A stretch of 64,000 nucleotides of DNA from Pseudanabaena sp. FACHB-2040 (GTDB lineage: Bacteria; Cyanobacteriota; Cyanobacteriia; Phormidesmidales; Phormidesmidaceae), in NCBI RefSeq assembly GCF_014696715.1, contig NZ_JACJQO010000022.1:372001-436000 (forward strand). Reading direction: 5' to 3'. A program made the position numbers and the translations under genes. Positions 1-64,000 of the stretch are shown piece by piece (the stretch's first letter is position 1; every line of letters begins with the position of its first letter). The notes beneath the pieces are model-generated. The model was given only the letters and a program-made list of their open reading frames with translations, was not told the origin of the DNA and ran no database searches.

Positions 1-1
1 C

Positions 2-124
2 CGCATCGCCTATATGCATTGGGACCAGAAAGCAAAACCTACTCCGCTGCTGGTGATCGAGCAGTCCAGCGATGGCGTCAACGTCACGCTGCGGAGCAAA
101 AACCGCATGGAAACTGCCTCATAA
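2..124 (+). CDS. C-terminal end of an unidentified protein (partial)
   Basis: An open frame runs in from the left edge and gives 40 residues ending METAS before a TAA stop. The composition is protein-like (RIAYMHWDQK at the edge, then PLLVIEQSSDGVNVTLRSK). I do not recognise the family from this fragment. It is convergent with the minus-strand glycosyltransferase gene that follows. The gene body lies outside the window, so function cannot be assigned. Confidence 0.5.
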   Translation, partial: RIAYMHWDQKAKPTPLLVIEQSSDGVNVTLRSKNRMETAS

Positions 125-126
125 TC

Positions 127-210
127 AGGCTCCTATCGAAGGAGCGGAGGAGGGTCTTCTCCCTCCCCTCTCCTCCTTTCTCCTCTCTTCTTCCTCTTAT
201 CTCTCCTCTA
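127..210. repeat. Polypyrimidine low-complexity tract with small hairpin
   Basis: Almost pure C/T sequence (runs of CTCCTC and CCCTCC) lies between two convergent genes. At its left edge GAGGG and CCCTC arms can form a short hairpin around 147-162, so it might act as a weak transcription end for the leftmost gene. A similar tract lies inside priA near 4836-4900. Confidence 0.45.
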
Positions 211-228
211 AACTAGCCCCCAGCTCTC

Positions 229-1488
229 TCAGCTCAGGCTCAGCGTTACCGTGGCAGGCTGGGAGTGCCCTGCCAAAGCGGCACGAGCATCGGCCATATC
301 AGAAATCGCCGCATCCTGGATCTGCTCACGTAGGTTTGGAATAACTGCCAGAGCACGTGTCCAGTCGGGGATCTGGGTGCCGGTGGGATCGTTTAGATAC
401 TGCTCCCCAGAGTGCAGAATTACCCGCTCAAAGCACTCTAGAGTGACCTCCTCAGCATGCCGGTCGTAGACCAGGTTGTTAAACCGGGCATCGACAAAAA
501 ACTGGCGCGCCAGGTTTTGGGCCTCTCGACGATATTTCACTCGCAGTGCTCGAATGTGGTCAGGGCCAATCACCACCTGTTCGGTTTCAGTCAGCGTCCG
601 CAGGATGGACTGAAGGATGTCGCGGCACATCTTTTGCAGACCCTGATCGACTGCGGTGCCAATGGCCTGATGCTTGTGCTCAAATAGGCCCAGATCCACC
701 TGGGCCACCCGCTTGAGCGCTACATTGCGATAGACCTCGGCCAGCAGTCCCACCTCTAGCCCCCAGTTGGCCGGAATGCGGGTGGTTAGAGCCAGATCGC
801 TGGTCAGGGCAAACTCACCGGAGAGGGGGTAGCGGTAAGCATCTAGGTAGCGCAAATAGTCGCGGTAGCCAAACAGCTCCATTAAAGACGTGACCAGGGG
901 CGTGACAAACAGCCGTGTGACCCGCCCGTGCATGCTGCGAGGCGTTTCTCCCAAACGGGCGTAGTAGGCTTTGCTGAAGGCAATACCAAACTCCCGCTCC
1001 AGGATAGGATAGAGCAGCTTCAGTGGGTAGGAGCGATCGTAGGTTGTGATGTCGGCGTCGTGAAGTGCGATCGCAACCGCATCCAGCGTGGCCACTCCCA
1101 GGCCCATCCAAACCGCCCGACCTTTGCCGCGAAACTGCAGCAGATCCAGTCCCCGCTCCTGCAAATCTTGAAGAATCTGCGTAATCCGGGGGCCATTTTC
1201 CCAAAGGACAAAGGTGGGTTGGGGCAGGGGCTCAAAAAACTGCACCGCTTTGACGTACTGCTCCCAGGTGTCAGCGTAAAGACAAATAACGACGTTGTTG
1301 ACAAAGGCACACTGGCTCAATTGATCTCGGATCAGCGTTAATGCAGGTCGCTCTAGCTCTTCATAAAGCGAGGGAATTAAAACTGCCGTCGGTTGGGTCT
1401 GGCTCAGCTCGGTCAAACGAGCTTCTAGCTGCTCCAAATCACAGCCGAGATCGTGGATAGTTGTGATGAGCTCCTGCTTGTAATCCAT
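229..1488 (-). CDS. GpgS-like glycosyltransferase (glucosyl-3-phosphoglycerate synthase type)
   Basis: A 419-residue protein resembling retaining GT-A transferases of the glucosyl/mannosyl-3-phosphoglycerate synthase group. That group moves glucose or mannose from a nucleotide sugar to 3-phosphoglycerate, giving compatible-solute precursors. Seen here: a nucleotide-binding start (AVLIPSLYEE, about 35-44), GKGRAVWMGLG at about 121-131, the metal-binding motif ALHDADITTYDR with DAD at 144-146, and MHGRVTRLFV at about 186-195, typical of GpgS. Length is somewhat above bacterial GpgS (about 330) because of a longer C-terminal helical part. It starts at ATG and lies downstream of the sigma factor gene on the same strand, separated by a terminator. 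The donor and acceptor are inferred from family only; no phosphatase partner (GpgP) is adjacent. Confidence 0.75.
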   Translation of the reverse strand: MDYKQELITTIHDLGCDLEQLEARLTELSQTQPTAVLIPSLYEELERPALTLIRDQLSQCAFVNNVVICLYADTWEQYVKAVQFFEPLPQPTFVLWENGPRITQILQDLQERGLDLLQFRGKGRAVWMGLGVATLDAVAIALHDADITTYDRSYPLKLLYPILEREFGIAFSKAYYARLGETPRSMHGRVTRLFVTPLVTSLMELFGYRDYLRYLDAYRYPLSGEFALTSDLALTTRIPANWGLEVGLLAEVYRNVALKRVAQVDLGLFEHKHQAIGTAVDQGLQKMCRDILQSILRTLTETEQVVIGPDHIRALRVKYRREAQNLARQFFVDARFNNLVYDRHAEEVTLECFERVILHSGEQYLNDPTGTQIPDWTRALAVIPNLREQIQDAAISDMADARAALAGHSQPATVTLSLS

Positions 1489-1596
1489 TCAAATGTATCC
1501 CCTAACAGCGATCTCATCATAAAGAGATGCTGCCCCTTTTAGATGTCTGAATGGCTACTTAAGCAGCCCAACTCTCTACGAGCCCAGCCCCCGCTA

Positions 1597-1644
1597 GGAA
1601 GATAAAAGCGCAGCAGATCAGGTCTTCGCCTAATCTGCTGCGCT
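1597..1644 (-). terminator. Rho-independent terminator of the sigma factor gene
   Basis: A perfect 12-bp inverted repeat (AGCGCAGCAGAT at 1607-1618, ATCTGCTGCGCT at 1633-1644) with a further AGG/CCT pair in the loop. Read on the minus strand it is followed by TTTTATC. It lies just after the sigma factor stop codon, so it should end that transcript before the GpgS-like gene. Confidence 0.85.
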
Positions 1645-1702
1645 AACCAAAAGGAAAATGCAGCCAGCTACTTGTTAGGAAATTAAACGAGACCTGCAAG
1701 CA

Positions 1703-2878
1703 TTACTTCAACCACCCTTTTAATCGGGCAGCAACCTGAGGCCGACGCAGCTTTCGCATGGCCTTGGTTTGAATTTGGCGCACCCGCTCACGGGACAGGT
1801 TAAACATGCCCCCGACTTCCTCTAGAGTATGGGTTTCACCCGTCGCTAATCCATAGCGCAAGGTGATGATATCTTTTTCCCGTTCGGTCAACACTTCTGC
1901 CAAGACACTGGAAATCTCCTGGCGCATCATTGTCTCACTAATTTTCGACTCAGGAGACTGAGTATTGCTATCTTCGAGCAGCTCCATCAGCTCCGTGTCT
2001 TCCCCCTTCCCAACCCGATGGTTGAGCGATAGAGAGCGTCGTCGCACCTGCTGTAAACTACGCAACTGATCAACGGTGACATCGAGGGCTGCCGCCAGTT
2101 CATGTTCGGTGGGATTGCGATGCAGTTCTCGCCGCAGATCGCGGTGGGCTTTCTTTAGTTTGTTGAGCTTTTCAACAATGTGAATGGGTAGGCGAATAGT
2201 ACGAGCATCGTTGGCAATGGTGCGGGTAATGCCCTGACGGATCCACCAATAAGCATAGGTAGAGAATTTATACCCTTTATCGGGGTCAAATTTCTCGGTT
2301 GCCCGATTCAGTCCGAGGGCTCCTTCTTGAATTAGATCGAGAAAGGGCACACCCCGATTTAGATAGCGCTTAGCAATTGAAACAACCAGCCGAAGATTGG
2401 AACGAATCATCCGCCGTTTAGCTGAGCGCCCCTGGTGCAACTTCTGGCTAAACTGGGCTTCGCTGAGGTTAAGACCGGCCGCTAGCTCAGTACGACTGGG
2501 GGGCCGAGACAGCGTTTTACAAAGGTTCTCTTTCAGGTCATCAACCTGACTTAAAAAGCGCACCTGCCGGGCCAGCTCAATTTCTTCACTGGGGTTAAGC
2601 AGAGGATAGCGGGCCATCTCCTTGAAAAAGGCCCCTACCGCATCATCAGTGAGGGTTTTACTGTAGCCGGTTAATCCGATATTAGCCAGATCGTCGGAGG
2701 AAGAAAATTTCGCCAGAACTTCTTTATCTTCGTCCCAGTGGGCTGACTCCGGCCCGGTCTCATGGTCGACCTCAGCGAAGTTAGTTCCCGCTTCAGAGAA
2801 AACAACGGACAATTCAGCTTGACTGAGTTCGGGCCAGTCAATTGGACTTTCTGAGCCAGGGTTAAAAGCAGCAGCCAT
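1703..2878 (-). CDS. RNA polymerase sigma factor, group 2 (RpoD-like, possibly SigC)
   Basis: A 391-residue sigma-70 family factor that directs core RNA polymerase to promoters. Regions in order: a non-conserved acidic N-terminus (1-75), region 1.2 (about 79-105, VGAFFKEMARYPLL), region 2 including the core-binding and -10 recognition helix (about 156-224, DLIQEGALGL and YAYWWIRQGITRTI), region 3 (about 230-290) and region 4.2 helix-turn-helix (about 350-380, SRERVRQIQTKAMRKLRRP). It lacks the long region 1.1 of primary SigA, which fits a group 2, non-essential factor. The MARYPLLNP form of region 1.2 suggests SigC, but I could not verify this by comparison. A candidate promoter lies at 2916-2944. 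Confidence 0.9.
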   Translation of the reverse strand: MAAAFNPGSESPIDWPELSQAELSVVFSEAGTNFAEVDHETGPESAHWDEDKEVLAKFSSSDDLANIGLTGYSKTLTDDAVGAFFKEMARYPLLNPSEEIELARQVRFLSQVDDLKENLCKTLSRPPSRTELAAGLNLSEAQFSQKLHQGRSAKRRMIRSNLRLVVSIAKRYLNRGVPFLDLIQEGALGLNRATEKFDPDKGYKFSTYAYWWIRQGITRTIANDARTIRLPIHIVEKLNKLKKAHRDLRRELHRNPTEHELAAALDVTVDQLRSLQQVRRRSLSLNHRVGKGEDTELMELLEDSNTQSPESKISETMMRQEISSVLAEVLTEREKDIITLRYGLATGETHTLEEVGGMFNLSRERVRQIQTKAMRKLRRPQVAARLKGWLK

Positions 2879-3457
2879 AGGAATAGAGAGTTCTTATACC
2901 CAACAAGTTGTAAGACATATAACGGATCGCCTTTAATATAGCAACCCCCTTGGAGAAATTCGTGATTTCTGATTCATTTCGTGAGTGTGCAACCCACTAT
3001 ATTCGTACTTTTCTTGCTTAGTGTAAAATTTCATGGTTATTCTTGCACTCTGTAACAGTAAGCTAAAACCTTACAGCAAATCTAAGGGAAATGTTAAGAG
3101 ACGGAATGGCCAGCCGGTTGTGTCAGTAACGACTTCGACTTAGGCCGACGTGCAGCCTATAAAGATATAGCCTGCAGGGAAATAGTGGCTAGAGTTGTCC
3201 CTCGATAAATTTAAGGGATTAAGGGATTGATTTATCTCTATTAGTGATCAACAGATTAGGCATTCAGTATTGAAGAACTTAAAATTTAAGGCCTTAATCT
3301 ATCTTTTGATAGAGGCAGAATTGCTCTATCTGCAAATGAGCTGCCATCAGCAACGACTGTATTATCTTCACTCCACCTTGAAATGCAGCGGCAGTCACTG
3401 CCCTCAGTACTCCCCAAAAACCCTCTAGACTGGGAAGGATTGCGCGAGGGAGGAACC
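2879..3457. promoter_or_regulatory. Divergent intergenic region between sigma factor and priA
   Basis: About 580 bp, markedly A+T-richer than its surroundings, with no convincing gene. On the minus strand TTGCTA (2939-2944) is spaced 17 bp from TATATG (2916-2921), a plausible sigma-70 promoter placed about 40 bp upstream of the sigma factor ATG. Near 3210-3230 the hexamer-like unit AAGGGATT is repeated in tandem. Nothing else was recognised. Confidence 0.4.
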
Positions 3458-5974
3458 GTGGCCGACGGGGGAAACACCTATATAACGCCAGAGCCGAAGT
3501 GGGTTGAAGTTCTGGTAGATTGCCCCGGAGCCCAGGGCCTCTATACCTATGGCGTGCCGCCCGAGCTGGAGGTGCAGCCAGGAGACATTCTCAGCGTTCC
3601 CTTTGGTCATCAGCAGGTGGGTGCGATCGCACTACGTCTCGCCACCCAGCTTCCTGAAACCGTTGCCGCCCAGCAGATCCGTCCGGTTGAAGGCATCCTC
3701 AATCGCCGTTTCTTCTCCCCCACTTATTGGCAGCTGCTAGAGCAGGTGGCTAGCTACTACCAAACCTCGCTGATGCAGGTGATCCGCACCGCCCTGCCGC
3801 CGGGGTTGCTAGCCCGCTCTCAGCGCCGTGTACGGCTCTGCCCCAACCCAGTTCCGCTTGCCGCCGCTGCCCTCCAGCCTGCCGCTGCTACCCTGCTGGC
3901 CCACCTACATAAAGCCCCCAATGGCAACTACACCTGGCAGCACCTGCAAAAGCTTAGTAACGGCAACCGCCGCGCCCTGCAGCAGCTCATTGAACAAGGC
4001 TGGGTAGAGAGCTATTTAGCCCCGCCGCAACCGCCCCGGCCCAAGCAGCGGCAGGCTGTAACCCTGCTCAACCCCGACAATACTGCCTTGAGCCCCCGTC
4101 AGCAAGAGATTTTGGCCATTCTTAAGCGGCAGGGGGGCGATCTCTGGCTCAATGAAGCTCTGCAGATCTGCCAAACTACCAGCGCTACCCTAAAGCGGCT
4201 AGCCGCCAGCGGTCATCTGCTAATCGAGGCGAGAGAAGTGCTGCGTCGCCCTACCGATACGCCCGATCTGCAGCCCGACCAAGCCAAACCTCTGACCCCT
4301 GCTCAGCAGCAGGCCCTAGCCGCAATCAGCCAGCAAACCCACCACTGTCAGATGCTGCTCCACGGCGTTACCGGTTCAGGCAAGACTGAGGTCTACCTCC
4401 AGGCGATCGCACCCCATCTGGCCGCTGGTCAATCGGCCCTAGTGCTGGTGCCCGAAATCGGCCTCACCCCTCAGCTTACCGATCGTTTTCGCCGCCGCTT
4501 TGGTTCGCAGGTCTGCGTCTACCACAGCGCCCTCTCCGATGGCGAACGCTACGACACCTGGCGGCAAATGCTCAGCGGCCAACCCCAAGTCGTGATCGGC
4601 ACGCGCTCTGCTATTTTCGCCCCCCTGCCCCGCCTGGGCATTCTCATTCTCGATGAGGAGCACGACAGCAGTTTCAAGCAAGACAGCCCCGCCCCCTGCT
4701 ACCATGCCCGCACCGTTGCCCAGTGGCGAGCTCAACTAGAGGATTGCCCTCTGGTACTGGGTTCGGCTACGCCTTCGTTAGAGACGTGGTTGGCCTGTTT
4801 TTCCCCGAACCAGGGCACAAACCCTTGCCCCCCTATCAGCCCTCCCTCCTCTCTCATTCCTCCTCTCTCCTCCCCGCCCTCCACCCACTACCTCTCCCTA
4901 CCCCAGCGCGTCCATGCCCGACCCCACCCGCCGGTCAAGGTTGTGGACATGCGCGAGGAACTGCAGGTAGGCAACCGCAGCATTTTTAGCCATCCCCTAC
5001 AGGCGGCCCTACGCAAGATGAAAGCCGAGGGCAACCAGGGTCTGCTATTTATCCATCGTCGAGGCCACAGCAGCTTTGTCTCCTGCCGCAGTTGTGGCCA
5101 TGTGATGATGTGCCCTCACTGCGATGTGTCGCTGTCGTATCACCAGCCTAACCGAGATAGTGCGACAACTCTGCAATGTCACTACTGTGGGTATGTGCGA
5201 TCGCATCCTCGCAACTGTCCTGAATGCGCCTCGCCCTACCTAAAGCACTTTGGCAGCGGCACCCAGCGGGTAGTTAACGCCCTAGCCGAAACGTTCCCAG
5301 ACTTAACCTGCATCCGCTTCGACAGCGACACCACCCGCACTAAGGGGTCGCATCGGGCATTACTGACCCGCTTTGCCCAGGGCGGCGCAGATCTGCTGGT
5401 CGGCACCCAAATGTTGACCAAAGGCATTGACCTACCCCAGGTAACGCTGGTGGGCATTGTCGCTGCTGATGGCCTCCTATATATGAATGACTACTGGGCG
5501 AGCGAGCGAGCCTTTCAAACGCTGACTCAGGTGGCCGGCCGGGCCGGTCGGGGCGATCAGCCCGGCCAAGTGATCCTTCAGACCTACACGCCAGAGCACC
5601 CCGTGGTGGAGGCGGTGCAGCAGCAGGCATACGATACCTTTATCGAGGCAGAATGGGCCCAGCGACAGGCCCTAGCCTACCCTCCCGCCGGACGACTTGC
5701 GCTAGTTCGGCTCTCTAGCCCCGACCCAGAGGCGGTGCAGCAGGCAGCCAAAGCGGCAGCCGCACACCTGCAAAAACTAATTGCTGACTGCAAAGGATAT
5801 GAACTGCTCGGCCCGGTTCCGGCCCCAGTTTTGCGAGTGGCCCGCCGCTACCGGTGGCAGCTATTGCTAAAGTGCCAGCCCAATCAGCCCCTACCCGATC
5901 TCACATCGCTCAGAAAGCAGGCTCCAGCTCACGTCAGCTTAACCGTGGATATTGATCCGCTGAACCTGTCGTGA
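3458..5974 (+). CDS. priA: Primosomal protein N' / replication restart helicase PriA
   Basis: An ATP-dependent 3'-5' DNA helicase that recognises stalled forks and reloads the replicative helicase. The start is set at GTG 3458 because GGGAGGA lies just upstream; a longer ATG frame from 3383 has no such site. Seen from that start: an N-terminal 3'-DNA-binding domain (VEVLVDCPGAQGLYTYGVP), Walker A GVTGSGKTEVY at about 303-313, Walker B LDEEH at about 398-402, GSATPSLET, paired zinc-binding cysteines (CRSCGH..CPHCD..CHYCGY..CPEC), and helicase motifs V/VI (VGTQMLTKGID, QVAGRAGRG). About 40 residues at roughly 448-486, rich in Pro and Ser, interrupt the region between helicase lobes and look like a low-complexity insertion. 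The total length (838) exceeds the E. coli enzyme (about 730). Confidence 0.95.
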   Translation: MADGGNTYITPEPKWVEVLVDCPGAQGLYTYGVPPELEVQPGDILSVPFGHQQVGAIALRLATQLPETVAAQQIRPVEGILNRRFFSPTYWQLLEQVASYYQTSLMQVIRTALPPGLLARSQRRVRLCPNPVPLAAAALQPAAATLLAHLHKAPNGNYTWQHLQKLSNGNRRALQQLIEQGWVESYLAPPQPPRPKQRQAVTLLNPDNTALSPRQQEILAILKRQGGDLWLNEALQICQTTSATLKRLAASGHLLIEAREVLRRPTDTPDLQPDQAKPLTPAQQQALAAISQQTHHCQMLLHGVTGSGKTEVYLQAIAPHLAAGQSALVLVPEIGLTPQLTDRFRRRFGSQVCVYHSALSDGERYDTWRQMLSGQPQVVIGTRSAIFAPLPRLGILILDEEHDSSFKQDSPAPCYHARTVAQWRAQLEDCPLVLGSATPSLETWLACFSPNQGTNPCPPISPPSSLIPPLSSPPSTHYLSLPQRVHARPHPPVKVVDMREELQVGNRSIFSHPLQAALRKMKAEGNQGLLFIHRRGHSSFVSCRSCGHVMMCPHCDVSLSYHQPNRDSATTLQCHYCGYVRSHPRNCPECASPYLKHFGSGTQRVVNALAETFPDLTCIRFDSDTTRTKGSHRALLTRFAQGGADLLVGTQMLTKGIDLPQVTLVGIVAADGLLYMNDYWASERAFQTLTQVAGRAGRGDQPGQVILQTYTPEHPVVEAVQQQAYDTFIEAEWAQRQALAYPPAGRLALVRLSSPDPEAVQQAAKAAAAHLQKLIADCKGYELLGPVPAPVLRVARRYRWQLLLKCQPNQPLPDLTSLRKQAPAHVSLTVDIDPLNLS

Positions 5975-6101
5975 GGAGTTGCACGAGTTAATGCCCTCGA
6001 AGACAAGAACCGGCTTCTTGCTGGTGTTAGGGGGAAGTTGCGATCGCACAGCAAAATAGAAACAGGATCTACCCGCCCAGGGCAACTCCCCACAAAGAAG
6101 C

Positions 6102-6132
6102 CAAAAAAGAGACGTTGCTAGGCAACGTCTCT
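6102..6132 (-). terminator. Terminator-like palindrome downstream of the NTRC gene
   Basis: Perfect 11-bp arms AGAGACGTTGC (6108-6118) and GCAACGTCTCT (6122-6132) with a 3-nt loop. Read on the minus strand it is followed by six T residues, so it forms a good intrinsic terminator for the thioredoxin reductase gene. From memory, GAGACGTTGC/GCAACGTCTC palindromes recur between genes in many cyanobacterial genomes, so this may also be a copy of a dispersed repeat. Confidence 0.75.
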
Positions 6133-6168
6133 ACACTGTCTGGAGTTAGACGGTCAAATCTGCTCAAG

Positions 6169-7563
6169 TCAGGCAACCGGAACCGCGCCCAGGTTTTGCT
6201 GAACCATTTCGCGATACTGGCTCTTTTGCTTCATGCCCCGGAACTCGCCCACCATTGCCTTGTCCTTAAAGAACTGGACAGTGGGAGTGCCCGTCACGCC
6301 TGCCGACTCAGCAATATCGGGATCTTCAGTGATATCGATTTCGATGTAGTGAATCCGGCCCTCAAACTCGTCTACCACCTTGTTCAAAATCGGCTTCAGG
6401 GTATGACAGGGGCCACAGGTGGGGGAAGCGTATTTCACAATAATCAGGCGATCGCTCTCGTGGTAGAGCTTACGCAGAGCATAGCCGCCAACATGGCGAG
6501 TTGTGTCGGGGTCAAACTCGGCTACCTGCTTATACTCGGCCACCCGGCCTTCTTCTTCCGGCTTTTCAGACGCTGCGCTCTGGTGAAACTCCTGCAGCAG
6601 GTCATTGGCGACCAAATACCGCTCAGCTAGCAGAGCCGCCATACAGCCAGTGCCCGCTGCCGTAATTGCCTGACGGTATTCGTGATCCTGCACGTCTCCA
6701 GCGGCAAAAACGCCCTCAACACTGGTGGCTACTGTACCAGGCTTGACCTGGATGTAGCCCACATCATCTAGATCGAGTTGCCCCTTAAAGAGGCCAGTGT
6801 TGGGAGTGTGGCCAATGGCGTAGAACAGACCCCGCACCGGCAGATCACGTTCTTCGCCCGTTTGGGTATCGCGCAAGCGCAGTCCTTTCATCAGGTTGTC
6901 ACCATAGGCATCAACCGCTTCGGTATACCAGTGAACTGTGATTTTAGGATTTTTCAGCACTCGATCCTGCATAGCTTTGCTGGCCCGCATCTGGCCACCT
7001 CGCACCAGCAAATGCACGTGGGAACCGTACTTGGTCAGATACACAGCTTCTTCTGCTGCCGAATCGCCGCCACCAATTACGGCCAAATCTGCATTCTTGA
7101 AAATAGGAGTGGCCCCATCACAAATGGCGCAGGCCGAGATGCCCTTGTTCCAAAACTCTAGTTCTGAGGGCAGGCCCAGTCGGCGAGCCGTAGCGCCCGT
7201 GGCAATGATTAGGCTGTGGGCTTTGACCTCTCTTTCTTCTGAACGCACTACAAAGGGCCGTTGGCTCAGATCCACTGCAATGACGTCTTCCGTCACCATT
7301 TCAGTGCCCCAACGCAGGGCTTGGGCTTTCATCTGGTCCATTAAAATCGGACCGGTGATGCCATCAGGGAAACCGGGGAAATTTTCGACCTCAGTAGTGG
7401 TCATTAACTGTCCGCCGGGCAGCCCTCCTGCCTGATACCCCTCGAACATGAAAGGCTTCAGGTTAGCCCGCGCTGCGTAAATTGCGGCCGTGTAGCCCGC
7501 TGGCCCCGACCCAATAATTACGACATTTTCCACCGCTGGACTGGCCATAGCTGGACTCGCCAT
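6169..7563 (-). CDS. trxB: NADPH-thioredoxin reductase with fused thioredoxin domain (NTRC)
   Basis: A 464-residue fusion of a low-molecular-weight thioredoxin reductase and a thioredoxin. Known role of NTRC: it uses NADPH to reduce 2-Cys peroxiredoxin and other chloroplast/cyanobacterial targets. Seen: FAD-binding GSGPAG at 18-23, redox CAIC at 145-148, NADPH-binding GGGDSA at 164-169, second FAD motif [10 protein letters not shown] at about 284-293, a linker (about 320-350), then a thioredoxin domain with CGPC at 383-386 and the cis-Pro loop GTPTVQF. The N-terminus contains MASPA twice in tandem, so two ATG starts (codons 1 and 6) are possible. A clear terminator lies downstream. Cytosolic; no signal peptide. 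Confidence 0.95.
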
Positions 7564-7570
7564 AGGAAAA

Positions 7571-7882
7571 CTATGAACTCATAACGACTACGGTTAGTAT
7601 ATCGTATTTCCGGTCTGATACAGCAGTAGTTTCAGCGAACAGCAAGAGTTGTCCTGATTGGGGCATGCTGCTGGCGTAACTTATGAGCCTGACAGACATG
7701 AACTGAGCCTCAGGCGAAAGGCTGGCCCTAATCTCTAACAGCCTGGGATCAAGCTGTACGGGGAAGCGCAGAAAGCGGGAACCCTGGATAGGGGCAGGAC
7801 TATTCAGCAGCAGGAAAAAATTCGTATCGTTTGGTACCAGGAGAGTTCTGGTCTGCCAATCCTCTGCTAGCCTGAAGCCCAA
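7571..7882 (-). CDS. Possible small hypothetical protein upstream of NTRC
   Basis: An uninterrupted minus-strand frame of 103 residues ends 8 bp before the NTRC start. It opens with TTG just after an in-frame TAG, with no strong ribosome site. The sequence looks moderately protein-like ([29 protein letters not shown]) but I recognise no family. The same stretch may simply be the leader and promoter region of the NTRC gene. If not coding, 7564-7971 holds only divergent promoters. Confidence 0.3.
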
Positions 7883-7971
7883 TAATCGCTAAAGACCTGG
7901 TCACTAAGCGACCCTCCTCAAGAATTTTGTCTGGATTTTTTTGTCTGGTACGTCCCCGGTTGAGCTGCTAC

Positions 7972-10137
7972 ATGACAAACCCTCACTCTGCTTTGGTTGC
8001 CACTGTCCTCGCTGCCCTGGGGATAGGATTGGGTGGGGCGCTCAGCCCCCAATCTGCTCAGGCCCTGTCCCTGGGGCAGTTTTACCGGGAACAGCCCCAG
8101 CGCATTTCTATAGGGGCAGGCCTAGGACCTTTAGCAACTGCGATCGCACAGCTGCCCGCAGTCGTCTTGCCGCTCCAGGCAAATCTCACCGAACCTGCCG
8201 CTGACTCTACACCACCCACCTCTGCGCAGATACTGCCTGGTCTGCCGTCTCGTTCACCCCTTTCCTTGCCTCGGCCCAGGCCGGGGGGTGTTGATCCGGC
8301 AGACCAGGTCGCGCCCGCCATCATTGATCTCGATGCTCAAAACCGGCCAATCAATCCGGTGCTGTCGATGACTATGCGAGAGGAGCTAAATAATTTAATC
8401 GGTCGGTTTGAAAGCGCCCTGTTGACGGCAAACTCTTCTCAGCAGCCAACTAAGGTCAGTTTAGACCAGGCCGCTCCGGTGCTGACGGCCTCTGCCAATA
8501 CCTCACCGGTCGAGTCAGACGGCACTGTGCTGCATCCTGCTCTGCTAGAGGCGCGGCAGCTGCTCAATGAGTGGAATGATTTGATTGCCCAGGGAAAATA
8601 TGCGATCGCACGTCAGCGCTGGCAGGCCGTGCGTCAGTCACTCTGGGACAATTTACCCACCGATCGCCCCAGCGCCCAAGCCGAAATTCGCGCTATCTGG
8701 CTGGATCGGGGTACTCTGGTGCAGGCTCGCTCCCCTGAAGGGTTGGCCCAAGTCTTTGACCGCATGGCTGCCGCTGGAGTTAACACCGTCTTTGTCGAAA
8801 CCGTTAACGCGGGCTATCCCATTTATCCCAGCAGCGTTGCGCCCAACCGCAACCCCCTAATTTCAAGCTGGGATCCACTCAAGGCAGCGGTTGACCTGGG
8901 TCACGAGCGAGGCATGTCAGTTCACGCTTGGATCTGGACCTTTGCGGTTGGAAACCAGGTGCACAACCGGCTGCTCAACCTACCCCTCGACTACCCCGGC
9001 CCTCTGCTCACCCTACACCCCGACTGGGCCGGATACGACAACCTGGGCAACGTCGTGCCTCCTGGCCAAACCAAGCCCTTTCTTGACCCGGCCAACCCAG
9101 AAGTTCGCAGCTATTTAATGCGGCTGATTTCAGAGATCATCACCAACTACGAGGTCGATGGGCTACAGCTCGACTATATTCGCTACCCCTTTCAAGATCC
9201 TGGCGCAGGCCGCAGCTACGGCTACGGCACGGCAGCTCGCTGGCGGTTTCGGGCCATGACCGGTATCGATCCACTGCAGTTGGCCACCGGCCCCGGTCAA
9301 AACGCAACCGAGGCCGAGCGCCGCTTCCACCGACAGATGTGGGATCGCTGGACCGATTTTCGGGTGCAGCAGATCTCCTCCTTTGTGCAAGAAGTCTCGC
9401 TGATGGCGCGGCGGCAGCGGCCCGACTTGATTCTCTCCACCGCCGTGTTTGCCCGCCCTGAACTAGAGCGCCGCCACAAGATCCAGCAGGACTGGGGCAC
9501 CTGGGCCAGCCAAGGCTATGTAGACTGGATCGTGCTGATGAGCTACGCCGAAGACACCAATCGGTTTGCCCAGTTGGTGGAGCCCTGGCTGGTTTCCCAA
9601 ACCTTTGGCCGAGCCTTAGTGATTCCCGGCATTCGGCTACTGAACCTGCCCCAGCCCGCCGCCCTCGATCAGATCTTAGCCACCCGCGATCTACCCGCCT
9701 CTGGCTACGCTCTATTTGCCGCCACTGACCTGAACCAGAGCCTAGAAGCAATGCTCAGCCGCACCCAGGGCCAGACGGCTACCCCCTTAAGGGGCAATTC
9801 CCGGCAGGCCTCTTTTCAAATGGCCCACGCTCGCTACCAGTCTCTACAGCAGGAGTGGAATCTGCTGCTGAGCAACCGCCAGCTGTGGATGGAGCAGCCA
9901 GTGCTGACCCCTTGGGTAGAAGAGGTCAACCGCCTGGGCGAGGATCTAGAGGCGCTGGCCGCAGAGCCCTCCGCCCGCCGCTCGCGCGATGCCAAGCTTC
10001 GTTTGGAGAAAGTTCGCAGCGCCCTTAACGAGCGGGTGCTGGTACAGACGACCAACAGCAGCTACCGACTACAAACCTGGCAGCATCGGCTGACGGCTAT
10101 CGAACAGCTGCTAGCCCACGGTGAAGGGGTTCGATAG
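7972..10137 (+). CDS. Secreted GHL10-type glycoside hydrolase-like protein
   Basis: A 721-residue protein of the glycosyl-hydrolase-like 10 (DUF187, PF02638) family, presumed to act on extracellular or periplasmic polysaccharide. I choose ATG 7972 rather than the TTG 45 bp upstream because it gives a clean signal peptide: a hydrophobic stretch LVATVLAALGIGLGGAL followed by an Ala-X-Ala-type site near residue 30. A Pro-rich linker (about 60-120) and helices precede the TIM-barrel domain (about 236-560), with IRAIWLDRGTLV, VNTVFVETVNAGYPIYPS, HAWIWTFAVG, FLDPANPEVRSYL and VDGLQLDYIRYP. Acidic residues in those strands are the likely catalytic site. The C-terminus is helical. It is monocistronic by position. 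Substrate unknown. Confidence 0.85.
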   Translation: MTNPHSALVATVLAALGIGLGGALSPQSAQALSLGQFYREQPQRISIGAGLGPLATAIAQLPAVVLPLQANLTEPAADSTPPTSAQILPGLPSRSPLSLPRPRPGGVDPADQVAPAIIDLDAQNRPINPVLSMTMREELNNLIGRFESALLTANSSQQPTKVSLDQAAPVLTASANTSPVESDGTVLHPALLEARQLLNEWNDLIAQGKYAIARQRWQAVRQSLWDNLPTDRPSAQAEIRAIWLDRGTLVQARSPEGLAQVFDRMAAAGVNTVFVETVNAGYPIYPSSVAPNRNPLISSWDPLKAAVDLGHERGMSVHAWIWTFAVGNQVHNRLLNLPLDYPGPLLTLHPDWAGYDNLGNVVPPGQTKPFLDPANPEVRSYLMRLISEIITNYEVDGLQLDYIRYPFQDPGAGRSYGYGTAARWRFRAMTGIDPLQLATGPGQNATEAERRFHRQMWDRWTDFRVQQISSFVQEVSLMARRQRPDLILSTAVFARPELERRHKIQQDWGTWASQGYVDWIVLMSYAEDTNRFAQLVEPWLVSQTFGRALVIPGIRLLNLPQPAALDQILATRDLPASGYALFAATDLNQSLEAMLSRTQGQTATPLRGNSRQASFQMAHARYQSLQQEWNLLLSNRQLWMEQPVLTPWVEEVNRLGEDLEALAAEPSARRSRDAKLRLEKVRSALNERVLVQTTNSSYRLQTWQHRLTAIEQLLAHGEGVR

Positions 10138-10358
10138 CCTCGCCCTATCTACAGCCCCAAACTGCCTGTAGCCCTAGCGCTATAAACTCCTCGATTTCAG
10201 GCTCTACTTCAGGAAATCCGGACAATTGTCAGGAAAAGTTGCCAAGCAGGCGGATTCGTCGCCGTCAGCCCTGTAAAAAGAAGCAGGACTGAATTCGTCG
10301 CCCTGTATCCATCCAGAGTCCTAAAGTTCATGGTCTCTAGGGTGAAGGCTATTTTGGC
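10138..10358 (+). promoter_or_regulatory. Upstream region of the Amt-kinase gene with a spaced direct repeat
   Basis: ATTCGTCGCC occurs at 10254-10263 and again at 10293-10302 (39 bp apart), and GCCCTGTA also occurs next to each. The repeats could be regulator sites. I saw no good NtcA box (GTA-N8-TAC), which would have been expected if the gene were controlled by nitrogen status in the usual way. Confidence 0.25.
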
Positions 10359-13004
10359 ATGGCAACAAGCTCGATCGATGTTCTGTGGGTTCTAGTTTGC
10401 GCCAGCCTGGTGTTTTTGATGCAGGCGGGCTTTTTATGCTTGGAAGCGGGATCTACCCGCAGTAAAAACAACATTAACGTTGCCGTCAAAAACCTGGCTG
10501 ATTTTGGCGTATCTGTGCTGTGTTTTTGGCTGTTTGGCTATGCTCTGATGTTTGGCCGCACCGCCTATGGCTGGGTGGGCACCAGTGCCCTACTCCCGGA
10601 TGTGGGACAGGGCGAGGTGTGGCTGGTGGTGTTTTTTCTATTTCAGGTAATGTTTTGCGGCACCTCGGTGACGATTGTCTCCGGGGCCGTAGCTGAGCGG
10701 ATGCGTTTCAGCGGCTACATGCTGGTGACCGTGCTGCTGTCGGGTCTGATCTATCCAATCTTTGGCCACTGGGCCTGGAACGGGCTGGATCTGGGGTACT
10801 CAGCTGGCTGGCTGGGAGAGCACGGCTTTGTAGACTTTGCCGGATCAACCGTGGTGCATAGCGTGGGCGGCTGGGTTTCTCTAGCCGCTGTGCTGATTTT
10901 GGGGCCGCGCATCGGCCGCTTTTCTCGCAAGCGCAACCGCTCTCCGATAGCAGGGTACGACCTGCCGTTGGCGGTGCTGGGCACTATGCTGCTGTGGTTC
11001 GGCTGGTTTGGCTTTAATGGCGGCAGTGTGTTGGCGCTCAACTATCAGGTGCCGGGTATTTTGGCCAATACGCTGCTGGCCGGATCGGCTGGCATGGTCA
11101 CGCCGATGCTGCTAAGCCTATCCCGTGGAAGAAGGTTGCCTGTACCCACTGTCATCAATGGCTCCCTGGCTGGACTGGTGGCGATTACGGCCAACTGCCA
11201 TGTAGTTCACGCGCCAGAAGCGGTGCTAATTGGCGCTATTGGATCAGGGGTAATGTTGCTGTGCGATCGCACCCTCGTCGCCCTCTCCATTGACGATGCT
11301 GTGGGCGCGATTCCAGTCCACCTGGCAGCGGGCATTTGGGGCACGCTGGCAGTGGCTCTGTTTGGCGATCTGAGTCTAATTGGCACCGGCCTGTCTCGCT
11401 TGGGCCAGCTCCAAATGCAGATGGTGGGCGTGCTGGTGGCAGCGGTCTGGTCTTTTGGGGTGACCTATCTACTGCTGTGGGGGCTCAACCGCTGTTATCC
11501 ATTGCGGGTGAGCCCCCGGCAGGAGCACATTGGCCTTAACATCTCTGAGCACGAAGCCAGCAACGATCTAGTCGATTTGTTTACCGTGATGCGGCAGCAA
11601 GCCCGCACCGGCAACCTGCGGCTACGGGCACCGATGGACCCCTTTACCCCCGCCGGCCAAATTGCGGCTCGCTATAACCAGGTGATCGGTGCGCTGGAGG
11701 CTGCGATCGCAGGCACCGAAGCCATTGTTCAAAACGCGATTGAAGCGATTGTAGTCGTCTCCAAGCAGAGCCTTAAAGTGCGGTCGGCTAACCCAGCAGT
11801 CGGCAAAATTTTTGGCCTGTCTGCGAGCCAGGTAAAGGGGCAGCCCATCACCCTGCTAGCCGGGATAAGTCAAGGCGACTCCCCCGTTTCAGATCTAGAG
11901 CCTATGCGCCAGTGGCTAGCCCAAGCCAGCGTTGATGGCAGTCCCTACGAGCTGTTGGGCAAGCGCCGCAGCGGCGGCCTGTTTCCGCTAGAGGCTACCG
12001 TAGCCGAAGCCCAGACCCAGCGGGATAGCTGCTACACCCTAATTTTGCGAGACATTACCCTGCGCAAGCAGGCCGAGGAAGTTTTGCAGGAAGCCGCCGC
12101 TAAAGATGAGAAGTCGCGCCAGCTAGAGCAAGCCCTGCAGGAACTGCGCCAGGCCCAAATTCAGCTAGTCCACAGCGAGAAAATGTCGAGCTTGGGCCAG
12201 CTGGTCGCAGGTATGGCCCACGAGATCAACAATCCGATCAACTTTATTTACGGCAACCTCAGTCACGCAGAGCAGTACGTCGAAGATTTGCTAACCGTGA
12301 TCGATGCCTACAGCAAAGACTGTCCCTGCTCATCCGACCGGCTTGACCACCTGATCAAGGAGGTTGATCTGGGCTATCTGCGCCAAGACTTGCCCAAACT
12401 GCTGCTGTCGATGCGTAGCGGCACCGAGCGGATCACTGACATCATCAAAGCTCTGCGCGATTTTTCTAGGTTAGGTGGGGCTGAGCTGCAGATAGTAGAC
12501 ATTCATCAGGGCATCGAGAGCACCCTAACCATTTTGAACAGTCGCCTGCGGGAAACCAACCAGCGACCTGCGATCGCAATTCTGCGCCAATACAGTGCTC
12601 TGCCCCCAGTAGAGTGCTACGCCAGCCAACTCAACCAAGTTTTTATGAACCTGCTGACCAACGCCATTGATGCCCTCGATGAAAAAGCAGCTCAGCCCCT
12701 GACCGACGCTTGGATACCCCGACTCAAGCTAACCACCCACATTACCCCAGCCCACACCATTCGCATTCAGATAGCCGACAATGGCGTGGGCATCCCAGAG
12801 GCCGTACAGGGGCGCATCCTAGACCCCTTCTTTACCACTAAGCCCGTGGGCAAAGGCACCGGCCTAGGCATGTCAATCAGCTACCAGATCGTAGTAGACC
12901 GACACCACGGCAGACTCAAGTGTGACTCCAGCCCGGGCCGAGGTACCCGTTTTCTAATTGAGATTCCCCTGGGGCAGGCTGTCCAGCAGGGAGAACTGGG
13001 CTAA
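10359..13004 (+). CDS. Ammonium transporter-histidine kinase fusion (ammonium sensor kinase)
   Basis: An 881-residue membrane sensor. Residues 1-390 are a full Amt/Rh-type ammonium transporter with about eleven membrane segments. Both pore histidines are present: H167 in [11 protein letters not shown] and H321 in [11 protein letters not shown], matching H168/H318 of E. coli AmtB. A short linker (about 391-450) leads to a PAS domain (about 450-570), a coiled coil (575-605), and a histidine kinase: H621 in [13 protein letters not shown]-box [11 protein letters not shown] (about 763), G1 IADNGVGIP (about 805) and [10 protein letters not shown] (about 832). ATG 10359 gives the usual Amt start. 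Known relatives are Amt-kinase fusions such as the anammox protein Ks-Amt5, described as an ammonium sensor. No response regulator or glnB gene is adjacent. Whether it transports or only senses is not shown by sequence. Confidence 0.92.
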
Positions 13005-13020
13005 TGAGGATACAGGAATG

Positions 13021-13047
13021 CGAGGAGGAGAAACGCTTCTCCTCTCG
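13021..13047. repeat. Hairpin after the Amt-kinase gene
   Basis: GAGGAGAA (13025-13032) and TTCTCCTC (13037-13044) form a perfect 8-bp stem with a 4-nt loop. There is no T-run on either side, so it is a weak terminator candidate between the sensor gene and the polysaccharide locus. Confidence 0.4.
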
Positions 13048-13118
13048 ATCATCACCTGATCACTTCCTACGCCAGGACGGGCACGTTATAGCCAGCCCCA
13101 GGAAAACCCCTTGTTCCC

Positions 13119-13952
13119 ATGTCCCACGACGCTCCCGAACTGATCATTGAAGCGGGCCGCACCGAGGCCCAATATTGGCGCGACCTCTGGCGCTACCGAG
13201 AGCTGTTTTACTTTCTGGCCTGGCGAGACATTTTGGTGCGCTACAAACAGACTGCCGTAGGCGTTGCTTGGGCCCTGATTCGGCCTTTTCTAACGATGGT
13301 GGTGTTTTCGGTGGTGTTTGGTCGGTTGGCCGACCTGCCGTCTGAAGGCGATGCGCCTTACCCAATTCTGGTCTTCTCAGCAATGCTGCCCTGGCAATTT
13401 TTTGCCAACGCCCTAAGCGAGTGCAGCAACAGCCTGATCAGCAACGCCAACCTGATCTCTAAAGTCTATTTTCCCCGGCTAGTAGTGCCTACCAGTGCAG
13501 TAATCGTCAGTTTCGTAGACTTCCTGATTTCAGGCATTATTTTGCTGGGGCTGATGGCCTATTACAATGCAGCACCTTCTTGGCGAATATTGTCGCTGCC
13601 ACTGTTTGTGCTGGTGGCGTTTGCCGCCGCGATGGGGGGCGGTCTGTGGCTGGCAGCCCTCAACGTGCAGTACCGTGACTTTCGCTATGTGGTGCCGTTT
13701 CTAGTACAGTTTGGCCTCTACATCTCGCCGGTTGGCTTTAGCAGCAGCATTGTGCCCGAGCGCTGGCGACTGCTGTATTCGCTTAACCCCATGGTGGGGG
13801 TGATCGATGGCTTTCGCTGGGCAATTATTGGCGGCGAGGTGCAGCTCTATTGGCCTGGTTTTTTGCTGTCGCTACTGCTGGTAGTGGGGCTGCTGGTAAC
13901 AGGCATTCTCTATTTCCGCCGCATGGAACGCACTTTTGCTGACGTGATTTAG
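13119..13952 (+). CDS. wzm: ABC-2 type polysaccharide exporter permease (Wzm)
   Basis: A 277-residue integral membrane protein with about six transmembrane segments. Known role: it forms the channel of the ABC transporter that moves a finished undecaprenyl-linked O-antigen or capsule chain across the inner membrane. Diagnostic features are the amphipathic N-terminal part with RDILVRYKQTAVGVAWALIRP-like sequence around 37-57, LPWQFFANAL, and a C-terminal NPMVGVIDGFRWAI followed by YFRRMERTFADVI. Its ATPase partner is the gene at 15124, separated from it by gmd. It begins the polysaccharide locus. Confidence 0.92.
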   Translation: MSHDAPELIIEAGRTEAQYWRDLWRYRELFYFLAWRDILVRYKQTAVGVAWALIRPFLTMVVFSVVFGRLADLPSEGDAPYPILVFSAMLPWQFFANALSECSNSLISNANLISKVYFPRLVVPTSAVIVSFVDFLISGIILLGLMAYYNAAPSWRILSLPLFVLVAFAAAMGGGLWLAALNVQYRDFRYVVPFLVQFGLYISPVGFSSSIVPERWRLLYSLNPMVGVIDGFRWAIIGGEVQLYWPGFLLSLLLVVGLLVTGILYFRRMERTFADVI

Positions 13953-13983
13953 CTATAACAAGGACAAATAAGTCCAGCGATCT

Positions 13984-14958
13984 ATGAAAAAAGCACTAAT
14001 CTGCGGAATCTCTGGTCAGGATGGAGCCTACCTGGCAAAACTGCTGCTAGACAAAGGCTATACCGTCTGCGGCACCTCACGAGACGCGCAGATGTCGTCT
14101 TTTAGAAACCTGGTGCAGTTGGGCATTCGCGATCAGGTCAAGCTGGAGTCAATGGCGACAACAGACTTTCGCAGCGTGCTCCAGGTAGTGAGCAAGTTTG
14201 ACCCTGATGAGATCTACAACCTAGCAGGTCAAAGTTCGGTAGGCCTGTCTTTTGAGCAGCCAGTGGAGACGCTCGAGAGCATGGCGACCGCTACCCTCAA
14301 TCTGCTGGAGGTGATTCGCTTTGTGGCCAAGCCCATTCGGTTTTACAATGCCGGGTCAAGTGAGTGCTTTGGCAACACCCATGGCGAACCCGCCGATGAA
14401 AACACGCCCTTTCGGCCCCGCAGCCCTTACGGGGTAGCTAAAGCCGCTGCCTTTTGGGAAGTAGCGAACTATCGTGAAGCCTATGGCCTATTTGCCTGCT
14501 CCGGCATTCTATATAACCATGAGTCGCCGCTGCGGCCCGAGCGGTTTGTCACGCAAAAGATTGTGACCACCGCCTGCCGTATTGCTGCAGGCAGCAAAGA
14601 GACTCTGCGGCTGGGTAATATCGACATCGAGCGCGACTGGGGCTGGGCTCCAGAATATGTCGAAGCCATGTGGCGCATGCTGCAGCAAGCTGTAGCCGAT
14701 GACTATGTGATTGCTACGGGCGCATCATACAAGCTGAAGACATTCATAGAAGAGGCGTTTGCAGCGGTCGGGTTGAACTGGCAAGAACATATCATGATCG
14801 ACCAGAGCCTATTTCGCCCCTCAGAAATTGCCCGAGGTCAGGGCAACCCAGCCAAAGCTCAACAGCAACTCGGCTGGCAGGCCCAGTTTCAAATGCCAGA
14901 CGTGGCTCGGATGATGGTCGAGGTCAAACGAGCAGCCCTCAGCGTATCCTCAAATTAA
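13984..14958 (+). CDS. gmd: GDP-mannose 4,6-dehydratase
   Basis: A 324-residue short-chain dehydrogenase/reductase that turns GDP-D-mannose into GDP-4-keto-6-deoxymannose, the branch point to GDP-fucose and GDP-rhamnose. Seen: NADP(H)-binding GISGQDGAYL (8-17) with GTSRD after the second strand, NLAGQSSVGLSFEQP, the catalytic S126-E127 (GSSECFG) and Y149-x3-K153 (SPYGVAK), and the Gmd hallmark RDWGWAPEYVEAMW. It is slightly shorter than usual Gmd (about 345-370). It sits 31 bp after wzm. A reductase that could complete GDP-D-rhamnose is the epimerase-like gene at 24503. Confidence 0.9.
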   Translation: MKKALICGISGQDGAYLAKLLLDKGYTVCGTSRDAQMSSFRNLVQLGIRDQVKLESMATTDFRSVLQVVSKFDPDEIYNLAGQSSVGLSFEQPVETLESMATATLNLLEVIRFVAKPIRFYNAGSSECFGNTHGEPADENTPFRPRSPYGVAKAAAFWEVANYREAYGLFACSGILYNHESPLRPERFVTQKIVTTACRIAAGSKETLRLGNIDIERDWGWAPEYVEAMWRMLQQAVADDYVIATGASYKLKTFIEEAFAAVGLNWQEHIMIDQSLFRPSEIARGQGNPAKAQQQLGWQAQFQMPDVARMMVEVKRAALSVSSN

Positions 14959-15123
14959 GCATGACAGCTTTGGAAGTCAGTTTTGTGGAAGTCTTTGAAG
15001 GTTAGCCAGTGCTCCTCTGATTCGGCTGTCTACGTAACTTTATGTAAGCCCTCTTGACACGTTCATAAAGCTTTGAGGGCACACTGACAGTAGTTACATT
15101 GCTCCTGCATAGTTCCCACTGCC
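14959..15123 (+). promoter_or_regulatory. Intergenic region with inverted repeat upstream of wzt
   Basis: GCCCTC and GAGGGC arms about 20 bp apart (near 15047-15078) enclose a TTGACA hexamer. No well-spaced -10 hexamer follows it, so a promoter here is uncertain. The gap is one of the larger ones inside the locus and may start a new transcript. Confidence 0.3.
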
Positions 15124-16443
15124 ATGTCTGACACGGTCATCCGCGTCGAGAATTTAGGAAAGAAATACGTTCTTGGCCAGCAACAACAAGGTGCTTATCG
15201 CTACACTGCCTTACGGGATGTGATTAGCGATCGCATTAAGTCTCTAAGACGCAGTTTCCGCAAACCCCGACAGCATCAGCCCAAGGAAACCCAAGAAGAT
15301 TTCTGGGCACTCAAAGATGTCTCCTTTGAGGTTAAGCAGGGCGAAGTTATTGGTATTATCGGCCGCAATGGGGCTGGCAAATCTACTCTGCTAAAGATCC
15401 TTAGCCGCATTACCGAGCCGACTAAGGGCCGAATTCATTTGAAAGGACGGGTCGCCAGCCTTCTAGAAGTTGGCACGGGCTTTCACCCAGAGCTTACGGG
15501 ACGAGAAAACATTTTTCTCAATGGAGCAATCCTGGGCATGAGCAAAGCAGAAATCAACCGCAAGTTCGATGAAATCGTTGAATTTGCCGAGATTAGTCAA
15601 TTCTTAGATACCCCAGTAAAACGGTACTCCTCAGGCATGTATGTGAGGCTAGCCTTTGCTGTTGCCGCCCATCTAGAGCCAGAAATTCTAGTTATTGACG
15701 AAGTCTTAGCTGTGGGAGATGCCAACTTCCAAAAGAAGTGCTTGGGCAAGATGGGAGATATTGCAAAACAGGACGGTAGAACTGTTTTGTTTGTTAGTCA
15801 CAATATGGCTGCTGTAGAAAACCTCTGCCAAAAAGGACTCTACCTACAAAAAGGCAGTGTTCAATTTATTGGTGATAAGTCTGACGCAATCACTAAATAC
15901 ATTGCTAGTTCTTGTGAAACCCAAACATCACTAGCAGACCGTAAAGACCGTCAAGGTTCAGGTGAAATTACTGTTGTCGGCTTTGCCATTAAGGACATCG
16001 AAGGAAACAGTCTTGAAGTTGTTCGATCAGGGCAGGATATTGACATTTATCTCTACTACGAATCTCGCAGCAGCGCCAGATTTAACAGAGTTATTACCAG
16101 TCTCGCAGTTAAAACTCAGCTAGACTCTCCAGTTTTTCTGCAGCACAATCGCTTAACCCAGAAAGAATTTGGCATCCTTCCTCAAAGAGGGGCATTCGTT
16201 TGTCGAATTAACAGGCTGCCTTTATCCTCCTCTAGCTATCTAGTCACCTATTCCTTAATCGTAGACGGTAGCTATTTGGATGGTATTAACAATGCCTTTC
16301 AGCTAACGGTTATTGATGGTAATTTCTTTAACTCTGGAGAGGTTCCTCCAATTGCTCACGGTGTTTGTCTAGTAGATGGCAGCTGGAGATTAGAAGAGGC
16401 AGCTGCCCCAGGTGCAGAACTAAGGCTCCAGGAAAGCTTATGA
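15124..16443 (+). CDS. wzt: ABC polysaccharide exporter ATPase with C-terminal substrate domain (Wzt)
   Basis: A 439-residue ATPase that powers export of a polysaccharide through Wzm. Seen: Walker A GRNGAGKST (about 80-88), signature YSSGMYVRLAFA (about 168-179), Walker B EILVIDEVLAVGD (about 187-199) and the switch histidine in FVSHNMAAVE. Residues from about 265 to the end form an added beta-sandwich-like domain as in Wzt proteins that recognise the capped non-reducing end of the chain, which implies that chain length may be set by a terminal modification. Several methyltransferases follow, which would fit a methyl cap. Its last four bases overlap the next start (ATGA). Confidence 0.93.
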   Translation: MSDTVIRVENLGKKYVLGQQQQGAYRYTALRDVISDRIKSLRRSFRKPRQHQPKETQEDFWALKDVSFEVKQGEVIGIIGRNGAGKSTLLKILSRITEPTKGRIHLKGRVASLLEVGTGFHPELTGRENIFLNGAILGMSKAEINRKFDEIVEFAEISQFLDTPVKRYSSGMYVRLAFAVAAHLEPEILVIDEVLAVGDANFQKKCLGKMGDIAKQDGRTVLFVSHNMAAVENLCQKGLYLQKGSVQFIGDKSDAITKYIASSCETQTSLADRKDRQGSGEITVVGFAIKDIEGNSLEVVRSGQDIDIYLYYESRSSARFNRVITSLAVKTQLDSPVFLQHNRLTQKEFGILPQRGAFVCRINRLPLSSSSYLVTYSLIVDGSYLDGINNAFQLTVIDGNFFNSGEVPPIAHGVCLVDGSWRLEEAAAPGAELRLQESL

Positions 16444-17192
16444 CAGATCAAGCCATCAAACAGCTTAAAGGGTTGTATCACCTTCTCAAGGGTAAACGCC
16501 GCTACACACCTCCAGAAGAGGTAGTAAAAGCTGAGCTAATTTTCTACATTAAGTATCTCCAGGAAGGCATGACCGTCTTTGATGTTGGCTCAAACCTTGG
16601 GGAACTCACTCTACTTTTCTCGAGCCTCATTGGCCACACCGGCAAAGTTCACTGTTTTGAGGCTAGCTCTTCAGTCTTTTCGAAATTTGAATCCTTTTGG
16701 AAAACTTTAGGGCGTCCTCAAATCATTCCTAATAACTTAGCTGTGTCAGACATAGACGGCTACCTCTCACTCAACGTGTACGACGATGAGCACTCAGGAT
16801 GGAACTCTTTAGCCAATCGCCCCCTCGAAAAGTACGGTATTAATATCAAGCCTATTCACACCGAAACCGTAAAATCTACAACGGTAGACAGCTACTGTAA
16901 AGAGCACGGCATTGAGAGCATTGATTTGCTGAAGGTTGACGTAGAGGGAGCCGAGTACCAAGTACTTCTCGGAGCTGTCGAGATGCTGAAAGAGAAGCGG
17001 ATTAAACGCTGCACGTTTGAGTTTGGGGGAACAACCTTTGATATGGGAAACCATCCCGATCAAATCCAGAACTACCTAGATGAAGTTGGCTATAGAATCA
17101 GAAACGTTGTTCCGAGAGATCCAATCTTCCCTGGCCGCAGAAGTGCCTTAGATGCCCAGTTTTCTATGCTTGTCGCAGTACCTAAAATATGA
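16440..17192 (+). CDS. FkbM family methyltransferase
   Basis: A 250-residue SAM-dependent methyltransferase of the FkbM type, commonly O-methylating sugars. ATG 16440 overlaps the wzt stop as ATGA, so I prefer it over the longer open frame that runs inside wzt. Seen: MTVFDVGSNLGELTLLFS (SAM motif I), VHCFEASSSVFSKFE, VDSYCKEHGIESIDLLKVDVEGAEYQVL (FkbM hallmark with DVEGAE) near the C-terminal half. Coupling to wzt suggests it may cap the exported glycan; this is inference. Confidence 0.88.
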   Translation: MTDQAIKQLKGLYHLLKGKRRYTPPEEVVKAELIFYIKYLQEGMTVFDVGSNLGELTLLFSSLIGHTGKVHCFEASSSVFSKFESFWKTLGRPQIIPNNLAVSDIDGYLSLNVYDDEHSGWNSLANRPLEKYGINIKPIHTETVKSTTVDSYCKEHGIESIDLLKVDVEGAEYQVLLGAVEMLKEKRIKRCTFEFGGTTFDMGNHPDQIQNYLDEVGYRIRNVVPRDPIFPGRRSALDAQFSMLVAVPKI

Positions 17193-17944
17193 TTCAAGAA
17201 GTTGTATGGATGGCCCGTCACTTAAAGCGAAAGAACGCTTTGGGCGATATGCTGCGATCTTCAGCTAAAACCCTATCGGCCTGGCAGAGCTTTTGGAAAG
17301 ATTACGCTCAGTATAAAAAGATAGCGGGTGACCAGCAGCCGTTAGTGGATAACCTCTATCCCTGCTTGGGAGACAACACTGGGGAAACCCTCATAGAGCC
17401 TGTGTACTTTTACCAGGATACCTGGGCATTCGAGAAGATTATGGAGCAGCAGCCGGCTAGCCATGTGGATGTGGGTTCCCATCACATGTTTGTAGCCTTT
17501 CTCTCCAAAATCCTGCCCTTGACGATGGTGGATATTCGGCCACTGTCGCTCAAGCTGGAGGGGCTTAACTTTCGAGAGGGCAGCATCTTAGCCCTACCCT
17601 TTGCCGATCAAAGCGTTGAGTCTCTATCGAGTCTTTGTGTGGTTGAGCATATTGGGTTGGGGCGATATGGCGACCCGCTCGACCCAAATGGCACTGAAAA
17701 AGCCCTAGCCGAATTAAAGCGGGTGCTCAAACCCAACGGCGACCTCTACCTATCGTTACCGCTTGACGATGAGAACAAGGTATTTTTTAATGCCCACCGT
17801 GCTTTTCAAGAGGAGTATCTCAAGAAAGTTTTCAAGCCATTAGAAGTTGTCGAGAGCAGGTACATCTACGGCAACAACTTGCTCGACTACCAGCCTAAGG
17901 GGTTTGGCGTTGGACTGTACCACCTCAGATTATCAGACGCTTAA
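17189..17944 (+). CDS. DUF268-like / class I methyltransferase
   Basis: A 251-residue protein whose start overlaps the previous stop. The SAM-binding part resembles DUF268 proteins found in glycan clusters: HVDVGSHHMFVAFLS, then LALPFADQSVESLSSLCVVEHIGLGRYGDP and a KRVLKPNGDLYLSLP strand. Probably methylates a sugar or lipid-linked intermediate, though no substrate can be named. Composition is like its neighbours. It is followed by a separate ribosome site for the next gene. Confidence 0.8.
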   Translation: MIQEVVWMARHLKRKNALGDMLRSSAKTLSAWQSFWKDYAQYKKIAGDQQPLVDNLYPCLGDNTGETLIEPVYFYQDTWAFEKIMEQQPASHVDVGSHHMFVAFLSKILPLTMVDIRPLSLKLEGLNFREGSILALPFADQSVESLSSLCVVEHIGLGRYGDPLDPNGTEKALAELKRVLKPNGDLYLSLPLDDENKVFFNAHRAFQEEYLKKVFKPLEVVESRYIYGNNLLDYQPKGFGVGLYHLRLSDA

Positions 17945-17962
17945 TTGACAGGAGCGATCGCA

Positions 17963-18691
17963 ATGGGCATTGTCAGAATGGGGCCGCCAACCGAGCTGAT
18001 CAGCCAGCTCCGGGCAGAGCTGAGCTTAAAGAACTTCGTCGAAACGGGAACCTACCACGGCAACACCTCTGCCTGGGCGGCCAATCAGTTTGAGCAGGTC
18101 TACACCATTGAAAACTCAGAGCCGCTCCACAAAAGGGCCCAAGCAACCTTTAGCGTCGTAAAAAATATTGGCTTCCTGCTAGGGGACTCTAGAGCCGAGC
18201 TGCAAAAAATCCTTCCTACTCTACAGGGAAAGAGCTTGTTTTGGCTCGATGCCCACTGGAGCGGCGGGGAAACCTACGGAGAAGCAGACCAGTGCCCGCT
18301 GCTAGAAGAAATTGCTGTGATCAATCAGTTTGCTGCCGATAGCTGCATTTTGATTGACGATGCCAGGCTGTTTACTTCGCCCCCCCAGCCACCGCACCGC
18401 CTGGAGTACTGGCCGGACATCGTGACTGTGCTGGACTCACTGCAGCAGGGTGCTATCGAAAGGTACATTGTCATCATTGAAGACGTCATCATCGCGGTGC
18501 CCAGTAGCGCCAAGGGAATTGTTTCTAGCTACTGCCAGCAGGCCAATGCCAAAGCCTGGAAAGCTTACGGTGAGCAGCAGAACAGTTCTGATTTTCAAAA
18601 AGGGCTGGCTTTAGTCTCAAACAGCCTCGTCGCCAGCCTCAAAGGCGTTGGCAGTCGGTTGCGCAGCATTCTTCCCATCTCTGCCGGCTAG
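17963..18691 (+). CDS. Predicted SAM-dependent methyltransferase-like protein
   Basis: A 242-residue protein. I choose ATG 17963 because AGGAG sits 8 bases upstream; an in-frame TTG at 17945 overlaps that site. Seen: FVETGTYHGNTSAWAANQFEQVYTIE, a motif I-like G-rich strand followed by an acidic strand end, GDSRAEL, and SLFWLDAHWSGGETYGEADQCPLLEEI then ILIDDARLF. This pattern is familiar from uncharacterised proteins in cyanobacterial glycan clusters and resembles O-methyltransferase folds. The reaction is inferred only from fold-like motifs. Confidence 0.7.
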   Translation: MGIVRMGPPTELISQLRAELSLKNFVETGTYHGNTSAWAANQFEQVYTIENSEPLHKRAQATFSVVKNIGFLLGDSRAELQKILPTLQGKSLFWLDAHWSGGETYGEADQCPLLEEIAVINQFAADSCILIDDARLFTSPPQPPHRLEYWPDIVTVLDSLQQGAIERYIVIIEDVIIAVPSSAKGIVSSYCQQANAKAWKAYGEQQNSSDFQKGLALVSNSLVASLKGVGSRLRSILPISAG

Positions 18692-18695
18692 GGCT

Positions 18696-20030
18696 ATGAT
18701 CAAGATTTTTCCTGACCTAGACTGTGAGCTGCGCTGCCCGTTGGACTCGACCCGCTTAGAGAATCGGGGCTTTTCTATTCCGGGTATGCGCTGCCTGGCT
18801 GATGCCGTTTGCCCAACCTGCGGAGCGGCCTACTATGCTGATCTGCCTGTAGGTCAAGCGCTATGGTCACCCGCTATAATCAATCGGGCAACCGCCAAAG
18901 TCTATGATGCTACGCAGACTGAGTGGTTTAGTCAGCCCCTGCAGACTAGCTGGCAAAAGCCGGTTACGGCAGAAATAGTGCCCACCGTTCATCGGTTCTT
19001 TGAAGCTGACCGCATCATCATTATCAACTGCCTCGATTTTCTTTATGGACACAGCCTACTTAAACTGCTCAATGTGCAGCGGCACATCGACCAATCCCCA
19101 GATTGGGGGTGCTGTGTGCTCGTCCCTACTCAACTCATGCATCTTGTTCCTGAAGGGGTAGCTGAAATCTGGGAATTTCCTGCTCCTATAAAAGAAGGTT
19201 GGCAGTGGTATGTCAGCCTAGAGCGCTGGATTAGTCAGCAGGTTACTCAGCGCCAAGAATGTTTTTTAAGCCGTGGTTATTCCCACCCCAGCCCTAAAAG
19301 CTACGACATCCAACGCTTTGTCCAAGATTTGCCTGATATTTCTTCTGAGCTTGAGGGCCATTCCCCAATTATTTTGTTTAGCTACCGTGAAGATCGCCTT
19401 TGGGGACGGTCTTTAGGTCAGCAGCAGCGACGGCTACAGAAGCTCTATAACCGCCTAAGCCAAGTGTTTCCCGAGATGGCTTTCGTTCTGGTGGGATTTG
19501 GGCAACAGAATCAGTTCTTTGAGAGTGGGGCTAAGCTAATTGATTTACGGGTCACTCAGTTTAGCGTGAGCCAAGATCGCCTATGGATGGCTCATATGAG
19601 CATAACGGACTGTGCCATTGGGGTACACGGCTCGAATATGCTGCTGCCCTCTGGTTTGGCTAAAACGACGCTTGAACTAGTGCCACGATCTCGTTTACCC
19701 AACACTGTTCAGGATCTCCTATTTCCAGTTGGCTACGAGGACTGCCGCGACGCTTTACTAAATTATCGACTGCACTACGGCAACGAAAGCCTTTCTGATG
19801 TTCAACCTTCTAGCTTGGTTGATCATGTAGCAAATCTCTTAGCTTATGCTCCCATCAATGCTACTTGGTTCAAGATAGACAGGACTTCCGGAACTATTCA
19901 ACCCTATTTAGAAGTACATGAAAGCCCTGTTTCTTGGGCAGCTCGTCAACATATGAAAAACCGGCTAGGAGGAAAGCTACAAGCCAGAATAAAAGAGAGC
20001 ATAGCGGAGCTGTTATTTATGCTTGACTAA
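18696..20030 (+). CDS. Unknown protein with N-terminal Cys motif and GT-like C-terminal half
   Basis: A 444-residue protein starting at ATG 18696, 4 bp after the previous stop. The first 50 residues hold CPLD..C..AVCPTCGAAYYAD, a likely zinc ribbon. The middle part (about 230-330) has FSYREDRLWGR and FVLVGFGQQ, and then GVHGSNMLLPSGLAKTTLELVP, which recalls the glycan-binding end of GT61-like and other GT-B glycosyltransferases. No exact family is recognised. Position between methyltransferases and AsnB suggests a role in building or modifying the surface glycan. Confidence 0.7.
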   Translation: MIKIFPDLDCELRCPLDSTRLENRGFSIPGMRCLADAVCPTCGAAYYADLPVGQALWSPAIINRATAKVYDATQTEWFSQPLQTSWQKPVTAEIVPTVHRFFEADRIIIINCLDFLYGHSLLKLLNVQRHIDQSPDWGCCVLVPTQLMHLVPEGVAEIWEFPAPIKEGWQWYVSLERWISQQVTQRQECFLSRGYSHPSPKSYDIQRFVQDLPDISSELEGHSPIILFSYREDRLWGRSLGQQQRRLQKLYNRLSQVFPEMAFVLVGFGQQNQFFESGAKLIDLRVTQFSVSQDRLWMAHMSITDCAIGVHGSNMLLPSGLAKTTLELVPRSRLPNTVQDLLFPVGYEDCRDALLNYRLHYGNESLSDVQPSSLVDHVANLLAYAPINATWFKIDRTSGTIQPYLEVHESPVSWAARQHMKNRLGGKLQARIKESIAELLFMLD

Positions 20031-20104
20031 TTCTTCTCGGCTTCTGGTAGCTTTCAACACTTTAAATCATTTTTTATTTTTCTAATAATTTATAACATAG
20101 GCAT

Positions 20105-22054
20105 ATGTGTGGAATTGTAGGTATCCTAAACCGATATGAGGCTCAAAGCAGCAGCCTACATACCAGTCTTCGTTGTCTACATCACCGAGGTCCCGATGAT
20201 CGGGGAGCCTGGCAAGACGAGTACCTTCAGTTAGGCCATACGCGTCTCTCTATCTTGGATCTAAGTCCATTGGGACACCAGCCTATGGCTTCTGAAGATG
20301 GGCGCTACTGCATTTCATTTAATGGTGAAATCTATAACTATCTTGAACTCAAGCAGGAACTGACTACGCTGGGCCATAGCTTTAATGGACACTCCGATAC
20401 AGAAGTTTTGTTAGCTTCTTTTGCCCAATGGAGCACTGCTTGTCTAGATCACCTCAGAGGCATGTTTGCATTTGCTATCTGGGATAAGGAGACCCAAAAC
20501 CTGTTTTTAGGACGAGATCGCTTTGGTGAAAAGCCGCTCTACTACTGGTATGACAAAGAGGCTTTTTATTTTGCCTCTGAACTCAAAGCGCTGTTGCCCT
20601 TGCTGCCAACAGTGCCAGAGCTAGATCCAGTCTCAATCGATCTGTATTTTCACTATCAGTACGTGCCTGAGCCCCGTACTCCGTTGAAGGGAATTCACAA
20701 GCTTCCGGCTGCTCACTACTTGCAAATTTCCCGCGAGGACTGGAAATTTACACCTCAGTGCTACTGGTCCCTAGAGAACATTCCTCCAGTGACAGGTGAT
20801 CCTGCCACTCTAATTCGTCAGGAGTTGGAAAAATCTATTGAGCTGGTACTGAGATCGGATGTACCAATTGGGGTAGCGCTAAGCGGCGGTATTGATTCGA
20901 GTGCGATCGCAGCTTTGGCCGCCCCCAAATACCGAGATACTTTACAAACATTTAGCGTCGGCTACCCTGGTCGCCCAGCCTACGACGAGCGGAACCAGGC
21001 TGAGGCTTTGGCTAAGTCCCTCAAGTTGCCTTTTCACGATATTGAGCTAACAACCGAAGCCCTAGTCGATTTTTTTCCCAGTCTAGTTGCGGCTGTAGAT
21101 GAGCCGATTGCTGACATTGCTGCCTATGGCCACTATTCAGGAATGCAGCTAGCTGCGAGCCAAGGCGTTAAAGTCATGCTCAGTGGCGTAGGGGGTGATG
21201 AGTTGTTTTGGGGCTACTCCTGGGTAGCCCGTGCTGCCCGCATCAGTGAATTAAAAGATCACTACCTTCAAGCTCCTACGTGGAAAGCGCAGGGAATTAG
21301 AACATTACGGAAACTAGCTCAGCACCCTCTCTACCAAAAATTGGGACAGAGCAAAAAGGTGCCTATCCCTATCCAAAGTTGGTTTCGGCCAGGGATTGAC
21401 CTTAGCCAAATGACCCTCTCTCCTCCGGATCGAGCTGTTTTTTACGAGCTTTCTCCCGATTTTGTTGAGGCGCTAACGTACCGGCCTCACTTATTCACTC
21501 AGTCCCTGTGGGAGCACATCCCCTTAGATAATCCCTACTGCCTCTTTCCACTGAGCCCACCTACAACCCTAGACATTCCTAACCAAATCTCTCAAACACT
21601 CTTTCAAACCTGGCTAGTTTCAAATTGTTTGTCTCTTGGAGACCGGGTAAGCATGGCCTGCTCCATCGAAACTCGTCTACCGCTATTGGATAAAGAACTT
21701 GCTGAGCTAGTAATCGGCTTACGCAAAAATCAGCCCGATCACTGCCTGCCTGCGAAAGCCTGGTTAAAGTCAGCACTCAAGGGGATACTACCTAATGAAG
21801 TATTAGATCGGCCTAAGCGTGGATTTCAACCCCCTGTACAGGAGTGGATGCATGCAGTCGTACGGGAAAATTTGGAGACTCTAACGACAGGACACTTGGT
21901 AGAGCTAAACATCCTTTCAAAAAGCTTTGTTCAAGCACTAAGAGATGAATTTTCCAACAAGGGTAGGCACACATTTATGCTCTATAAAGCTGTCGTTTTA
22001 GAAATTTGGTACAGACAAATCGTTCTAAGCAGCCAATCGGCTGTTCGTATTTGA
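20105..22054 (+). CDS. asnB: Asparagine synthase (glutamine-hydrolysing), cluster type
   Basis: A 649-residue two-domain enzyme that takes NH3 from glutamine to a carboxylate activated as an acyl-AMP. Seen: N-terminal nucleophile Cys2 (MCGIVGIL), glutaminase residues HRGPDD and FNGEIYNY, then synthetase PP-loop SGGIDSSAIA near 260 and GVGGDELFWGY near 360. AsnB homologues within polysaccharide loci often amidate uronic acids rather than make free asparagine, so the substrate here may be a sugar acid (inference). The local sequence is A+T-richer than the flanking housekeeping genes. A 74-bp A+T-rich gap precedes it and may hold a promoter. Confidence 0.92.
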   Translation: MCGIVGILNRYEAQSSSLHTSLRCLHHRGPDDRGAWQDEYLQLGHTRLSILDLSPLGHQPMASEDGRYCISFNGEIYNYLELKQELTTLGHSFNGHSDTEVLLASFAQWSTACLDHLRGMFAFAIWDKETQNLFLGRDRFGEKPLYYWYDKEAFYFASELKALLPLLPTVPELDPVSIDLYFHYQYVPEPRTPLKGIHKLPAAHYLQISREDWKFTPQCYWSLENIPPVTGDPATLIRQELEKSIELVLRSDVPIGVALSGGIDSSAIAALAAPKYRDTLQTFSVGYPGRPAYDERNQAEALAKSLKLPFHDIELTTEALVDFFPSLVAAVDEPIADIAAYGHYSGMQLAASQGVKVMLSGVGGDELFWGYSWVARAARISELKDHYLQAPTWKAQGIRTLRKLAQHPLYQKLGQSKKVPIPIQSWFRPGIDLSQMTLSPPDRAVFYELSPDFVEALTYRPHLFTQSLWEHIPLDNPYCLFPLSPPTTLDIPNQISQTLFQTWLVSNCLSLGDRVSMACSIETRLPLLDKELAELVIGLRKNQPDHCLPAKAWLKSALKGILPNEVLDRPKRGFQPPVQEWMHAVVRENLETLTTGHLVELNILSKSFVQALRDEFSNKGRHTFMLYKAVVLEIWYRQIVLSSQSAVRI

Positions 22055-22123
22055 TACAGGCTCTATCGTAGCCAACTCAAGAATTTTTGATAGCTCAGCT
22101 TGGTATTTCAACTAATATGACTT

Positions 22124-23050
22124 ATGCCCTGCTCAACCCCTGTTATCTTTCTTATATTTCGTCGTCCCGAGCTAACTGCCCGCGTCTTTGAACAAATTAG
22201 AGCAGCTCAGCCCAGTAAATTATTTGTTGTAGCAGATGGTCCACGCAACGAAGTAGAGCGGGTATTGTGTGATCGAACTCGAGCCGTTACAGAGCAGATA
22301 AATTGGGACTGCGAAGTCTTTCGAAATTATTCTGAGGAAAACCTAGGCTGCTGCAGAAGAGTTACCTCAGGGTTGACCTGGGCTTTTGAGCAGGTTGAGG
22401 AAGCCATTATTTTAGAGGACGATTGTCTGCCCCATCTCGATTTTTTTAGTTTTTGCCAGACCTTACTAAGTTACTACCGCGATGATAAAAGAGTTTGGGT
22501 GATCAGCGGCAATAATTTTCAAGATGGAAGATGGCATGGGGATGGCAATTATTACTTCTCCAAATACAATCACTGCTGGGGCTGGGCAACCTGGCAGAGA
22601 GCTTGGCAGCATTGGGAGTTGAATTCTAAGAAGTGGGTTGAGTTTCGAGATGCAGGATTAATGCACTCTATTTGCGAAAGTTATTACGAAACTATCTACT
22701 GGACAGAGATTTTTAATGCTCTCTTTCTAGAGGAAAAGTTCAATTCTTGGGCCTATCCCTGGATGTTTACGTGTTGGGTACAAAGCGGGCTAACGGCACT
22801 ACCTAATGTTAATTTAGTCTCTAACCTTGGATTTGAAGCAGATGCTACACATACACGGAGGGACAGCCATCTGGCCAATCTCTCAACCGAAAGACTAGGT
22901 GGAATAAAGCATCCCACCTTTGTGATGCAGGATAAGAGCGCAGACTTATACACCTTCAACCATTATTATCAGCCGCCCCAAGGGAAACTAAATCTTCTTC
23001 TAAAGAAGCTTAGATCTCGAGCATCATTCTTGGGAATGATAGCAAAATAA
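22124..23050 (+). CDS. Glycosyltransferase-like protein (GT-A fold, HlpA-type annotation)
   Basis: A 308-residue protein starting PVIFLIFRRPELTARVFEQI, followed by KLFVVADGPR and, at about 95-101, IILEDDCLPH whose EDD probably binds metal and nucleotide sugar. CWGWATWQRAW near the middle is a recurring motif of this group, found in many cyanobacterial genomes under the name hemolytic protein HlpA-like. That name is not informative; the GT-A-like layout supports sugar transfer. Donor and acceptor are unknown. No membrane segment. Confidence 0.75.
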   Translation: MPCSTPVIFLIFRRPELTARVFEQIRAAQPSKLFVVADGPRNEVERVLCDRTRAVTEQINWDCEVFRNYSEENLGCCRRVTSGLTWAFEQVEEAIILEDDCLPHLDFFSFCQTLLSYYRDDKRVWVISGNNFQDGRWHGDGNYYFSKYNHCWGWATWQRAWQHWELNSKKWVEFRDAGLMHSICESYYETIYWTEIFNALFLEEKFNSWAYPWMFTCWVQSGLTALPNVNLVSNLGFEADATHTRRDSHLANLSTERLGGIKHPTFVMQDKSADLYTFNHYYQPPQGKLNLLLKKLRSRASFLGMIAK

Positions 23051-23077
23051 ATCAAATTTAAACAGAAATTTGGCGAC

Positions 23078-23671
23078 ATGGTTATAGCCCTGGATATAGT
23101 TAGCAAAATTCTGCATAAAATGGCAGATAAGCTAGATGAAATCACTAAGCAAGTTTCTAAAGGAGTCAGGGTGCCCGCTTCTGCAAAGCTTAATGTAGGC
23201 GGTCTCAAGCTGAAATCAGGTTGCCAGCTCACAGTCGGGGAGCAGAGTCAGGTACTTGCTAGCATTATTTTCGATAAAGAGAATGCCAGCATATCAATTG
23301 GACACCGCTCTTTTGTTAATGGAGTTCTCATTGCAGCACAATCTATAGATGTTGGAAACGATGTTTTGATCTCTTGGAATGTCACTGTTGTTGATCATGA
23401 CTCCCATTCGATCGTATTTTCTCAACGCTCTCAAGATGCAGTAGATTGGTTGACCTCGAAGAAAGATTGGACGCCTGTCAAAATTGCTCCTGTCAAAATT
23501 TGTGACAAAGCCTGGGTTGGCTTTAACTCGATTATTCTTAAAGGAATCACTATTGGAGAAGGAGCTGTCATTGGGGCAGGTTCAGTAGTCACAAAAGACA
23601 TACCTGCCTGGACAGTCGCTGCAGGCAATCCGGCGCGAGTGATTCGGGAGATGTCAGAAGATGAGCGATAG
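23078..23671 (+). CDS. Hexapeptide-repeat acyltransferase (WbbJ/LbH type)
   Basis: A 197-residue left-handed beta-helix protein likely transferring an acetyl or similar group from acyl-CoA to a sugar. Seen: imperfect hexapeptide repeats (LTVGEQSQVLAS, ISIGHRSFVNG, IDVGNDVLISWNV), the likely catalytic His in VVDHDSHSI, and the C-terminal coil IGEGAVIGAGSVVTKDIPAWTVAAGNPARVI typical of this family. Its stop overlaps the next start by 11 bases, so it is probably cotranslated with the downstream methyltransferase. Confidence 0.9.
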   Translation: MVIALDIVSKILHKMADKLDEITKQVSKGVRVPASAKLNVGGLKLKSGCQLTVGEQSQVLASIIFDKENASISIGHRSFVNGVLIAAQSIDVGNDVLISWNVTVVDHDSHSIVFSQRSQDAVDWLTSKKDWTPVKIAPVKICDKAWVGFNSIILKGITIGEGAVIGAGSVVTKDIPAWTVAAGNPARVIREMSEDER

Positions 23672-24506
23672 ATTACTCACTTGGGAAGAAGCCGTTCGGT
23701 GGCTTAAAGCGCAACCCGATAGACAGGCCCTTGTGCAGCATTGCTATTATGATGACCCTTTACAGGCGGCAGCAGAGCGCTTCAGCCGTAGTCAAGAGTG
23801 GCAGGCACTGGCTCAACTACTAAAGGCTCACCTTCCCGGCGAAGTTCTGGATTTAGGCGCAGGCAGAGGAATTTCTAGCTACGCCTTTGCTAAAGCTGGC
23901 TACTCTGTTACGGCCCTAGAGCCTGATCCCAGCAATTTAGTCGGCGTAGGCGCTATTCGATCTCTGATTGAGAGCAGCCATTTACCTATTCAGATCGTTC
24001 AAAACTACGGAGAGGCTTTGCCCTTTGAGGACGGTACATTTAATGTTGTTTATGGGCGAGCTGTTTTACATCATGCCCAAGCACTCAAACAGCTTTGCCA
24101 AGAGAGCGCTAGAGTCCTTAAACCGGGAGGCATGTTCATCGCCACCCGTGAGCATGTGCTTTCAAAGAAGAGTGATTTGCAGCAGTTTTTAGATGCTCAC
24201 CCCCTACACTTTCTTTATGGTGGTGAGAATGCTTACTTACTAAGTGAGTATAAAACCGCCATTCAGGCTGCAGGGCTAAAGCTACGTAGGACAATGGGGC
24301 CTCTAGACAACGTCATTAACTACAGCCCTATGACGAGAGCTGAATTTCAAACGGAAGTTGCCACTGCTCTTAGCCGTCATGTAGGCAAGTATTTAGGCAG
24401 TTGGCTTGCTAATCAGCAGATTGTGCAGCAGGGCTATGGGAGATACCGCTCTTTGCGATCTCACACCCCCGGACGGCTCTACTCGTTTCTGGCCGTAAAG
24501 CCATGA
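23661..24506 (+). CDS. Class I SAM-dependent methyltransferase
   Basis: A 281-residue enzyme. SAM-binding motif I is VLDLGAGRGISSYAFA (about 66-81), followed by VTALEPDPSN, the motif II-like region EALPFEDGTFNVVYGRAVLHHAQ and ESARVLKPGGMFIATREH. The layout is that of UbiE/Methyltransf_11 enzymes. Start overlaps the acyltransferase and stop overlaps the next ATG (ATGA), so it is in a coupled set of at least four genes. Substrate presumably a sugar of the surface glycan. Confidence 0.85.
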   Translation: MSDRLLTWEEAVRWLKAQPDRQALVQHCYYDDPLQAAAERFSRSQEWQALAQLLKAHLPGEVLDLGAGRGISSYAFAKAGYSVTALEPDPSNLVGVGAIRSLIESSHLPIQIVQNYGEALPFEDGTFNVVYGRAVLHHAQALKQLCQESARVLKPGGMFIATREHVLSKKSDLQQFLDAHPLHFLYGGENAYLLSEYKTAIQAAGLKLRRTMGPLDNVINYSPMTRAEFQTEVATALSRHVGKYLGSWLANQQIVQQGYGRYRSLRSHTPGRLYSFLAVKP

Positions 24507-25438
24507 CTTGCGAGACCCAAAGCGTCCTCGTTACGGGCGTAGCAGGCTTTATTGGCCGCTACGTTAGCCGCTACTTTTCTCAGCAGGGCTGGGCCGTCAT
24601 CGGTATTGACAACTCGCCTCCAGAGAACGCGCCCCTGGCTAATCTCGCAGCCTACCAGCCTTTACACCTGCCCGATGAGGCACTCAAAGACCTGATTCGG
24701 CAGTATCAACCCCAGGTTCTAATTCACTGCGCAGGCAGAGCCTCCGTCGGTCTTTCGGTTGCCGATCCCGTTGCCGATTTTCACGGCAATACCGTCTTGA
24801 CCCTTGATGTGCTCAATGCGCTTCGCCTGTACGCCCCTGACTGTCGGTTTATTTTCCTATCTAGCGCAGCAGTCTACGGCAATCCAGAGTCCCTGCCAAT
24901 TAGAGAAAGCCAATTGCCCGCTCCCCTGTCGCCCTACGGCTTTCATAAGCTTCAGGGGGAACAGCTCTGCCTAGAATTTCATAAAATTTACGGCCTGCCC
25001 ACTGCCAGCGTGCGCATTTTTTCTGCCTACGGCCCCGGTCTGCGCCGCCAGGTCATGTGGGACATTTGTCACAAGGCCACCATCCAAAGAAAAGTATACC
25101 TTCAAGGAACGGGACAGGAAAGCCGCGATTTTATTCACGCCCTAGACATTGCCAGAGCTTTAATGCTAATTGCCGTCGCCGCCCCCATGCAGGGTGAGGC
25201 TTACAACTTGGCGACGGGGCGAGAAGTCACGATTCTGGAGCTGTCTTCTCTACTACTTGAGGCCCTTGAGTACAGCGGCTTACCGGAGTTTGATGGCGTT
25301 GTTCCGGTAGGCAACCCTCTCAACTGGCAGGCCGACATCTCGAAACTTCAGGCCTTAAGCTTTATGCCGTCTGTCGGGCTAGAGCAGGGCGTCAAAATTT
25401 TTGCTACCTGGTGCCGAGCGGAGTTAATTGGCGTATGA
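24503..25438 (+). CDS. NAD(P)-dependent sugar epimerase/reductase (RMD-like)
   Basis: A 311-residue extended SDR. Seen: GVAGFIGRYVSRYF near the N-terminus, a helix with HCAGRASVGLSVADPVADF (resembling GDP-4-keto-6-deoxymannose reductases), catalytic S in FLSSAAVYG and Y-x3-K as SPYGFHK, then GRDF-like ESRDFIHALDIARAL. If it reduces the Gmd product, the pair would make GDP-D-rhamnose; an epimerase role on a UDP or dTDP sugar is equally possible from motifs alone. It overlaps both neighbours by 4 bp. Confidence 0.8.
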   Translation: MTCETQSVLVTGVAGFIGRYVSRYFSQQGWAVIGIDNSPPENAPLANLAAYQPLHLPDEALKDLIRQYQPQVLIHCAGRASVGLSVADPVADFHGNTVLTLDVLNALRLYAPDCRFIFLSSAAVYGNPESLPIRESQLPAPLSPYGFHKLQGEQLCLEFHKIYGLPTASVRIFSAYGPGLRRQVMWDICHKATIQRKVYLQGTGQESRDFIHALDIARALMLIAVAAPMQGEAYNLATGREVTILELSSLLLEALEYSGLPEFDGVVPVGNPLNWQADISKLQALSFMPSVGLEQGVKIFATWCRAELIGV

Positions 25439-26634
25439 ATCACCCCTTCAGAATTGGCTTAATCTATCAGGGCGGACGCAACTGGATTGGCGGGTCAATG
25501 TACGTCAAAAATATTATTCTGGCGTTAGCCAGTCTTCCCGATCAGGTAAAGTCAACTTTTGATATCTGCCTACTCTACAACGATGCACTCGATGCAGCCA
25601 CTCGGCAGGAGCTAGAACCCCACATCAGCCAGTTTTATGACCTTGAGCAGGAGGTCAAGCCGATTACCCTGAAGAATCGTTTAATTTGGAAGTTTGAAAA
25701 GGAGGTCTTTCGGCAGCCCAATCCTCCATTTAATCCTGTGATGAAAAAAGGAAAGATTGATTTCCTGTATCCCACATCTGCCCCTACAAGAGAGCCGTTT
25801 GCTCTGCGCAGCTGCCCTTGGATACCTGATTTCCAGCATAAATATCTACCCCATCTGTTCTCAGAAGCTGAAATCGAAAGGCGCGACCGAGAACATAGTG
25901 CGATCGCGCGCCACAGCACTAGGGTCGTCCTCAGCAGCAAAGCCGCGGAGAGCGACTTTAAAAAGTTTTTCCCAACTTCGCAGACTAGGACTGAGGTGCT
26001 TCAGTTTAGAACGTCCCCCGCATCAAGCTGGTTTAGCGCCCATCCAGAAGAAATTCAGAAGAAATACTGCCTACCGGAGCGGTTCTTTCTGTTTAGCGGC
26101 CAATTTTGGCAGCACAAGAATCATCTGGTTGTCCTTGAGGCTCTGCAGGAGTTGCGATCGCAGGGCATTCAGCCCACCGTTGTGTGCACAGGCCATATCT
26201 ACGACGACCGCAAACCCGAATACTTAGATCTTATTCTCCAAAAGATACACACCTACGGTCTATCCCAGCAATTTCTAGTATTGGGTCTAATTTCCCGCAG
26301 TGACCAAATACAGCTGATGCGGCGTTCCATTGCTGTATTGCAGCCCTCTTTGTTCGAGGGATGGAGCACAGTTGTTGAAGATGCCCGCTGCCTGGGCAAG
26401 CCAATGATTCTCTCCGACTTCCCCGTTCACGTGGAGCAAAATCCGCTCGGATGCGTTTTCTTTGGAAGAAGCAACTTTATGGAATTAGCAAATATCCTAG
26501 CCAAAGGCTGGCAAACTCTTTCATCCGGTCCCAACCTAGAGCAGGAACAATTAGCCAGAGCCCAAAACAAAAAAGACATTCGATTCTTTGGCCATCGTTT
26601 TCTTGAAATAGCCAGAGGTGAAACCAAGCTATAG
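25435..26634 (+). CDS. Family 4 glycosyltransferase
   Basis: A 399-residue GT-B transferase starting at ATG 25435, which overlaps the previous stop (ATGA). Seen: N-terminal IGLIYQGGRNWIGGSMYVKNII acceptor-domain loop and, in the C-terminal half, FFLFSGQFWQHKNHLVVLEAL, LGLISRSDQIQLMRRSIAVLQPSLFEGWSTVVEDARCLGKPMI with the GT4 E-x7-E element. It likely adds a sugar to the growing lipid-linked chain at the cytoplasmic membrane face. Ends the run of overlapping genes that begins at 23078. Confidence 0.87.
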   Translation: MNHPFRIGLIYQGGRNWIGGSMYVKNIILALASLPDQVKSTFDICLLYNDALDAATRQELEPHISQFYDLEQEVKPITLKNRLIWKFEKEVFRQPNPPFNPVMKKGKIDFLYPTSAPTREPFALRSCPWIPDFQHKYLPHLFSEAEIERRDREHSAIARHSTRVVLSSKAAESDFKKFFPTSQTRTEVLQFRTSPASSWFSAHPEEIQKKYCLPERFFLFSGQFWQHKNHLVVLEALQELRSQGIQPTVVCTGHIYDDRKPEYLDLILQKIHTYGLSQQFLVLGLISRSDQIQLMRRSIAVLQPSLFEGWSTVVEDARCLGKPMILSDFPVHVEQNPLGCVFFGRSNFMELANILAKGWQTLSSGPNLEQEQLARAQNKKDIRFFGHRFLEIARGETKL

Positions 26635-26724
26635 CTATAGCCACCATGTTAGCTTCAGCTCCTGAATCTTACCATACAGCGCCGAGCCTAATCCTTAACA
26701 CTTCTCATTAACACACAGAATCAT

Positions 26725-27429
26725 ATGACAATTCTTAAAAAGCTGCTTAGAAAAGCGGGTCTAGCGAGAACTCAAAACCCCGCTGCTCTTGAAGCAGCTC
26801 TACAGCGAGCAGCTCAGCGAGGAACACAAGTCCAAACTGTTATTGATATTGGGGCCTCCAATGGCTCTTGGTCAAAAACCGCCAGAAAGTTCTTTCCCAC
26901 GGCGTACTGCCATCTCATTGAGGCCAACTCTTATCATCAGCCTGCTTTAGCAACCCTCAAGAGAAGCTGGGAGAAGATCGACTTCACCGTGGCTGCCGCT
27001 GGTGATAGCAATGGCGAAATTTTCTTCGACGGTAGCGATCCTTTTGGCGGGTTAGCTTCTCACGATGCTTCCAGAGACAGCACAGCGAAAGTTCCCGTGG
27101 TTACCATTGACCACATCCGTAGCGCCCATACATTAGCGCCTCCCTTTCTTCTCAAGCTAGACACCCACGGTTTCGAGGTTCCTATTTTTGAAGGCGCTAA
27201 AGAAACGCTCCAAGAAACTAGCCTGGTTGTGGTTGAAACATACAACTTTAAAATCGCTCCCGCCAGCTTACGCTTCCACGAAATCTGTCAATATCTAGAG
27301 GAGAGAGGATTTCGGTGCGTTGATATTTGCGATCCGCTGTTTCGCCCCAAGGACCAGGCACTGTGGCAGTTTGATCTATTTTTTGAACCCGCCTCTAATT
27401 CCAAGTTTCTAGATAATACGTGGTCTTAA
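26725..27429 (+). CDS. FkbM family methyltransferase
   Basis: A 234-residue FkbM-type enzyme: TVIDIGASNGSWSKTARKFFP (motif I), CHLIEANSYHQPAL, VVTIDHIRS and FLLKLDTHGFEVPIFEGAKETL, the position where the family usually has DVEG. The substitution by DTHGFE is a common variant. It is the second FkbM protein in the locus and only distantly like the first at 16440. A 90-bp gap upstream may carry a promoter. Confidence 0.88.
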   Translation: MTILKKLLRKAGLARTQNPAALEAALQRAAQRGTQVQTVIDIGASNGSWSKTARKFFPTAYCHLIEANSYHQPALATLKRSWEKIDFTVAAAGDSNGEIFFDGSDPFGGLASHDASRDSTAKVPVVTIDHIRSAHTLAPPFLLKLDTHGFEVPIFEGAKETLQETSLVVVETYNFKIAPASLRFHEICQYLEERGFRCVDICDPLFRPKDQALWQFDLFFEPASNSKFLDNTWS

Positions 27430-27478
27430 CAGCTAAAGGGCACCTAGCTTTACAGGCTTCAGAAGCATTTCAGGTTTT

Positions 27479-28372
27479 ATGAGCAGTCCGTTCAAGCTTC
27501 CCAAAATTACCATCGTTACCCCTTCGTATAATCAAGCCCAGTACGTAGGAGCCACTATCGAGAGCGTGCTGTCCCAAAACTATCCCAATCTGGAGTATAT
27601 CGTTATGGATGGCGGTTCCACAGACGGCAGTTGGGAGGTGATCAAAACCTATGAGTCCGGTCTCCATCACTGCTCTAGCGGCCCTGACCAGGGGCAATAC
27701 GATGCCATCAACAGAGGCTTTCATCACGGCACAGGCGAGATTATGGCCTGGCTCAACTCTGATGACAAATACACCCCCTGGGCCTTTCAGGTCGTCAGCG
27801 AGATTTTTAGCACTCTGCCGGAGGTGGAGTGGCTAACAACGCTATCTCCCATCGTCTGGTCTACCTCGGGAGCCGCAGCTTATTGCGGTCATCGAGGAGG
27901 CTACACCCGCCGCGGCTTCATGCACGGTGAAAATATCCTGGAAGCTCGCTGGTCTACCCTAGGGACACTCCAGCAGGAATCGGTTTTCTGGCGGCGATCC
28001 CTCTGGGAAAGAGCCGGGGGGTACGTGGATACAGCCTACAAGCTCGCTGCCGACTTCGAGCTCTGGGCTAGGTTCTTCCAGCACGCCAACTTATATACCG
28101 TCGAATCACCACTAGGCGGTTTTCGTCAGCACGGCAATCAAAGATCAGTGAACCAGGTACAGGAATACATCGAGGAATCAAGACAAATCCTAAAACGATA
28201 TGATGGGCAACCAGCCGGAGCCTTTAAAGGGGCTTTCAAAAAAGTCCTAAAGGACTATGTCAGGCTCCCTCGCAGCGTCAGAAAATTGGCCGTAAAGCTC
28301 AAGCTGAAAGACCCCCACCGGCTCTGCGTTTACTCGTGTTCGGAGCAGATTTGGCAGGTTGATGAGATATGA
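27479..28372 (+). CDS. Family 2 glycosyltransferase
   Basis: A 297-residue GT-A inverting transferase: ITIVTPSYNQAQYVGATIESV, the donor motif MDGGSTDGSWEVI near 43, and MAWLNSDDKY (DD metal site) near 92. WRRSLWERAGG and LAADFELWARFF are typical acceptor-side features. No transmembrane segment, so it probably uses an acceptor at the inner face of the membrane. It overlaps the following GT2 gene by 4 bp. Confidence 0.9.
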   Translation: MSSPFKLPKITIVTPSYNQAQYVGATIESVLSQNYPNLEYIVMDGGSTDGSWEVIKTYESGLHHCSSGPDQGQYDAINRGFHHGTGEIMAWLNSDDKYTPWAFQVVSEIFSTLPEVEWLTTLSPIVWSTSGAAAYCGHRGGYTRRGFMHGENILEARWSTLGTLQQESVFWRRSLWERAGGYVDTAYKLAADFELWARFFQHANLYTVESPLGGFRQHGNQRSVNQVQEYIEESRQILKRYDGQPAGAFKGAFKKVLKDYVRLPRSVRKLAVKLKLKDPHRLCVYSCSEQIWQVDEI

Positions 28373-29271
28373 CAACTTACCGCTCTGTTTACATCATCAT
28401 TCCAGTTCACAATCGTAAGGCGATCACCCTTAAGTGTTTGGAAGCACTAGAAGGTACGGGTGATTTATATCGTTGCTCCGTTGTGGTTGTGGATGATGGC
28501 TCGACCGACGGCACCTATGATGCAGTACAAACCCGCTTTCCTAGCACTCTCCTCTTGAGAGGAGATGGCAATCTATGGTGGACAGGGGCTATTAAAAAAG
28601 GGATGGAGTTTGCCTACGCACAAGGGGCGAGCCACTTTATTTGGCTCAATGACGATACCTTACCCCTAGAAGGCAGTCTTTCCCTTCTGATAGAGACTTG
28701 TACTCAAGATCCGCAAAAAATCGTCACAGCCCAGTGTTACAGTTCTGCTGACTTTCGGGAACCTACGTATGGCGGGCAGATCAAACAATGGTTTTCCGTT
28801 CAGCTATTATCTGTACCGGAGGGTGAGCGGGCAGCATGTGACTGCTTGAGCGGTAACCTTGTGTGTCTGCCACGCTCAGTCGTTGATCAAATTGGGTATC
28901 CGCCTAGTCACAAACTGCCGCAATGCCTTGCGGATATTGTCTATACCTGGGAAGCCAAGAAAGGTGGATATCAGTTAGAAATATTAGGCGACGCTAAAGC
29001 CATTTGTGAATTTAACCCTTTAGAACAAGGGTGGAGCTATAACCCTATGCCTATGATTAAGCACTGGCAGAGGATGAAAACCCCAAAATCCAACCTTTAT
29101 CCACCTGCCTACTGGAACTACTGCACAAGCTTTTATGGATTCTTAGCACCTATTCCCTTCATCACAATCTATATAAAGCTACTTATTTTTACTGTCGCTC
29201 GCTGTTTTTTGCCTCCTGCCTCTTTGAAAAAGCTCAAAGCTTTCAAGAATCAGTGGCTCCGCTCATTGTAA
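28369..29271 (+). CDS. Family 2 glycosyltransferase
   Basis: A 300-residue GT-A transferase coupled to the preceding gene by an ATGA overlap. Seen: VYIIIPVHNRKAITLKCLEAL, the nucleotide-binding VVVDDGSTDGT near 45, GNLWWTGAIKKGMEFA and FIWLNDDTLPL with the metal-binding NDD. This form resembles rhamnosyltransferase-type GT2 proteins. A hydrophobic C-terminal segment (ITIYIKLLIFTVARCFL) may associate with the membrane. Confidence 0.9.
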   Translation: MTTYRSVYIIIPVHNRKAITLKCLEALEGTGDLYRCSVVVVDDGSTDGTYDAVQTRFPSTLLLRGDGNLWWTGAIKKGMEFAYAQGASHFIWLNDDTLPLEGSLSLLIETCTQDPQKIVTAQCYSSADFREPTYGGQIKQWFSVQLLSVPEGERAACDCLSGNLVCLPRSVVDQIGYPPSHKLPQCLADIVYTWEAKKGGYQLEILGDAKAICEFNPLEQGWSYNPMPMIKHWQRMKTPKSNLYPPAYWNYCTSFYGFLAPIPFITIYIKLLIFTVARCFLPPASLKKLKAFKNQWLRSL

Positions 29272-29394
29272 GAGTATCTGCAGAGGATACCGTTTTTCAT
29301 CCTGCTTCCCATTCATCACTGAGGCCGGTTTCCTATATCATCTCTACGCTCCTTAAAGGAGCTACTGCCTAGAAAACCATCCAGGAAAAACAGT

Positions 29395-30708
29395 ATGCTT
29401 TCTGCCGACATAAATGCTGCATTTGACTGTTCTATTTTAGGAATGGGATATATCAATCCTAAAGCGAGAACAGGTGTTTTTCGAGCTGTCGAACAAACTC
29501 TGCTAGCCCTGCTTGAGCAGCCTAAACTCAATTTGCACCTTGTTAGTTTTAACAATGAGTTAAGTTCCTGGAGTAGCCTCGGGACAAAGCTTTATTTACA
29601 GGAGCATCAGATTAGATCGAAGCAATCTGAGCTAGTCTTAGGGTCCTCCTGGGAGGAGGTTTACCTAAAATATCCTGTCCTGATGCAAAAGTACGTTCTA
29701 GAGAATCTTCAGCTTTTTGAGATTCTCCGTAAGGCTATCGTGGCGATGCAGATTCCATTTGATAAAGTAGCAAATCTTTCACAGCGACATCTGCCAAAGA
29801 TCGAAAACTGGCAAATTTACCACTCACCCTATTTTCCCTTACCAGAGAACATAAAAGCAGCTAACATCCCCAGAATCTTAACTATTTACGACCTTGCCCC
29901 TATTCTCTACCCTACGCTGTGCTCAAAGCGAACTGTACAGCAGTTTAATCGCATCATCGCGAGCATTGATATTCACCGCGATTGGATAGTCTGTATTTCA
30001 GAAGCAACAAAGCGAGATTTTTGTGAGTATACAGGTATGAGCTCGGATCGGGTATTTGTTGCCTCGTTAGCAGCATCTACCAGATTTCAACCGATTCCGC
30101 CTTCGGACGCAGCCCGACAGGTACTAAACCACTACAACATTGCCGATGCTCCGTACCTACTCAGCTTAGCGACGCTAGAACCCCGCAAAAATCTAAAGTT
30201 TCTAATTCGATGCTTCTCCAAGCTAATTCTGGAAAATCCTTCGATAGACCTTCAGCTGGTTTTAGTAGGTATTAGTGGCTGGAAAAACAAGGGAATCTTC
30301 CAAGAGGCCAAAACCCGTCCCGAATTAGCCGAACGCATTGTTTTTACTGGTTTCTTACCTGACCAAGATCTTAGTACTATTTACAGTGGTGCTCTTGCAT
30401 TCGCCTATCCCTCGCTGTACGAAGGCTTTGGGCTGCCACCTTTAGAAGCTATGCGTTGCGGTGTTCCAGTCATCACCTCCAACGTCAGCTCTTTACCAGA
30501 AGTCGTTGGGGATGCAGGCATTATGATCGATCCTACAGATGAAGAGGCGATGTGTCAGGCTATTTTGAACCTAGTTAACAGCAACACCCTCAGACAGTCA
30601 CTTGCTCAAAGAGGTTTGGCAAGAGCTGAGCAATTCAGCTGGGCCCGCTGTGCGGAAGAAACAAGCAAGGTTTATCAAGTTTCTATCAGTAGCCAGGATA
30701 GATCATGA
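29395..30708 (+). CDS. Family 4 glycosyltransferase
   Basis: A 437-residue GT-B transferase. The C-terminal donor domain is classical: [79 protein letters not shown], with E-x7-E at the end of that stretch. The N-terminal part has [13 protein letters not shown] and [12 protein letters not shown], as in mannosyltransferase B-like enzymes. It overlaps the next GT4 by 4 bp. The sequence is visibly A+T-richer than genes after 33 kb. Confidence 0.9.
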
Positions 30709-31889
30709 AACTGCTTTATACATTGACAGCCTATCCTCCGGCCATTGGAGGTGCACAGCTACATCAGCACTTACTGGCTCAACAATTCCAGTCGCAGCAC
30801 GATGTTCAAGTCGTGAGCTTTTGGAACCAAAACCGCACAGATTGGCTGTTGGGAACAACATTGAGAGCCCATCAGCGCCCCCACAACTATGTCATTGACC
30901 AGGTTCCCGTTCACCGTATGGGCTTCTCCCCCAGAGAGAAACTGCAAATGCTGCCCTGGCTTCCGCTCTACTACCCTCTGATGTCTAAGGCACTGCCACC
31001 TGTTGCTCAGATCATTGTCAATCAACTCAAACCCTTCGTCCAGGAAGCCGATCTGATTCACAACGTCCGCATTGGCCGAGAAGGGCTTACCTACGCCTCT
31101 TGGCAAACCGCCCGACAGCATGACATTCCCTTTGTGCTAACGCCAGTTCACCATCCTCGATGGGTTGGCTGGCGCTATCGGGCCTATAACGAGCTTTACC
31201 GGCAGGCAGATGCAGTCATCACCCTGACCCCTTCCGAAAAACAAACCCTGATGTCTTTGGGCGTTCGAGAAGAGCGTATTCATGTCACCGGACATGCACC
31301 TATTCTAAACACTGAGGCCAATGGTGACGAATTTCGTCAGAAGTATGGGGTGAAAGAGCCCATTGTTCTGTTTTTAGGGCAGTTTTATGGCTACAAGGGC
31401 TACCAGCAGGTATTGGAGGCCACATCTCTGGTTTGGCAGCAGCAGCCTGACACTCACTTTTTCTTCATCGGCCCGCCCGTTGAGCAATCTGAGCAAGTCT
31501 TTGTAGAGTATCGGGATCCCCGCATTTATAGATTAGGAGCCGTTAGCGCGGCAGAAAAGACAGATGCCCTTGCAGCCTGCGACCTGCTCTGTGTGCCCTC
31601 CATGCAAGAAAGCTTTGGCGGCGTCTACACCGAAGCCTGGAGCCTAGGTAAACCTGTTATCGGCGGGCGCATTCCCGCTATTGCCGATGTGGTCACTGAA
31701 GGGCAAGATGGGTTTCTCGTTGATCAGCAGCCCAAGGAGATTGCCGATCGTATCCTTTACCTGCTCACCCATTCAACAGAAGCTACAGCAATGGGCCAAG
31801 CTGGAAAAGCTAAAGTCACAGCCAACTTCACCTGGCCTAAATTAGCCCAAAAAACGTTAAGTGTTTACCAGAGCGTTTTAGCGGGGTAG
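30705..31889 (+). CDS. Family 4 glycosyltransferase
   Basis: A 394-residue GT-B transferase: N-terminal TLTAYPPAIGGAQLHQHLLA (glycine-rich acceptor loop), AVITLTPSEKQTLMSLGV at the domain junction, IVLFLGQFYGYKGYQQVLEA, then LCVPSMQESFGGVYTEAWSLGKPVIGG with the retaining E-x7-E pair and the C-terminal TWPKLAQKTLSVY helix. It is the last gene of the plus-strand run before the inverted methyltransferase at 31923. Confidence 0.9.
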   Translation: MKLLYTLTAYPPAIGGAQLHQHLLAQQFQSQHDVQVVSFWNQNRTDWLLGTTLRAHQRPHNYVIDQVPVHRMGFSPREKLQMLPWLPLYYPLMSKALPPVAQIIVNQLKPFVQEADLIHNVRIGREGLTYASWQTARQHDIPFVLTPVHHPRWVGWRYRAYNELYRQADAVITLTPSEKQTLMSLGVREERIHVTGHAPILNTEANGDEFRQKYGVKEPIVLFLGQFYGYKGYQQVLEATSLVWQQQPDTHFFFIGPPVEQSEQVFVEYRDPRIYRLGAVSAAEKTDALAACDLLCVPSMQESFGGVYTEAWSLGKPVIGGRIPAIADVVTEGQDGFLVDQQPKEIADRILYLLTHSTEATAMGQAGKAKVTANFTWPKLAQKTLSVYQSVLAG

Positions 31890-31922
31890 GAGTCACTGAA
31901 GCCGCAACAGCATCCCTAACCT

Positions 31923-32846
31923 TCATTTCTGAGCAGCCAGCCAAATAGATTTAACGCCAAAGGCAAACTGGTTTTTAAGTATTTTGTGCTTAGAAAAACC
32001 AGTCTTTTTAAGATAAGCAATTAGCATCCTTCGGTTAAAGCCAATTTCATGTGTCTTTGTCAAGATACTCACTCGATAAGAAATGACCGTGTGCATCAAA
32101 TTAGGCTCTGCACAAATTAATAGCCAGCCACCTGGTTTTAAGCACCTAAAGCAGGCTTGAATCGTCTCCTGCCAACTGTAAGCATGATGTAAAGCTTCAT
32201 ACACAAAAACACCATCAAAGGTTGCCAGATCTTCAGCCTTTAAGCTTTTATCCACAGTCTCCATAGGAGCTTGACAGAAGTTGAGTTGTTTATGGATACC
32301 CTTAGTCTTCAAACTTTCGACCCTGCAGTTAGCCGCCGTAATATCATAGGGGGACAATGTCGTTCCAATAACTTCAAATCCCATGATTGCCAAAAATTCA
32401 GACAGCCAGCCTGTACCACAGCCAATCTCTACCAGTTTCTTGGGTGGATTAAGCCCTAACTTCTCCAGATAACGAGTAATTTCAAGAAAGTCAGACAAGT
32501 ACTGAATTCCCCATCGCCCAAACCAAAAAGGTTTGCTTTGGGCGACTTCAAACGACTCCTCCGCTGAGAGTCCAGGCCACATTAAGGTGAAGTCTATCTC
32601 ATCTTCATAAAGCTTTTGCTGATCCTCAAAGGTGGGAGGAAACTTACCTTCAGCGAAATCATTCAGAACAAGGTACGCTCCAACCAGCGCCTTCTGGGAT
32701 TTAGAAAGGTGCAGCTGACCATTGCTTTTGTTTTTCTCCCAAATGGCCCTTGCTCCGTTGAACAAAAATGAGCTTGAGGCTGCCCCCGAAATCCATCGTG
32801 ACCAGGCTTTTGTTCTATTACTCATAGGGTTCAAATTAGTCGACAC
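31923..32846 (-). CDS. Class I SAM-dependent methyltransferase
   Basis: A 307-residue methyltransferase on the opposite strand to its neighbours. Motif I is LVEIGCGTGWLSEFLA (about 137-152), then FEVIGTTLSPYDITAA, FDGVFVYEALHHAYS and CFRCLKPGGWLLICAEPN. The long N-terminal region (1-130) is helical and unassigned. The annotated start is GTG 32846; ATG at 32825 is an alternative and neither has a convincing ribosome site. Its inverted orientation suggests insertion or separate regulation within the polysaccharide locus. Confidence 0.85.
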   Translation of the reverse strand: MSTNLNPMSNRTKAWSRWISGAASSSFLFNGARAIWEKNKSNGQLHLSKSQKALVGAYLVLNDFAEGKFPPTFEDQQKLYEDEIDFTLMWPGLSAEESFEVAQSKPFWFGRWGIQYLSDFLEITRYLEKLGLNPPKKLVEIGCGTGWLSEFLAIMGFEVIGTTLSPYDITAANCRVESLKTKGIHKQLNFCQAPMETVDKSLKAEDLATFDGVFVYEALHHAYSWQETIQACFRCLKPGGWLLICAEPNLMHTVISYRVSILTKTHEIGFNRRMLIAYLKKTGFSKHKILKNQFAFGVKSIWLAAQK

Positions 32847-33253
32847 CTTTCAAACAGGCGAGCATCGCGTATCTCAGCAGCTATTTGCAGCCTCAAGCGC
32901 ACCTAGCACCCATCTAGTGATAGCAAGCTTCAGTTAAGACCCATCTTATATTTCCTCTACTCTCAAAAAAGTCTCTCAAAGCCTTGCCAATCGGCTTGAG
33001 CCGTGTAGTGAGAGCCCCTCCTCAAAATTCTAAGACTAAGGAACCTTAACCGTTCTAGGCAACCTTAGGCCGAGTAGTCACCTATGAGCTTACCTACCTA
33101 TCTGAAGCTGTTGCAACAGACCGAGTCGGGAAAACTAAAGCCAAGTCTGATTCCACTTAATGGAAGCTCATAGTCTGAGCAGATTCTACAGGTCTCTAAA
33201 GGTCTGCCAGCCATTTACGCATTGACGTATTGTTCCCTTGCTAGGATTGCCTT
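32847..33253. promoter_or_regulatory. Divergent intergenic region with a long-spaced inverted repeat
   Basis: About 400 bp without a convincing gene. CTATGAGCTT (33082-33091) and its exact complement AAGCTCATAG (33164-33173) lie 72 bp apart. Short repeats of CTTAGGC/CCTTAA occur around 33040-33070. It should carry the promoters for the methyltransferase on the left and the WecG/TagA gene on the right. Confidence 0.35.
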
Positions 33254-34066
33254 ATGGAATCCGAAGACGCCACCGTAGTACAGTCTCCATGCCCTGCTAA
33301 AACCATTGTAGGTGTGCGAATTGACGGCACCAACTATGACGATGCCTGCGATCGCATCACCCACTGGGCTACCCTTCCCACCTCCTGCTACATCGTCGCT
33401 GCCAATGTCCATGTGGTTATGACTGCCTATTGGAATCGAGCCTACCGGGAAGTGCTCAGCCAAGCTGCCTTGGTTACCCCCGACGGTATGCCGCTGGTGC
33501 TGGGGCTGCGGTTGCTGGGCTGTGCAGATCAAAGGCGGGTGTATGGGCCTGACCTGATGCTGGCCTGGTGCGATCGCACGGCTCGCTTGGGTCTGCCGAT
33601 TTACCTCTATGGCGGCACCCCGGTGATGCTGCAAAAGCTGGCCCATCACCTAACGACTACCTATCCCGGCCTCATCATTGCAGGCAGTCATGCGCCGCCC
33701 TTTCGCCCTCTTTCTGCTGAGGAAGAAGCAGAAGATCGCGATCGCATTCACCAATCGGGGGCGCGAGTGGTTTTTGTCGGGCTGGGTTGCCCCAAGCAAG
33801 AGCAGTGGATGGCCCGTCAGCAGGGGCAGCTGCAGGCCGTCATGATCGGTGTAGGAGCGGCCTTTAGCTTCTTTAGCGGCGAGGTCACCCAGGCTCCCCG
33901 CTGGATGATGTGCTGGGGGCTGGAATGGCTCTACCGCTTTAGTCAAGAGCCAGGGCGGCTGTGGCGGCGCTATCTCATCAACAATCCGGCCTTTATTCTG
34001 TTATTTAGCTGGCAGCTGCTAGGTCACAAGTTGAGCCACCGCTTCGTTAAAAAACCTTTGCGGTGA
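33254..34066 (+). CDS. WecG/TagA/CpsF family glycosyltransferase
   Basis: A 270-residue GT26 enzyme that adds an N-acetyl-mannosamine-type sugar or similar to a lipid-linked first sugar. Seen: AANVHVVMTAY, the catalytic acid in LVTPDGMPLVLGLRLLG, FVGLGCPKQEQWMA, and the C-terminal membrane-binding appendage GVGAAFSFFSGEVTQAPRWM..GLEWLYRFSQEPGRLWRRY. A short hydrophobic tail (FILLFSWQLLG) follows. Standing before the initiating transferase gene at 34138, it probably makes the second sugar transfer to undecaprenyl-diphospho-sugar. Confidence 0.92.
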   Translation: MESEDATVVQSPCPAKTIVGVRIDGTNYDDACDRITHWATLPTSCYIVAANVHVVMTAYWNRAYREVLSQAALVTPDGMPLVLGLRLLGCADQRRVYGPDLMLAWCDRTARLGLPIYLYGGTPVMLQKLAHHLTTTYPGLIIAGSHAPPFRPLSAEEEAEDRDRIHQSGARVVFVGLGCPKQEQWMARQQGQLQAVMIGVGAAFSFFSGEVTQAPRWMMCWGLEWLYRFSQEPGRLWRRYLINNPAFILLFSWQLLGHKLSHRFVKKPLR

Positions 34067-34137
34067 TGGGTTTTGACTCCAACTGCGGCACCCTAAGCCT
34101 GATGCCAGCGTAGTCGGCAACCGGCTGCATTGCCCCT

Positions 34138-35610
34138 ATGGATTGTTATCACGCTGCGCCCGCTTATATGAAGCGACAGCCCCACTCACCCTCCACCGTC
34201 CGCCAAGACATCCGCGCTCCCCGGTCGCTGCGGCTTAAGGATATGCTCTCCTGGCAGGGGCAGCGGAGCTTAGTGCTGGTGCTGAGCGATAGTTTGGCCC
34301 TGATTTTGGCTTGGCAGATTGCCCGCTTTCTCAACCAGTTTTTCTCACCGATTCCAGAGCAGCTGGTGTGGTGGACTTGGTTTAGCCTGCCCAGCTTGTT
34401 CTGGGTCTTTATTGCCGTTACCCTGCTGGTATTTGCCCAAAACGGGCTCTACGGCTCCATTAACCAGGTCAAGAACTACGTTCGGGCAGGGAAGCTGGTC
34501 AGCATTGTCTACCTGATGTCTCTGGTGGCGATCTACTTTTACGACCCCAAGCTCGACCCACCCCGGTCTCTCTTCTTTTCAGCCTGGATGGGCAGCGTGG
34601 TGCTGATTATCGTATCGCGGCTGATGGTGACGGGGCTGCTGCGCCCCTTTGAGCAGGCTTACGCGCGCACCAAGGTATTTGTCATTGCTCCCGCCCGCCG
34701 CCTCAAGCGCCTGGCTGAAGTGCTGGAAAAGCGGTCTCGCTACCCGATTGTGGGGGCAGCCCTAGCTGCAACGGCTAATTCCCCCTCCACCTATCAGGCG
34801 ATTCTGGCTTCGGGGGCGAAGCTGGTGCTGGTTGAGGAGATTCCAGCGGCGGATCTGGCCTCGGCTCTGTACTGGAAGCTGCGGCGGGCGGGCATTACGA
34901 TGCAGCTGATTCCCTCTAGCCGGGAAATGCTTTACCGCCGGGGCGTGCCCGAAGTGGTGGCGGGCATTCCGACGCTGCGGCTAGATGCGCCCCTAGTAGG
35001 CGGTTGGGACTACCGCTGCAAGCGCTGGATGGATTTTGTCGGGGCCGCTGTTGGGCTGCTGCTGCTGTCGCCTGTATTTTTGGCAATTGCGATCGCAATT
35101 CGGCTCGATTCTCCTGGCCCAGTCTTTTTCCGGCAAGAGCGCATTGGCCTGCACGGCAAAGTCTTCCAGGTCTGGAAGTTTCGCACGATGAGCACCGATG
35201 CAGCCCAGCGACAGGCCGAACTAGAGCAGCACAACCAGACCGAAGACGGCATTCTCTTTAAGATCAAGCACGACCCCAGAGTGACGCGGATCGGTCACAT
35301 CCTGCGGCGCACCAGCTTAGACGAGCTGCCTCAGCTCTTTAACGTAGTGCTGGGCCAGATGAGTTTGGTGGGTCCTCGGCCCCTACCGCTGCGGGATGTC
35401 GCTCAGTTCGACTCCTGGCACCATATCCGTCACCAGGTGCTGCCAGGGATTACTGGGCTTTGGCAGGTTTCGGGGCGCTCTGACATCGATAGCTTCGACG
35501 ATGCTGCCCGACTTGATCTGCACTACATCGACCACTGGTCGCTCAACCTTGACCTAGATATTCTGATGGAAACCTTTCGGATCGTGTGCCTGGGTAAGGG
35601 CGCATACTAG
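34138..35610 (+). CDS. Polyprenyl-phosphate sugar-1-phosphate transferase (WcaJ/PssY type)
   Basis: A 490-residue initiating enzyme that moves a sugar-1-phosphate (usually glucose or galactose) to undecaprenyl phosphate. Seen: four N-terminal membrane segments (about 40-165), a CoA-binding-like middle domain (about 175-285), then the catalytic bacterial sugar transferase domain with CKRWMDFVGAAVGLL, DSPGPVFFRQERIG, FQVWKFRTM, RRTSLDELPQLFNVVLGQMSLVGPRP and GITGLWQVSGRSD. ATG 34168 is an alternative start. This gene and the two ligase-like genes downstream form a second functional unit of the locus. Confidence 0.93.
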   Translation: MDCYHAAPAYMKRQPHSPSTVRQDIRAPRSLRLKDMLSWQGQRSLVLVLSDSLALILAWQIARFLNQFFSPIPEQLVWWTWFSLPSLFWVFIAVTLLVFAQNGLYGSINQVKNYVRAGKLVSIVYLMSLVAIYFYDPKLDPPRSLFFSAWMGSVVLIIVSRLMVTGLLRPFEQAYARTKVFVIAPARRLKRLAEVLEKRSRYPIVGAALAATANSPSTYQAILASGAKLVLVEEIPAADLASALYWKLRRAGITMQLIPSSREMLYRRGVPEVVAGIPTLRLDAPLVGGWDYRCKRWMDFVGAAVGLLLLSPVFLAIAIAIRLDSPGPVFFRQERIGLHGKVFQVWKFRTMSTDAAQRQAELEQHNQTEDGILFKIKHDPRVTRIGHILRRTSLDELPQLFNVVLGQMSLVGPRPLPLRDVAQFDSWHHIRHQVLPGITGLWQVSGRSDIDSFDDAARLDLHYIDHWSLNLDLDILMETFRIVCLGKGAY

Positions 35611-35634
35611 ACTCGCCCGCCGCACAAGAGGTCC

Positions 35635-38199
35635 ATGCCCATTTCTGTCTCCCAATTCTCCTTTAAGCTCAGCGCTTGGCCCAGTCTCCTGTGGGGATTG
35701 GGCGGCCTTGTGGTGGCTGTGCTGGTGCTCTTTACCTGGCTGCCTTCGAGCTACTACCGCATGGTGGAATGGCCCTGGATTGTCATCTGGCAGGCAGGCT
35801 TTTGGCTGGCTGGGCTGCTGCTGATTGGCTGGCTGCGGCGGTTTAAGCAGGCATTTCAGCCGCTGGGCTATGGCTTAGACGCAGTTCTAGCGGCCACCTT
35901 AGGGAGCGTGGTGCTATCGGGCCTGGCTTCTGAATTTCGGCCTGTGGCGCTGTGGAATTTGACCCTGGTTTTGGGCTATGGCCTGCTGCTTTACCTAGGG
36001 CGACAAGCGCTGAACCAGGCGGTGTTAACCCGGCAGAAGATTTGGCTAGGTCTGGTGATCGTGGCTGCTGGAACCGCCGCTATAAGTCTCAGTCTGTGGC
36101 GGCCTGACCCGGCTATGTGGGCCGCAGGTAACTTTGCGACTGCCCTGCGAAACCCGCAGCCACTGGGTCATCACAACTTTGTTGGCGGCTATCTGGCCCT
36201 GGTACTGCCGCTGGTGGGGGCCTTTGCCCTGGCAGAAAGGGGTCGGTGGCGAGGACTGGGGGTGGGGGCAACGGTTCTAACTGGAGTAGCCCTTTACGTC
36301 AGCGGTTCTCGGGGGGCTGCTGGGGGCTGTTTGATCTGGGCAGTGGTAACGCTGGGCTGGGCCACGGTCACCGCGACGGGTCGAGATCGCTGGCGACGAC
36401 TGGCCGTAGGGGGCAGCCTGCTGCTGCTGCTGCTGGCTGGGCTACTGACTAACCCTCGCGTGCAGAGTTGGTTTGCAGGGCTGCGGTTGGGACAGGCTGG
36501 GACGGCAGTTGCGATCGCAGATGGCCCCACACTAGATCGGGCTTTTATGCTGCGGCTGGGCCTGAACATTCTGCGAGATCGGCCTTTTCTGGGTGTGGGG
36601 CCGGGCGTTATGGGTCGGGTATCGAACCTGTATCGGCCGATTGAAACGGGCGAAGGGCTCGATCACATTCAGCAGCTCCACAACACGCCCATGCAGCTAG
36701 CCGGAGAGCTGGGGCTGCTGGGGCTGGCCCTGTACATTGCCTGGTGGGTGGTTGTAGGGCGGCTCTGGTGGCGACTGTACCGGCTGCCGCAGATGGCAGG
36801 GTATGAGCGCATTCTGCTTTACGGGATTGGCGGCAGCTTTTTGGCCTATGGCGTTGCCAGCCTCACTGACTACCAGCTAGAAAATATTGCGATCGCCAGC
36901 ACCCTAACGCTAAATCTGCTGCTGCTGCTGTCCCTGGCCCAGAGAGCGCTGCCCTCGCCTCCAGAGCTGCCCCAACGGCAGCGGCGCATCGCTAGCTTAA
37001 GCGTTTTAGGCATTTTGGGTCTGATGATCTATACCTGGCTGCCCTTTGATCTGGCCCTGGCCTTTGGCCAGAGCGGCACCGAGGCCATGATCCAAACTCA
37101 GTTCACCCAGGCTGAGAACCGCTGGCTTAAAGCCAGCCAGCTAGCCCCTTGGGACCCCACTTTCAGCGCCCTGGCCAGCGAACGGCTGCTGGATCTAGTG
37201 GCAATAATGGGGCCTTCGATCAGCCAGTCCGCTTTTCAAGATAGCCTGTTGACCTTTAGCCAGCAGGCTGTTCAGGCGGCTCCCTACGATGTTTGGTTTA
37301 ACCAAAACCTGGCCGTTCTCTACCAGAGCCAAGATCTGGCGGTTGCCGAGCAATTCGCCAGCCGCAGCGCTCAGCTACTGCCCCGTAATCGCAACTTCAC
37401 CTACTGCCTGCTGGGCCAAATTTACGCAGCCCAAGGTCAGCTCGACCGGGCGGTGGCCGCCTTTACCCTGGAAGCGCTAGTGCGGCCCGCCTTTTTAACC
37501 TATCCCCTGTGGGCCGAGCCGGACCTAGAGGGCCTGTACCCAGCAGTTGTGCAGAGCACCCTCCTGGAATACGCTGCCCTGCTAGCACTGCCGCCCCAGT
37601 CGCCGCACTACAACAGCACCTATAGCCAGTGGGTGCTGCTTAGGTGGTGGTTGGGAGACTCCATCGCGGATGTCGATTTGAGCCGACTGCGGCCTCTGGT
37701 GCAGGCAGTTTTAATGGCCGAAAGCGATTTTGATGGAGCATTGGAGCAGGTAGAGGCAGCACTTGCCAGCGGCGATCCCGATCTTGGCCTGCCGCTATTA
37801 GCAGCCTGGCTAGAGCCCGATAAATACTTAGGATCCTACCTGCAGCAGGCCAACCTAGACCCTGACGAGGCCCAGCTAATCGAGCAGAACCTGCGGCAAA
37901 ACCGCCGCTTGCGCGATTGGCTAACCGCTTTGGTTGGGCCACCACCGGCTCGCTACCGAGGGTCGCTAGCCTTTGCCTACCGCAACCGCTCTGCTAATCA
38001 GCTAGAACAAATGCTGCAACCCCTCGACTTACTGACCTACACCTTCATCGAAAAGCTAGACCTCTGGCCTGACTGGCCACGAGAATTTGCCGCTCTAGAT
38101 CAACACATCGAACAGTTTAGAACCCGCACTCTGAACCTGCCCCACCCAACTCACAACGCCTTTCAACTCACCCCACTCCCCGAATTTCTGTCTCCCTAA
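35635..38199 (+). CDS. O-antigen ligase/polymerase-like membrane protein with C-terminal TPR region
   Basis: An 854-residue protein. The N-terminal half (about 1-440) has about twelve membrane segments and the Wzy_C/WaaL domain, including LGHHNFVGGYLALVLPLVGA, SGSRGAAGG (the conserved SRG loop) and the large periplasmic loop VGPGVMGRVSNLYRP..GLDHIQQLHNTPMQLAGELGLLG. The C-terminal half (about 440-854) is soluble, with TPR-like helices such as QLLPRNRNFTYCLLGQIYAAQGQLDRAVAAF. Known homologues ligate or polymerise lipid-linked glycans on the outer face of the inner membrane. It lies 24 bp after the initiating transferase and is a paralogue of the next gene. Confidence 0.88.
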   Translation: MPISVSQFSFKLSAWPSLLWGLGGLVVAVLVLFTWLPSSYYRMVEWPWIVIWQAGFWLAGLLLIGWLRRFKQAFQPLGYGLDAVLAATLGSVVLSGLASEFRPVALWNLTLVLGYGLLLYLGRQALNQAVLTRQKIWLGLVIVAAGTAAISLSLWRPDPAMWAAGNFATALRNPQPLGHHNFVGGYLALVLPLVGAFALAERGRWRGLGVGATVLTGVALYVSGSRGAAGGCLIWAVVTLGWATVTATGRDRWRRLAVGGSLLLLLLAGLLTNPRVQSWFAGLRLGQAGTAVAIADGPTLDRAFMLRLGLNILRDRPFLGVGPGVMGRVSNLYRPIETGEGLDHIQQLHNTPMQLAGELGLLGLALYIAWWVVVGRLWWRLYRLPQMAGYERILLYGIGGSFLAYGVASLTDYQLENIAIASTLTLNLLLLLSLAQRALPSPPELPQRQRRIASLSVLGILGLMIYTWLPFDLALAFGQSGTEAMIQTQFTQAENRWLKASQLAPWDPTFSALASERLLDLVAIMGPSISQSAFQDSLLTFSQQAVQAAPYDVWFNQNLAVLYQSQDLAVAEQFASRSAQLLPRNRNFTYCLLGQIYAAQGQLDRAVAAFTLEALVRPAFLTYPLWAEPDLEGLYPAVVQSTLLEYAALLALPPQSPHYNSTYSQWVLLRWWLGDSIADVDLSRLRPLVQAVLMAESDFDGALEQVEAALASGDPDLGLPLLAAWLEPDKYLGSYLQQANLDPDEAQLIEQNLRQNRRLRDWLTALVGPPPARYRGSLAFAYRNRSANQLEQMLQPLDLLTYTFIEKLDLWPDWPREFAALDQHIEQFRTRTLNLPHPTHNAFQLTPLPEFLSP

Positions 38200-38260
38200 C
38201 TTTTCGGCACAACACTGATCCTAAGCCTTCCCTGCCCTCCGCCCTCCACCAACCTGACCC

Positions 38261-40828
38261 ATGCACTCTGCCACACCGTCTCCTAAACTAGACCGCACTT
38301 CTGCCGATGGCACCCTGCTCGGCCTCCTCACCGCAGGCTTTTACGCGCTGTTTACGTTGCTGCCGGGCAGCAATACCCTGATGGTGTCTTGGCCCTGGGC
38401 CTTTCTCTGGCAGGTCAGTTTGGCGCTGCCGATACTGTGGCTGCTGTGGCAGGTCGGCTTTAAGCCTTTGCGGCAGCTGGCGCTGGGTAGCGGGTTGGAC
38501 TGGGTGGCGGCTCTGATGGTGGTTGGGCTGATCGTCTCGACCTTAGCTGCTGACTTTCCTCAGCAGGCCCGCTGGTACACCTGGGTGGCTCTGGGTGGGC
38601 TAGCTGCTCTCTATGCGCTTAACGGTTGGCTCAATTCTCCCCGGCGACTGCTGAGCCTGCTCCAGTTTCAGGGCGGACTGGCCCTGGCTTTTATCGCGCT
38701 GAGTCTGGGGCTTTGGATCAGCCAAATTTATCTGCCGGAGTTGGCCCGGCTCAATACACTGCGTCAATATGGTGTCGATTTAGCCTTCAGCTTTCAGTTC
38801 ACCAGCCTACGCAACTGGCAGCCCATCGGCCACCAAAACTATGTCGCCGGATACCTGGTGCTGGTGCTGCCGCTACTGGCCGCTTTGGCCTGGGTCAGCA
38901 AGGGCTGGCAGCGGTGGCTCTGGTTGGCGGGCACTGGGCTAGGGCTGGTGAACCTCTATACCACCAGCTCTCGCGGCGGCTGGCTGGCCCTGATGGGGCT
39001 GGCGGTAGGGGGCTTTGCGATCGCACTTCTGCTCAGCCCCTTACCTCGACGAGTGCTCTGGTCAATCGGCGCAGTTGGGTTGGGAGGCATGTTGATTGCG
39101 ATCGCAACCAACGATCGTCTCAGCGGAGTTATCCGGGCGCTGCTGCGGGGCGACGTGGGCGGTGGCGAACTGGTCTATCGGCTGATTACCAATGCCGTTG
39201 GCTGGAATATGGGCATTGACAGGCCATTGACAGGCCAGGGGTTGGGCAGTGCGCCTCTGGTATATCAGCAGTATCGGCCTTACTGGGCCGGTCGAGAAGC
39301 GGAGTTGCAATACCAGCTCCACAGCACTCCAGCCCAGCTTTGGGGAGAGTTGGGTATCTGGGGCATTTTGGTGCCCATTGCTTTAGTCGGCGTGCTGAGC
39401 TTCCAGACTTTCCGTTGGGTACGGCGATCTCCGGCGACTGACCAGACCCTACCGCCAGTGCTGGTCTGGAGCTTGCTAGGGGGTTTATTGGCCTACGGTA
39501 TTCTCAGCCTCACTGACTACCAAGTTGACAATCTCTGCATTGCTGGGGCCATGCTGATTTATCTGGCTGTGCTGGCCCGCACCTGGCAGCCCCAGCTCTC
39601 TACTCAGGCCGCTTCTCCTGGGCGGATTAACCGCTGGCTGGTGGGCTTGGGGCTGGGTACAACCTTGGCTATGACCCTTTGGCTGGTGCCCATCCACCGG
39701 GCTTGGAGTCTCTCTAGCGATGGCTTTGTTGCTTTGCAGCGGGGCGACCTCGATAGCTTTGTGCGGCGGCTAGAGCAAGCCCACACCCTCGCTCCCTGGG
39801 AACCCTATTACGCTCACCAGCTGGGCTGGAACCTGGGCAACCTCAGCTACCAAAGCCCTGATCCTGGCCAGAGCCAGGCTCTGAGACGGGCTGGCATTGA
39901 GTGGTTTCAGCGGGCGAATGCTGTGGCTCCCTACCTGGAGTTTGGTCACTCTAACTTGGGCTGGCTGTTAATTGGCGAAAACCAGCCCCAGGAAGCCACG
40001 GCTGCCTTTGCCGAGTCTAGCCGTCTGATTCCCGCTAAACCAGGTGTGTTCTTTGGCTTGGGGTTCAGCCGTCTACTGGCGGGCAACACCGATCAGGCAG
40101 TAGAAGCGATGGCTTTGGAAATTGTCCGCAACCCAATGCTGATCAGCAGCTCAGTTTGGCAGGTAGGGCAATTTGCTGCTCTGGCTGGCCCTGTTCTAGA
40201 TCGGGTAGAAACAATTACCACTGACCTCATTGCAGACGCGCCTGCCGGTGCCCTCAAGGGCTACCTGCACCAAGTTCGCGGTGGCACTCGCTGGTGGCAG
40301 GGCGACCTAGCCCAGGCCAACGAAGACTGGCAGATCGGCGGCAGTGCTGCCAGCCTTGCCCTGTTAGCTCTGGCCCAAAACCAGCCGGTTGACCTGGAAA
40401 GCCTCCCCCCCGGATCGCCTGAGCAGTTGGCCCTGCAAGCCTGGTTCACTCCCGCCGAGCGGCGCGATCTGCTGGCTCAGGCTTGGGTCGCCCAGCCCGA
40501 AGACTTGCCCCAGCTAGACGAAGTTCTGCCGCCAGAAGACATTCTTAACGAGCTGGAAACCACGATGAACCAGTCGCCCAGCCTAGAGGTGTGGCTAAAG
40601 CAAAATGCCCCTTCGTGGCAACCTCGCAGTCAGCGATTGGGGTTTGGCATCATCAGCCGCCATATCGACGGGCCGCAGCCGAGCGACTATCTGCCTCGGA
40701 TTGAAAATGTGCCGATGGTGAAATTCTTTGACACGGTTTTTCCAGAGGCAATCTATCTGCCAGAACTGGATTCGGCTTTACAGCCTTACCGAGATGAGCT
40801 TTTGAACCAGGTGAGTAGCCCAGGATAG
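38261..40828 (+). CDS. Second O-antigen ligase/polymerase-like protein with TPR region
   Basis: An 855-residue paralogue of the preceding gene, with the same order: many membrane segments (about 20-470), IGHQNYVAGYLVLVLPLLA, TSSRGGWLALMGLA, the periplasmic loop GQGLGSAPLVYQQYRP..LQYQLHSTPAQLWGELGIWG, then TPR-like helices (YLEFGHSNLGWLLIGENQPQEATAAF) to the end. Size and motif spacing match closely but residues differ widely, so the duplication is old. The two copies may act on different acceptors or form a hetero-oligomer. It closes the polysaccharide locus. Confidence 0.88.
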   Translation: MHSATPSPKLDRTSADGTLLGLLTAGFYALFTLLPGSNTLMVSWPWAFLWQVSLALPILWLLWQVGFKPLRQLALGSGLDWVAALMVVGLIVSTLAADFPQQARWYTWVALGGLAALYALNGWLNSPRRLLSLLQFQGGLALAFIALSLGLWISQIYLPELARLNTLRQYGVDLAFSFQFTSLRNWQPIGHQNYVAGYLVLVLPLLAALAWVSKGWQRWLWLAGTGLGLVNLYTTSSRGGWLALMGLAVGGFAIALLLSPLPRRVLWSIGAVGLGGMLIAIATNDRLSGVIRALLRGDVGGGELVYRLITNAVGWNMGIDRPLTGQGLGSAPLVYQQYRPYWAGREAELQYQLHSTPAQLWGELGIWGILVPIALVGVLSFQTFRWVRRSPATDQTLPPVLVWSLLGGLLAYGILSLTDYQVDNLCIAGAMLIYLAVLARTWQPQLSTQAASPGRINRWLVGLGLGTTLAMTLWLVPIHRAWSLSSDGFVALQRGDLDSFVRRLEQAHTLAPWEPYYAHQLGWNLGNLSYQSPDPGQSQALRRAGIEWFQRANAVAPYLEFGHSNLGWLLIGENQPQEATAAFAESSRLIPAKPGVFFGLGFSRLLAGNTDQAVEAMALEIVRNPMLISSSVWQVGQFAALAGPVLDRVETITTDLIADAPAGALKGYLHQVRGGTRWWQGDLAQANEDWQIGGSAASLALLALAQNQPVDLESLPPGSPEQLALQAWFTPAERRDLLAQAWVAQPEDLPQLDEVLPPEDILNELETTMNQSPSLEVWLKQNAPSWQPRSQRLGFGIISRHIDGPQPSDYLPRIENVPMVKFFDTVFPEAIYLPELDSALQPYRDELLNQVSSPG

Positions 40829-40891
40829 TCCTGCTAGTCTTTGCACTTGGGGCGCTTCTGACTGTAGCTTGAGCTATGCATCACAATTGCG

Positions 40892-41722
40892 CTAATCAAT
40901 ATTGCAAATACCAAATTTTCGTAGCAGCGTGGGTAGGTGATCATCCAAATTTTGAATGTGCTGGTCAGTCAATTCAATTAGGCGTAGCTCGTTGGCTTTG
41001 TAGAGCGCTCTTTTTTCTTCCTTGCGGGCAAGATACTTAGCTTCATTCTCATAGCCCCAGTATTCAATGTAGATACGGCCTTGGGGGATATAGAAATCAC
41101 AGTATGCGTCTTTCTCAGCTTCGACAGGCAGCTTTCGCTCATAGGCGTGAGCGAGCCCAGCAAAGTAGAGCCAGTTGTCAATTAAAACTTCAGCTTTGGA
41201 GCGAACCCAGTGCCCGTCATTAGTGCGGTACTTAGCACCCTCTTGAAACTTCTCGCGAAAGTTAGATGTCTTTTCTGGTGCTTCCGCAGAGGAATTGCCC
41301 TCAGCCAATACCTTAACGGCCTGTAGGAAAATGCGGTTATCTAGTACCTCCGGCGACCAGACAACATATTGAGTACCGCCTCGCTGGCCGTCTTTTTGTT
41401 GAGCCCCAAGAGCAAGCCCACGAGGGGTAGCCACCCATCCTTTCTCTGCTTTATCAAGCAATCCTAGCTCAGCCAGAATAGGGTTGACCTTGAGGCGAGA
41501 AAGGCCAAAGTGCTCACCCAAACGGGTTGTAGATAAGAGGTTCCCTGAAGTTTCTAGGCTGGTTTCGCCTTTGACCGTCTTTTGAAGAACTGGCTTTTCT
41601 ATAATTGGCTTGTCTATGGTGGCCTTTTCTACAGGTCGTTTAGCTTTCCAGCAGGTGTAGCAAAGGGTATACCCCGACTTTGCCACTGACTGATCACAGC
41701 CCGGAGTAGTGCAGAGGCTCAT
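40892..41722 (-). CDS. Zinc-finger / ANT-like wHTH / PD-(D/E)XK nuclease-like protein
   Basis: A 276-residue protein in three parts. Residues 4-24 hold C-x4-C-x11-C-x2-C, a likely zinc finger. Residues about 60-125 (LLSTTRLGEHFGLSRLKVNPI, GWVATPRGLALG) resemble the phage antirepressor (ANT/KilAC) DNA-binding domain. Residues about 170-270 look like a small PD-(D/E)XK nuclease of the type found in Vsr/DUF559 and helicase-linked proteins: E178 in RSKAEVLIDNWL, YERKL at 194-198, D209 in YCDFYIP, E220 in IYIEYWG, and a later K in LARKEEKRALYK. It follows two XRE genes on the same strand after 68 bp, so it may share their transcript. Function unknown; a defence, repair or mobile-element role is possible. 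Confidence 0.7.
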   Translation of the reverse strand: MSLCTTPGCDQSVAKSGYTLCYTCWKAKRPVEKATIDKPIIEKPVLQKTVKGETSLETSGNLLSTTRLGEHFGLSRLKVNPILAELGLLDKAEKGWVATPRGLALGAQQKDGQRGGTQYVVWSPEVLDNRIFLQAVKVLAEGNSSAEAPEKTSNFREKFQEGAKYRTNDGHWVRSKAEVLIDNWLYFAGLAHAYERKLPVEAEKDAYCDFYIPQGRIYIEYWGYENEAKYLARKEEKRALYKANELRLIELTDQHIQNLDDHLPTLLRKFGICNID

Positions 41723-41790
41723 GTATAAAATTGGTTTTACGCCAAGGCAAGAGTACCCAGTTAAAGGTTAAGAGTTGAGGCGTTAGTCCA

Positions 41791-42024
41791 CTATGAGACT
41801 GGCCCTAAATCATCTGGTAAATCTTCAACTGACCACTGCAGGAGTCGGCAGAGGGCCTTAACCTGTGGCAATGTTAATTTCGCCTCTTTATAACGCCCTG
41901 TCTCCCAGTTGCTCACAGTTTGGACTGAAATATCAACTGCAATAGCCACATCCCGCTGGGTCAGTCCCAGTTCTTCACGGCGGTGTTTGAGGATAGATAC
42001 TGGCGCAGCGCTTTGCTCAGGCAT
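41791..42024 (-). CDS. XRE family transcriptional regulator (second of tandem pair)
   Basis: A 77-residue single-domain helix-turn-helix protein: LKHRREELGLTQRDVAIAVDISVQTVSNWETGR (about 12-44) is a classical Cro/CI-type HTH. The C-terminus ends LCRLLQWSVEDLPDDLGPVS, closely like the end of the neighbouring regulator, so the two are paralogues. It lies 6 bp after the first XRE gene and upstream of the nuclease-like gene. It probably binds DNA as a dimer and may repress its own operon. Confidence 0.88.
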   Translation of the reverse strand: MPEQSAAPVSILKHRREELGLTQRDVAIAVDISVQTVSNWETGRYKEAKLTLPQVKALCRLLQWSVEDLPDDLGPVS

Positions 42025-42030
42025 GGGGGT

Positions 42031-42270
42031 TTACGCCTTGAGAGGGCCAAACTCATCTGGTAGCTCCTCAATCGGGATCTTCAGCTCGCGGCACAGGGCC
42101 TTGATTTGAGGAATTGTGGGTCGCGGGGTTGCTTCGCCGGTTTCCCAGCGCACATAAGTACGCAGCGGAATCCCACATCGGCGGGATAGTTCCTCTTGAG
42201 TCAGCCCTAGACGATCTCTCAATTGTTTAAGAGGGGATGCTTGCGAATTCTGAAGGCGTTTTTCCGACAT
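42031..42270 (-). CDS. XRE family transcriptional regulator (first of tandem pair)
   Basis: A 79-residue Cro/CI-type regulator: LKQLRDRLGLTQEELSRRCGIPLRTYVRWETGEA (about 14-47) and the C-terminal IKALCRELKIPIEELPDEFGPLKA. It is the first gene of a three-gene minus-strand set ending in the nuclease-like protein. A palindrome and repeated TGACAT hexamers lie about 35-60 bp upstream of its start and are the likely operator. Confidence 0.88.
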   Translation of the reverse strand: MSEKRLQNSQASPLKQLRDRLGLTQEELSRRCGIPLRTYVRWETGEATPRPTIPQIKALCRELKIPIEELPDEFGPLKA

Positions 42271-42303
42271 TTAGAACGGTTACGCCACCAAACAATGCTG
42301 ACT

Positions 42304-42328
42304 TGACATACGCCAGTCTGACATGTCA
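42304..42328. promoter_or_regulatory. Candidate XRE operator
   Basis: TGACAT occurs at 42304-42309 and 42319-42324, and the second copy is part of the perfect 10-bp palindrome TGACATGTCA (42319-42328). It lies between the XRE operon and the divergent small gene. Further palindromic sequence (TGTGCA..TGCACA, then CCAAAATTTGG) follows around 42380-42430. Assignment to the XRE proteins is inference. Confidence 0.4.
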
Positions 42329-42438
42329 CGATGGCACAAGAATTTAACGGGTTGAGATTTTTCTAACTCAGTCTCGCATTTTGTGCAGCGCAGCGCACGT
42401 TGCACACCGCTTCGTGTATCCAAAATTTGGACAATCTC

Positions 42439-42666
42439 ATGACTTATCACTCCCGGCTTCATCCCTGGTGCATTGTTCGCCTGCTGCCTCATATGCAGCG
42501 CATCACCGTCGCTCGCTTTCGCCGTCGCAATGATGCCGATGATCATGCCCGCACCCTGCGTCGTCTTATTCCTGGGGGAACTTTTGTGATTTTGTTTGAA
42601 CCTCCCAGCGATTTCTGCGCTGTTAAGCCTGCTGCGCGTGAATTGGCAAAGTCGTCAGCCCAATAG
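42439..42666 (+). CDS. Small conserved-looking basic protein of unknown function
   Basis: A 75-residue protein from ATG 42439 (MTYHSRLHPWCIVRLLPHMQ). I recall similar short cyanobacterial proteins with the pattern W-C-I-x-R-L-L-P-x-M-Q followed by TVARFRRRNDADDHARTLRRLIPGGTFVILFEP, but know no function. A longer frame starting at 42400 is less likely because the conserved part begins at MTYH. It is divergent from the XRE operon and ends 20 bp before the GGDEF-EAL gene, facing it. Confidence 0.65.
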   Translation: MTYHSRLHPWCIVRLLPHMQRITVARFRRRNDADDHARTLRRLIPGGTFVILFEPPSDFCAVKPAARELAKSSAQ

Positions 42667-42686
42667 TTTCAGCCTCCCTAAAACTA

Positions 42687-45600
42687 TCAGCTCCATTCCT
42701 CAATTAGTTTCTGGGCTGTCTCGGCTGGGCAGGGGCGGCCCAACCAATAGCCTTGGCCAAACTCGCAGTGCAGCAGTTTCAGCTGCTCTACTTGGTCGAG
42801 GCTTTCGATGCCTTCGGCAATCACCTGAAACTGGAGCTGGTGAGCCAGAGTGATGATGGTTTCGACGATTCTGTGGTTGGTGGCGCTGTTCGTCATGCCG
42901 CTGACGAAGGATTTGTCGATTTTGAGGCTGCGAACAGGAAAGCGGTACAGGTAGCTGAGCGAGGAGTAGCCGGTGCCAAAGTCGTCGATGCTCAGGCTAA
43001 TGCCTCGTTCCCGCAGTTGATGCAGTAGGGAGATGGTGTCATTGATATTTTCGACTAACATGCTTTCGGTGATTTCGAGGACTAGGGTTTCTTCCTGGAG
43101 TCCTGTTTCCCGCAAAATTTGATCAACCTCGTGGAGAAAGGTAGGGCTGTGAAGCTGCAGAGCTGAGAGATTGACGTTCAAGGTCAAGGGCTGCGACTGG
43201 GGTAGCTGAGCCTGCCAAGTTTTAAGCTGCTGGCAGGCTGTCCGCAAGATCCACTGACCCAGCGCTACAATAAACCCGGTTTCTTCGGCCAATGGAATGA
43301 ACTCGTTGGGAGGCAGCAAACCCCGCAGCGGATGCTGCCACCGAATTAGCGTCTCGAATCCTTTTAGCCTGTTTGTTTGCAGATCGACGATGGGCTGGTA
43401 GTAAAGCAGCAGCTCTTGAGGAGACTCTAGCAGGGCTTTGCGCAGGTCATTTTCTAGCTGCAGCCGCTCTAGAGCTTGAAGGTGCATAGCGGGGTCAAAG
43501 ATTTCGTATCTTGCTCGGCCTTTGGCTTTGGCCCGGTACATGGCTGTATCGGCATCGCGGAGAATTTCTTGGGCTTCGTGGTAGCGATCGCTGCCTAGCA
43601 CAATGCCGATGCTGGCGTTGACGAACACATCTTGGTGAGCCAGCACCAGCGGGGCCTGCATCTGCTCAAAGATGCGATCGGCGATACGGATGGCGTCGGC
43701 ACTGCCGCTGATGTCTTCTAGCAGCACAATAAATTCGTCTCCCCCCAGGCGGGCAGCCAAATCCATCGAGCGCAGCACCGCCTTGAGCCGACAGGCAATT
43801 TCGACCAGCAGTTCATCTCCGGCCAGGTGCCCTAGGCTATCGTTAACGACCTTGAAGCGGTCTAGATCGAGGAAAAGGACGGCAAACTGATGGGTTGGAT
43901 GCCGCTGGAAACGCTCTAGGGCCAGGTTTAGCCGCTCGATAATCAGGTTGCGGTTGGGCAGGCCCGTGAGGCCATCGTGCAGGGCATCGTGCTCCAACTG
44001 CTTCTGCATACGGAGTTTTTCGGTCACGTCTCGTGAGGCAGACTGCAGGCGAGTAGCGGCTCCGGTCGAATCGAGAATGGGACGGGTGATGGTTTCTAGC
44101 CAGATATAGTGGCCGCTGCGCTGCCGCATGCGATAGGTGATCGGTCGGGGCACACCGGTAGCGGCAATTTGGTGGTTTTCGGTGCGGATGCGATCGCAAT
44201 CTTGAGGATGAAAGAAATCAAAGGGATTTTTGCCGACCAAATCCTCTGGCTGAAACCCCAACAGCCACTGTACTGAGGGGCTGACGTAGCGATAGCGGCC
44301 ATCGATATCGTGCAGGCATACCAGATCGCTCATGTTCTCAGCAATTAGCCGAAATAAGTCGGCCTGTTCCTTCAGCTCCAGGTTGACCTGCTCCAAGTCG
44401 GCCTTGGATTGGCGCAATTCTGAGAAGGAAGTCTCTAGCCGATCGGCCATCAGGTTAAAAGCAGTGGCCAGCGCTGTCAGTTCCCGCAGTCGATTGGGGG
44501 CAATGCTCTGATCTAGGTCTCCCTGGGCAATGGCGGTCGAGGCTTGACTAAGCTGGGAAATGGGCCGCAAAATCCAGCGGCTAGTGAGCAGTCCGGATGC
44601 GATCGCACCTATCAGCGCCAGCAGACACAGCAAAAGCGTGGTGCGCGTATTGGCCTCAATTTCGGCCATGAAGTCTGCCTCAGGCACCACCATGACAATC
44701 AGCCAGTCAAGGCCGTACTCATCGTGAAACGAGGTCACTTGCAGAAACTGGTGCTGGCCTTGGTGCCAAAAGGCGAGCTGGACTGTCCCATGAATGGGCT
44801 CAAATCCGCCATAGCGATCGACTAGGAACTGAGCCGCACTTCTGACGAGAGGGTCGTCGCTCTGGGCTGCTTCGATCCGCTGCGGCTTGCCCTCTACAAT
44901 CTCAAACGGTTGATCTAACGTGGAGCTAGCTACCAGCAAACCGGAGGGCTCGACGATAAACACTTGACCGTTTTGACCGATCTTCAAAGTTCTCAAAAAA
45001 CTGCTGATCTCGGCCAGAAAAAAGTTATTGCCCAGCACCCCAACTAGATTGTCCCCGGCATCGTACACCGGTACCGCCATCGGAATCGCCATGACTGGAA
45101 AGGCGTGGTAGGTAAAGATATCGCCCCAGGCTGGCCGCCCAGCTTCAACCGCTGCCAAGTACCACGGACGGGTCTGCGTTATCCATCCTGGTGTTTCAAG
45201 TTCGAGCCCAGCAGTTTGACCTTCAGGATCTATTGCATGGAAGCGAATATTACCTCCCAAGGAGGGGCCTGCCTGCATCCGCAGGGGATGGTCTGGGTTA
45301 AAAGTGCCGTAGCCAATAAACTCGCCATCAGCACGACCAAAAAAGATCGACTCAACGGTTGGAAATTGGCCAGATTGGGTCTGAAAGTGGCGAAAGAAAG
45401 CCTCTAGATCTTGGGGCTGTAGGTAACCCAGAGCGATCGCATTAAGGTTGAGCTGGTTAACCCGGTAAGAGTCTTTAAGATACTCCTGCAGCTTTTGTTC
45501 GACCCGGTTCACCACTTCCTGCCGCAGCTGGCTGGCCACTGTGTTAACGGCTCGCTGGCCGTTGCGCACCGACAGCAGACCAGTCAAACCGACCGCCAGC

Positions 45601-45692
45601 GACACCTGCAACACAAAAGGCACGATCAGCAGGGTCCGTAGTGGCAGCCTACCCGCCGGGCGAAAAAACTGACCCAACCCTGTTTTTGCCAT
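42687..45692 (-). CDS. dCache-HAMP-PAS-GGDEF-EAL protein (c-di-GMP turnover)
   Basis: A 1001-residue inner-membrane sensor. Order: a membrane segment (about 18-42), an extracytoplasmic double Cache domain (about 45-345), a second membrane segment (about 352-374), HAMP (about 375-427), PAS (about 450-565), GGDEF (about 575-735) with intact LGGDEF, and EAL (about 750-1000) with FETLIRW (ETL in place of EAL, a known working variant), ITESMLVENI, DDFGTGYSSL and KIDKSFV. It may make or degrade c-di-GMP, most likely with one domain regulating the other. Its Cache part resembles that of the kinase at 55651. It lies about 100 bp after the hybrid kinase gene on the same strand. Confidence 0.92.
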   Translation of the reverse strand: MAKTGLGQFFRPAGRLPLRTLLIVPFVLQVSLAVGLTGLLSVRNGQRAVNTVASQLRQEVVNRVEQKLQEYLKDSYRVNQLNLNAIALGYLQPQDLEAFFRHFQTQSGQFPTVESIFFGRADGEFIGYGTFNPDHPLRMQAGPSLGGNIRFHAIDPEGQTAGLELETPGWITQTRPWYLAAVEAGRPAWGDIFTYHAFPVMAIPMAVPVYDAGDNLVGVLGNNFFLAEISSFLRTLKIGQNGQVFIVEPSGLLVASSTLDQPFEIVEGKPQRIEAAQSDDPLVRSAAQFLVDRYGGFEPIHGTVQLAFWHQGQHQFLQVTSFHDEYGLDWLIVMVVPEADFMAEIEANTRTTLLLCLLALIGAIASGLLTSRWILRPISQLSQASTAIAQGDLDQSIAPNRLRELTALATAFNLMADRLETSFSELRQSKADLEQVNLELKEQADLFRLIAENMSDLVCLHDIDGRYRYVSPSVQWLLGFQPEDLVGKNPFDFFHPQDCDRIRTENHQIAATGVPRPITYRMRQRSGHYIWLETITRPILDSTGAATRLQSASRDVTEKLRMQKQLEHDALHDGLTGLPNRNLIIERLNLALERFQRHPTHQFAVLFLDLDRFKVVNDSLGHLAGDELLVEIACRLKAVLRSMDLAARLGGDEFIVLLEDISGSADAIRIADRIFEQMQAPLVLAHQDVFVNASIGIVLGSDRYHEAQEILRDADTAMYRAKAKGRARYEIFDPAMHLQALERLQLENDLRKALLESPQELLLYYQPIVDLQTNRLKGFETLIRWQHPLRGLLPPNEFIPLAEETGFIVALGQWILRTACQQLKTWQAQLPQSQPLTLNVNLSALQLHSPTFLHEVDQILRETGLQEETLVLEITESMLVENINDTISLLHQLRERGISLSIDDFGTGYSSLSYLYRFPVRSLKIDKSFVSGMTNSATNHRIVETIITLAHQLQFQVIAEGIESLDQVEQLKLLHCEFGQGYWLGRPCPAETAQKLIEEWS

Positions 45693-45791
45693 GTAGACAA
45701 CGAAAATAGGCTTTCTTACTGAGAGATGCGCTTAGTGTGCCTGGTTTAGAGATGCGAATCAACTTTGGCGCTCCAGTCAGATTGTTAATCT

Positions 45792-47849
45792 TCAGGGGGG
45801 CAGGTGCCGTCTCAACGTCAGCAGCAGTTCTCGGGCATTAAACGGCTTTGGCAGAAAGCCTTGAAAACCCAATTTTTCGGCCTGAGCCACAGCTTCTTTA
45901 GAGTTCAGCCCGCTCATAGCCACGATGTAGAGGTCGGGGTTGAGCCGTCGCAGCAGGGGAATGGCCATCAGCCCATCCATGGCGGGCATCATCAGATCCA
46001 TCAGCACAGCGTAGATGCGGTCTTTGTGCTCGGCCAAAAGTGCGATCGCAGCAACCCCGTCAGTCGCCGTTAGAACCTGATAGTTGTAGGTTTCTAAGGT
46101 AGTTTTGGTAATTTCGCAAATGGCGGGCTCATCATCTACCACCAGCACCAGCTCCTGTTGACCTAGCAGCAGTTCCAGGGCTTCCTCCCGTTCTGGCTGA
46201 GCCAAGGGAGTAGCAGGCAGATAAATTTTGAACTGGGTGCCCTGGTCTACAGTGCTAACCACATCGATAAAGCCGCCGTGGCTCTCCACAATGCCCAAAA
46301 CAGCAGACAGGCCCAACCCTGTGCCCTTGCCCACCTCTTTAGTAGTGAAGAAGGGATCAAAGATGCGGTGCAGAATAGCGGACGGAATGCCCATACCTGT
46401 ATCTGAAATCGTAACTAGCACATAGGGGCCAACTTTGGCATTCAGATGCATCTGGGCAAACTGGGCATCGATTAGAAAGTTTTCTGCGGTAATCTCTAGC
46501 CGGCCGCCCTCTGGCATAGCGTCTCTGGCATTGACGCACAGGTTCATAAACACCTGATGGAGGTGAGTTGCATCCCCTGAAACTGGCCACAGTTCGCTCG
46601 GAACTTCGCTTTGAATTTCAATAGATTTGGGCAGGGTCTGCTGCAGCAGCTTTTGAATTTCCCGCAACAGATGATTGATTTGCAGGACAAAACGCTTGCC
46701 CTCAACCCCGCGGGCAAAGGCCAGGATCTGCTTCACCAGGTCAGCTCCCCGATGGGCGCTGGTTTCCAAAATCTCCAGCTTCTTTTGGATCGATGCGTCT
46801 AGGTTGGGCAGCTTCAGCGGCAACAGCTGCACCACCAGGATAATGGGGGTGAGAATGTTATTGAGGTCGTGGGCAATGCCGCTGGCCAGCGTGCCCAGGC
46901 TTTCCAATCGCTGAGCCCGCAAAAACTGCTCCTCCAGCCGTTTTTTCTCGGTGATGTCCATGTGGATACCGATCATCCGCAGAGGCTGACCCTGAGCATC
47001 GAGAAATAGGCTACTTTTGATCGCAATCCAGCGGGTTTCACCGCTGTAGTGCAGGATGCGAAACTCGCTGTTGAGACCCTGCCCCGCCTGCACTGCCTGG
47101 GCTCGCTCCTGCCGCAGGCGATCGCGATCTTCTGCGTGTACCCGTTCAAACCAGTCGTCGTTGCGGCCCTCATAGCCACGTGATGAGTAACCGTAAAGCG
47201 CCTCTAGCTCGGTGCTCCAGGTCAGTTCGTTGTGCTGAATGTGCCACTCAAAGGTACCGATCTGTCCGGCTTGCTGGGCCAGCGTCAGCCGCTCCTGCAT
47301 TCGTTGACGCTGATCGATCTCCTGCCGCAGCAAATCGTTGGCCGACTCTAGCTCAGCCGTCCGCTCCTGCACTCGCTGCTCCAGCACCTCGTTGGCTTCC
47401 CGCAGAGCTTCGGCGGTCTGCTTGCGCTCGATGGCGTAGCGCAGCGATCGCACCAGCAGTTCCTGGTCCATCTGGCGCTTCAGCAGATAGTCCTGCGCCC
47501 CGTGGCGCACCGCTTCTACGGCCAAGTCTTCATCGTTGGTGTTAGTCAAGACGACGATGGGCAGGCTGGGAGCTTGCTGAATCAGCAGATCTAGCGAAGC
47601 TAGCCCGGTGCTATCGGGCAGGGTGAGGTCAAGCAGGGCTACGTCAAAAGGTTGGTCGGCTGGCTGGGCTTTGAGCTGGGCGATGGCTTCCCCCAGTCGC
47701 TTGGTATGAACCAGGTGGAATCGACGATAGGCCGCCCCCTTAAGGACTTCCTGCAGCAGGCGAGCTTCGGCCAGGTTGTCCTCAATGATCAGGACACGAA
47801 CGGGTTTAGCTAGGGTCCGCTCGATGGCAGGGTGGCTGTTTCCAACCAA
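45792..47849 (-). CDS. REC-PAS-histidine kinase-REC hybrid
   Basis: A 685-residue soluble hybrid kinase. Order: receiver (about 17-135, phospho-Asp D74 in ALLDLTLPDS), coiled coil (140-190), PAS/PAC (about 190-305), HisKA with H327 in GIAHDLNNILTP, HATPase (MNLCVNARDAMPEGG, ISDTGMGIP, GKGTGLGLS) and a C-terminal receiver (VLVVDDEPAICE, MDLMMPAMDG, LPKPF). The start is TTG 47849 with GAGGA about 6 bases upstream, overlapping the preceding response regulator gene by 40 bp, so the two are probably coupled. It may receive phosphate or a signal from the phytochrome-Rcp1 pair. Confidence 0.88.
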   Translation of the reverse strand: MVGNSHPAIERTLAKPVRVLIIEDNLAEARLLQEVLKGAAYRRFHLVHTKRLGEAIAQLKAQPADQPFDVALLDLTLPDSTGLASLDLLIQQAPSLPIVVLTNTNDEDLAVEAVRHGAQDYLLKRQMDQELLVRSLRYAIERKQTAEALREANEVLEQRVQERTAELESANDLLRQEIDQRQRMQERLTLAQQAGQIGTFEWHIQHNELTWSTELEALYGYSSRGYEGRNDDWFERVHAEDRDRLRQERAQAVQAGQGLNSEFRILHYSGETRWIAIKSSLFLDAQGQPLRMIGIHMDITEKKRLEEQFLRAQRLESLGTLASGIAHDLNNILTPIILVVQLLPLKLPNLDASIQKKLEILETSAHRGADLVKQILAFARGVEGKRFVLQINHLLREIQKLLQQTLPKSIEIQSEVPSELWPVSGDATHLHQVFMNLCVNARDAMPEGGRLEITAENFLIDAQFAQMHLNAKVGPYVLVTISDTGMGIPSAILHRIFDPFFTTKEVGKGTGLGLSAVLGIVESHGGFIDVVSTVDQGTQFKIYLPATPLAQPEREEALELLLGQQELVLVVDDEPAICEITKTTLETYNYQVLTATDGVAAIALLAEHKDRIYAVLMDLMMPAMDGLMAIPLLRRLNPDLYIVAMSGLNSKEAVAQAEKLGFQGFLPKPFNARELLLTLRRHLPP

Positions 47850-48256
47850 AATTCCTCAATCCCCCTAACAATTTTGAATAGCTGAGCTAAATTTCGCGAT
47901 TTCGAGATATAGCAGTTGACGTGCAGGTCGTAGCTCTTGAAGATGTCCTCCTCATTGCGTGAGGTCGTTAATACAATAATCGGGATGTGCTTCAGGTTCG
48001 GGTCGGCCTTGATTTCGGCCAGCACTTCCCGCCCATCTTTTTTGGGCAGATTCAGATCCAGCAGGATTAGGTCGGGTCGCCCCGCCGCCCCAAAAAAACC
48101 ATCCTGCCGGAGATAGGCCATCGCCTCCATGCCGTCCCGCGCAACCATCACATTACACGGGGCAGCAGTGCTCTTGAGGGCCTCCTGAATCAGCCGGATA
48201 TCGGCTCGATTATCTTCGACTAAAAAGATAATTTTGGGCTCGGCGTCCGTTGGCAT
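47810..48256 (-). CDS. rcp1: Phytochrome-linked response regulator (Rcp1)
   Basis: A 148-residue single-domain receiver. ATG 48256 is chosen because the sequence from there (PKIIFLVEDNRADIRLIQEAL) is a complete receiver; the frame extending further upstream only runs inside the phytochrome gene. Acidic pocket E14-D15, phospho-Asp D67 (LILLDLNLPKKDG), switch Thr in VLTTSRNEEDI and the conserved Lys in CYISKSRN. The C-terminal EEFWLETATLP extension is typical of Rcp1 proteins, which dimerise and receive phosphate from Cph1. It overlaps the phytochrome gene by 47 bp. Confidence 0.92.
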   Translation of the reverse strand: MPTDAEPKIIFLVEDNRADIRLIQEALKSTAAPCNVMVARDGMEAMAYLRQDGFFGAAGRPDLILLDLNLPKKDGREVLAEIKADPNLKHIPIIVLTTSRNEEDIFKSYDLHVNCYISKSRNLAQLFKIVRGIEEFWLETATLPSSGP

Positions 48257-50519
48257 GGTTGCGATCGCGTCCTTCAACGGGAATCGTGAAATAGAACGTA
48301 GCGCCGCTGTTCGGCTCCGATTCGACCCAAATGCGGCCCCGGTGACACTCGACAATCTTCTTGCAGATCGCCAGCCCCATTCCTGAGCCTGGGTACTCAT
48401 CGCGAGTGTGTAGCCGCTGGAAGATAACAAAAATCCGCTCGGCAAACTGCGGGTCGATACCAATCCCGTTGTCCTTCACCGAGAACAGCCAGGAATCTTC
48501 CTGCCGCACCACGCCAATGTGGATGCGCGGGGTCTGATCCAGCCGCCTGAATTTGATGGCGTTGCCAATCAGGTTGAGGAAAAGCTGCATCAGTTGGGTG
48601 CCGTCGGCCACGATCGTAGGCAGGGGATCTGAGGTAATCTCAGCCCCCGTCTCAGCCACGCGGCCTCGCAGATTGCTCAGCGCCTGATCCATCGCTGCGC
48701 CTACTTCAGTTAGCTCCCACTCGACGCCCTTCAGGTCTACTTTGGAGTAGGCCAGCACGTCATCAATCAGGGTCTGCATCAGGCTTACCCCTTCCACCGC
48801 AAAGCCAATAAACTCTTTGCCGTCTTCATCGAGTTCATCGTCATAGCGCATCTCCAGCAGCTGCACGAAGTTGGCTACTTGGTTTAGCGGCTCCTGTAGG
48901 TCATGGGAGGCAACATAGGCAAACTTCTTCAGCTCAGCGTTGGAGCGCTCTAGATCCTGAGCTAGTAAGGCCAGCTCTTCTGCCTGTCGCAGCACGATGT
49001 TGACAATGGCTTTACGCAGTTCTAGAGCAGCTTTGACCTCGACCGGCTTCCAGGGAAGAGACTGCAGTCGCACCGTCTCTTTCCAACTCTGAAAAGACTT
49101 GCGCGGACACAGGCGCAGGCTGCTGCCTTCCCCTTCCACGGTGTAGGCATGCTGGGGATCACCCCCCCAGTTCACTGTCTGGATCACTTCCGGCCGGAAC
49201 CACAGCACATAGCTGCGCTTGGAGATCGGGATGGCGAGCAGCCCGCTAGCGACATCCTTAAACCGCTCTGCTTCTGAATAGGTCAGCGGTAAGGCATGGG
49301 TGGCAAAGGCCTCATCTTCCTGGCTCTTGGCTAGCCACTGCACCAGATAGTTCAGTTCCTCCTCAGGGGGCGTGCGGCCGATCGTAGTCCAGCGACCGCC
49401 AAAGCAAATGGCTGCCCCCTGGGCATTGACTAACTCCAGCAGATTTGGCTCGTGGCGAGTCAGCCCATCAACGAAGTAGTCTTCTTGAGCCATCAGGTCA
49501 ATCAGGCTACTTTGCACCTGAGACACCTTCATGCGGTAGTTGAAGTCGGCTTCTTCCTCACGGGTAGAGATTTCTGAAAAGATCACTCGGCCCAAAAATT
49601 CACAGGCTTTTCGCAGTTCGTAGGGGACGTGTTTGGGCGTCTTGTGGTGGCAGGCAATCAGGCCCCACAGCTTTTGATCTTTCATCAGGGAGATGGTCAG
49701 CGAGGCCCCTACGCCCATGTGCTCCAGGTACTCAGTGTGACAGGGGTAGGGCTGCCGCAAAATAGACAGAATCAGGTCGGTAGGCTGGCCCGTTACCGGA
49801 TTTTGCGCCGGAAATAGGGTTACGGGCTCTGCCTTGGCATCGGGGATGAGCCGAATCCAGTTAGAGACAAACATTTTGCGGGCGGGCTGAGGCACGTCTG
49901 ATTCTGGGAAGTGCAGCCCTAGGTAAGATTCCATATCTTCAAGCTGCTCTTCGGCCAGCACTTCACCGTGGCCATCGTCGTCAAACTTATAAAGCATGAC
50001 CCGGTCAAAGCCGGTCACTTTACGCACTTCATGAACGATGATTTGACAGAAAGCTTTGAGGTTGGGGCTGGCCTCTAACTGGGCAATCGAGGCCCGAGCC
50101 AGGTGGTAAAAGCTGAGGAAGGGAATGTTCTCTTGGCTCAGGGCAGGCTCTAGTTCGAGTACCAGGAAGCCGTCGCCACTGCGGTGGAAAATAGCATCGT
50201 AAACCCCGTAGTCATCGCCACGCCGCCGCACCCAGATCTTGGTGGGGTTAATGATATCTAGATTGTCTTGGGCCAGCCCGGCTCGAAACTGATCGACTTG
50301 GTAAGCATCAAGCAGATCATCTAAGCTTTTGCCCAGCACCTCCTCTGGCGGCAGACCAAAGGCATCACGAGTGTTGCGGCTAACTTGCAGCACCGTCAAG
50401 TCCGATTCCTGCAGCACCAGCAGCACTCCGTGGGGCTGCACCTGAGTCAGGCTGTGGATCTCCGGCTGCTTCAGGTGGGTGAGGTTGGCTTCCTGGATTT
50501 CTAGATTCATGGCGGTCAT
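48210..50519 (-). CDS. cph1: Cyanobacterial phytochrome (Cph1-type light-sensing histidine kinase)
   Basis: A 769-residue red/far-red sensor kinase. Order: PAS (about 20-125), GAF (about 140-320) with the bilin-attachment C260-H261 in QPYPCHTEYLEHMGVGASL (Cys259 of Synechocystis Cph1), FPESDVPQPAR in place of the PASDIP motif, PHY (about 325-505) with the tongue PRKSF at 472-476, HisKA H539 in VASHDLQEPLNQ and HATPase (NLIGNAIKFR, VKDNGIGID, GSGMGLAIC). The GAF cysteine means phycocyanobilin rather than biliverdin attachment is expected. It starts at ATG 50519 (a second ATG is codon 4). An rcp1 gene overlaps its end. No bilin reductase gene is in the window. Confidence 0.95.
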   Translation of the reverse strand: MTAMNLEIQEANLTHLKQPEIHSLTQVQPHGVLLVLQESDLTVLQVSRNTRDAFGLPPEEVLGKSLDDLLDAYQVDQFRAGLAQDNLDIINPTKIWVRRRGDDYGVYDAIFHRSGDGFLVLELEPALSQENIPFLSFYHLARASIAQLEASPNLKAFCQIIVHEVRKVTGFDRVMLYKFDDDGHGEVLAEEQLEDMESYLGLHFPESDVPQPARKMFVSNWIRLIPDAKAEPVTLFPAQNPVTGQPTDLILSILRQPYPCHTEYLEHMGVGASLTISLMKDQKLWGLIACHHKTPKHVPYELRKACEFLGRVIFSEISTREEEADFNYRMKVSQVQSSLIDLMAQEDYFVDGLTRHEPNLLELVNAQGAAICFGGRWTTIGRTPPEEELNYLVQWLAKSQEDEAFATHALPLTYSEAERFKDVASGLLAIPISKRSYVLWFRPEVIQTVNWGGDPQHAYTVEGEGSSLRLCPRKSFQSWKETVRLQSLPWKPVEVKAALELRKAIVNIVLRQAEELALLAQDLERSNAELKKFAYVASHDLQEPLNQVANFVQLLEMRYDDELDEDGKEFIGFAVEGVSLMQTLIDDVLAYSKVDLKGVEWELTEVGAAMDQALSNLRGRVAETGAEITSDPLPTIVADGTQLMQLFLNLIGNAIKFRRLDQTPRIHIGVVRQEDSWLFSVKDNGIGIDPQFAERIFVIFQRLHTRDEYPGSGMGLAICKKIVECHRGRIWVESEPNSGATFYFTIPVEGRDRNHANGRRAQNYLFSRR

Positions 50520-50975
50520 TGAGAGGTCTTCTCCCGAGTTGAAATTGACGTGAATCCCCGGTTTTTTGCTTGTCGAGCTAGGCGAGAGCGAGGACTAAAA
50601 ACCGGGAAGTTTCAGTCATCTGTTTTTTTCAGGCTGTCTATTCAATGGGTCGGTTAATGGCCTTTCTACTGAGTGGCCTTTCTCGAATAGATGCTTCGTC
50701 TACAGCCGTTGATTGTGTAGTATTAATCCAGCCCTACAAGCGGACCAGGGCTACAGTTTTGGACTTAATTTCTTGCCTCTATCCAGAAGCATATCTCAGC
50801 AGCAGGAGACTCTTGGGAGATGAATTCTTAAATAAACAGGAAGGTTTAAATGAACGAAATTAGCCTGTTTATTTAGCTAGTTAAAACAGTCAAATTCTTA
50901 TTTAATTTGATGATTGCTTATTACCCAGATCAGAACTTTATTATTTTTTAATAAATCTTTTTATTGATGAAAGTG
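50520..50975. promoter_or_regulatory. Intergenic region upstream of cph1 with two inverted repeats
   Basis: About 455 bp without a convincing gene. CCCGGTTTTT (50557-50566) pairs with AAAAACCGGG (50597-50606) in the cph1 leader. TAAATAAACAGG (50829-50840) pairs exactly with CCTGTTTATTTA (50864-50875). The right third (about 50820-50975) is strikingly A+T-rich. A short plus-strand frame at 50645-50863 has no ribosome site and is not called. Confidence 0.55.
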
Positions 50976-51425
50976 TCATTCCAGCGGCAGCGTTACAATG
51001 CCAAGCCAAAAATCTTCAATGCGCTTGACGAGGTGATAAAGCTGGTTCAGGTCGGCAGATTTGATCACGTAACAGTTGCCCTGCATTGCATAGCTGTCGA
51101 AGACATCGGCTTCACTGTCTGCTAGTGTCAAAACGACGATGGGAATGCGGCGCAGGTGGGGCGCGGCTTTGATAGCGGTTAAGATCTCCCAGCCATTTTT
51201 CTCGGGCAGGTCGAGATCGAGCAAAATTAGGTCGGGGCGAGGAGCATCGGTGTAGGCACCTTGGCGGTTGAGAAAACTAAGCGCTTGCGCTACTTCTGCG
51301 ATCGCAACCAGCCGGTATTGACCAGCAGTTTCGCTCAGCGCCTGATCAATAACGCGAACATGCTCGGGGTGATGATCTATCACCAAAATCAATCGCTCTG
51401 CTGCCGTCTCCATGCTGTCTCCCAT
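50976..51425 (-). CDS. Rcp1-like response regulator with altered acidic pocket
   Basis: A 149-residue single-domain receiver. Phospho-Asp is D70 (LILLDLDLPEKNGWE), the switch residue is T in VVLTLADSEAD, and Lys is present in CYVIKSADLN; the C-terminus IEDFWLGIVTLPLE is Rcp1-like. Where receivers usually have two acidic residues after strand 1, this one has D17-H18-H19, so the metal pocket is altered. It may still be phosphorylated or may work as a phosphate-independent partner. It lies upstream of cph1 on the same strand but 455 bp away, so its transcript is probably separate. Confidence 0.85.
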   Translation of the reverse strand: MGDSMETAAERLILVIDHHPEHVRVIDQALSETAGQYRLVAIAEVAQALSFLNRQGAYTDAPRPDLILLDLDLPEKNGWEILTAIKAAPHLRRIPIVVLTLADSEADVFDSYAMQGNCYVIKSADLNQLYHLVKRIEDFWLGIVTLPLE

Positions 51426-51515
51426 CCTTCCTCAGTGAAGCTACAGGCTCGCTGCAGTGACGTTTGCCCTAGCTGATGATGGCAGTTTTCCTAGCAGATG
51501 TGGCAAAAACTCCGG

Positions 51516-53183
51516 CTACTGACCTGGGCGAGTCAGCGGCGGCAGAGCCCGCCACGCAGCCTGAGCCACCCCCTGCTGAGGATTTAGCTCTAACGCCTTG
51601 GCCAACACTCGACGGGCTTCGTCATAGCGGTTGAGTCGGGCCAGCACCACGCCCATGCCGGTCCAGGCATCAGCACTATCGGGGGCAATTCGGATCGCCT
51701 GCTGGTAGGCTCTGCCTGCTTCCGGGTAGCGCTCTAGAGACACCAAAACTGTGGCCCGGTTGTACCAGCCCAGATATGTACGTTCATCTAGGGCAATGGC
51801 GCGGTCTGCCGATTCTAGTGCCGCAGCGTGCTGCTGCAAATACCACTGCACCACGCTGCGGTTAGCCCAGGTTTCGGCATCATTGGGATCCAAAGCAATA
51901 GCCTGATCATAGGCAGTGAGAGCCGATTCATACTGCCCCAGCCGCCGCTGGAGGCGGCCCACATTGATCCAGGGAGAGGCATAGGTAGGGTCGAGTTCGG
52001 TGGCGCGCTGGAGAGATGCGATCGCACCCTGCCAATCTTCTAGGCGTGCCAAAATAGCCCCCCGGTTATTCCAGGCAGCGGCGTACTCCGAGTTCAGGCC
52101 CACAGCTCGGTTGATCGCCGCCAGCGCCGCCTGAGGCCGATCCAAACCTAGATAAGCCGTGGCCTGCTGCGACCATGCTGCGGCAGCCCCTTCTGCTCCC
52201 CAGTCTCCATTTCCATTGCCCGCTAGGGCCTGCTCACAGGCAGCCATCGCGGCCTCATACTGAGCAGTCTGGTTAAGCAGGGCACACTGCCCCACCCGCG
52301 CCTCTGACCAGTCGGGCTGCAGGGCCACCGCTCGGTTGTAGGACAGCAGCGCTTCCTCAAAGCGATCCAGCATTTCTAGGGTCTGCCCCTGAGCTACCCA
52401 AGTGAATGCATCTTCCGGGTTTAGGGTCAGGGCCTGATCAAAAGCAGCCACGGCGGGAACAAGCTGCCCCTGCTCCCGGTGGGCAATTCCCCGGAAAGAC
52501 CAGGCTAGGGCAGGGCTGGCGCTACCCCAGCTAGAGTCACCGTTTAGGGCGGCTTCACAGCTTTCTAGGGCATTGCTGTACTGTTTTAGATCCAGGTAAG
52601 CCTGGCAGCGGTAAGTTAAAACCTGGGCATCCTGCCGATTGGTCAATAGCGATCGCTCATAGGCCACCAGCGCCGCCTCATAGTCCTGCTGCTGGGCCAA
52701 GGCGCGGCCCTGATACAGCCAGAGTGACGCCATAGATGCATTGTCGCCACTATCGGTTAGCTGTAGCGCTTGCTCGCAGGTGCTCAACGCCTGGCCAGGC
52801 TGATTCAGTTCGAGGTAGGCTCGGCACTGGTGCGTCAGGGCCAGCGCATTATTAGGATGAAGGGTCAGAGCCTGCTGGGCCGCAGCGATAGCCTCGGGAT
52901 ATTGAGCTAACGCCAGTAAGAGGCTGCTTTGGGTGATCCAGAGATCAGTCTCTTGGGGACGCAGCTGGAGCGCAGTCGCACAGGCAGCCTGGGCCTCGAC
53001 ATACTTTTCAGCTTCGACCTGCAGGCGGCACACCTCTTGCCAGTAGCCGAAGCTCTCCAGGGTTTGGGTCAGGTTACTGGGAGGAGTTTGGGCTAGGTAG
53101 ACAGAAGGTGAAACAGCTTCTGTCAGAACCATCGCGCTGCCGGGAATTAGTGCGATAAGAGCAAAGACTTGCTGTATAGGCAT
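51516..53183 (-). CDS. Secreted TPR-repeat protein
   Basis: A 555-residue protein built from about a dozen tetratricopeptide repeats (for example LALTHQCRAYLELNQPGQAL, AYTAWNNRGAILARL-like units and ETWANRSVVQWYLQQHAAAL) preceded by MPIQQVFALIALIPGSAMVL, a likely signal peptide. I choose ATG 53183 because it gives that signal; an upstream in-frame start would place 21 polar residues before it and run through the groESL control region. TPRs bind other proteins; a periplasmic scaffold role is likely but no partner can be named. Divergent from groES. Confidence 0.85.
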   Translation of the reverse strand: MPIQQVFALIALIPGSAMVLTEAVSPSVYLAQTPPSNLTQTLESFGYWQEVCRLQVEAEKYVEAQAACATALQLRPQETDLWITQSSLLLALAQYPEAIAAAQQALTLHPNNALALTHQCRAYLELNQPGQALSTCEQALQLTDSGDNASMASLWLYQGRALAQQQDYEAALVAYERSLLTNRQDAQVLTYRCQAYLDLKQYSNALESCEAALNGDSSWGSASPALAWSFRGIAHREQGQLVPAVAAFDQALTLNPEDAFTWVAQGQTLEMLDRFEEALLSYNRAVALQPDWSEARVGQCALLNQTAQYEAAMAACEQALAGNGNGDWGAEGAAAAWSQQATAYLGLDRPQAALAAINRAVGLNSEYAAAWNNRGAILARLEDWQGAIASLQRATELDPTYASPWINVGRLQRRLGQYESALTAYDQAIALDPNDAETWANRSVVQWYLQQHAAALESADRAIALDERTYLGWYNRATVLVSLERYPEAGRAYQQAIRIAPDSADAWTGMGVVLARLNRYDEARRVLAKALELNPQQGVAQAAWRALPPLTRPGQ

Positions 53184-53205
53184 TTCAGAGGAGCTGAAAA
53201 ATACT

Positions 53206-53221
53206 GTTCGGGAACCCGTAC
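53206..53221 (+). promoter_or_regulatory. K-box-like element upstream of groESL
   Basis: GTTCGG-GAAC-CCGTAC fits the cyanobacterial K-box pattern as I recall it (GTTCGG-NNAN-CCNNAC), described as a positive light- and heat-linked element upstream of groESL genes. It lies 11 bp upstream of the -35 hexamer and 40 bp upstream of CIRCE. Confidence 0.65.
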
Positions 53222-53232
53222 AGCGGGGATGG

Positions 53233-53261
53233 TTGCGATCGCACACCCCAACACCTTAAAT
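53233..53261 (+). promoter_or_regulatory. groESL promoter (-35/-10)
   Basis: TTGCGA (53233-53238), a 17-bp spacer and TTAAAT (53256-53261). The -35 lies within a HIP1 octamer. The last base of the -10 is the first base of CIRCE, so repressor binding would block the start site. Placement fits a sigma-70 type promoter. Confidence 0.65.
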
Positions 53262-53287
53262 TAGCACTCGGGGCTTGAGAGTGCTAA
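53261..53287 (+). promoter_or_regulatory. CIRCE operator (HrcA-binding site)
   Basis: A perfect TTAGCACTC-N9-GAGTGCTAA element, the conserved HrcA repressor site for heat-shock genes. It overlaps the predicted groESL -10 and start region. HrcA itself is not in the window. Confidence 0.95.
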
Positions 53288-53380
53288 GTCCTAAAAGAAG
53301 TATTGCGCTCCCGATTTTACACGGGATCATTCCACAAGCGCGCAACTTAATTGAGTATCAAATCTGGAGAGTAACATTTT

Positions 53381-53692
53381 ATGGCAGCTGTAACTTTAGC
53401 GGCGTCTAGCCTTAAGCCGCTAGGCGATCGTGTTCTAGTTAAAGTAAGCGAATCCGAAGAGAAAACTGCTGGTGGCATCTTGCTGCCCGATACCGCCAAA
53501 GAAAAACCCCAGGTGGGCGAAATCACCGCTGTGGGTCCTGGCAAGCGCAGCGACGACGGCAGCCGTCAAGAAACCGAAGTGAAAGTTGGCGACAAAGTGC
53601 TGTACTCCAAGTACGCAGGCACCGACATCAAGCTTGGCGCTGATGAGTATGTGCTGTTGTCCGAAAAAGACATTCTGGCTGTCCTAGGCTAA
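53381..53692 (+). CDS. groES: Co-chaperonin GroES
   Basis: A 103-residue Cpn10 that caps the GroEL cavity. Seen: [33 protein letters not shown] with the mobile loop around [15 protein letters not shown] and the C-terminal [14 protein letters not shown]. It has a few extra N-terminal residues ([10 protein letters not shown]) as in other cyanobacterial forms. First gene of the groESL operon under CIRCE and K-box-like control. Confidence 0.98.
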
Positions 53693-53707
53693 CCATCCCG
53701 TTTCGTG

Positions 53708-53782
53708 GGGCAGGTTCTCGTGGGAGCAGGTTTAGCAAACAGCTTTACCGGCCTGCTTACGAACTCGCTACAAAACCTGCCC
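53708..53782. repeat. Nested inverted repeats in the groES-groEL gap
   Basis: GGGCAGGTT (53708-53716) pairs exactly with AACCTGCCC (53774-53782), and inside it AGCAGG (53725-53730) pairs with CCTGCT (53752-53757). Transcribed, this gives a two-tier stem within the operon mRNA. There is no T-run, so it is not a standard terminator; a role in processing or in setting the GroES:GroEL ratio is inference. Confidence 0.6.
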
Positions 53783-53843
53783 TACTCCTAACTTGGCAGA
53801 TCGCTCCAACTCTGTTTCAACACAACAACGCAACTAAAGAACT

Positions 53844-55475
53844 ATGGCTAAGCGCATCATTTATAACGAAAATGCCCGTCGTGCTCTAGAACGCGGCATG
53901 GACATTCTGGCCGAAGCCGTTGCTGTCACCCTTGGACCCAAGGGCCGCAACGTGGTGCTAGAGAAGAAGTTCGGCGCACCCCAGATCGTTAACGATGGTG
54001 TCACCATCGCTAAAGAAATCGAATTAGAAGACAACGTTGAAAACACCGGAGTCGCGCTGATTCGTCAGGCTGCTTCCAAAACCAACGATGCTGCTGGCGA
54101 CGGTACCACCACCGCAACTGTGCTGGCCCACGCCATGGTCAAAGAAGGCCTACGTAACGTCGCTGCTGGCTCCAACGCCATTTCCCTCAAGCGCGGCATC
54201 GACAAAGCCACCGCTTTCCTCGTCGAGAAAATCGCTGAGCACGCTCGCCCTGTAGGCGACTCTAAGTCCATCGCTCAGGTTGGCTCCATCTCCGCCGGTA
54301 ACGACGAAGAAGTTGGCAACATGATCGCTGAAGCGATGGAAAAGGTGGGCCGCGAAGGCGTCATCTCCTTGGAAGAAGGCAAGTCCATGACCACCGAACT
54401 GGAGGTCACTGAAGGGATGCGCTTTGACAAGGGCTACACCTCTCCCTACTTTGTCACCGACACCGAGCGCATGGAAGCTGTGCTCGACGAGCCCTTCATC
54501 CTGATTACCGACAAGAAGATTGCCCTGGTGCAGGATCTAGTACCCGTACTGGAGCAGGTTGCCCGCGCCGGCCGCCCGCTGATGATCATTGCTGAAGATA
54601 TTGAGAAAGAAGCCCTGGCAACCCTGGTTGTCAACCGTCTGCGCGGTGTGCTTAACGTCGCTGCAGTTAAGGCTCCTGGCTTTGGCGATCGCCGTAAGGC
54701 CATGCTCGAAGACATCGCGGTGCTGACCGGCGGCCAGGTGATCAGCGAAGACACCGGCCTCAAGCTAGACAACACCAAGATCGACATGCTGGGCAAAGCC
54801 CGCCGCCTCACTATCACCAAAGACACCACCACCATCGTGGCTGAGGGCAACGAAGCCCAGGTGAAGGCCCGCTGCGAGCAGATTCGTCGCCAAATCGACG
54901 AAACCGAGTCCAGCTACGACAAAGAAAAGCTCCAAGAGCGGCTGGCCAAGCTCTCTGGCGGTGTAGCAGTCATCAAAGTGGGTGCCGCTACCGAAACCGA
55001 GATGAAGGACCGCAAGCTGCGTCTAGAAGATGCTATCAACGCTACCAAGGCAGCGGTTGAAGAGGGCATCGTCCCTGGTGGCGGTACCACCCTGGCGCAC
55101 CTGGTTCCCAGCTTGACCGAGTGGGTCAACGCTAACTTGAAGGATGAGGAGCTAACCGGCGGCACCATTGTGGCTCGCGCTCTAGCGGCTCCCCTGATGC
55201 GGATTGCTGAAAACGCCGGTAAGAACGGCGCTGTTGTGGCTGAGCGAGTCAAAGAACTGCCCTTTGATACTGGCTACGACGCCGCTAACGATAAGTTCGT
55301 TGACATGTTCGAAATCGGTATCGTAGACCCTGCTAAGGTGACCCGTTCTGCCCTGCAAAACGCGGCCTCCATTGCCGGCATGGTGCTGACCACCGAGTGT
55401 ATCGTCGTAGACAAGCCCGAGCCTAAGGAAAATGCGCCCGCTGGCGCTGGCATGGGCGGCGACTTCGACTACTAA
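53844..55475 (+). CDS. groEL: Chaperonin GroEL (operon-encoded GroEL1)
   Basis: A 543-residue Cpn60 that folds proteins in an ATP-driven double-ring chamber. Seen: [17 protein letters not shown], the ATP-binding [17 protein letters not shown]-like [12 protein letters not shown], and [11 protein letters not shown]. The C-terminus ends [12 protein letters not shown] and lacks a repeated GGM tail, as is usual for the GroEL1 copy of cyanobacteria. It follows groES after 151 bp and is followed by a clear terminator. Confidence 0.98.
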
Positions 55476-55524
55476 ACTAAGGTCAACAACTCTCCCTAGC
55501 CTCGTTTTAGGGGCTTAACTGAGC

Positions 55525-55556
55525 AGGGCTGTCTTCGCGAGAAGGCAGCCCTTTTT
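55525..55556 (+). terminator. Rho-independent terminator of groESL
   Basis: AGGGCTG (55525-55531) and CAGCCCT (55546-55552) with additional CTT/AAG pairing inside, followed by a run of five T. It lies about 50 bp after the groEL stop. Confidence 0.9.
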
Positions 55557-55650
55557 GATCGCCGAGCAAGTTGAGTTCAGTTCATTGCCCTATCGATCTT
55601 TATGAGAATTAGCGGGAAAACTGGTAGAGGATCCCTTTGCGCTAGGTGGT

Positions 55651-58455
55651 ATGCCGCGTCTTCTCCGTTTTCCCCAGGTTCGCCAACCGTGGGCTAAGCG
55701 TCCCCTACAGTGGATCTTGGTGCTGCCCTTCATCGCTCAATTGGTAGGGGCTGTGGCGCTAGTAGAATATTTATCTTTTCGCAATAGCCAGCGAGCGATT
55801 CACGATCTGGCCTCTCAACTGCGTATCGAACTAACTGGGCGAATTCAACAGCAAATTCAGGGCTATGTAGAATCGCCGTTTCTAATTAATGAAATGAATG
55901 CGATCGCACTGACCCAAGGCAGCATTCAAGTCAAGCAGGCAGAAGGGGAGTATCTGTTTTGGCAGCAGGCTAAGACCTTTCCTACTAATAATTTGATCTA
56001 CTGCGGTACTGAGGCGGATGGTGCCTTTATGGGAGTGGGCCGATCAAAGGATGACGGCACGCTGCAACTGCAGATCTCTAATGCTGATACCAACTACTAC
56101 TTTCAGTTCTATAAACTAGACAACCGAGGCAACCAGGCCCAGCTTAAAAACGAATTTCTAGACCGCCCCTACGACCCACGCCTGCGACCCTGGTATATTG
56201 CAGCAAAAGCTAGAGAAAGAGCCACCTGGAGCGAGATTTACCTAGATTTTGATGCCCTGGTACCGGTCGTAACGGCCAGTATTCCTGTGTACGACGCCAA
56301 CCAGAAGCTGTTAGGGGTCTGTGCGGCCGACTTTCTGCTGTCTGCCGAATTAGACACGTTTCTTAGCGAGCTTGAGGTTGGTAAATCTGGCGAAACCTTT
56401 ATTTTGGAGCGATCGGGGGCGCTGGTCTCTAGCTCTACCGCTAATGAGGAAAACCTGCTGCTGGGGGAAGGCACAGCAGCGGAGCGACTGCAGGCAGTTG
56501 ACAGCAAAAATCCTTTGGTCAGCGCCACCGCTCGCTACCTGATCCAGCAATTTGGAGATCTTCGCTCTATTCAAGGCATTCAGCAAGTTGCTTTCCGGTT
56601 GCCCAATGGCCAGCAGCAGTTTGTTCAGGTAGCCCCCTTTTATGACAGCCGGGGTCTGGACTGGCTGGTGGTATTGGTCATTCCCGAGTCGGACTTTATG
56701 GCCGAGATTTATGCCAGCACGCACCTGACCGTATTTTTGAGTGTGCTGGCCGTAGCGGCAGCGCTAATTATCGGGCTGCTGACAGGCCGCTGGATTACCC
56801 GACCAGTGGCAAAGCTCAACCAGGCAGCTACAGCAATTTCCAACGGCGATTTTACTTCCGTGGTGGAGGTGGAGGGAATTGATGAATTGGAGGATCTAGC
56901 AGCTTCCTTCAACAGCATGGCCCACCAGCTTCGGCAGTCCTTTGACACGCTGGAGCAGCGCGTGCAAGAGCGGACGGCTGAACTGGCCGAATCAAACCTA
57001 GAGCTAGCGATCGCAAAAGATAAAGCCGAAGTTGCCAACCAGGCTAAGAACATCTTTATAGCCAACATGAGCCACGAGTTGCGATCGCCCCTAAATGCCA
57101 TCTTGGGCTACTCCCAACTGATGCTACGATCCTCCTGTTTTTCCTGCGGTGAGAGAGAAAAGGTTGCTATCATTTATCGTAGTGGCGACTACTTATTGAC
57201 TTTAATCAATCACATCCTGGACCTATCTAAAATTGAGGCGGGGCAGGCCAAGCTCTCAACCCATAACTTTGATCTCTATCAGCTGCTAGAAGACTTAGAA
57301 GATATGTTTCGGCTTAAGGCAGCCGAGAAACAGCTAGCGTTTATCTGTGAGCGGGGGGCATCCCTGCCGCGTTATGGCTCAACGGATGAAGTCAAGCTAC
57401 GCCAAGTTCTGATCAATCTACTGGGCAACGCCATCAAGTTCACTCGGCAGGGCCAGATCACGCTGCGGGTTTACGCCTCGACTGTGGCAGCTGCGGTTGC
57501 TGTTAATAGCCCAACCCCTGAAGCAGCACCGAGCCAACTGCCTATTAGAGTGATCTACTTTGAGGTTGAGGACACCGGTATCGGCATGTCAGCCCAGGAG
57601 GTAGCTCAGGTGTTTGAAGCCTTTGTCCAGGCTCCGGCGGGCCGGGAAACACAGGAGGGGGCAGGCCTAGGCCTAGCCATCAGCCGCAAGTTTGTGCAGC
57701 TCATGGGCGGCGATATCACAGTCGAAAGCCAGGTTGGTTACGGCAGCTGCTTTCAGTTTGCTATTCCAATGGGACAGGTAGAATCGCTTCTGGCTACGGC
57801 AGGTGAGCAGCAAATTCTAGAACTGGTGCCGGGTCAGCCTACCTATAAAATTTTGGTAGTAGACGATAAGCTAGTGAATCGCTGCCTGCTGGTAGAGTTG
57901 CTGGCTCCCTTGGGGTTTGAAGTGCAGGAAGCGGCAAGTGGCCGAGAGGCTGTAGCTCTATGGCACTGCTGGCAGCCAGACCTAATTTGGATGGACATGC
58001 GGATGCCCGACGTAGATGGCTATGAGGCCACTCAGCAGATTAAAGCCACCGCAGCTGGGCAAAAGACGGTCATTGTCGGGCTGACAGCCAGCGTGTTAGC
58101 AGAGGAGCGGGCAGCTATTTTGGCGGCTGGCTGCGACGACTGCCTGCAAAAGCCTTTTAAGCAAGAGGCCGTTTTGGCTGCGATCGCAGCTCACCTAAAC
58201 GTTCGCTACCGCTACACCCCAGAGGCATCTCTGCAGATCGCTGATGAAAGCCCTGAGCAAGTCCTCTTAGAGCTACGCCAAATGCCCCAAGCCTGGATTG
58301 ACCGGCTTTATCAGGCGGCTCTGGAAGCAGATGCCCAGTGCGCCCTGAGTTTACTCCAGCAAATTCCGGCTGAGCGCGAGGCGCTCGTTCGCCAATTCAG
58401 CCACCTGGTTCATCGGTTCCATTTTGAAACGCTGCTTCAGATCATCGACTCCTGA
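55651..58455 (+). CDS. dCache-HAMP-histidine kinase-receiver hybrid
   Basis: A 934-residue membrane sensor kinase. Order: membrane segment (about 20-40), double Cache sensor (about 45-345) with [15 protein letters not shown], second membrane segment (about 355-378), HAMP (about 380-432), coiled coil, HisKA H475 in [17 protein letters not shown], HATPase ([30 protein letters not shown]), receiver with D782 ([12 protein letters not shown]) and LQKPF, and about 85 further helical residues. The Cache part is like that of the GGDEF-EAL protein at 42687. ATG 55651 is preceded by GGTGGT only weakly. The diguanylate cyclase gene begins 7 bp after its stop, so the two likely form one pathway. Confidence 0.93.
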
Positions 58456-58462
58456 GTTAACC

Positions 58463-59833
58463 ATGACTCATCAACTTACTGCTGCGATGCCTGGCAATAT
58501 CTTGATTGTTGACGACATTCCCGAGAACCTGCGGCTGCTAACAGAATTGCTCTCCCAAAGGGGTTACAGCGTCCGCAGTGTTCGCAGCGGTCAGATGGCC
58601 CTCAAAACACTAAAAGTCAAACTGCCGGACCTGATCTTGCTAGATATCAAAATGCCAGAAATGGACGGCTATCAGGTGTGTGAGGCAGTTAAAGCTAACG
58701 CCCAGACCCAGCACATTCCCATAATTTTTGTCAGCGCCCTGGATGAAGCGATAGATAAAGTCAAGGCATTTCAGGTGGGTGGGGCAGACTACATTACCAA
58801 GCCCTTTCACATAGAGGAGGTTGCTGCCCGTCTAGAGAATCAACTGACCCTCCAACGGCAGCAGCAGCTTCTAGGGCAAGAAGTCGCCAAACGCAAAGCG
58901 ACAGAAGCTGTGCTAGATCAGTCCAAGACCCTTCTATCTAGCATTTTGAATAGCTCTCCAGATGGCATTGCAGCTCTCCAGGCTATACGACATCAGACTA
59001 CCCAAGCGATCACCGACTTCCGCTGCCTGGTAGCCAATCCAGTTCTGACTCAACTGCTAAGCCGAGATCAGATTCAGCTGGAGGGTCTGCTAATGGGTGA
59101 GTACCTAGAAAATTTGGTTTCCCATTTGCCAGAGGCATTGATTCAGGTTGTCGACCACGGAAACCCCTGGGAAACGGAGTTCTGTTTTTTTGGGGCGGAC
59201 GAGATGCTTTGGTATCAGCTGATAGCGGTCAAGCTGGGCGATGGGGTAGCTCTCACCCTACGCAATATGACCCTCCGCAAGCAGGCTGAACTAGCTTTAA
59301 AGGCTGCTAATCTTAAGCTCGAAACGCTGGCCCACCTGGATAGCCTAACGGGCGTAGCCAACCGTCGTCGCTTTGACGAATATTTTATTGGGGAGTGGCT
59401 GCGCCTAACCCGCACCAAACAGCCCCTTAGCCTGATTTTGCTAGACGTAGACTACTTCAAGCTTTACAACGACTACTACGGTCACCAGCAGGGGGATGAC
59501 TGTCTGATGCGGTTGGCCCAGGCCTTAAAGCTGCTAGTGCATCGCTCAAGCGATCTGGTAGCTCGCTATGGGGGCGAAGAGTTTGCCATTGTGTTGCCGG
59601 GAACAGGGGCGAAAGGTGCGATCGCAGTCGCGCAACGCGTCCAAGTAGCCATTCAGGCTCTAGCCATGCCCCATTGTCAATCCCAGGTACAAGACACTGT
59701 CACTGTCAGCATGGGCATTGCCAGCATCATTCCCGACAGGGCAACCCCGCCTAAAGTTTTGATTCAGCAGGCAGACAAAACCCTGTACCAAGCCAAGCAG
59801 CGAGGCCGCAACCAATACGCCTACGAGCAGTAG
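58463..59833 (+). CDS. REC-GGDEF diguanylate cyclase response regulator
   Basis: A 456-residue regulator starting at ATG 58463, 7 bp after the kinase gene stop; the longer open frame only runs back into that gene. Order: receiver (about 10-130) with phospho-Asp D61 (LLDIKMPEMDG) and TKPF, a PAS-like middle domain (about 150-285), and GGDEF (about 295-456) with active-site GGEEF at 370-374 (RYGGEEFAIVLPG). It should make c-di-GMP when phosphorylated, most likely by the kinase upstream. No I-site RxxD is obvious at the usual place. Confidence 0.93.
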   Translation: MTHQLTAAMPGNILIVDDIPENLRLLTELLSQRGYSVRSVRSGQMALKTLKVKLPDLILLDIKMPEMDGYQVCEAVKANAQTQHIPIIFVSALDEAIDKVKAFQVGGADYITKPFHIEEVAARLENQLTLQRQQQLLGQEVAKRKATEAVLDQSKTLLSSILNSSPDGIAALQAIRHQTTQAITDFRCLVANPVLTQLLSRDQIQLEGLLMGEYLENLVSHLPEALIQVVDHGNPWETEFCFFGADEMLWYQLIAVKLGDGVALTLRNMTLRKQAELALKAANLKLETLAHLDSLTGVANRRRFDEYFIGEWLRLTRTKQPLSLILLDVDYFKLYNDYYGHQQGDDCLMRLAQALKLLVHRSSDLVARYGGEEFAIVLPGTGAKGAIAVAQRVQVAIQALAMPHCQSQVQDTVTVSMGIASIIPDRATPPKVLIQQADKTLYQAKQRGRNQYAYEQ

Positions 59834-59901
59834 GACAGGCAGAAGATGAAAGCCTGATGGATTGGTTAGGTAGCGCCTTCTTCCACCCTACCTAGGCGTC
59901 T
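59834..59901. terminator. Possible bidirectional hairpin between convergent genes
   Basis: TAGGTAG and CTACCTA arms about 13 bp apart lie near 59866-59894 between the diguanylate cyclase and tpiA stops. There is no strong T-run, so this is a weak terminator candidate for either gene. Confidence 0.35.
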
Positions 59902-60627
59902 CTAGACGTAGTTTACAATCCGGGCAAAGCTCTTAGGCTCTAGGCTAGCGCCTCCCACCAGTGCCCCATCAATCTCGGGCTGAGCCATCAGTTCATCCAC
60001 GTTGTCTGGCTTGACAGAGCCGCCGTACTGAATTGTGACATCTGGGTTCTTCAGCTGCTGCCGAATGACACCAATGACTCGATTGGCTTCTACAGCCTCA
60101 CAGGTATCTCCCGTACCAATTGCCCAAATCGGTTCGTAGGCAATCACCAGATTGGTCTGGTCCACGCCCACCAAGCCCTTTTCGATTTGTTTGATGATAA
60201 CGGCTTCAGTTTCACCAGCATCTCGTTGCTGTTTTGTCTCGCCCACGCAGAGGATGGGTACAAAGCCGTACTTTTGGGCTGCCTGAAGGCGCAGATTCAC
60301 TGTCTCGTCAGTATCGCCAAAGTACTGGCGGCGTTCGCTGTGCCCCACGACAACGAAACGAACGGCGAACTCCTGCAGCATTGCACCAGAAATTTCGCCG
60401 GTATAAGCTCCGGTCGTCTCCCAGTGAATGTTTTGGGCACCAATCCTAACTCGAGCCCCATGCAGATTTCTAGAAAGCGCACCGAGGGCTGTAAATGGAG
60501 CGCACAGCACGACCTCTCTATCATCGGGAGTTTCTGTTAGCTCCCCTAAAAAGCCTTGCAAGAACTCCAGGGCTTCTGCCTGGGTCTTGAACATTTTCCA
60601 GTTACCAGCAATGACAATTTTTCGCAC
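59902..60627 (-). CDS. tpiA: Triosephosphate isomerase
   Basis: A 241-residue TIM-barrel enzyme interconverting dihydroxyacetone phosphate and glyceraldehyde 3-phosphate in glycolysis and the Calvin cycle. Seen: AGNWKMFKT (substrate-binding N and K), [12 protein letters not shown] (electrophilic His), [12 protein letters not shown] (catalytic Glu) and the phosphate loop [20 protein letters not shown]. Standard length. It lies downstream of pnp on the same strand, behind a terminator. Confidence 0.98.
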
Positions 60628-60802
60628 AGTTGGTTAATGAATGGGGATCACGTCAATGGAATTGCATCATTGCATCCTACCGAGAAAGGTTCACCCGGAT
60701 CAAATATTCCTCCTAACCCGTTCCAAGAATAGCCCCAGGAAGATTGTCCTGGCATAAAGGTGGGGCTATCTTAGCGGCGACTTCAGACACTGTAAACAGC
60801 AC

Positions 60803-60827
60803 AAAAAAGGTGCCCCTAAGGGCACCT
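60803..60827 (-). terminator. Rho-independent terminator of pnp
   Basis: AGGTGCCC (60808-60815) and GGGCACCT (60820-60827) with a 4-nt loop; on the minus strand it is followed by TTTTTT. It lies about 45 bp after the pnp stop. Confidence 0.92.
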
Positions 60828-60872
60828 AAAGCAAATAACACTGAACGCTAAAGATGCGCCAACTGTTATCTG

Positions 60873-63023
60873 TTACCGGGCAGCAGCAGCCTCACGGGCG
60901 GCAGTCGCCTCATCAGGATGGATGTTCAGGCGGGTCAAGTTGATCCGGCCTCGGCCATCAACTTCCCGAATCTTAACGATGACATCATCGCCGACGTTCA
61001 CTTCGTCCTCAACCTTGTTAACCCGGTAGTCCGCCAACTGGGAAATGTGAATCATGCCCTCCTGGCCGGGCAGAAACTCCACAAAAGCTCCAATGGGAAT
61101 GACCCGCGTGACTTTGCCCGCAAAGACATCGCCAGCTGAGGGCCTGTGGGTAATGGCTTCAATTAGGGCTCTGGCCTGTTTGGCCTTTTCCCCTTCGATA
61201 GCGGAGATGGTGACGGTACCGTCGTCGGCAATATCTACCTTAGCTCCGGTTTGCTCGGTGATGCTCTTGATCTTCTTACCGCCAGGTCCAATCACCATCC
61301 CGATCATCTCGGGATCGATCTTGATGGTCAGCAGTCGGGGGGCGAAGGGCGACAGATCCTGGCGAGGCTGATCGATGGTTGACAGCATTTTCTCTAGAAT
61401 GTGAAGCCGGGCAGGCTTGGCCTGGTGAATAGCATCAGCAATCACCTTCATTGGCAAGCCAGTGATCTTCATGTCCATCTGCAGAGCAGTGATGCCGCTG
61501 TCGGTGCCAGCCACCTTGAAGTCCATGTCTCCCAAGAAGTCTTCGATGCCCTGGATGTCGGTGAGGATGCGCACCTCATCGCCTTCCTTAATCAGGCCCA
61601 TAGCAGCCCCGCTGACGGGTTTGACGAGGGGCACTCCGGCATCCATGAGAGACAAGGTAGAGCCGCAGACCGAGCCCATGGAGGTCGAGCCGTTGGAGGA
61701 AAGCACCTCAGAGACAACTCGAATCACATAGGGAAACTCTTCTTTGGGCGGCAGAACCGGCACCAGTGCCCGTTCTGCTAGGGCTCCGTGGCCGATCTCG
61801 CGGCGACCGGGCGATCGCATGGGGCGAGTCTCGCCTACGGAGTAGGGCGGGAAGTTGTAGTGGTGCAGGTAGCGTTTTTCTTCGTCGGGGTGCAGGTCGT
61901 CCATCATCTGAGCATCGCCGGGGGTGCCCAGAGTGGTGATAGACATTACCTGCGTCAGGCCCCGTTGGAACAGGCCGCTGCCGTGTACTCGCTGAGGCAG
62001 TAAGCCAACCCGGCAGCTGATGGGGCGAACTTCATTTAGCTTGCGGCCATCGACCCGCACGTGATCTTCTACAATCTGCCGCCGCATCATCTTTTTGGTG
62101 ACAGATTTGTAGGTGTTGCCTAGAGCTTTGGCATTTGCAGCAGCGGCAGCTTTGATTGGGTCTTCATCGCTCAGAGCTTCTATTTCAGCTGCGATCGCAC
62201 TCTTGATCGCATCTAGCTTCTCATCGCGCTCAGGCTTGGTCAGTTCAAACTGCTTCAGCACCTCTTTGATGCTAGCTGTCGCTTTCTCCTGAACAAACTG
62301 TTCCAGGGTCGGATCGGTTTCCGGCTCCGTCTCCTGCACCAGCTCAATGCCCAGTTCAGCAATCAAATCCCGCTGGGCTTGAATCAGATCCTGCACGACC
62401 TCATAGCCAAAGTCGATTGCCTCAATCATGTCCTCTTCAGGCAGCTGATTGGCCCCTGCTTCGACCATGATGACGCCATCGGGAGACCCGGCGACGATCA
62501 GATCTAGATCGCCGTCCTCGACTTCCTGATAGGTGGGATTGATAACAAAATCGTCTCCGACCAGACCAACTCGAACCGCCGCCATGGGGCCATTAAAGGG
62601 AATTTTTGCCAGCATGACAGCGACCGAAGCACCAGTTGCCGCCAGCACATCTGGCGGCACATGCTCGTCCATCGACAACGTGGTCGCAACCACCTGAATG
62701 TCGTCTCGCAGCCAGCCCGGAAATAGGGGTCGCAAAGGCCGGTCAATTAGACGGCTGATGAGCGTGGCCCGCTCTGGGGGGCGGCCCTCCCGCCGCAAAA
62801 ATCCGCCGGGAATTCGTCCGGCTGCATAGAGGCGCTCTTCGTAATCCACCAAAAGCGGCAAAAAGTCGATGCCCTCCCGCGCAGAGGCTCGTGTAGCAGT
62901 TACTAAAACGGCTGTATCGCCAGACTGTACTAACACAGCTCCCCCTGCCTGAGGAGCCAACAAACCTACTTTCAGTCGAATATCCCGTCCGTCAAAGGAT
63001 ATCGACTTTTCAATTTCTTGCAT
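60873..63023 (-). CDS. pnp: Polyribonucleotide nucleotidyltransferase (PNPase)
   Basis: A 716-residue phosphorolytic 3'-5' exoribonuclease, which in cyanobacteria also adds heteropolymeric tails. Order: first RNase PH domain (about 10-145, [28 protein letters not shown]), helical linker, second RNase PH domain (about 315-540, active-site [17 protein letters not shown] region), KH (about 560-620, [14 protein letters not shown]) and S1 (about 625-700, [28 protein letters not shown]). No separate rpsO (ribosomal S15) gene is adjacent, unlike E. coli. Confidence 0.98.
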
Positions 63024-63398
63024 GTACGAATACGTCCTCTTCGTTCTTTTTCTCTCTTCTATTGAATAGATCCTAGCACTGGATTGGGTTCCTGCTTGAA
63101 TAAGTTACAGGTTATGTGCTATGGACCGTCAACCACAAAGAAATGAGTAGCTTTCTGTACCAGGCTGTTACTGTTGGACAGGCAATACCACCCGGCATCA
63201 AAGTTCTTTTTCCAGAGTAACGCGGTCTCTTTCAACTTGATCTCAAGGCTTCCATTAGGCTGGGATCCGCTTCCACGGCAGAATCGCCAAGAACGTAGGG
63301 CATTCTAAAGGCAACTGCAGAGGACTGCCGATTTTGCTTTTGAGTTTGCCAATTATTCGCCAAACAATCGGGCCAACGGCTGAAGGGAGAGCTATTTC
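63024..63398. other. Intergenic region between pnp and the epimerase gene
   Basis: About 375 bp between divergent genes. I see no convincing gene, RNA gene or repeat here. It should carry the promoters of pnp and of the epimerase. Confidence 0.5.
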
Positions 63399-64000
63399 AT
63401 GAGGATTTTGATCACTGGAGTCGCTGGCTTTATCGGTTTTTTCGTGGCTCGGCATCTGCTAGCAGCGGGCCACACCATTTACGGCATCGACAATCTCAAT
63501 GATTACTACGACGTTCGCCTCAAGCAGGATCGTCTGCAGCAGCTGCTAGGAGAGCCCCAATTCACCTTCGAAAAATTGGATCTGTTCGATCGAGCAGGCA
63601 TGATGACTCTGTTTGAGGCCCATCCCTTTGATGCGGTAGTACATCTAGCGGCCCAGGCCGGAGTGCGCTATTCCCTGGAAAATCCCTTCGCCTATTCCGA
63701 TAGCAACCTGTCCGGTTTTCTCAATGTGCTAGAAGGCTGTCGTCGCGCTCAGGTTCAACATCTCGTCTTTGCGTCGTCTAGTTCGGTCTATGGGGCCAAC
63801 CGCAAAGTTCCTTTTGCGGTTAGCGATACGGTGGATTATCCGGTGTCTCTCTACGCTGCCACCAAAAAAGCCAATGAGCTGATGGCCCACGCCTACAGCC
63901 ACCTCTATCAGCTACCCATGACCGGACTGCGTTTTTTTACCGTGTATGGCCCTTGGGGCCGACCGGATATGGCCTACTTTAAGTTTGTCGATGCGATCGC
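63399..64000 (+). CDS. UDP-glucuronate 4-epimerase-like NAD-dependent epimerase (partial, runs off the edge)
   Basis: ATG 63399 opens a frame that stays open to the window end, giving about 200 residues. Seen: GVAGFIGFFVARHLLAAGH (NAD-binding), GIDNLNDYYDVRLKQDRLQQLL, typical of UDP-glucuronate 4-epimerase (CapI/LpsL), HLAAQAGVRYSLENPFAYSDSNLSGFLNVLEGCR, catalytic S in FASSSSVYGAN, Y-x3-K as YAATKKANELMAH and LRFFTVYGPWGRPDMAYFKF. It should interconvert UDP-glucuronate and UDP-galacturonate for surface polysaccharide; it stands apart from the main locus. The C-terminal third is outside the window. Confidence 0.92.
   Translation, partial: MRILITGVAGFIGFFVARHLLAAGHTIYGIDNLNDYYDVRLKQDRLQQLLGEPQFTFEKLDLFDRAGMMTLFEAHPFDAVVHLAAQAGVRYSLENPFAYSDSNLSGFLNVLEGCRRAQVQHLVFASSSSVYGANRKVPFAVSDTVDYPVSLYAATKKANELMAHAYSHLYQLPMTGLRFFTVYGPWGRPDMAYFKFVDAI

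Follow-up and report, generated by a model that had tools for sequence, protein, structure and literature searches.

Four closely spaced genes in the 64,000-nucleotide stretch of Pseudanabaena sp. FACHB-2040 DNA analysed here (the window) raise the question of whether a pair of small XRE regulators serves the nuclease-like gene downstream of it or the small basic gene that faces it on the other strand. A preliminary description had joined all four genes into a single regulated system. Our comparisons make it probable that the block instead consists of two independent units placed end to end, a stand-alone nuclease (40892-41722) and an XRE/small-gene regulatory pair (41791-42666). We assign the XRE genes to the divergent small gene and not to the nuclease because their pairing recurs with the former and is absent beside the latter at the 19 other nuclease loci examined.

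Layout of the block

Three of the genes are codirectional on the minus strand. XRE2 (42031-42270, 79 aa; HTH_3, 5.9e-14) is followed after 6 bp by XRE1 (41791-42024, 77 aa; HTH_31, 5.1e-11; HTH_3, 1.5e-10), and XRE1 after 68 bp by the gene for a 276-aa nuclease-like protein (40892-41722). Both regulators score above the Pfam cut-offs for HTH_3 and HTH_31, i.e., as Cro/C1-type HTH proteins, and match one another at 44-45% identity; coordinates, profiles and mutual similarity thus confirm the tandem pair of the preliminary description. A divergent intergenic region of 168 bp (42271-42438, from the gene coordinates) separates XRE2 from the plus-strand gene for a small basic protein of 75 aa (42439-42666; conserved part approximately residues 1-57). 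This divergent gene, also proposed earlier, is real, with its start revised, as the family supports ATG at 42439 and not TTG at 42400. When codons are aligned with those of relatives, differences are most frequent at third positions in the small gene, XRE1, XRE2 and the nuclease gene (e.g., 45 of 70 differences between XRE2 and its homologue at locus L060, and 31 of 60 between the small gene and the own-genome copy L117), an excess which indicates that all four evolve as proteins and are genuine genes.

The block is flanked on the left by a Wzy_C-type gene and on the right by the gene for a GGDEF-EAL protein. The left neighbour is of the O-antigen-ligase type, in keeping with the earlier placement at the edge of a polysaccharide locus. 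Of 25 family genomes, own included, 16 have a homologue of the left-flank gene and all 25 have one of the right-flank protein; no empty site was found in G396 or G403, where the closest counterparts of the left and the right flank map to separate contigs. A region scan returned no minus-strand terminator-like site between the XRE genes and the nuclease gene, and no promoter-like site in the region covered, a class of site that may escape such a scan in cyanobacteria. Because the nuclease gene lies 68 bp downstream of the XRE genes on the same strand, with no terminator-like site between, it may be co-transcribed with them here; if read-through occurs, a solitary nuclease would have been put under a pre-existing regulator in this genome.

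Family, fold and neighbourhoods of the probable nuclease

The 276-aa protein is matched over residues 57-272 by the PADLOC profile PDC-S69 (PDLC05067; E 7.7e-74, profile positions 74-286 of 289), and its C-terminal part also by the PADLOC profiles PDC-S68 and HEAT_CxxC_PDDEXK. By this sequence match, the protein is a member of a catalogued, unvalidated defence-candidate family, and the label "undescribed" does not hold for the nuclease. Like the family, it is a single gene, and its N-terminal Cys4 knuckle lies outside the profile match. Pfam and NCBIfam gave no match above cut-off, PDB sequence searches yielded nothing significant, and a weak match links the protein to the Holliday junction resolvase family phrog_9019 (E 0.0023). 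PDCs are single-gene candidates obtained through "guilt by embedding" and are described as mostly unvalidated (PMC12988326); among the open-licence papers searched, we found none on PDC-S69 or PDC-S68.

We modelled the protein with AlphaFold2 from ten sequences (mean pLDDT 69, pTM 0.43). The model places two helices (65-72 and 76-85) and a beta hairpin (strands 89-92 and 95-98) at residues 65-98, within a predicted winged-HTH region (residues 61-98; 41429-41542, minus strand), and the element order of PD-(D/E)XK enzymes at 176-268, with an alpha-beta-beta-beta-alpha-beta core formed by the elements at 176-251; the putative nuclease domain spans residues 155-272 (40907-41260, minus strand). VIA-align ranks the homing endonuclease I-Bth0305I first (3r3p; Z 11.1, rmsd 2.3, 91 residues), followed among nucleases by the putative endonuclease 3hrl (Z 10.2), Vsr (Z 9.7) and TnsA (Z 8.7), with mitoribosomal proteins scoring nearly equal to these nucleases at Z 10.6 and 10.5. 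Foldseek returned no match at E <= 0.001 for the same model, the best reaching 1.5e-3. With I-Bth0305I and Vsr, the protein has the core fold over residues 175-272 in common at 11% and 17% identity, respectively, and it adds a winged HTH and a zinc knuckle. The HTH part weakly resembles BrlR, RacA and BldC (VIA-align, Z 4.6-5.6). The antirepressor-like middle of the preliminary description is therefore upheld as a predicted DNA-binding winged HTH and not as an ANT domain, a label that we rejected since PF03374 is absent from the Pfam scan and has no match anywhere in the genome at E <= 10. Both the modelled fold and the PDC-S69 match bear out the nuclease-like C-terminus, and the protein is probably a PD-(D/E)XK nuclease with a zinc-knuckle N-terminus, a linker and a DNA-binding part.

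Across 29 aligned domains, which include C-termini of UvrD-type helicases, S175, E178 and D209 are present in all 29, E195 in 28, E220 in 26 and K237 in 25, and E220 is replaced by Gln in three Vibrio relatives. The Cys4 finger, E178, the YERK stretch (194-197), D209 and E220 are all found at the residues first given for them. Of the D-x10-E-x-K motif, the acidic D209 and E220 are in place and the lysine position is taken by W222; judging from the alignment, K237 might serve as a stand-in. The PD-(D/E)XK superfamily tolerates variants that lack the canonical motif lysine. Because of this tolerance we keep the claim of a PD-(D/E)XK fold, and because W222 replaces the lysine we do not claim a canonical motif. 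The UvrD-type helicases, e.g., the 986-aa protein of locus L020, have S175, E178, E195, D209 and E220 in common with the window protein and are matched by PDC-S68 profiles in the same region; in contrast, the nuclease-like domain is fused to a helicase there and stands alone here.

The Cys4 knuckle (C4, C9, C21 and C24; 41651-41713, minus strand), recognised from sequence and alignment, varies among relatives. In three of the aligned cyanobacterial proteins (L010, L011 and L018), His takes the place of the fourth Cys, which is kept in L026 and L207. The knuckle occurs in none of the six non-cyanobacterial relatives in the alignment, and five of these have a KISTTALAK...-type stretch at the N-terminus instead. 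In L014 and L020, the HTH part of the window protein aligns by BLAST a second time, to this KISTTALAK-type stretch.

The nuclease is rare and scattered. It is matched at E <= 1e-5 in 8 of 386 phylum genomes (own included, with four of the others full-length or nearly so), and it is present in 3 of 39 relatives, own genome counted, at nine loci in the genome contig collection and in 22 plasmid records, seven of them with at least 76% of the query covered. A viral origin, considered for both the nuclease and the small gene, was rejected: neither has relatives in viral contigs, and the small gene is also absent from phage records; among 50,697 phage records, the nuclease has a single weak partial match.

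For the neighbourhoods, we examined 19 other nuclease loci, i.e., 18 and the locus of genome G402, leaving out the partial relatives L006, L007 and L008/L028 and the near-identical Vibrio records H4 and H5. No small XRE gene adjoins the nuclease at any of the 19; the upstream (XRE) side is visible for more than 2 kb in 16, a contig end cutting L010, L015 and L017. Six HTH profiles found two HTH-like ORFs in the 248,661 bases of these loci, neither adjoining the nuclease, at about 1.5 kb (L021) and 4.3 kb (L026; a weak match, E 0.0057, at a looser limit). The closest homologue found, in G402 (59% identity), has a gene for a class I tRNA synthetase on one side and one of the 3-hydroxyisobutyrate-dehydrogenase type on the other, and the XRE1 homologue of that genome is on a different contig. 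Reciprocally, barring the window's own locus, the nuclease gene occurs at none of 88 small-gene loci, 58 loci of a second small-protein family (family 2, below) and 88 XRE/small-gene loci, which mostly show about 1.5 kb per side, the last set overlapping the first. A single four-gene system is thus not borne out: the genes are unlinked in relatives, at the 19 loci and in G402, which is the outcome that the preliminary description itself had named as speaking against it.

At five cyanobacterial loci, chlN-like genes occur in the vicinity of the nuclease; Pfam supports a nitrogenase-type oxidoreductase for one of these genes and confirms the general types of two neighbours in these surroundings. 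At the 18 loci, defence-type genes were sought among neighbouring ORFs of 110 aa or more, the four closest on either side, using the best 25 of 152 PADLOC families, and 18 of 120 neighbours were scanned individually. They occur near the nuclease at at least 5 of 18 loci, a raw count: RdrB/RdrA (L015), an HNH restriction enzyme (L012), PDC-S02 (plasmid locus L019), a GajB-like helicase (plasmid locus L020) and a cytosine methylase (L016, about 3.4 kb away), all by PADLOC. At L016, the nuclease is also immediately preceded by a phage-type integrase. PD-T4-6 is another strong PADLOC match among the neighbours (E 1.5e-57), its locus unassigned, and the other 13 loci have no defence neighbour resolved among the matches listed. 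No DNA methyltransferase is paired with the nuclease in the window, where the flanking genes are of Wzy_C and GGDEF-EAL types, and the one at L016 is the only methylase among the partly resolved neighbours of the 18 other loci. Because this is a raw neighbour count, we treat a defence role as a lean and not as a result. The self-regulated defence or mobile-element control module proposed earlier survives as membership of a catalogued defence-candidate family, and the XRE genes drop out as partners of the nuclease.

The XRE genes and the small proteins that face them

The palindromic operator candidate of the preliminary description is present in the divergent region as TGACATGTCA (42319-42328), which occurs once in the window against 0.05 expected, and a second palindrome, TCCAAAATTTGGA (42419-42431), lies just 5' of the small gene. 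Among the XRE-homologue loci compared, TGACATGTCA is exact only at the locus of the window itself. The XRE2 homologue of G393 (L060), identical at 81%, has a copy with one mismatch upstream, and 114 of 20,000 mononucleotide shuffles of that 170-bp stretch do equally well; no such copy was found before the 79%-identical XRE2 homologue (L077) or three XRE1 homologues. Of four other own-genome intergenic regions inspected, three contain strong palindromes, given here as raw observations (a perfect 20-mer at L117, an imperfect 24-mer at L119 and a perfect 38-mer at L121), all longer than the palindromes of the window, and the region at L120 has no strong one. We infer from this arrangement that XRE1 and XRE2 may bind these sites and regulate their own expression.

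The small gene belongs to a multi-copy cyanobacterial family with no Pfam model. The window copy has no Pfam match at E <= 10, 33 members have no convincing one (best 0.037, in one member), and DUF397 is absent from the matches of these 33 at E <= 1. Counting this genome, the gene occurs in 35 of 194 genomes of the phylum, at six places here and at 11 in another, and also in 14 plasmid records. Its single-sequence model shows a beta-beta-alpha-beta arrangement with a C-terminal helix (pLDDT 72), and fold searches with it gave insignificant matches only (best E 1.8, Z 5.0).

We observe that the pairing of this gene with a small HTH ORF recurs. After removal of three loci that lack the gene by profile, the merging of two split genes (88 to 86) leaves 86 copies from the 88 small-gene loci. 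A small HTH ORF lies divergently upstream within 500 bp in 21 of these 86 and upstream on the same strand in 12, giving 33 of 86 copies in the sampled cyanobacteria with an HTH ORF within 500 bp upstream, against a single copy with one downstream (the partner of another copy at the same locus); 53 have no recognised HTH neighbour. The fraction of 33 of 86 is partly circular, because all four HTH seeds beyond XRE1 and XRE2 were drawn from small-gene neighbours, and only the upstream/downstream asymmetry and a control therefore speak against chance. That control, a search with the same seeds through eight cyanobacterial loci (seven nuclease loci and one of G215; 128,849 bases in all), gave no HTH ORF; one of the eight is L026, with its weak match at the looser limit. 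In the own genome, each of the six copies has a divergent HTH ORF at 211 bp or less by called ORF starts, with HTH partners of several types; two of the six have a stop inside the aligned stretch, and one of these, L118, is split.

In other genomes, homologues of XRE1 or XRE2 face an unrelated small protein. This family 2, three members of which have no Pfam match, occupies 36 places in this genome; with this genome counted each time, it has matches in 26 of 39 relatives and in 12 of 146 genomes of the phylum. Of its 58 loci, one lacks a profile hit; among the other 57, of which five are the discovery loci and hence not independent, an HTH ORF lies upstream within 600 bp divergently at 21 and on the same strand at 3, an overlapping ORF scored as downstream is present at 2, and 31 have none. 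The small-gene family and family 2 have HTH types in common.

Two probable units and the competing readings

In the reading that we prefer, the zinc knuckle and the winged HTH would hold the nuclease on DNA, and the PD-(D/E)XK domain, with E178, D209 and E220 as candidate catalytic residues, would cut it, the most likely target being phage or plasmid DNA that enters the cell. The firm part of this first unit is its nuclease-type fold and family, as read from profile match and model, and cutting and defence are what they suggest. In the second unit, the palindromes in the 168 bp between the divergent genes would be binding sites for the tandem XRE proteins, which would control the promoter of the XRE genes as well as that of the facing small gene; the product of the latter may act as a partner or modulator of the XRE proteins, in the way that DUF397/BldB-type proteins accompany XRE regulators in Streptomyces.

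The reading of the preliminary description places the nuclease gene in an operon with both XRE genes, whose products would restrain a harmful nuclease up to the moment of infection, and takes the small gene as a further part. Small HTH regulators do control some defence systems, and the common strand, the gaps of 6 and 68 bp and the lack of a minus-strand terminator-like site are what such an operon would look like; however, a small XRE gene beside the nuclease at none of the 19 other loci (upstream side cut in three), no nuclease at the fetched small-gene, family-2 and XRE loci save the window's own (mostly about 1.5 kb per side) and the separate contigs in G402 make it improbable. Nor is a free-standing homing-type or selfish endonuclease, spreading by cutting empty sites between host genes, probable, although I-Bth0305I is the top fold match, the nuclease carries its own DNA-binding parts and, at most listed loci, it is a single gene between unrelated genes. 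Relatives of such nucleases might be expected in phages, and yet viral contigs hold none and the phage records one weak partial match. A repair enzyme, acting by Vsr-like nicking or by resolution of damaged DNA, would suit the fold near Vsr, the weak phrog_9019 match and a position near chlN-like genes at five cyanobacterial loci, as for a resident gene; its very patchy presence, plasmid-borne copies and restriction, RADAR and other defence-type neighbours at several loci leave this reading somewhat unlikely.

For the second unit, the competing reading is a toxin-antitoxin pair with the small basic protein as toxin and the XRE protein as antitoxin, which we regard as unlikely. It could account for a small basic protein beside an XRE gene in many copies, including those of the 14 plasmid records, and DUF397-Xre was once proposed as such a system (PMC2701414); the small protein is also weakly like CapRel and a chain of the FaRel2/ATfaRel2 complex, at Z 4.3-5.0, which is not significant. 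Against it, the two genes are divergent and not operonic, HTH partners of several types occur, no HTH ORF was recognised beside 53 of 86 copies, and fourteen XRE-DUF397 pairs tested in S. coelicolor did not behave in this way (PMC10364602).

These Streptomyces XRE-DUF397 pairs of the WhiJ/BldB type are the closest analogue of the XRE/small-gene pair that we propose as the second unit; the open-licence papers searched offered nothing relevant to cyanobacterial XRE/small-protein pairs. Streptomyces genomes contain many paralogous XRE plus small-protein pairs, and WhiJ9 binds direct repeats in an intergenic region; all fourteen pairs tested were regulators and none a toxin-antitoxin system (PMC10364602, PMC10294661 and PMC2701414 for the first statement, PMC10294661 for the second and PMC10364602 for the third). 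The cyanobacterial small protein differs in having no DUF397 match and in lying divergent from its partner rather than downstream of it, and the HTH ORFs are mostly 65-110 aa here and approximately 300 aa in Streptomyces (PMC2701414). We tentatively suggest a large undescribed cyanobacterial network, a counterpart of XRE-DUF397, in which two or more unrelated families of 60-80 aa proteins have small HTH proteins as divergent partners, in tens of copies in some genomes and with free exchange of HTH types; the window would be one copy with tandem XRE genes, alongside which a PDC-S69 nuclease would have landed, perhaps coming under its control. If confirmed, the pairing would give a function to recurring families (6 and 36 places here) that have no Pfam model in the members scanned, and it would provide a second, independent XRE-plus-small-protein network to set against the control of development and antibiotics in Streptomyces. 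The nuclease, for its part, offers a clean test case for an unproven one-gene defence family, with candidate catalytic residues named. Tandem HTH genes such as XRE2 and XRE1 occur at five small-gene loci, window counted.

HTH genes facing or preceding the small gene

In the organism's own genome, a perfect 38-bp palindrome (L121, 1772-1809) separates a small HTH gene from the facing copy of the small gene, which belongs to the multi-copy cyanobacterial family of the 75-aa protein encoded at 42439-42666 (+) in the window. At L125 (1444-2700), several HTH genes lie in tandem, three of them within 500 bp of the small gene and the first beginning 9 bp from it, taking the starts as called. An HTH-like protein of a different type, about 100 aa long, is encoded upstream of the small gene and on the same strand at ten loci (L031, L032, L039, L047, L052, L132, L138, L153, L155 and L161), and the copies of all ten genomes belong to family f7 in the search for the small gene across 194 genomes of the phylum.

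A second, unrelated small-protein family

Another multi-copy family of small proteins (consensus ...REPVRILLIGSPKGVELTIKTLHRLGFAEVGEWSKPLPTPNPGEVMRILTKYI) is found at L061 (996-1235), L209 and 56 further loci, with 36 places in G000, the organism's own genome. Its genes often lie divergent from small HTH genes. Three members of this family were scanned against Pfam and gave no match.

Surroundings and variation of nuclease homologues

Five cyanobacterial loci (L025, L026, L027, L010 and L011) keep the gene for the predicted PD-(D/E)XK nuclease (276 aa, 40892-41722 (-) in the window) near chlN-like genes, and this retained position suggests long residence there. In Psychromonas hadalis, the RADAR genes RdrB and RdrA are about 1.5 kb away from the homologue (L015, 2-823 and 2370-7130). 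On a Methylotuvimicrobium plasmid (L020, 4727-8633) the nuclease gene directly follows that of a 986-aa UvrD-type helicase, which has the same nuclease-like domain at its C-terminus. An Oceanospirillales strain has the homologue immediately after a phage-type integrase gene (L016, 2259-4817), with a cytosine methylase some 3.4 kb beyond, and this may be a small integrated element. In three Vibrio homologues (L021, L022 and L023, 7770-8648), Gln replaces the candidate catalytic residue E220, and these are possibly inactive or altered copies.
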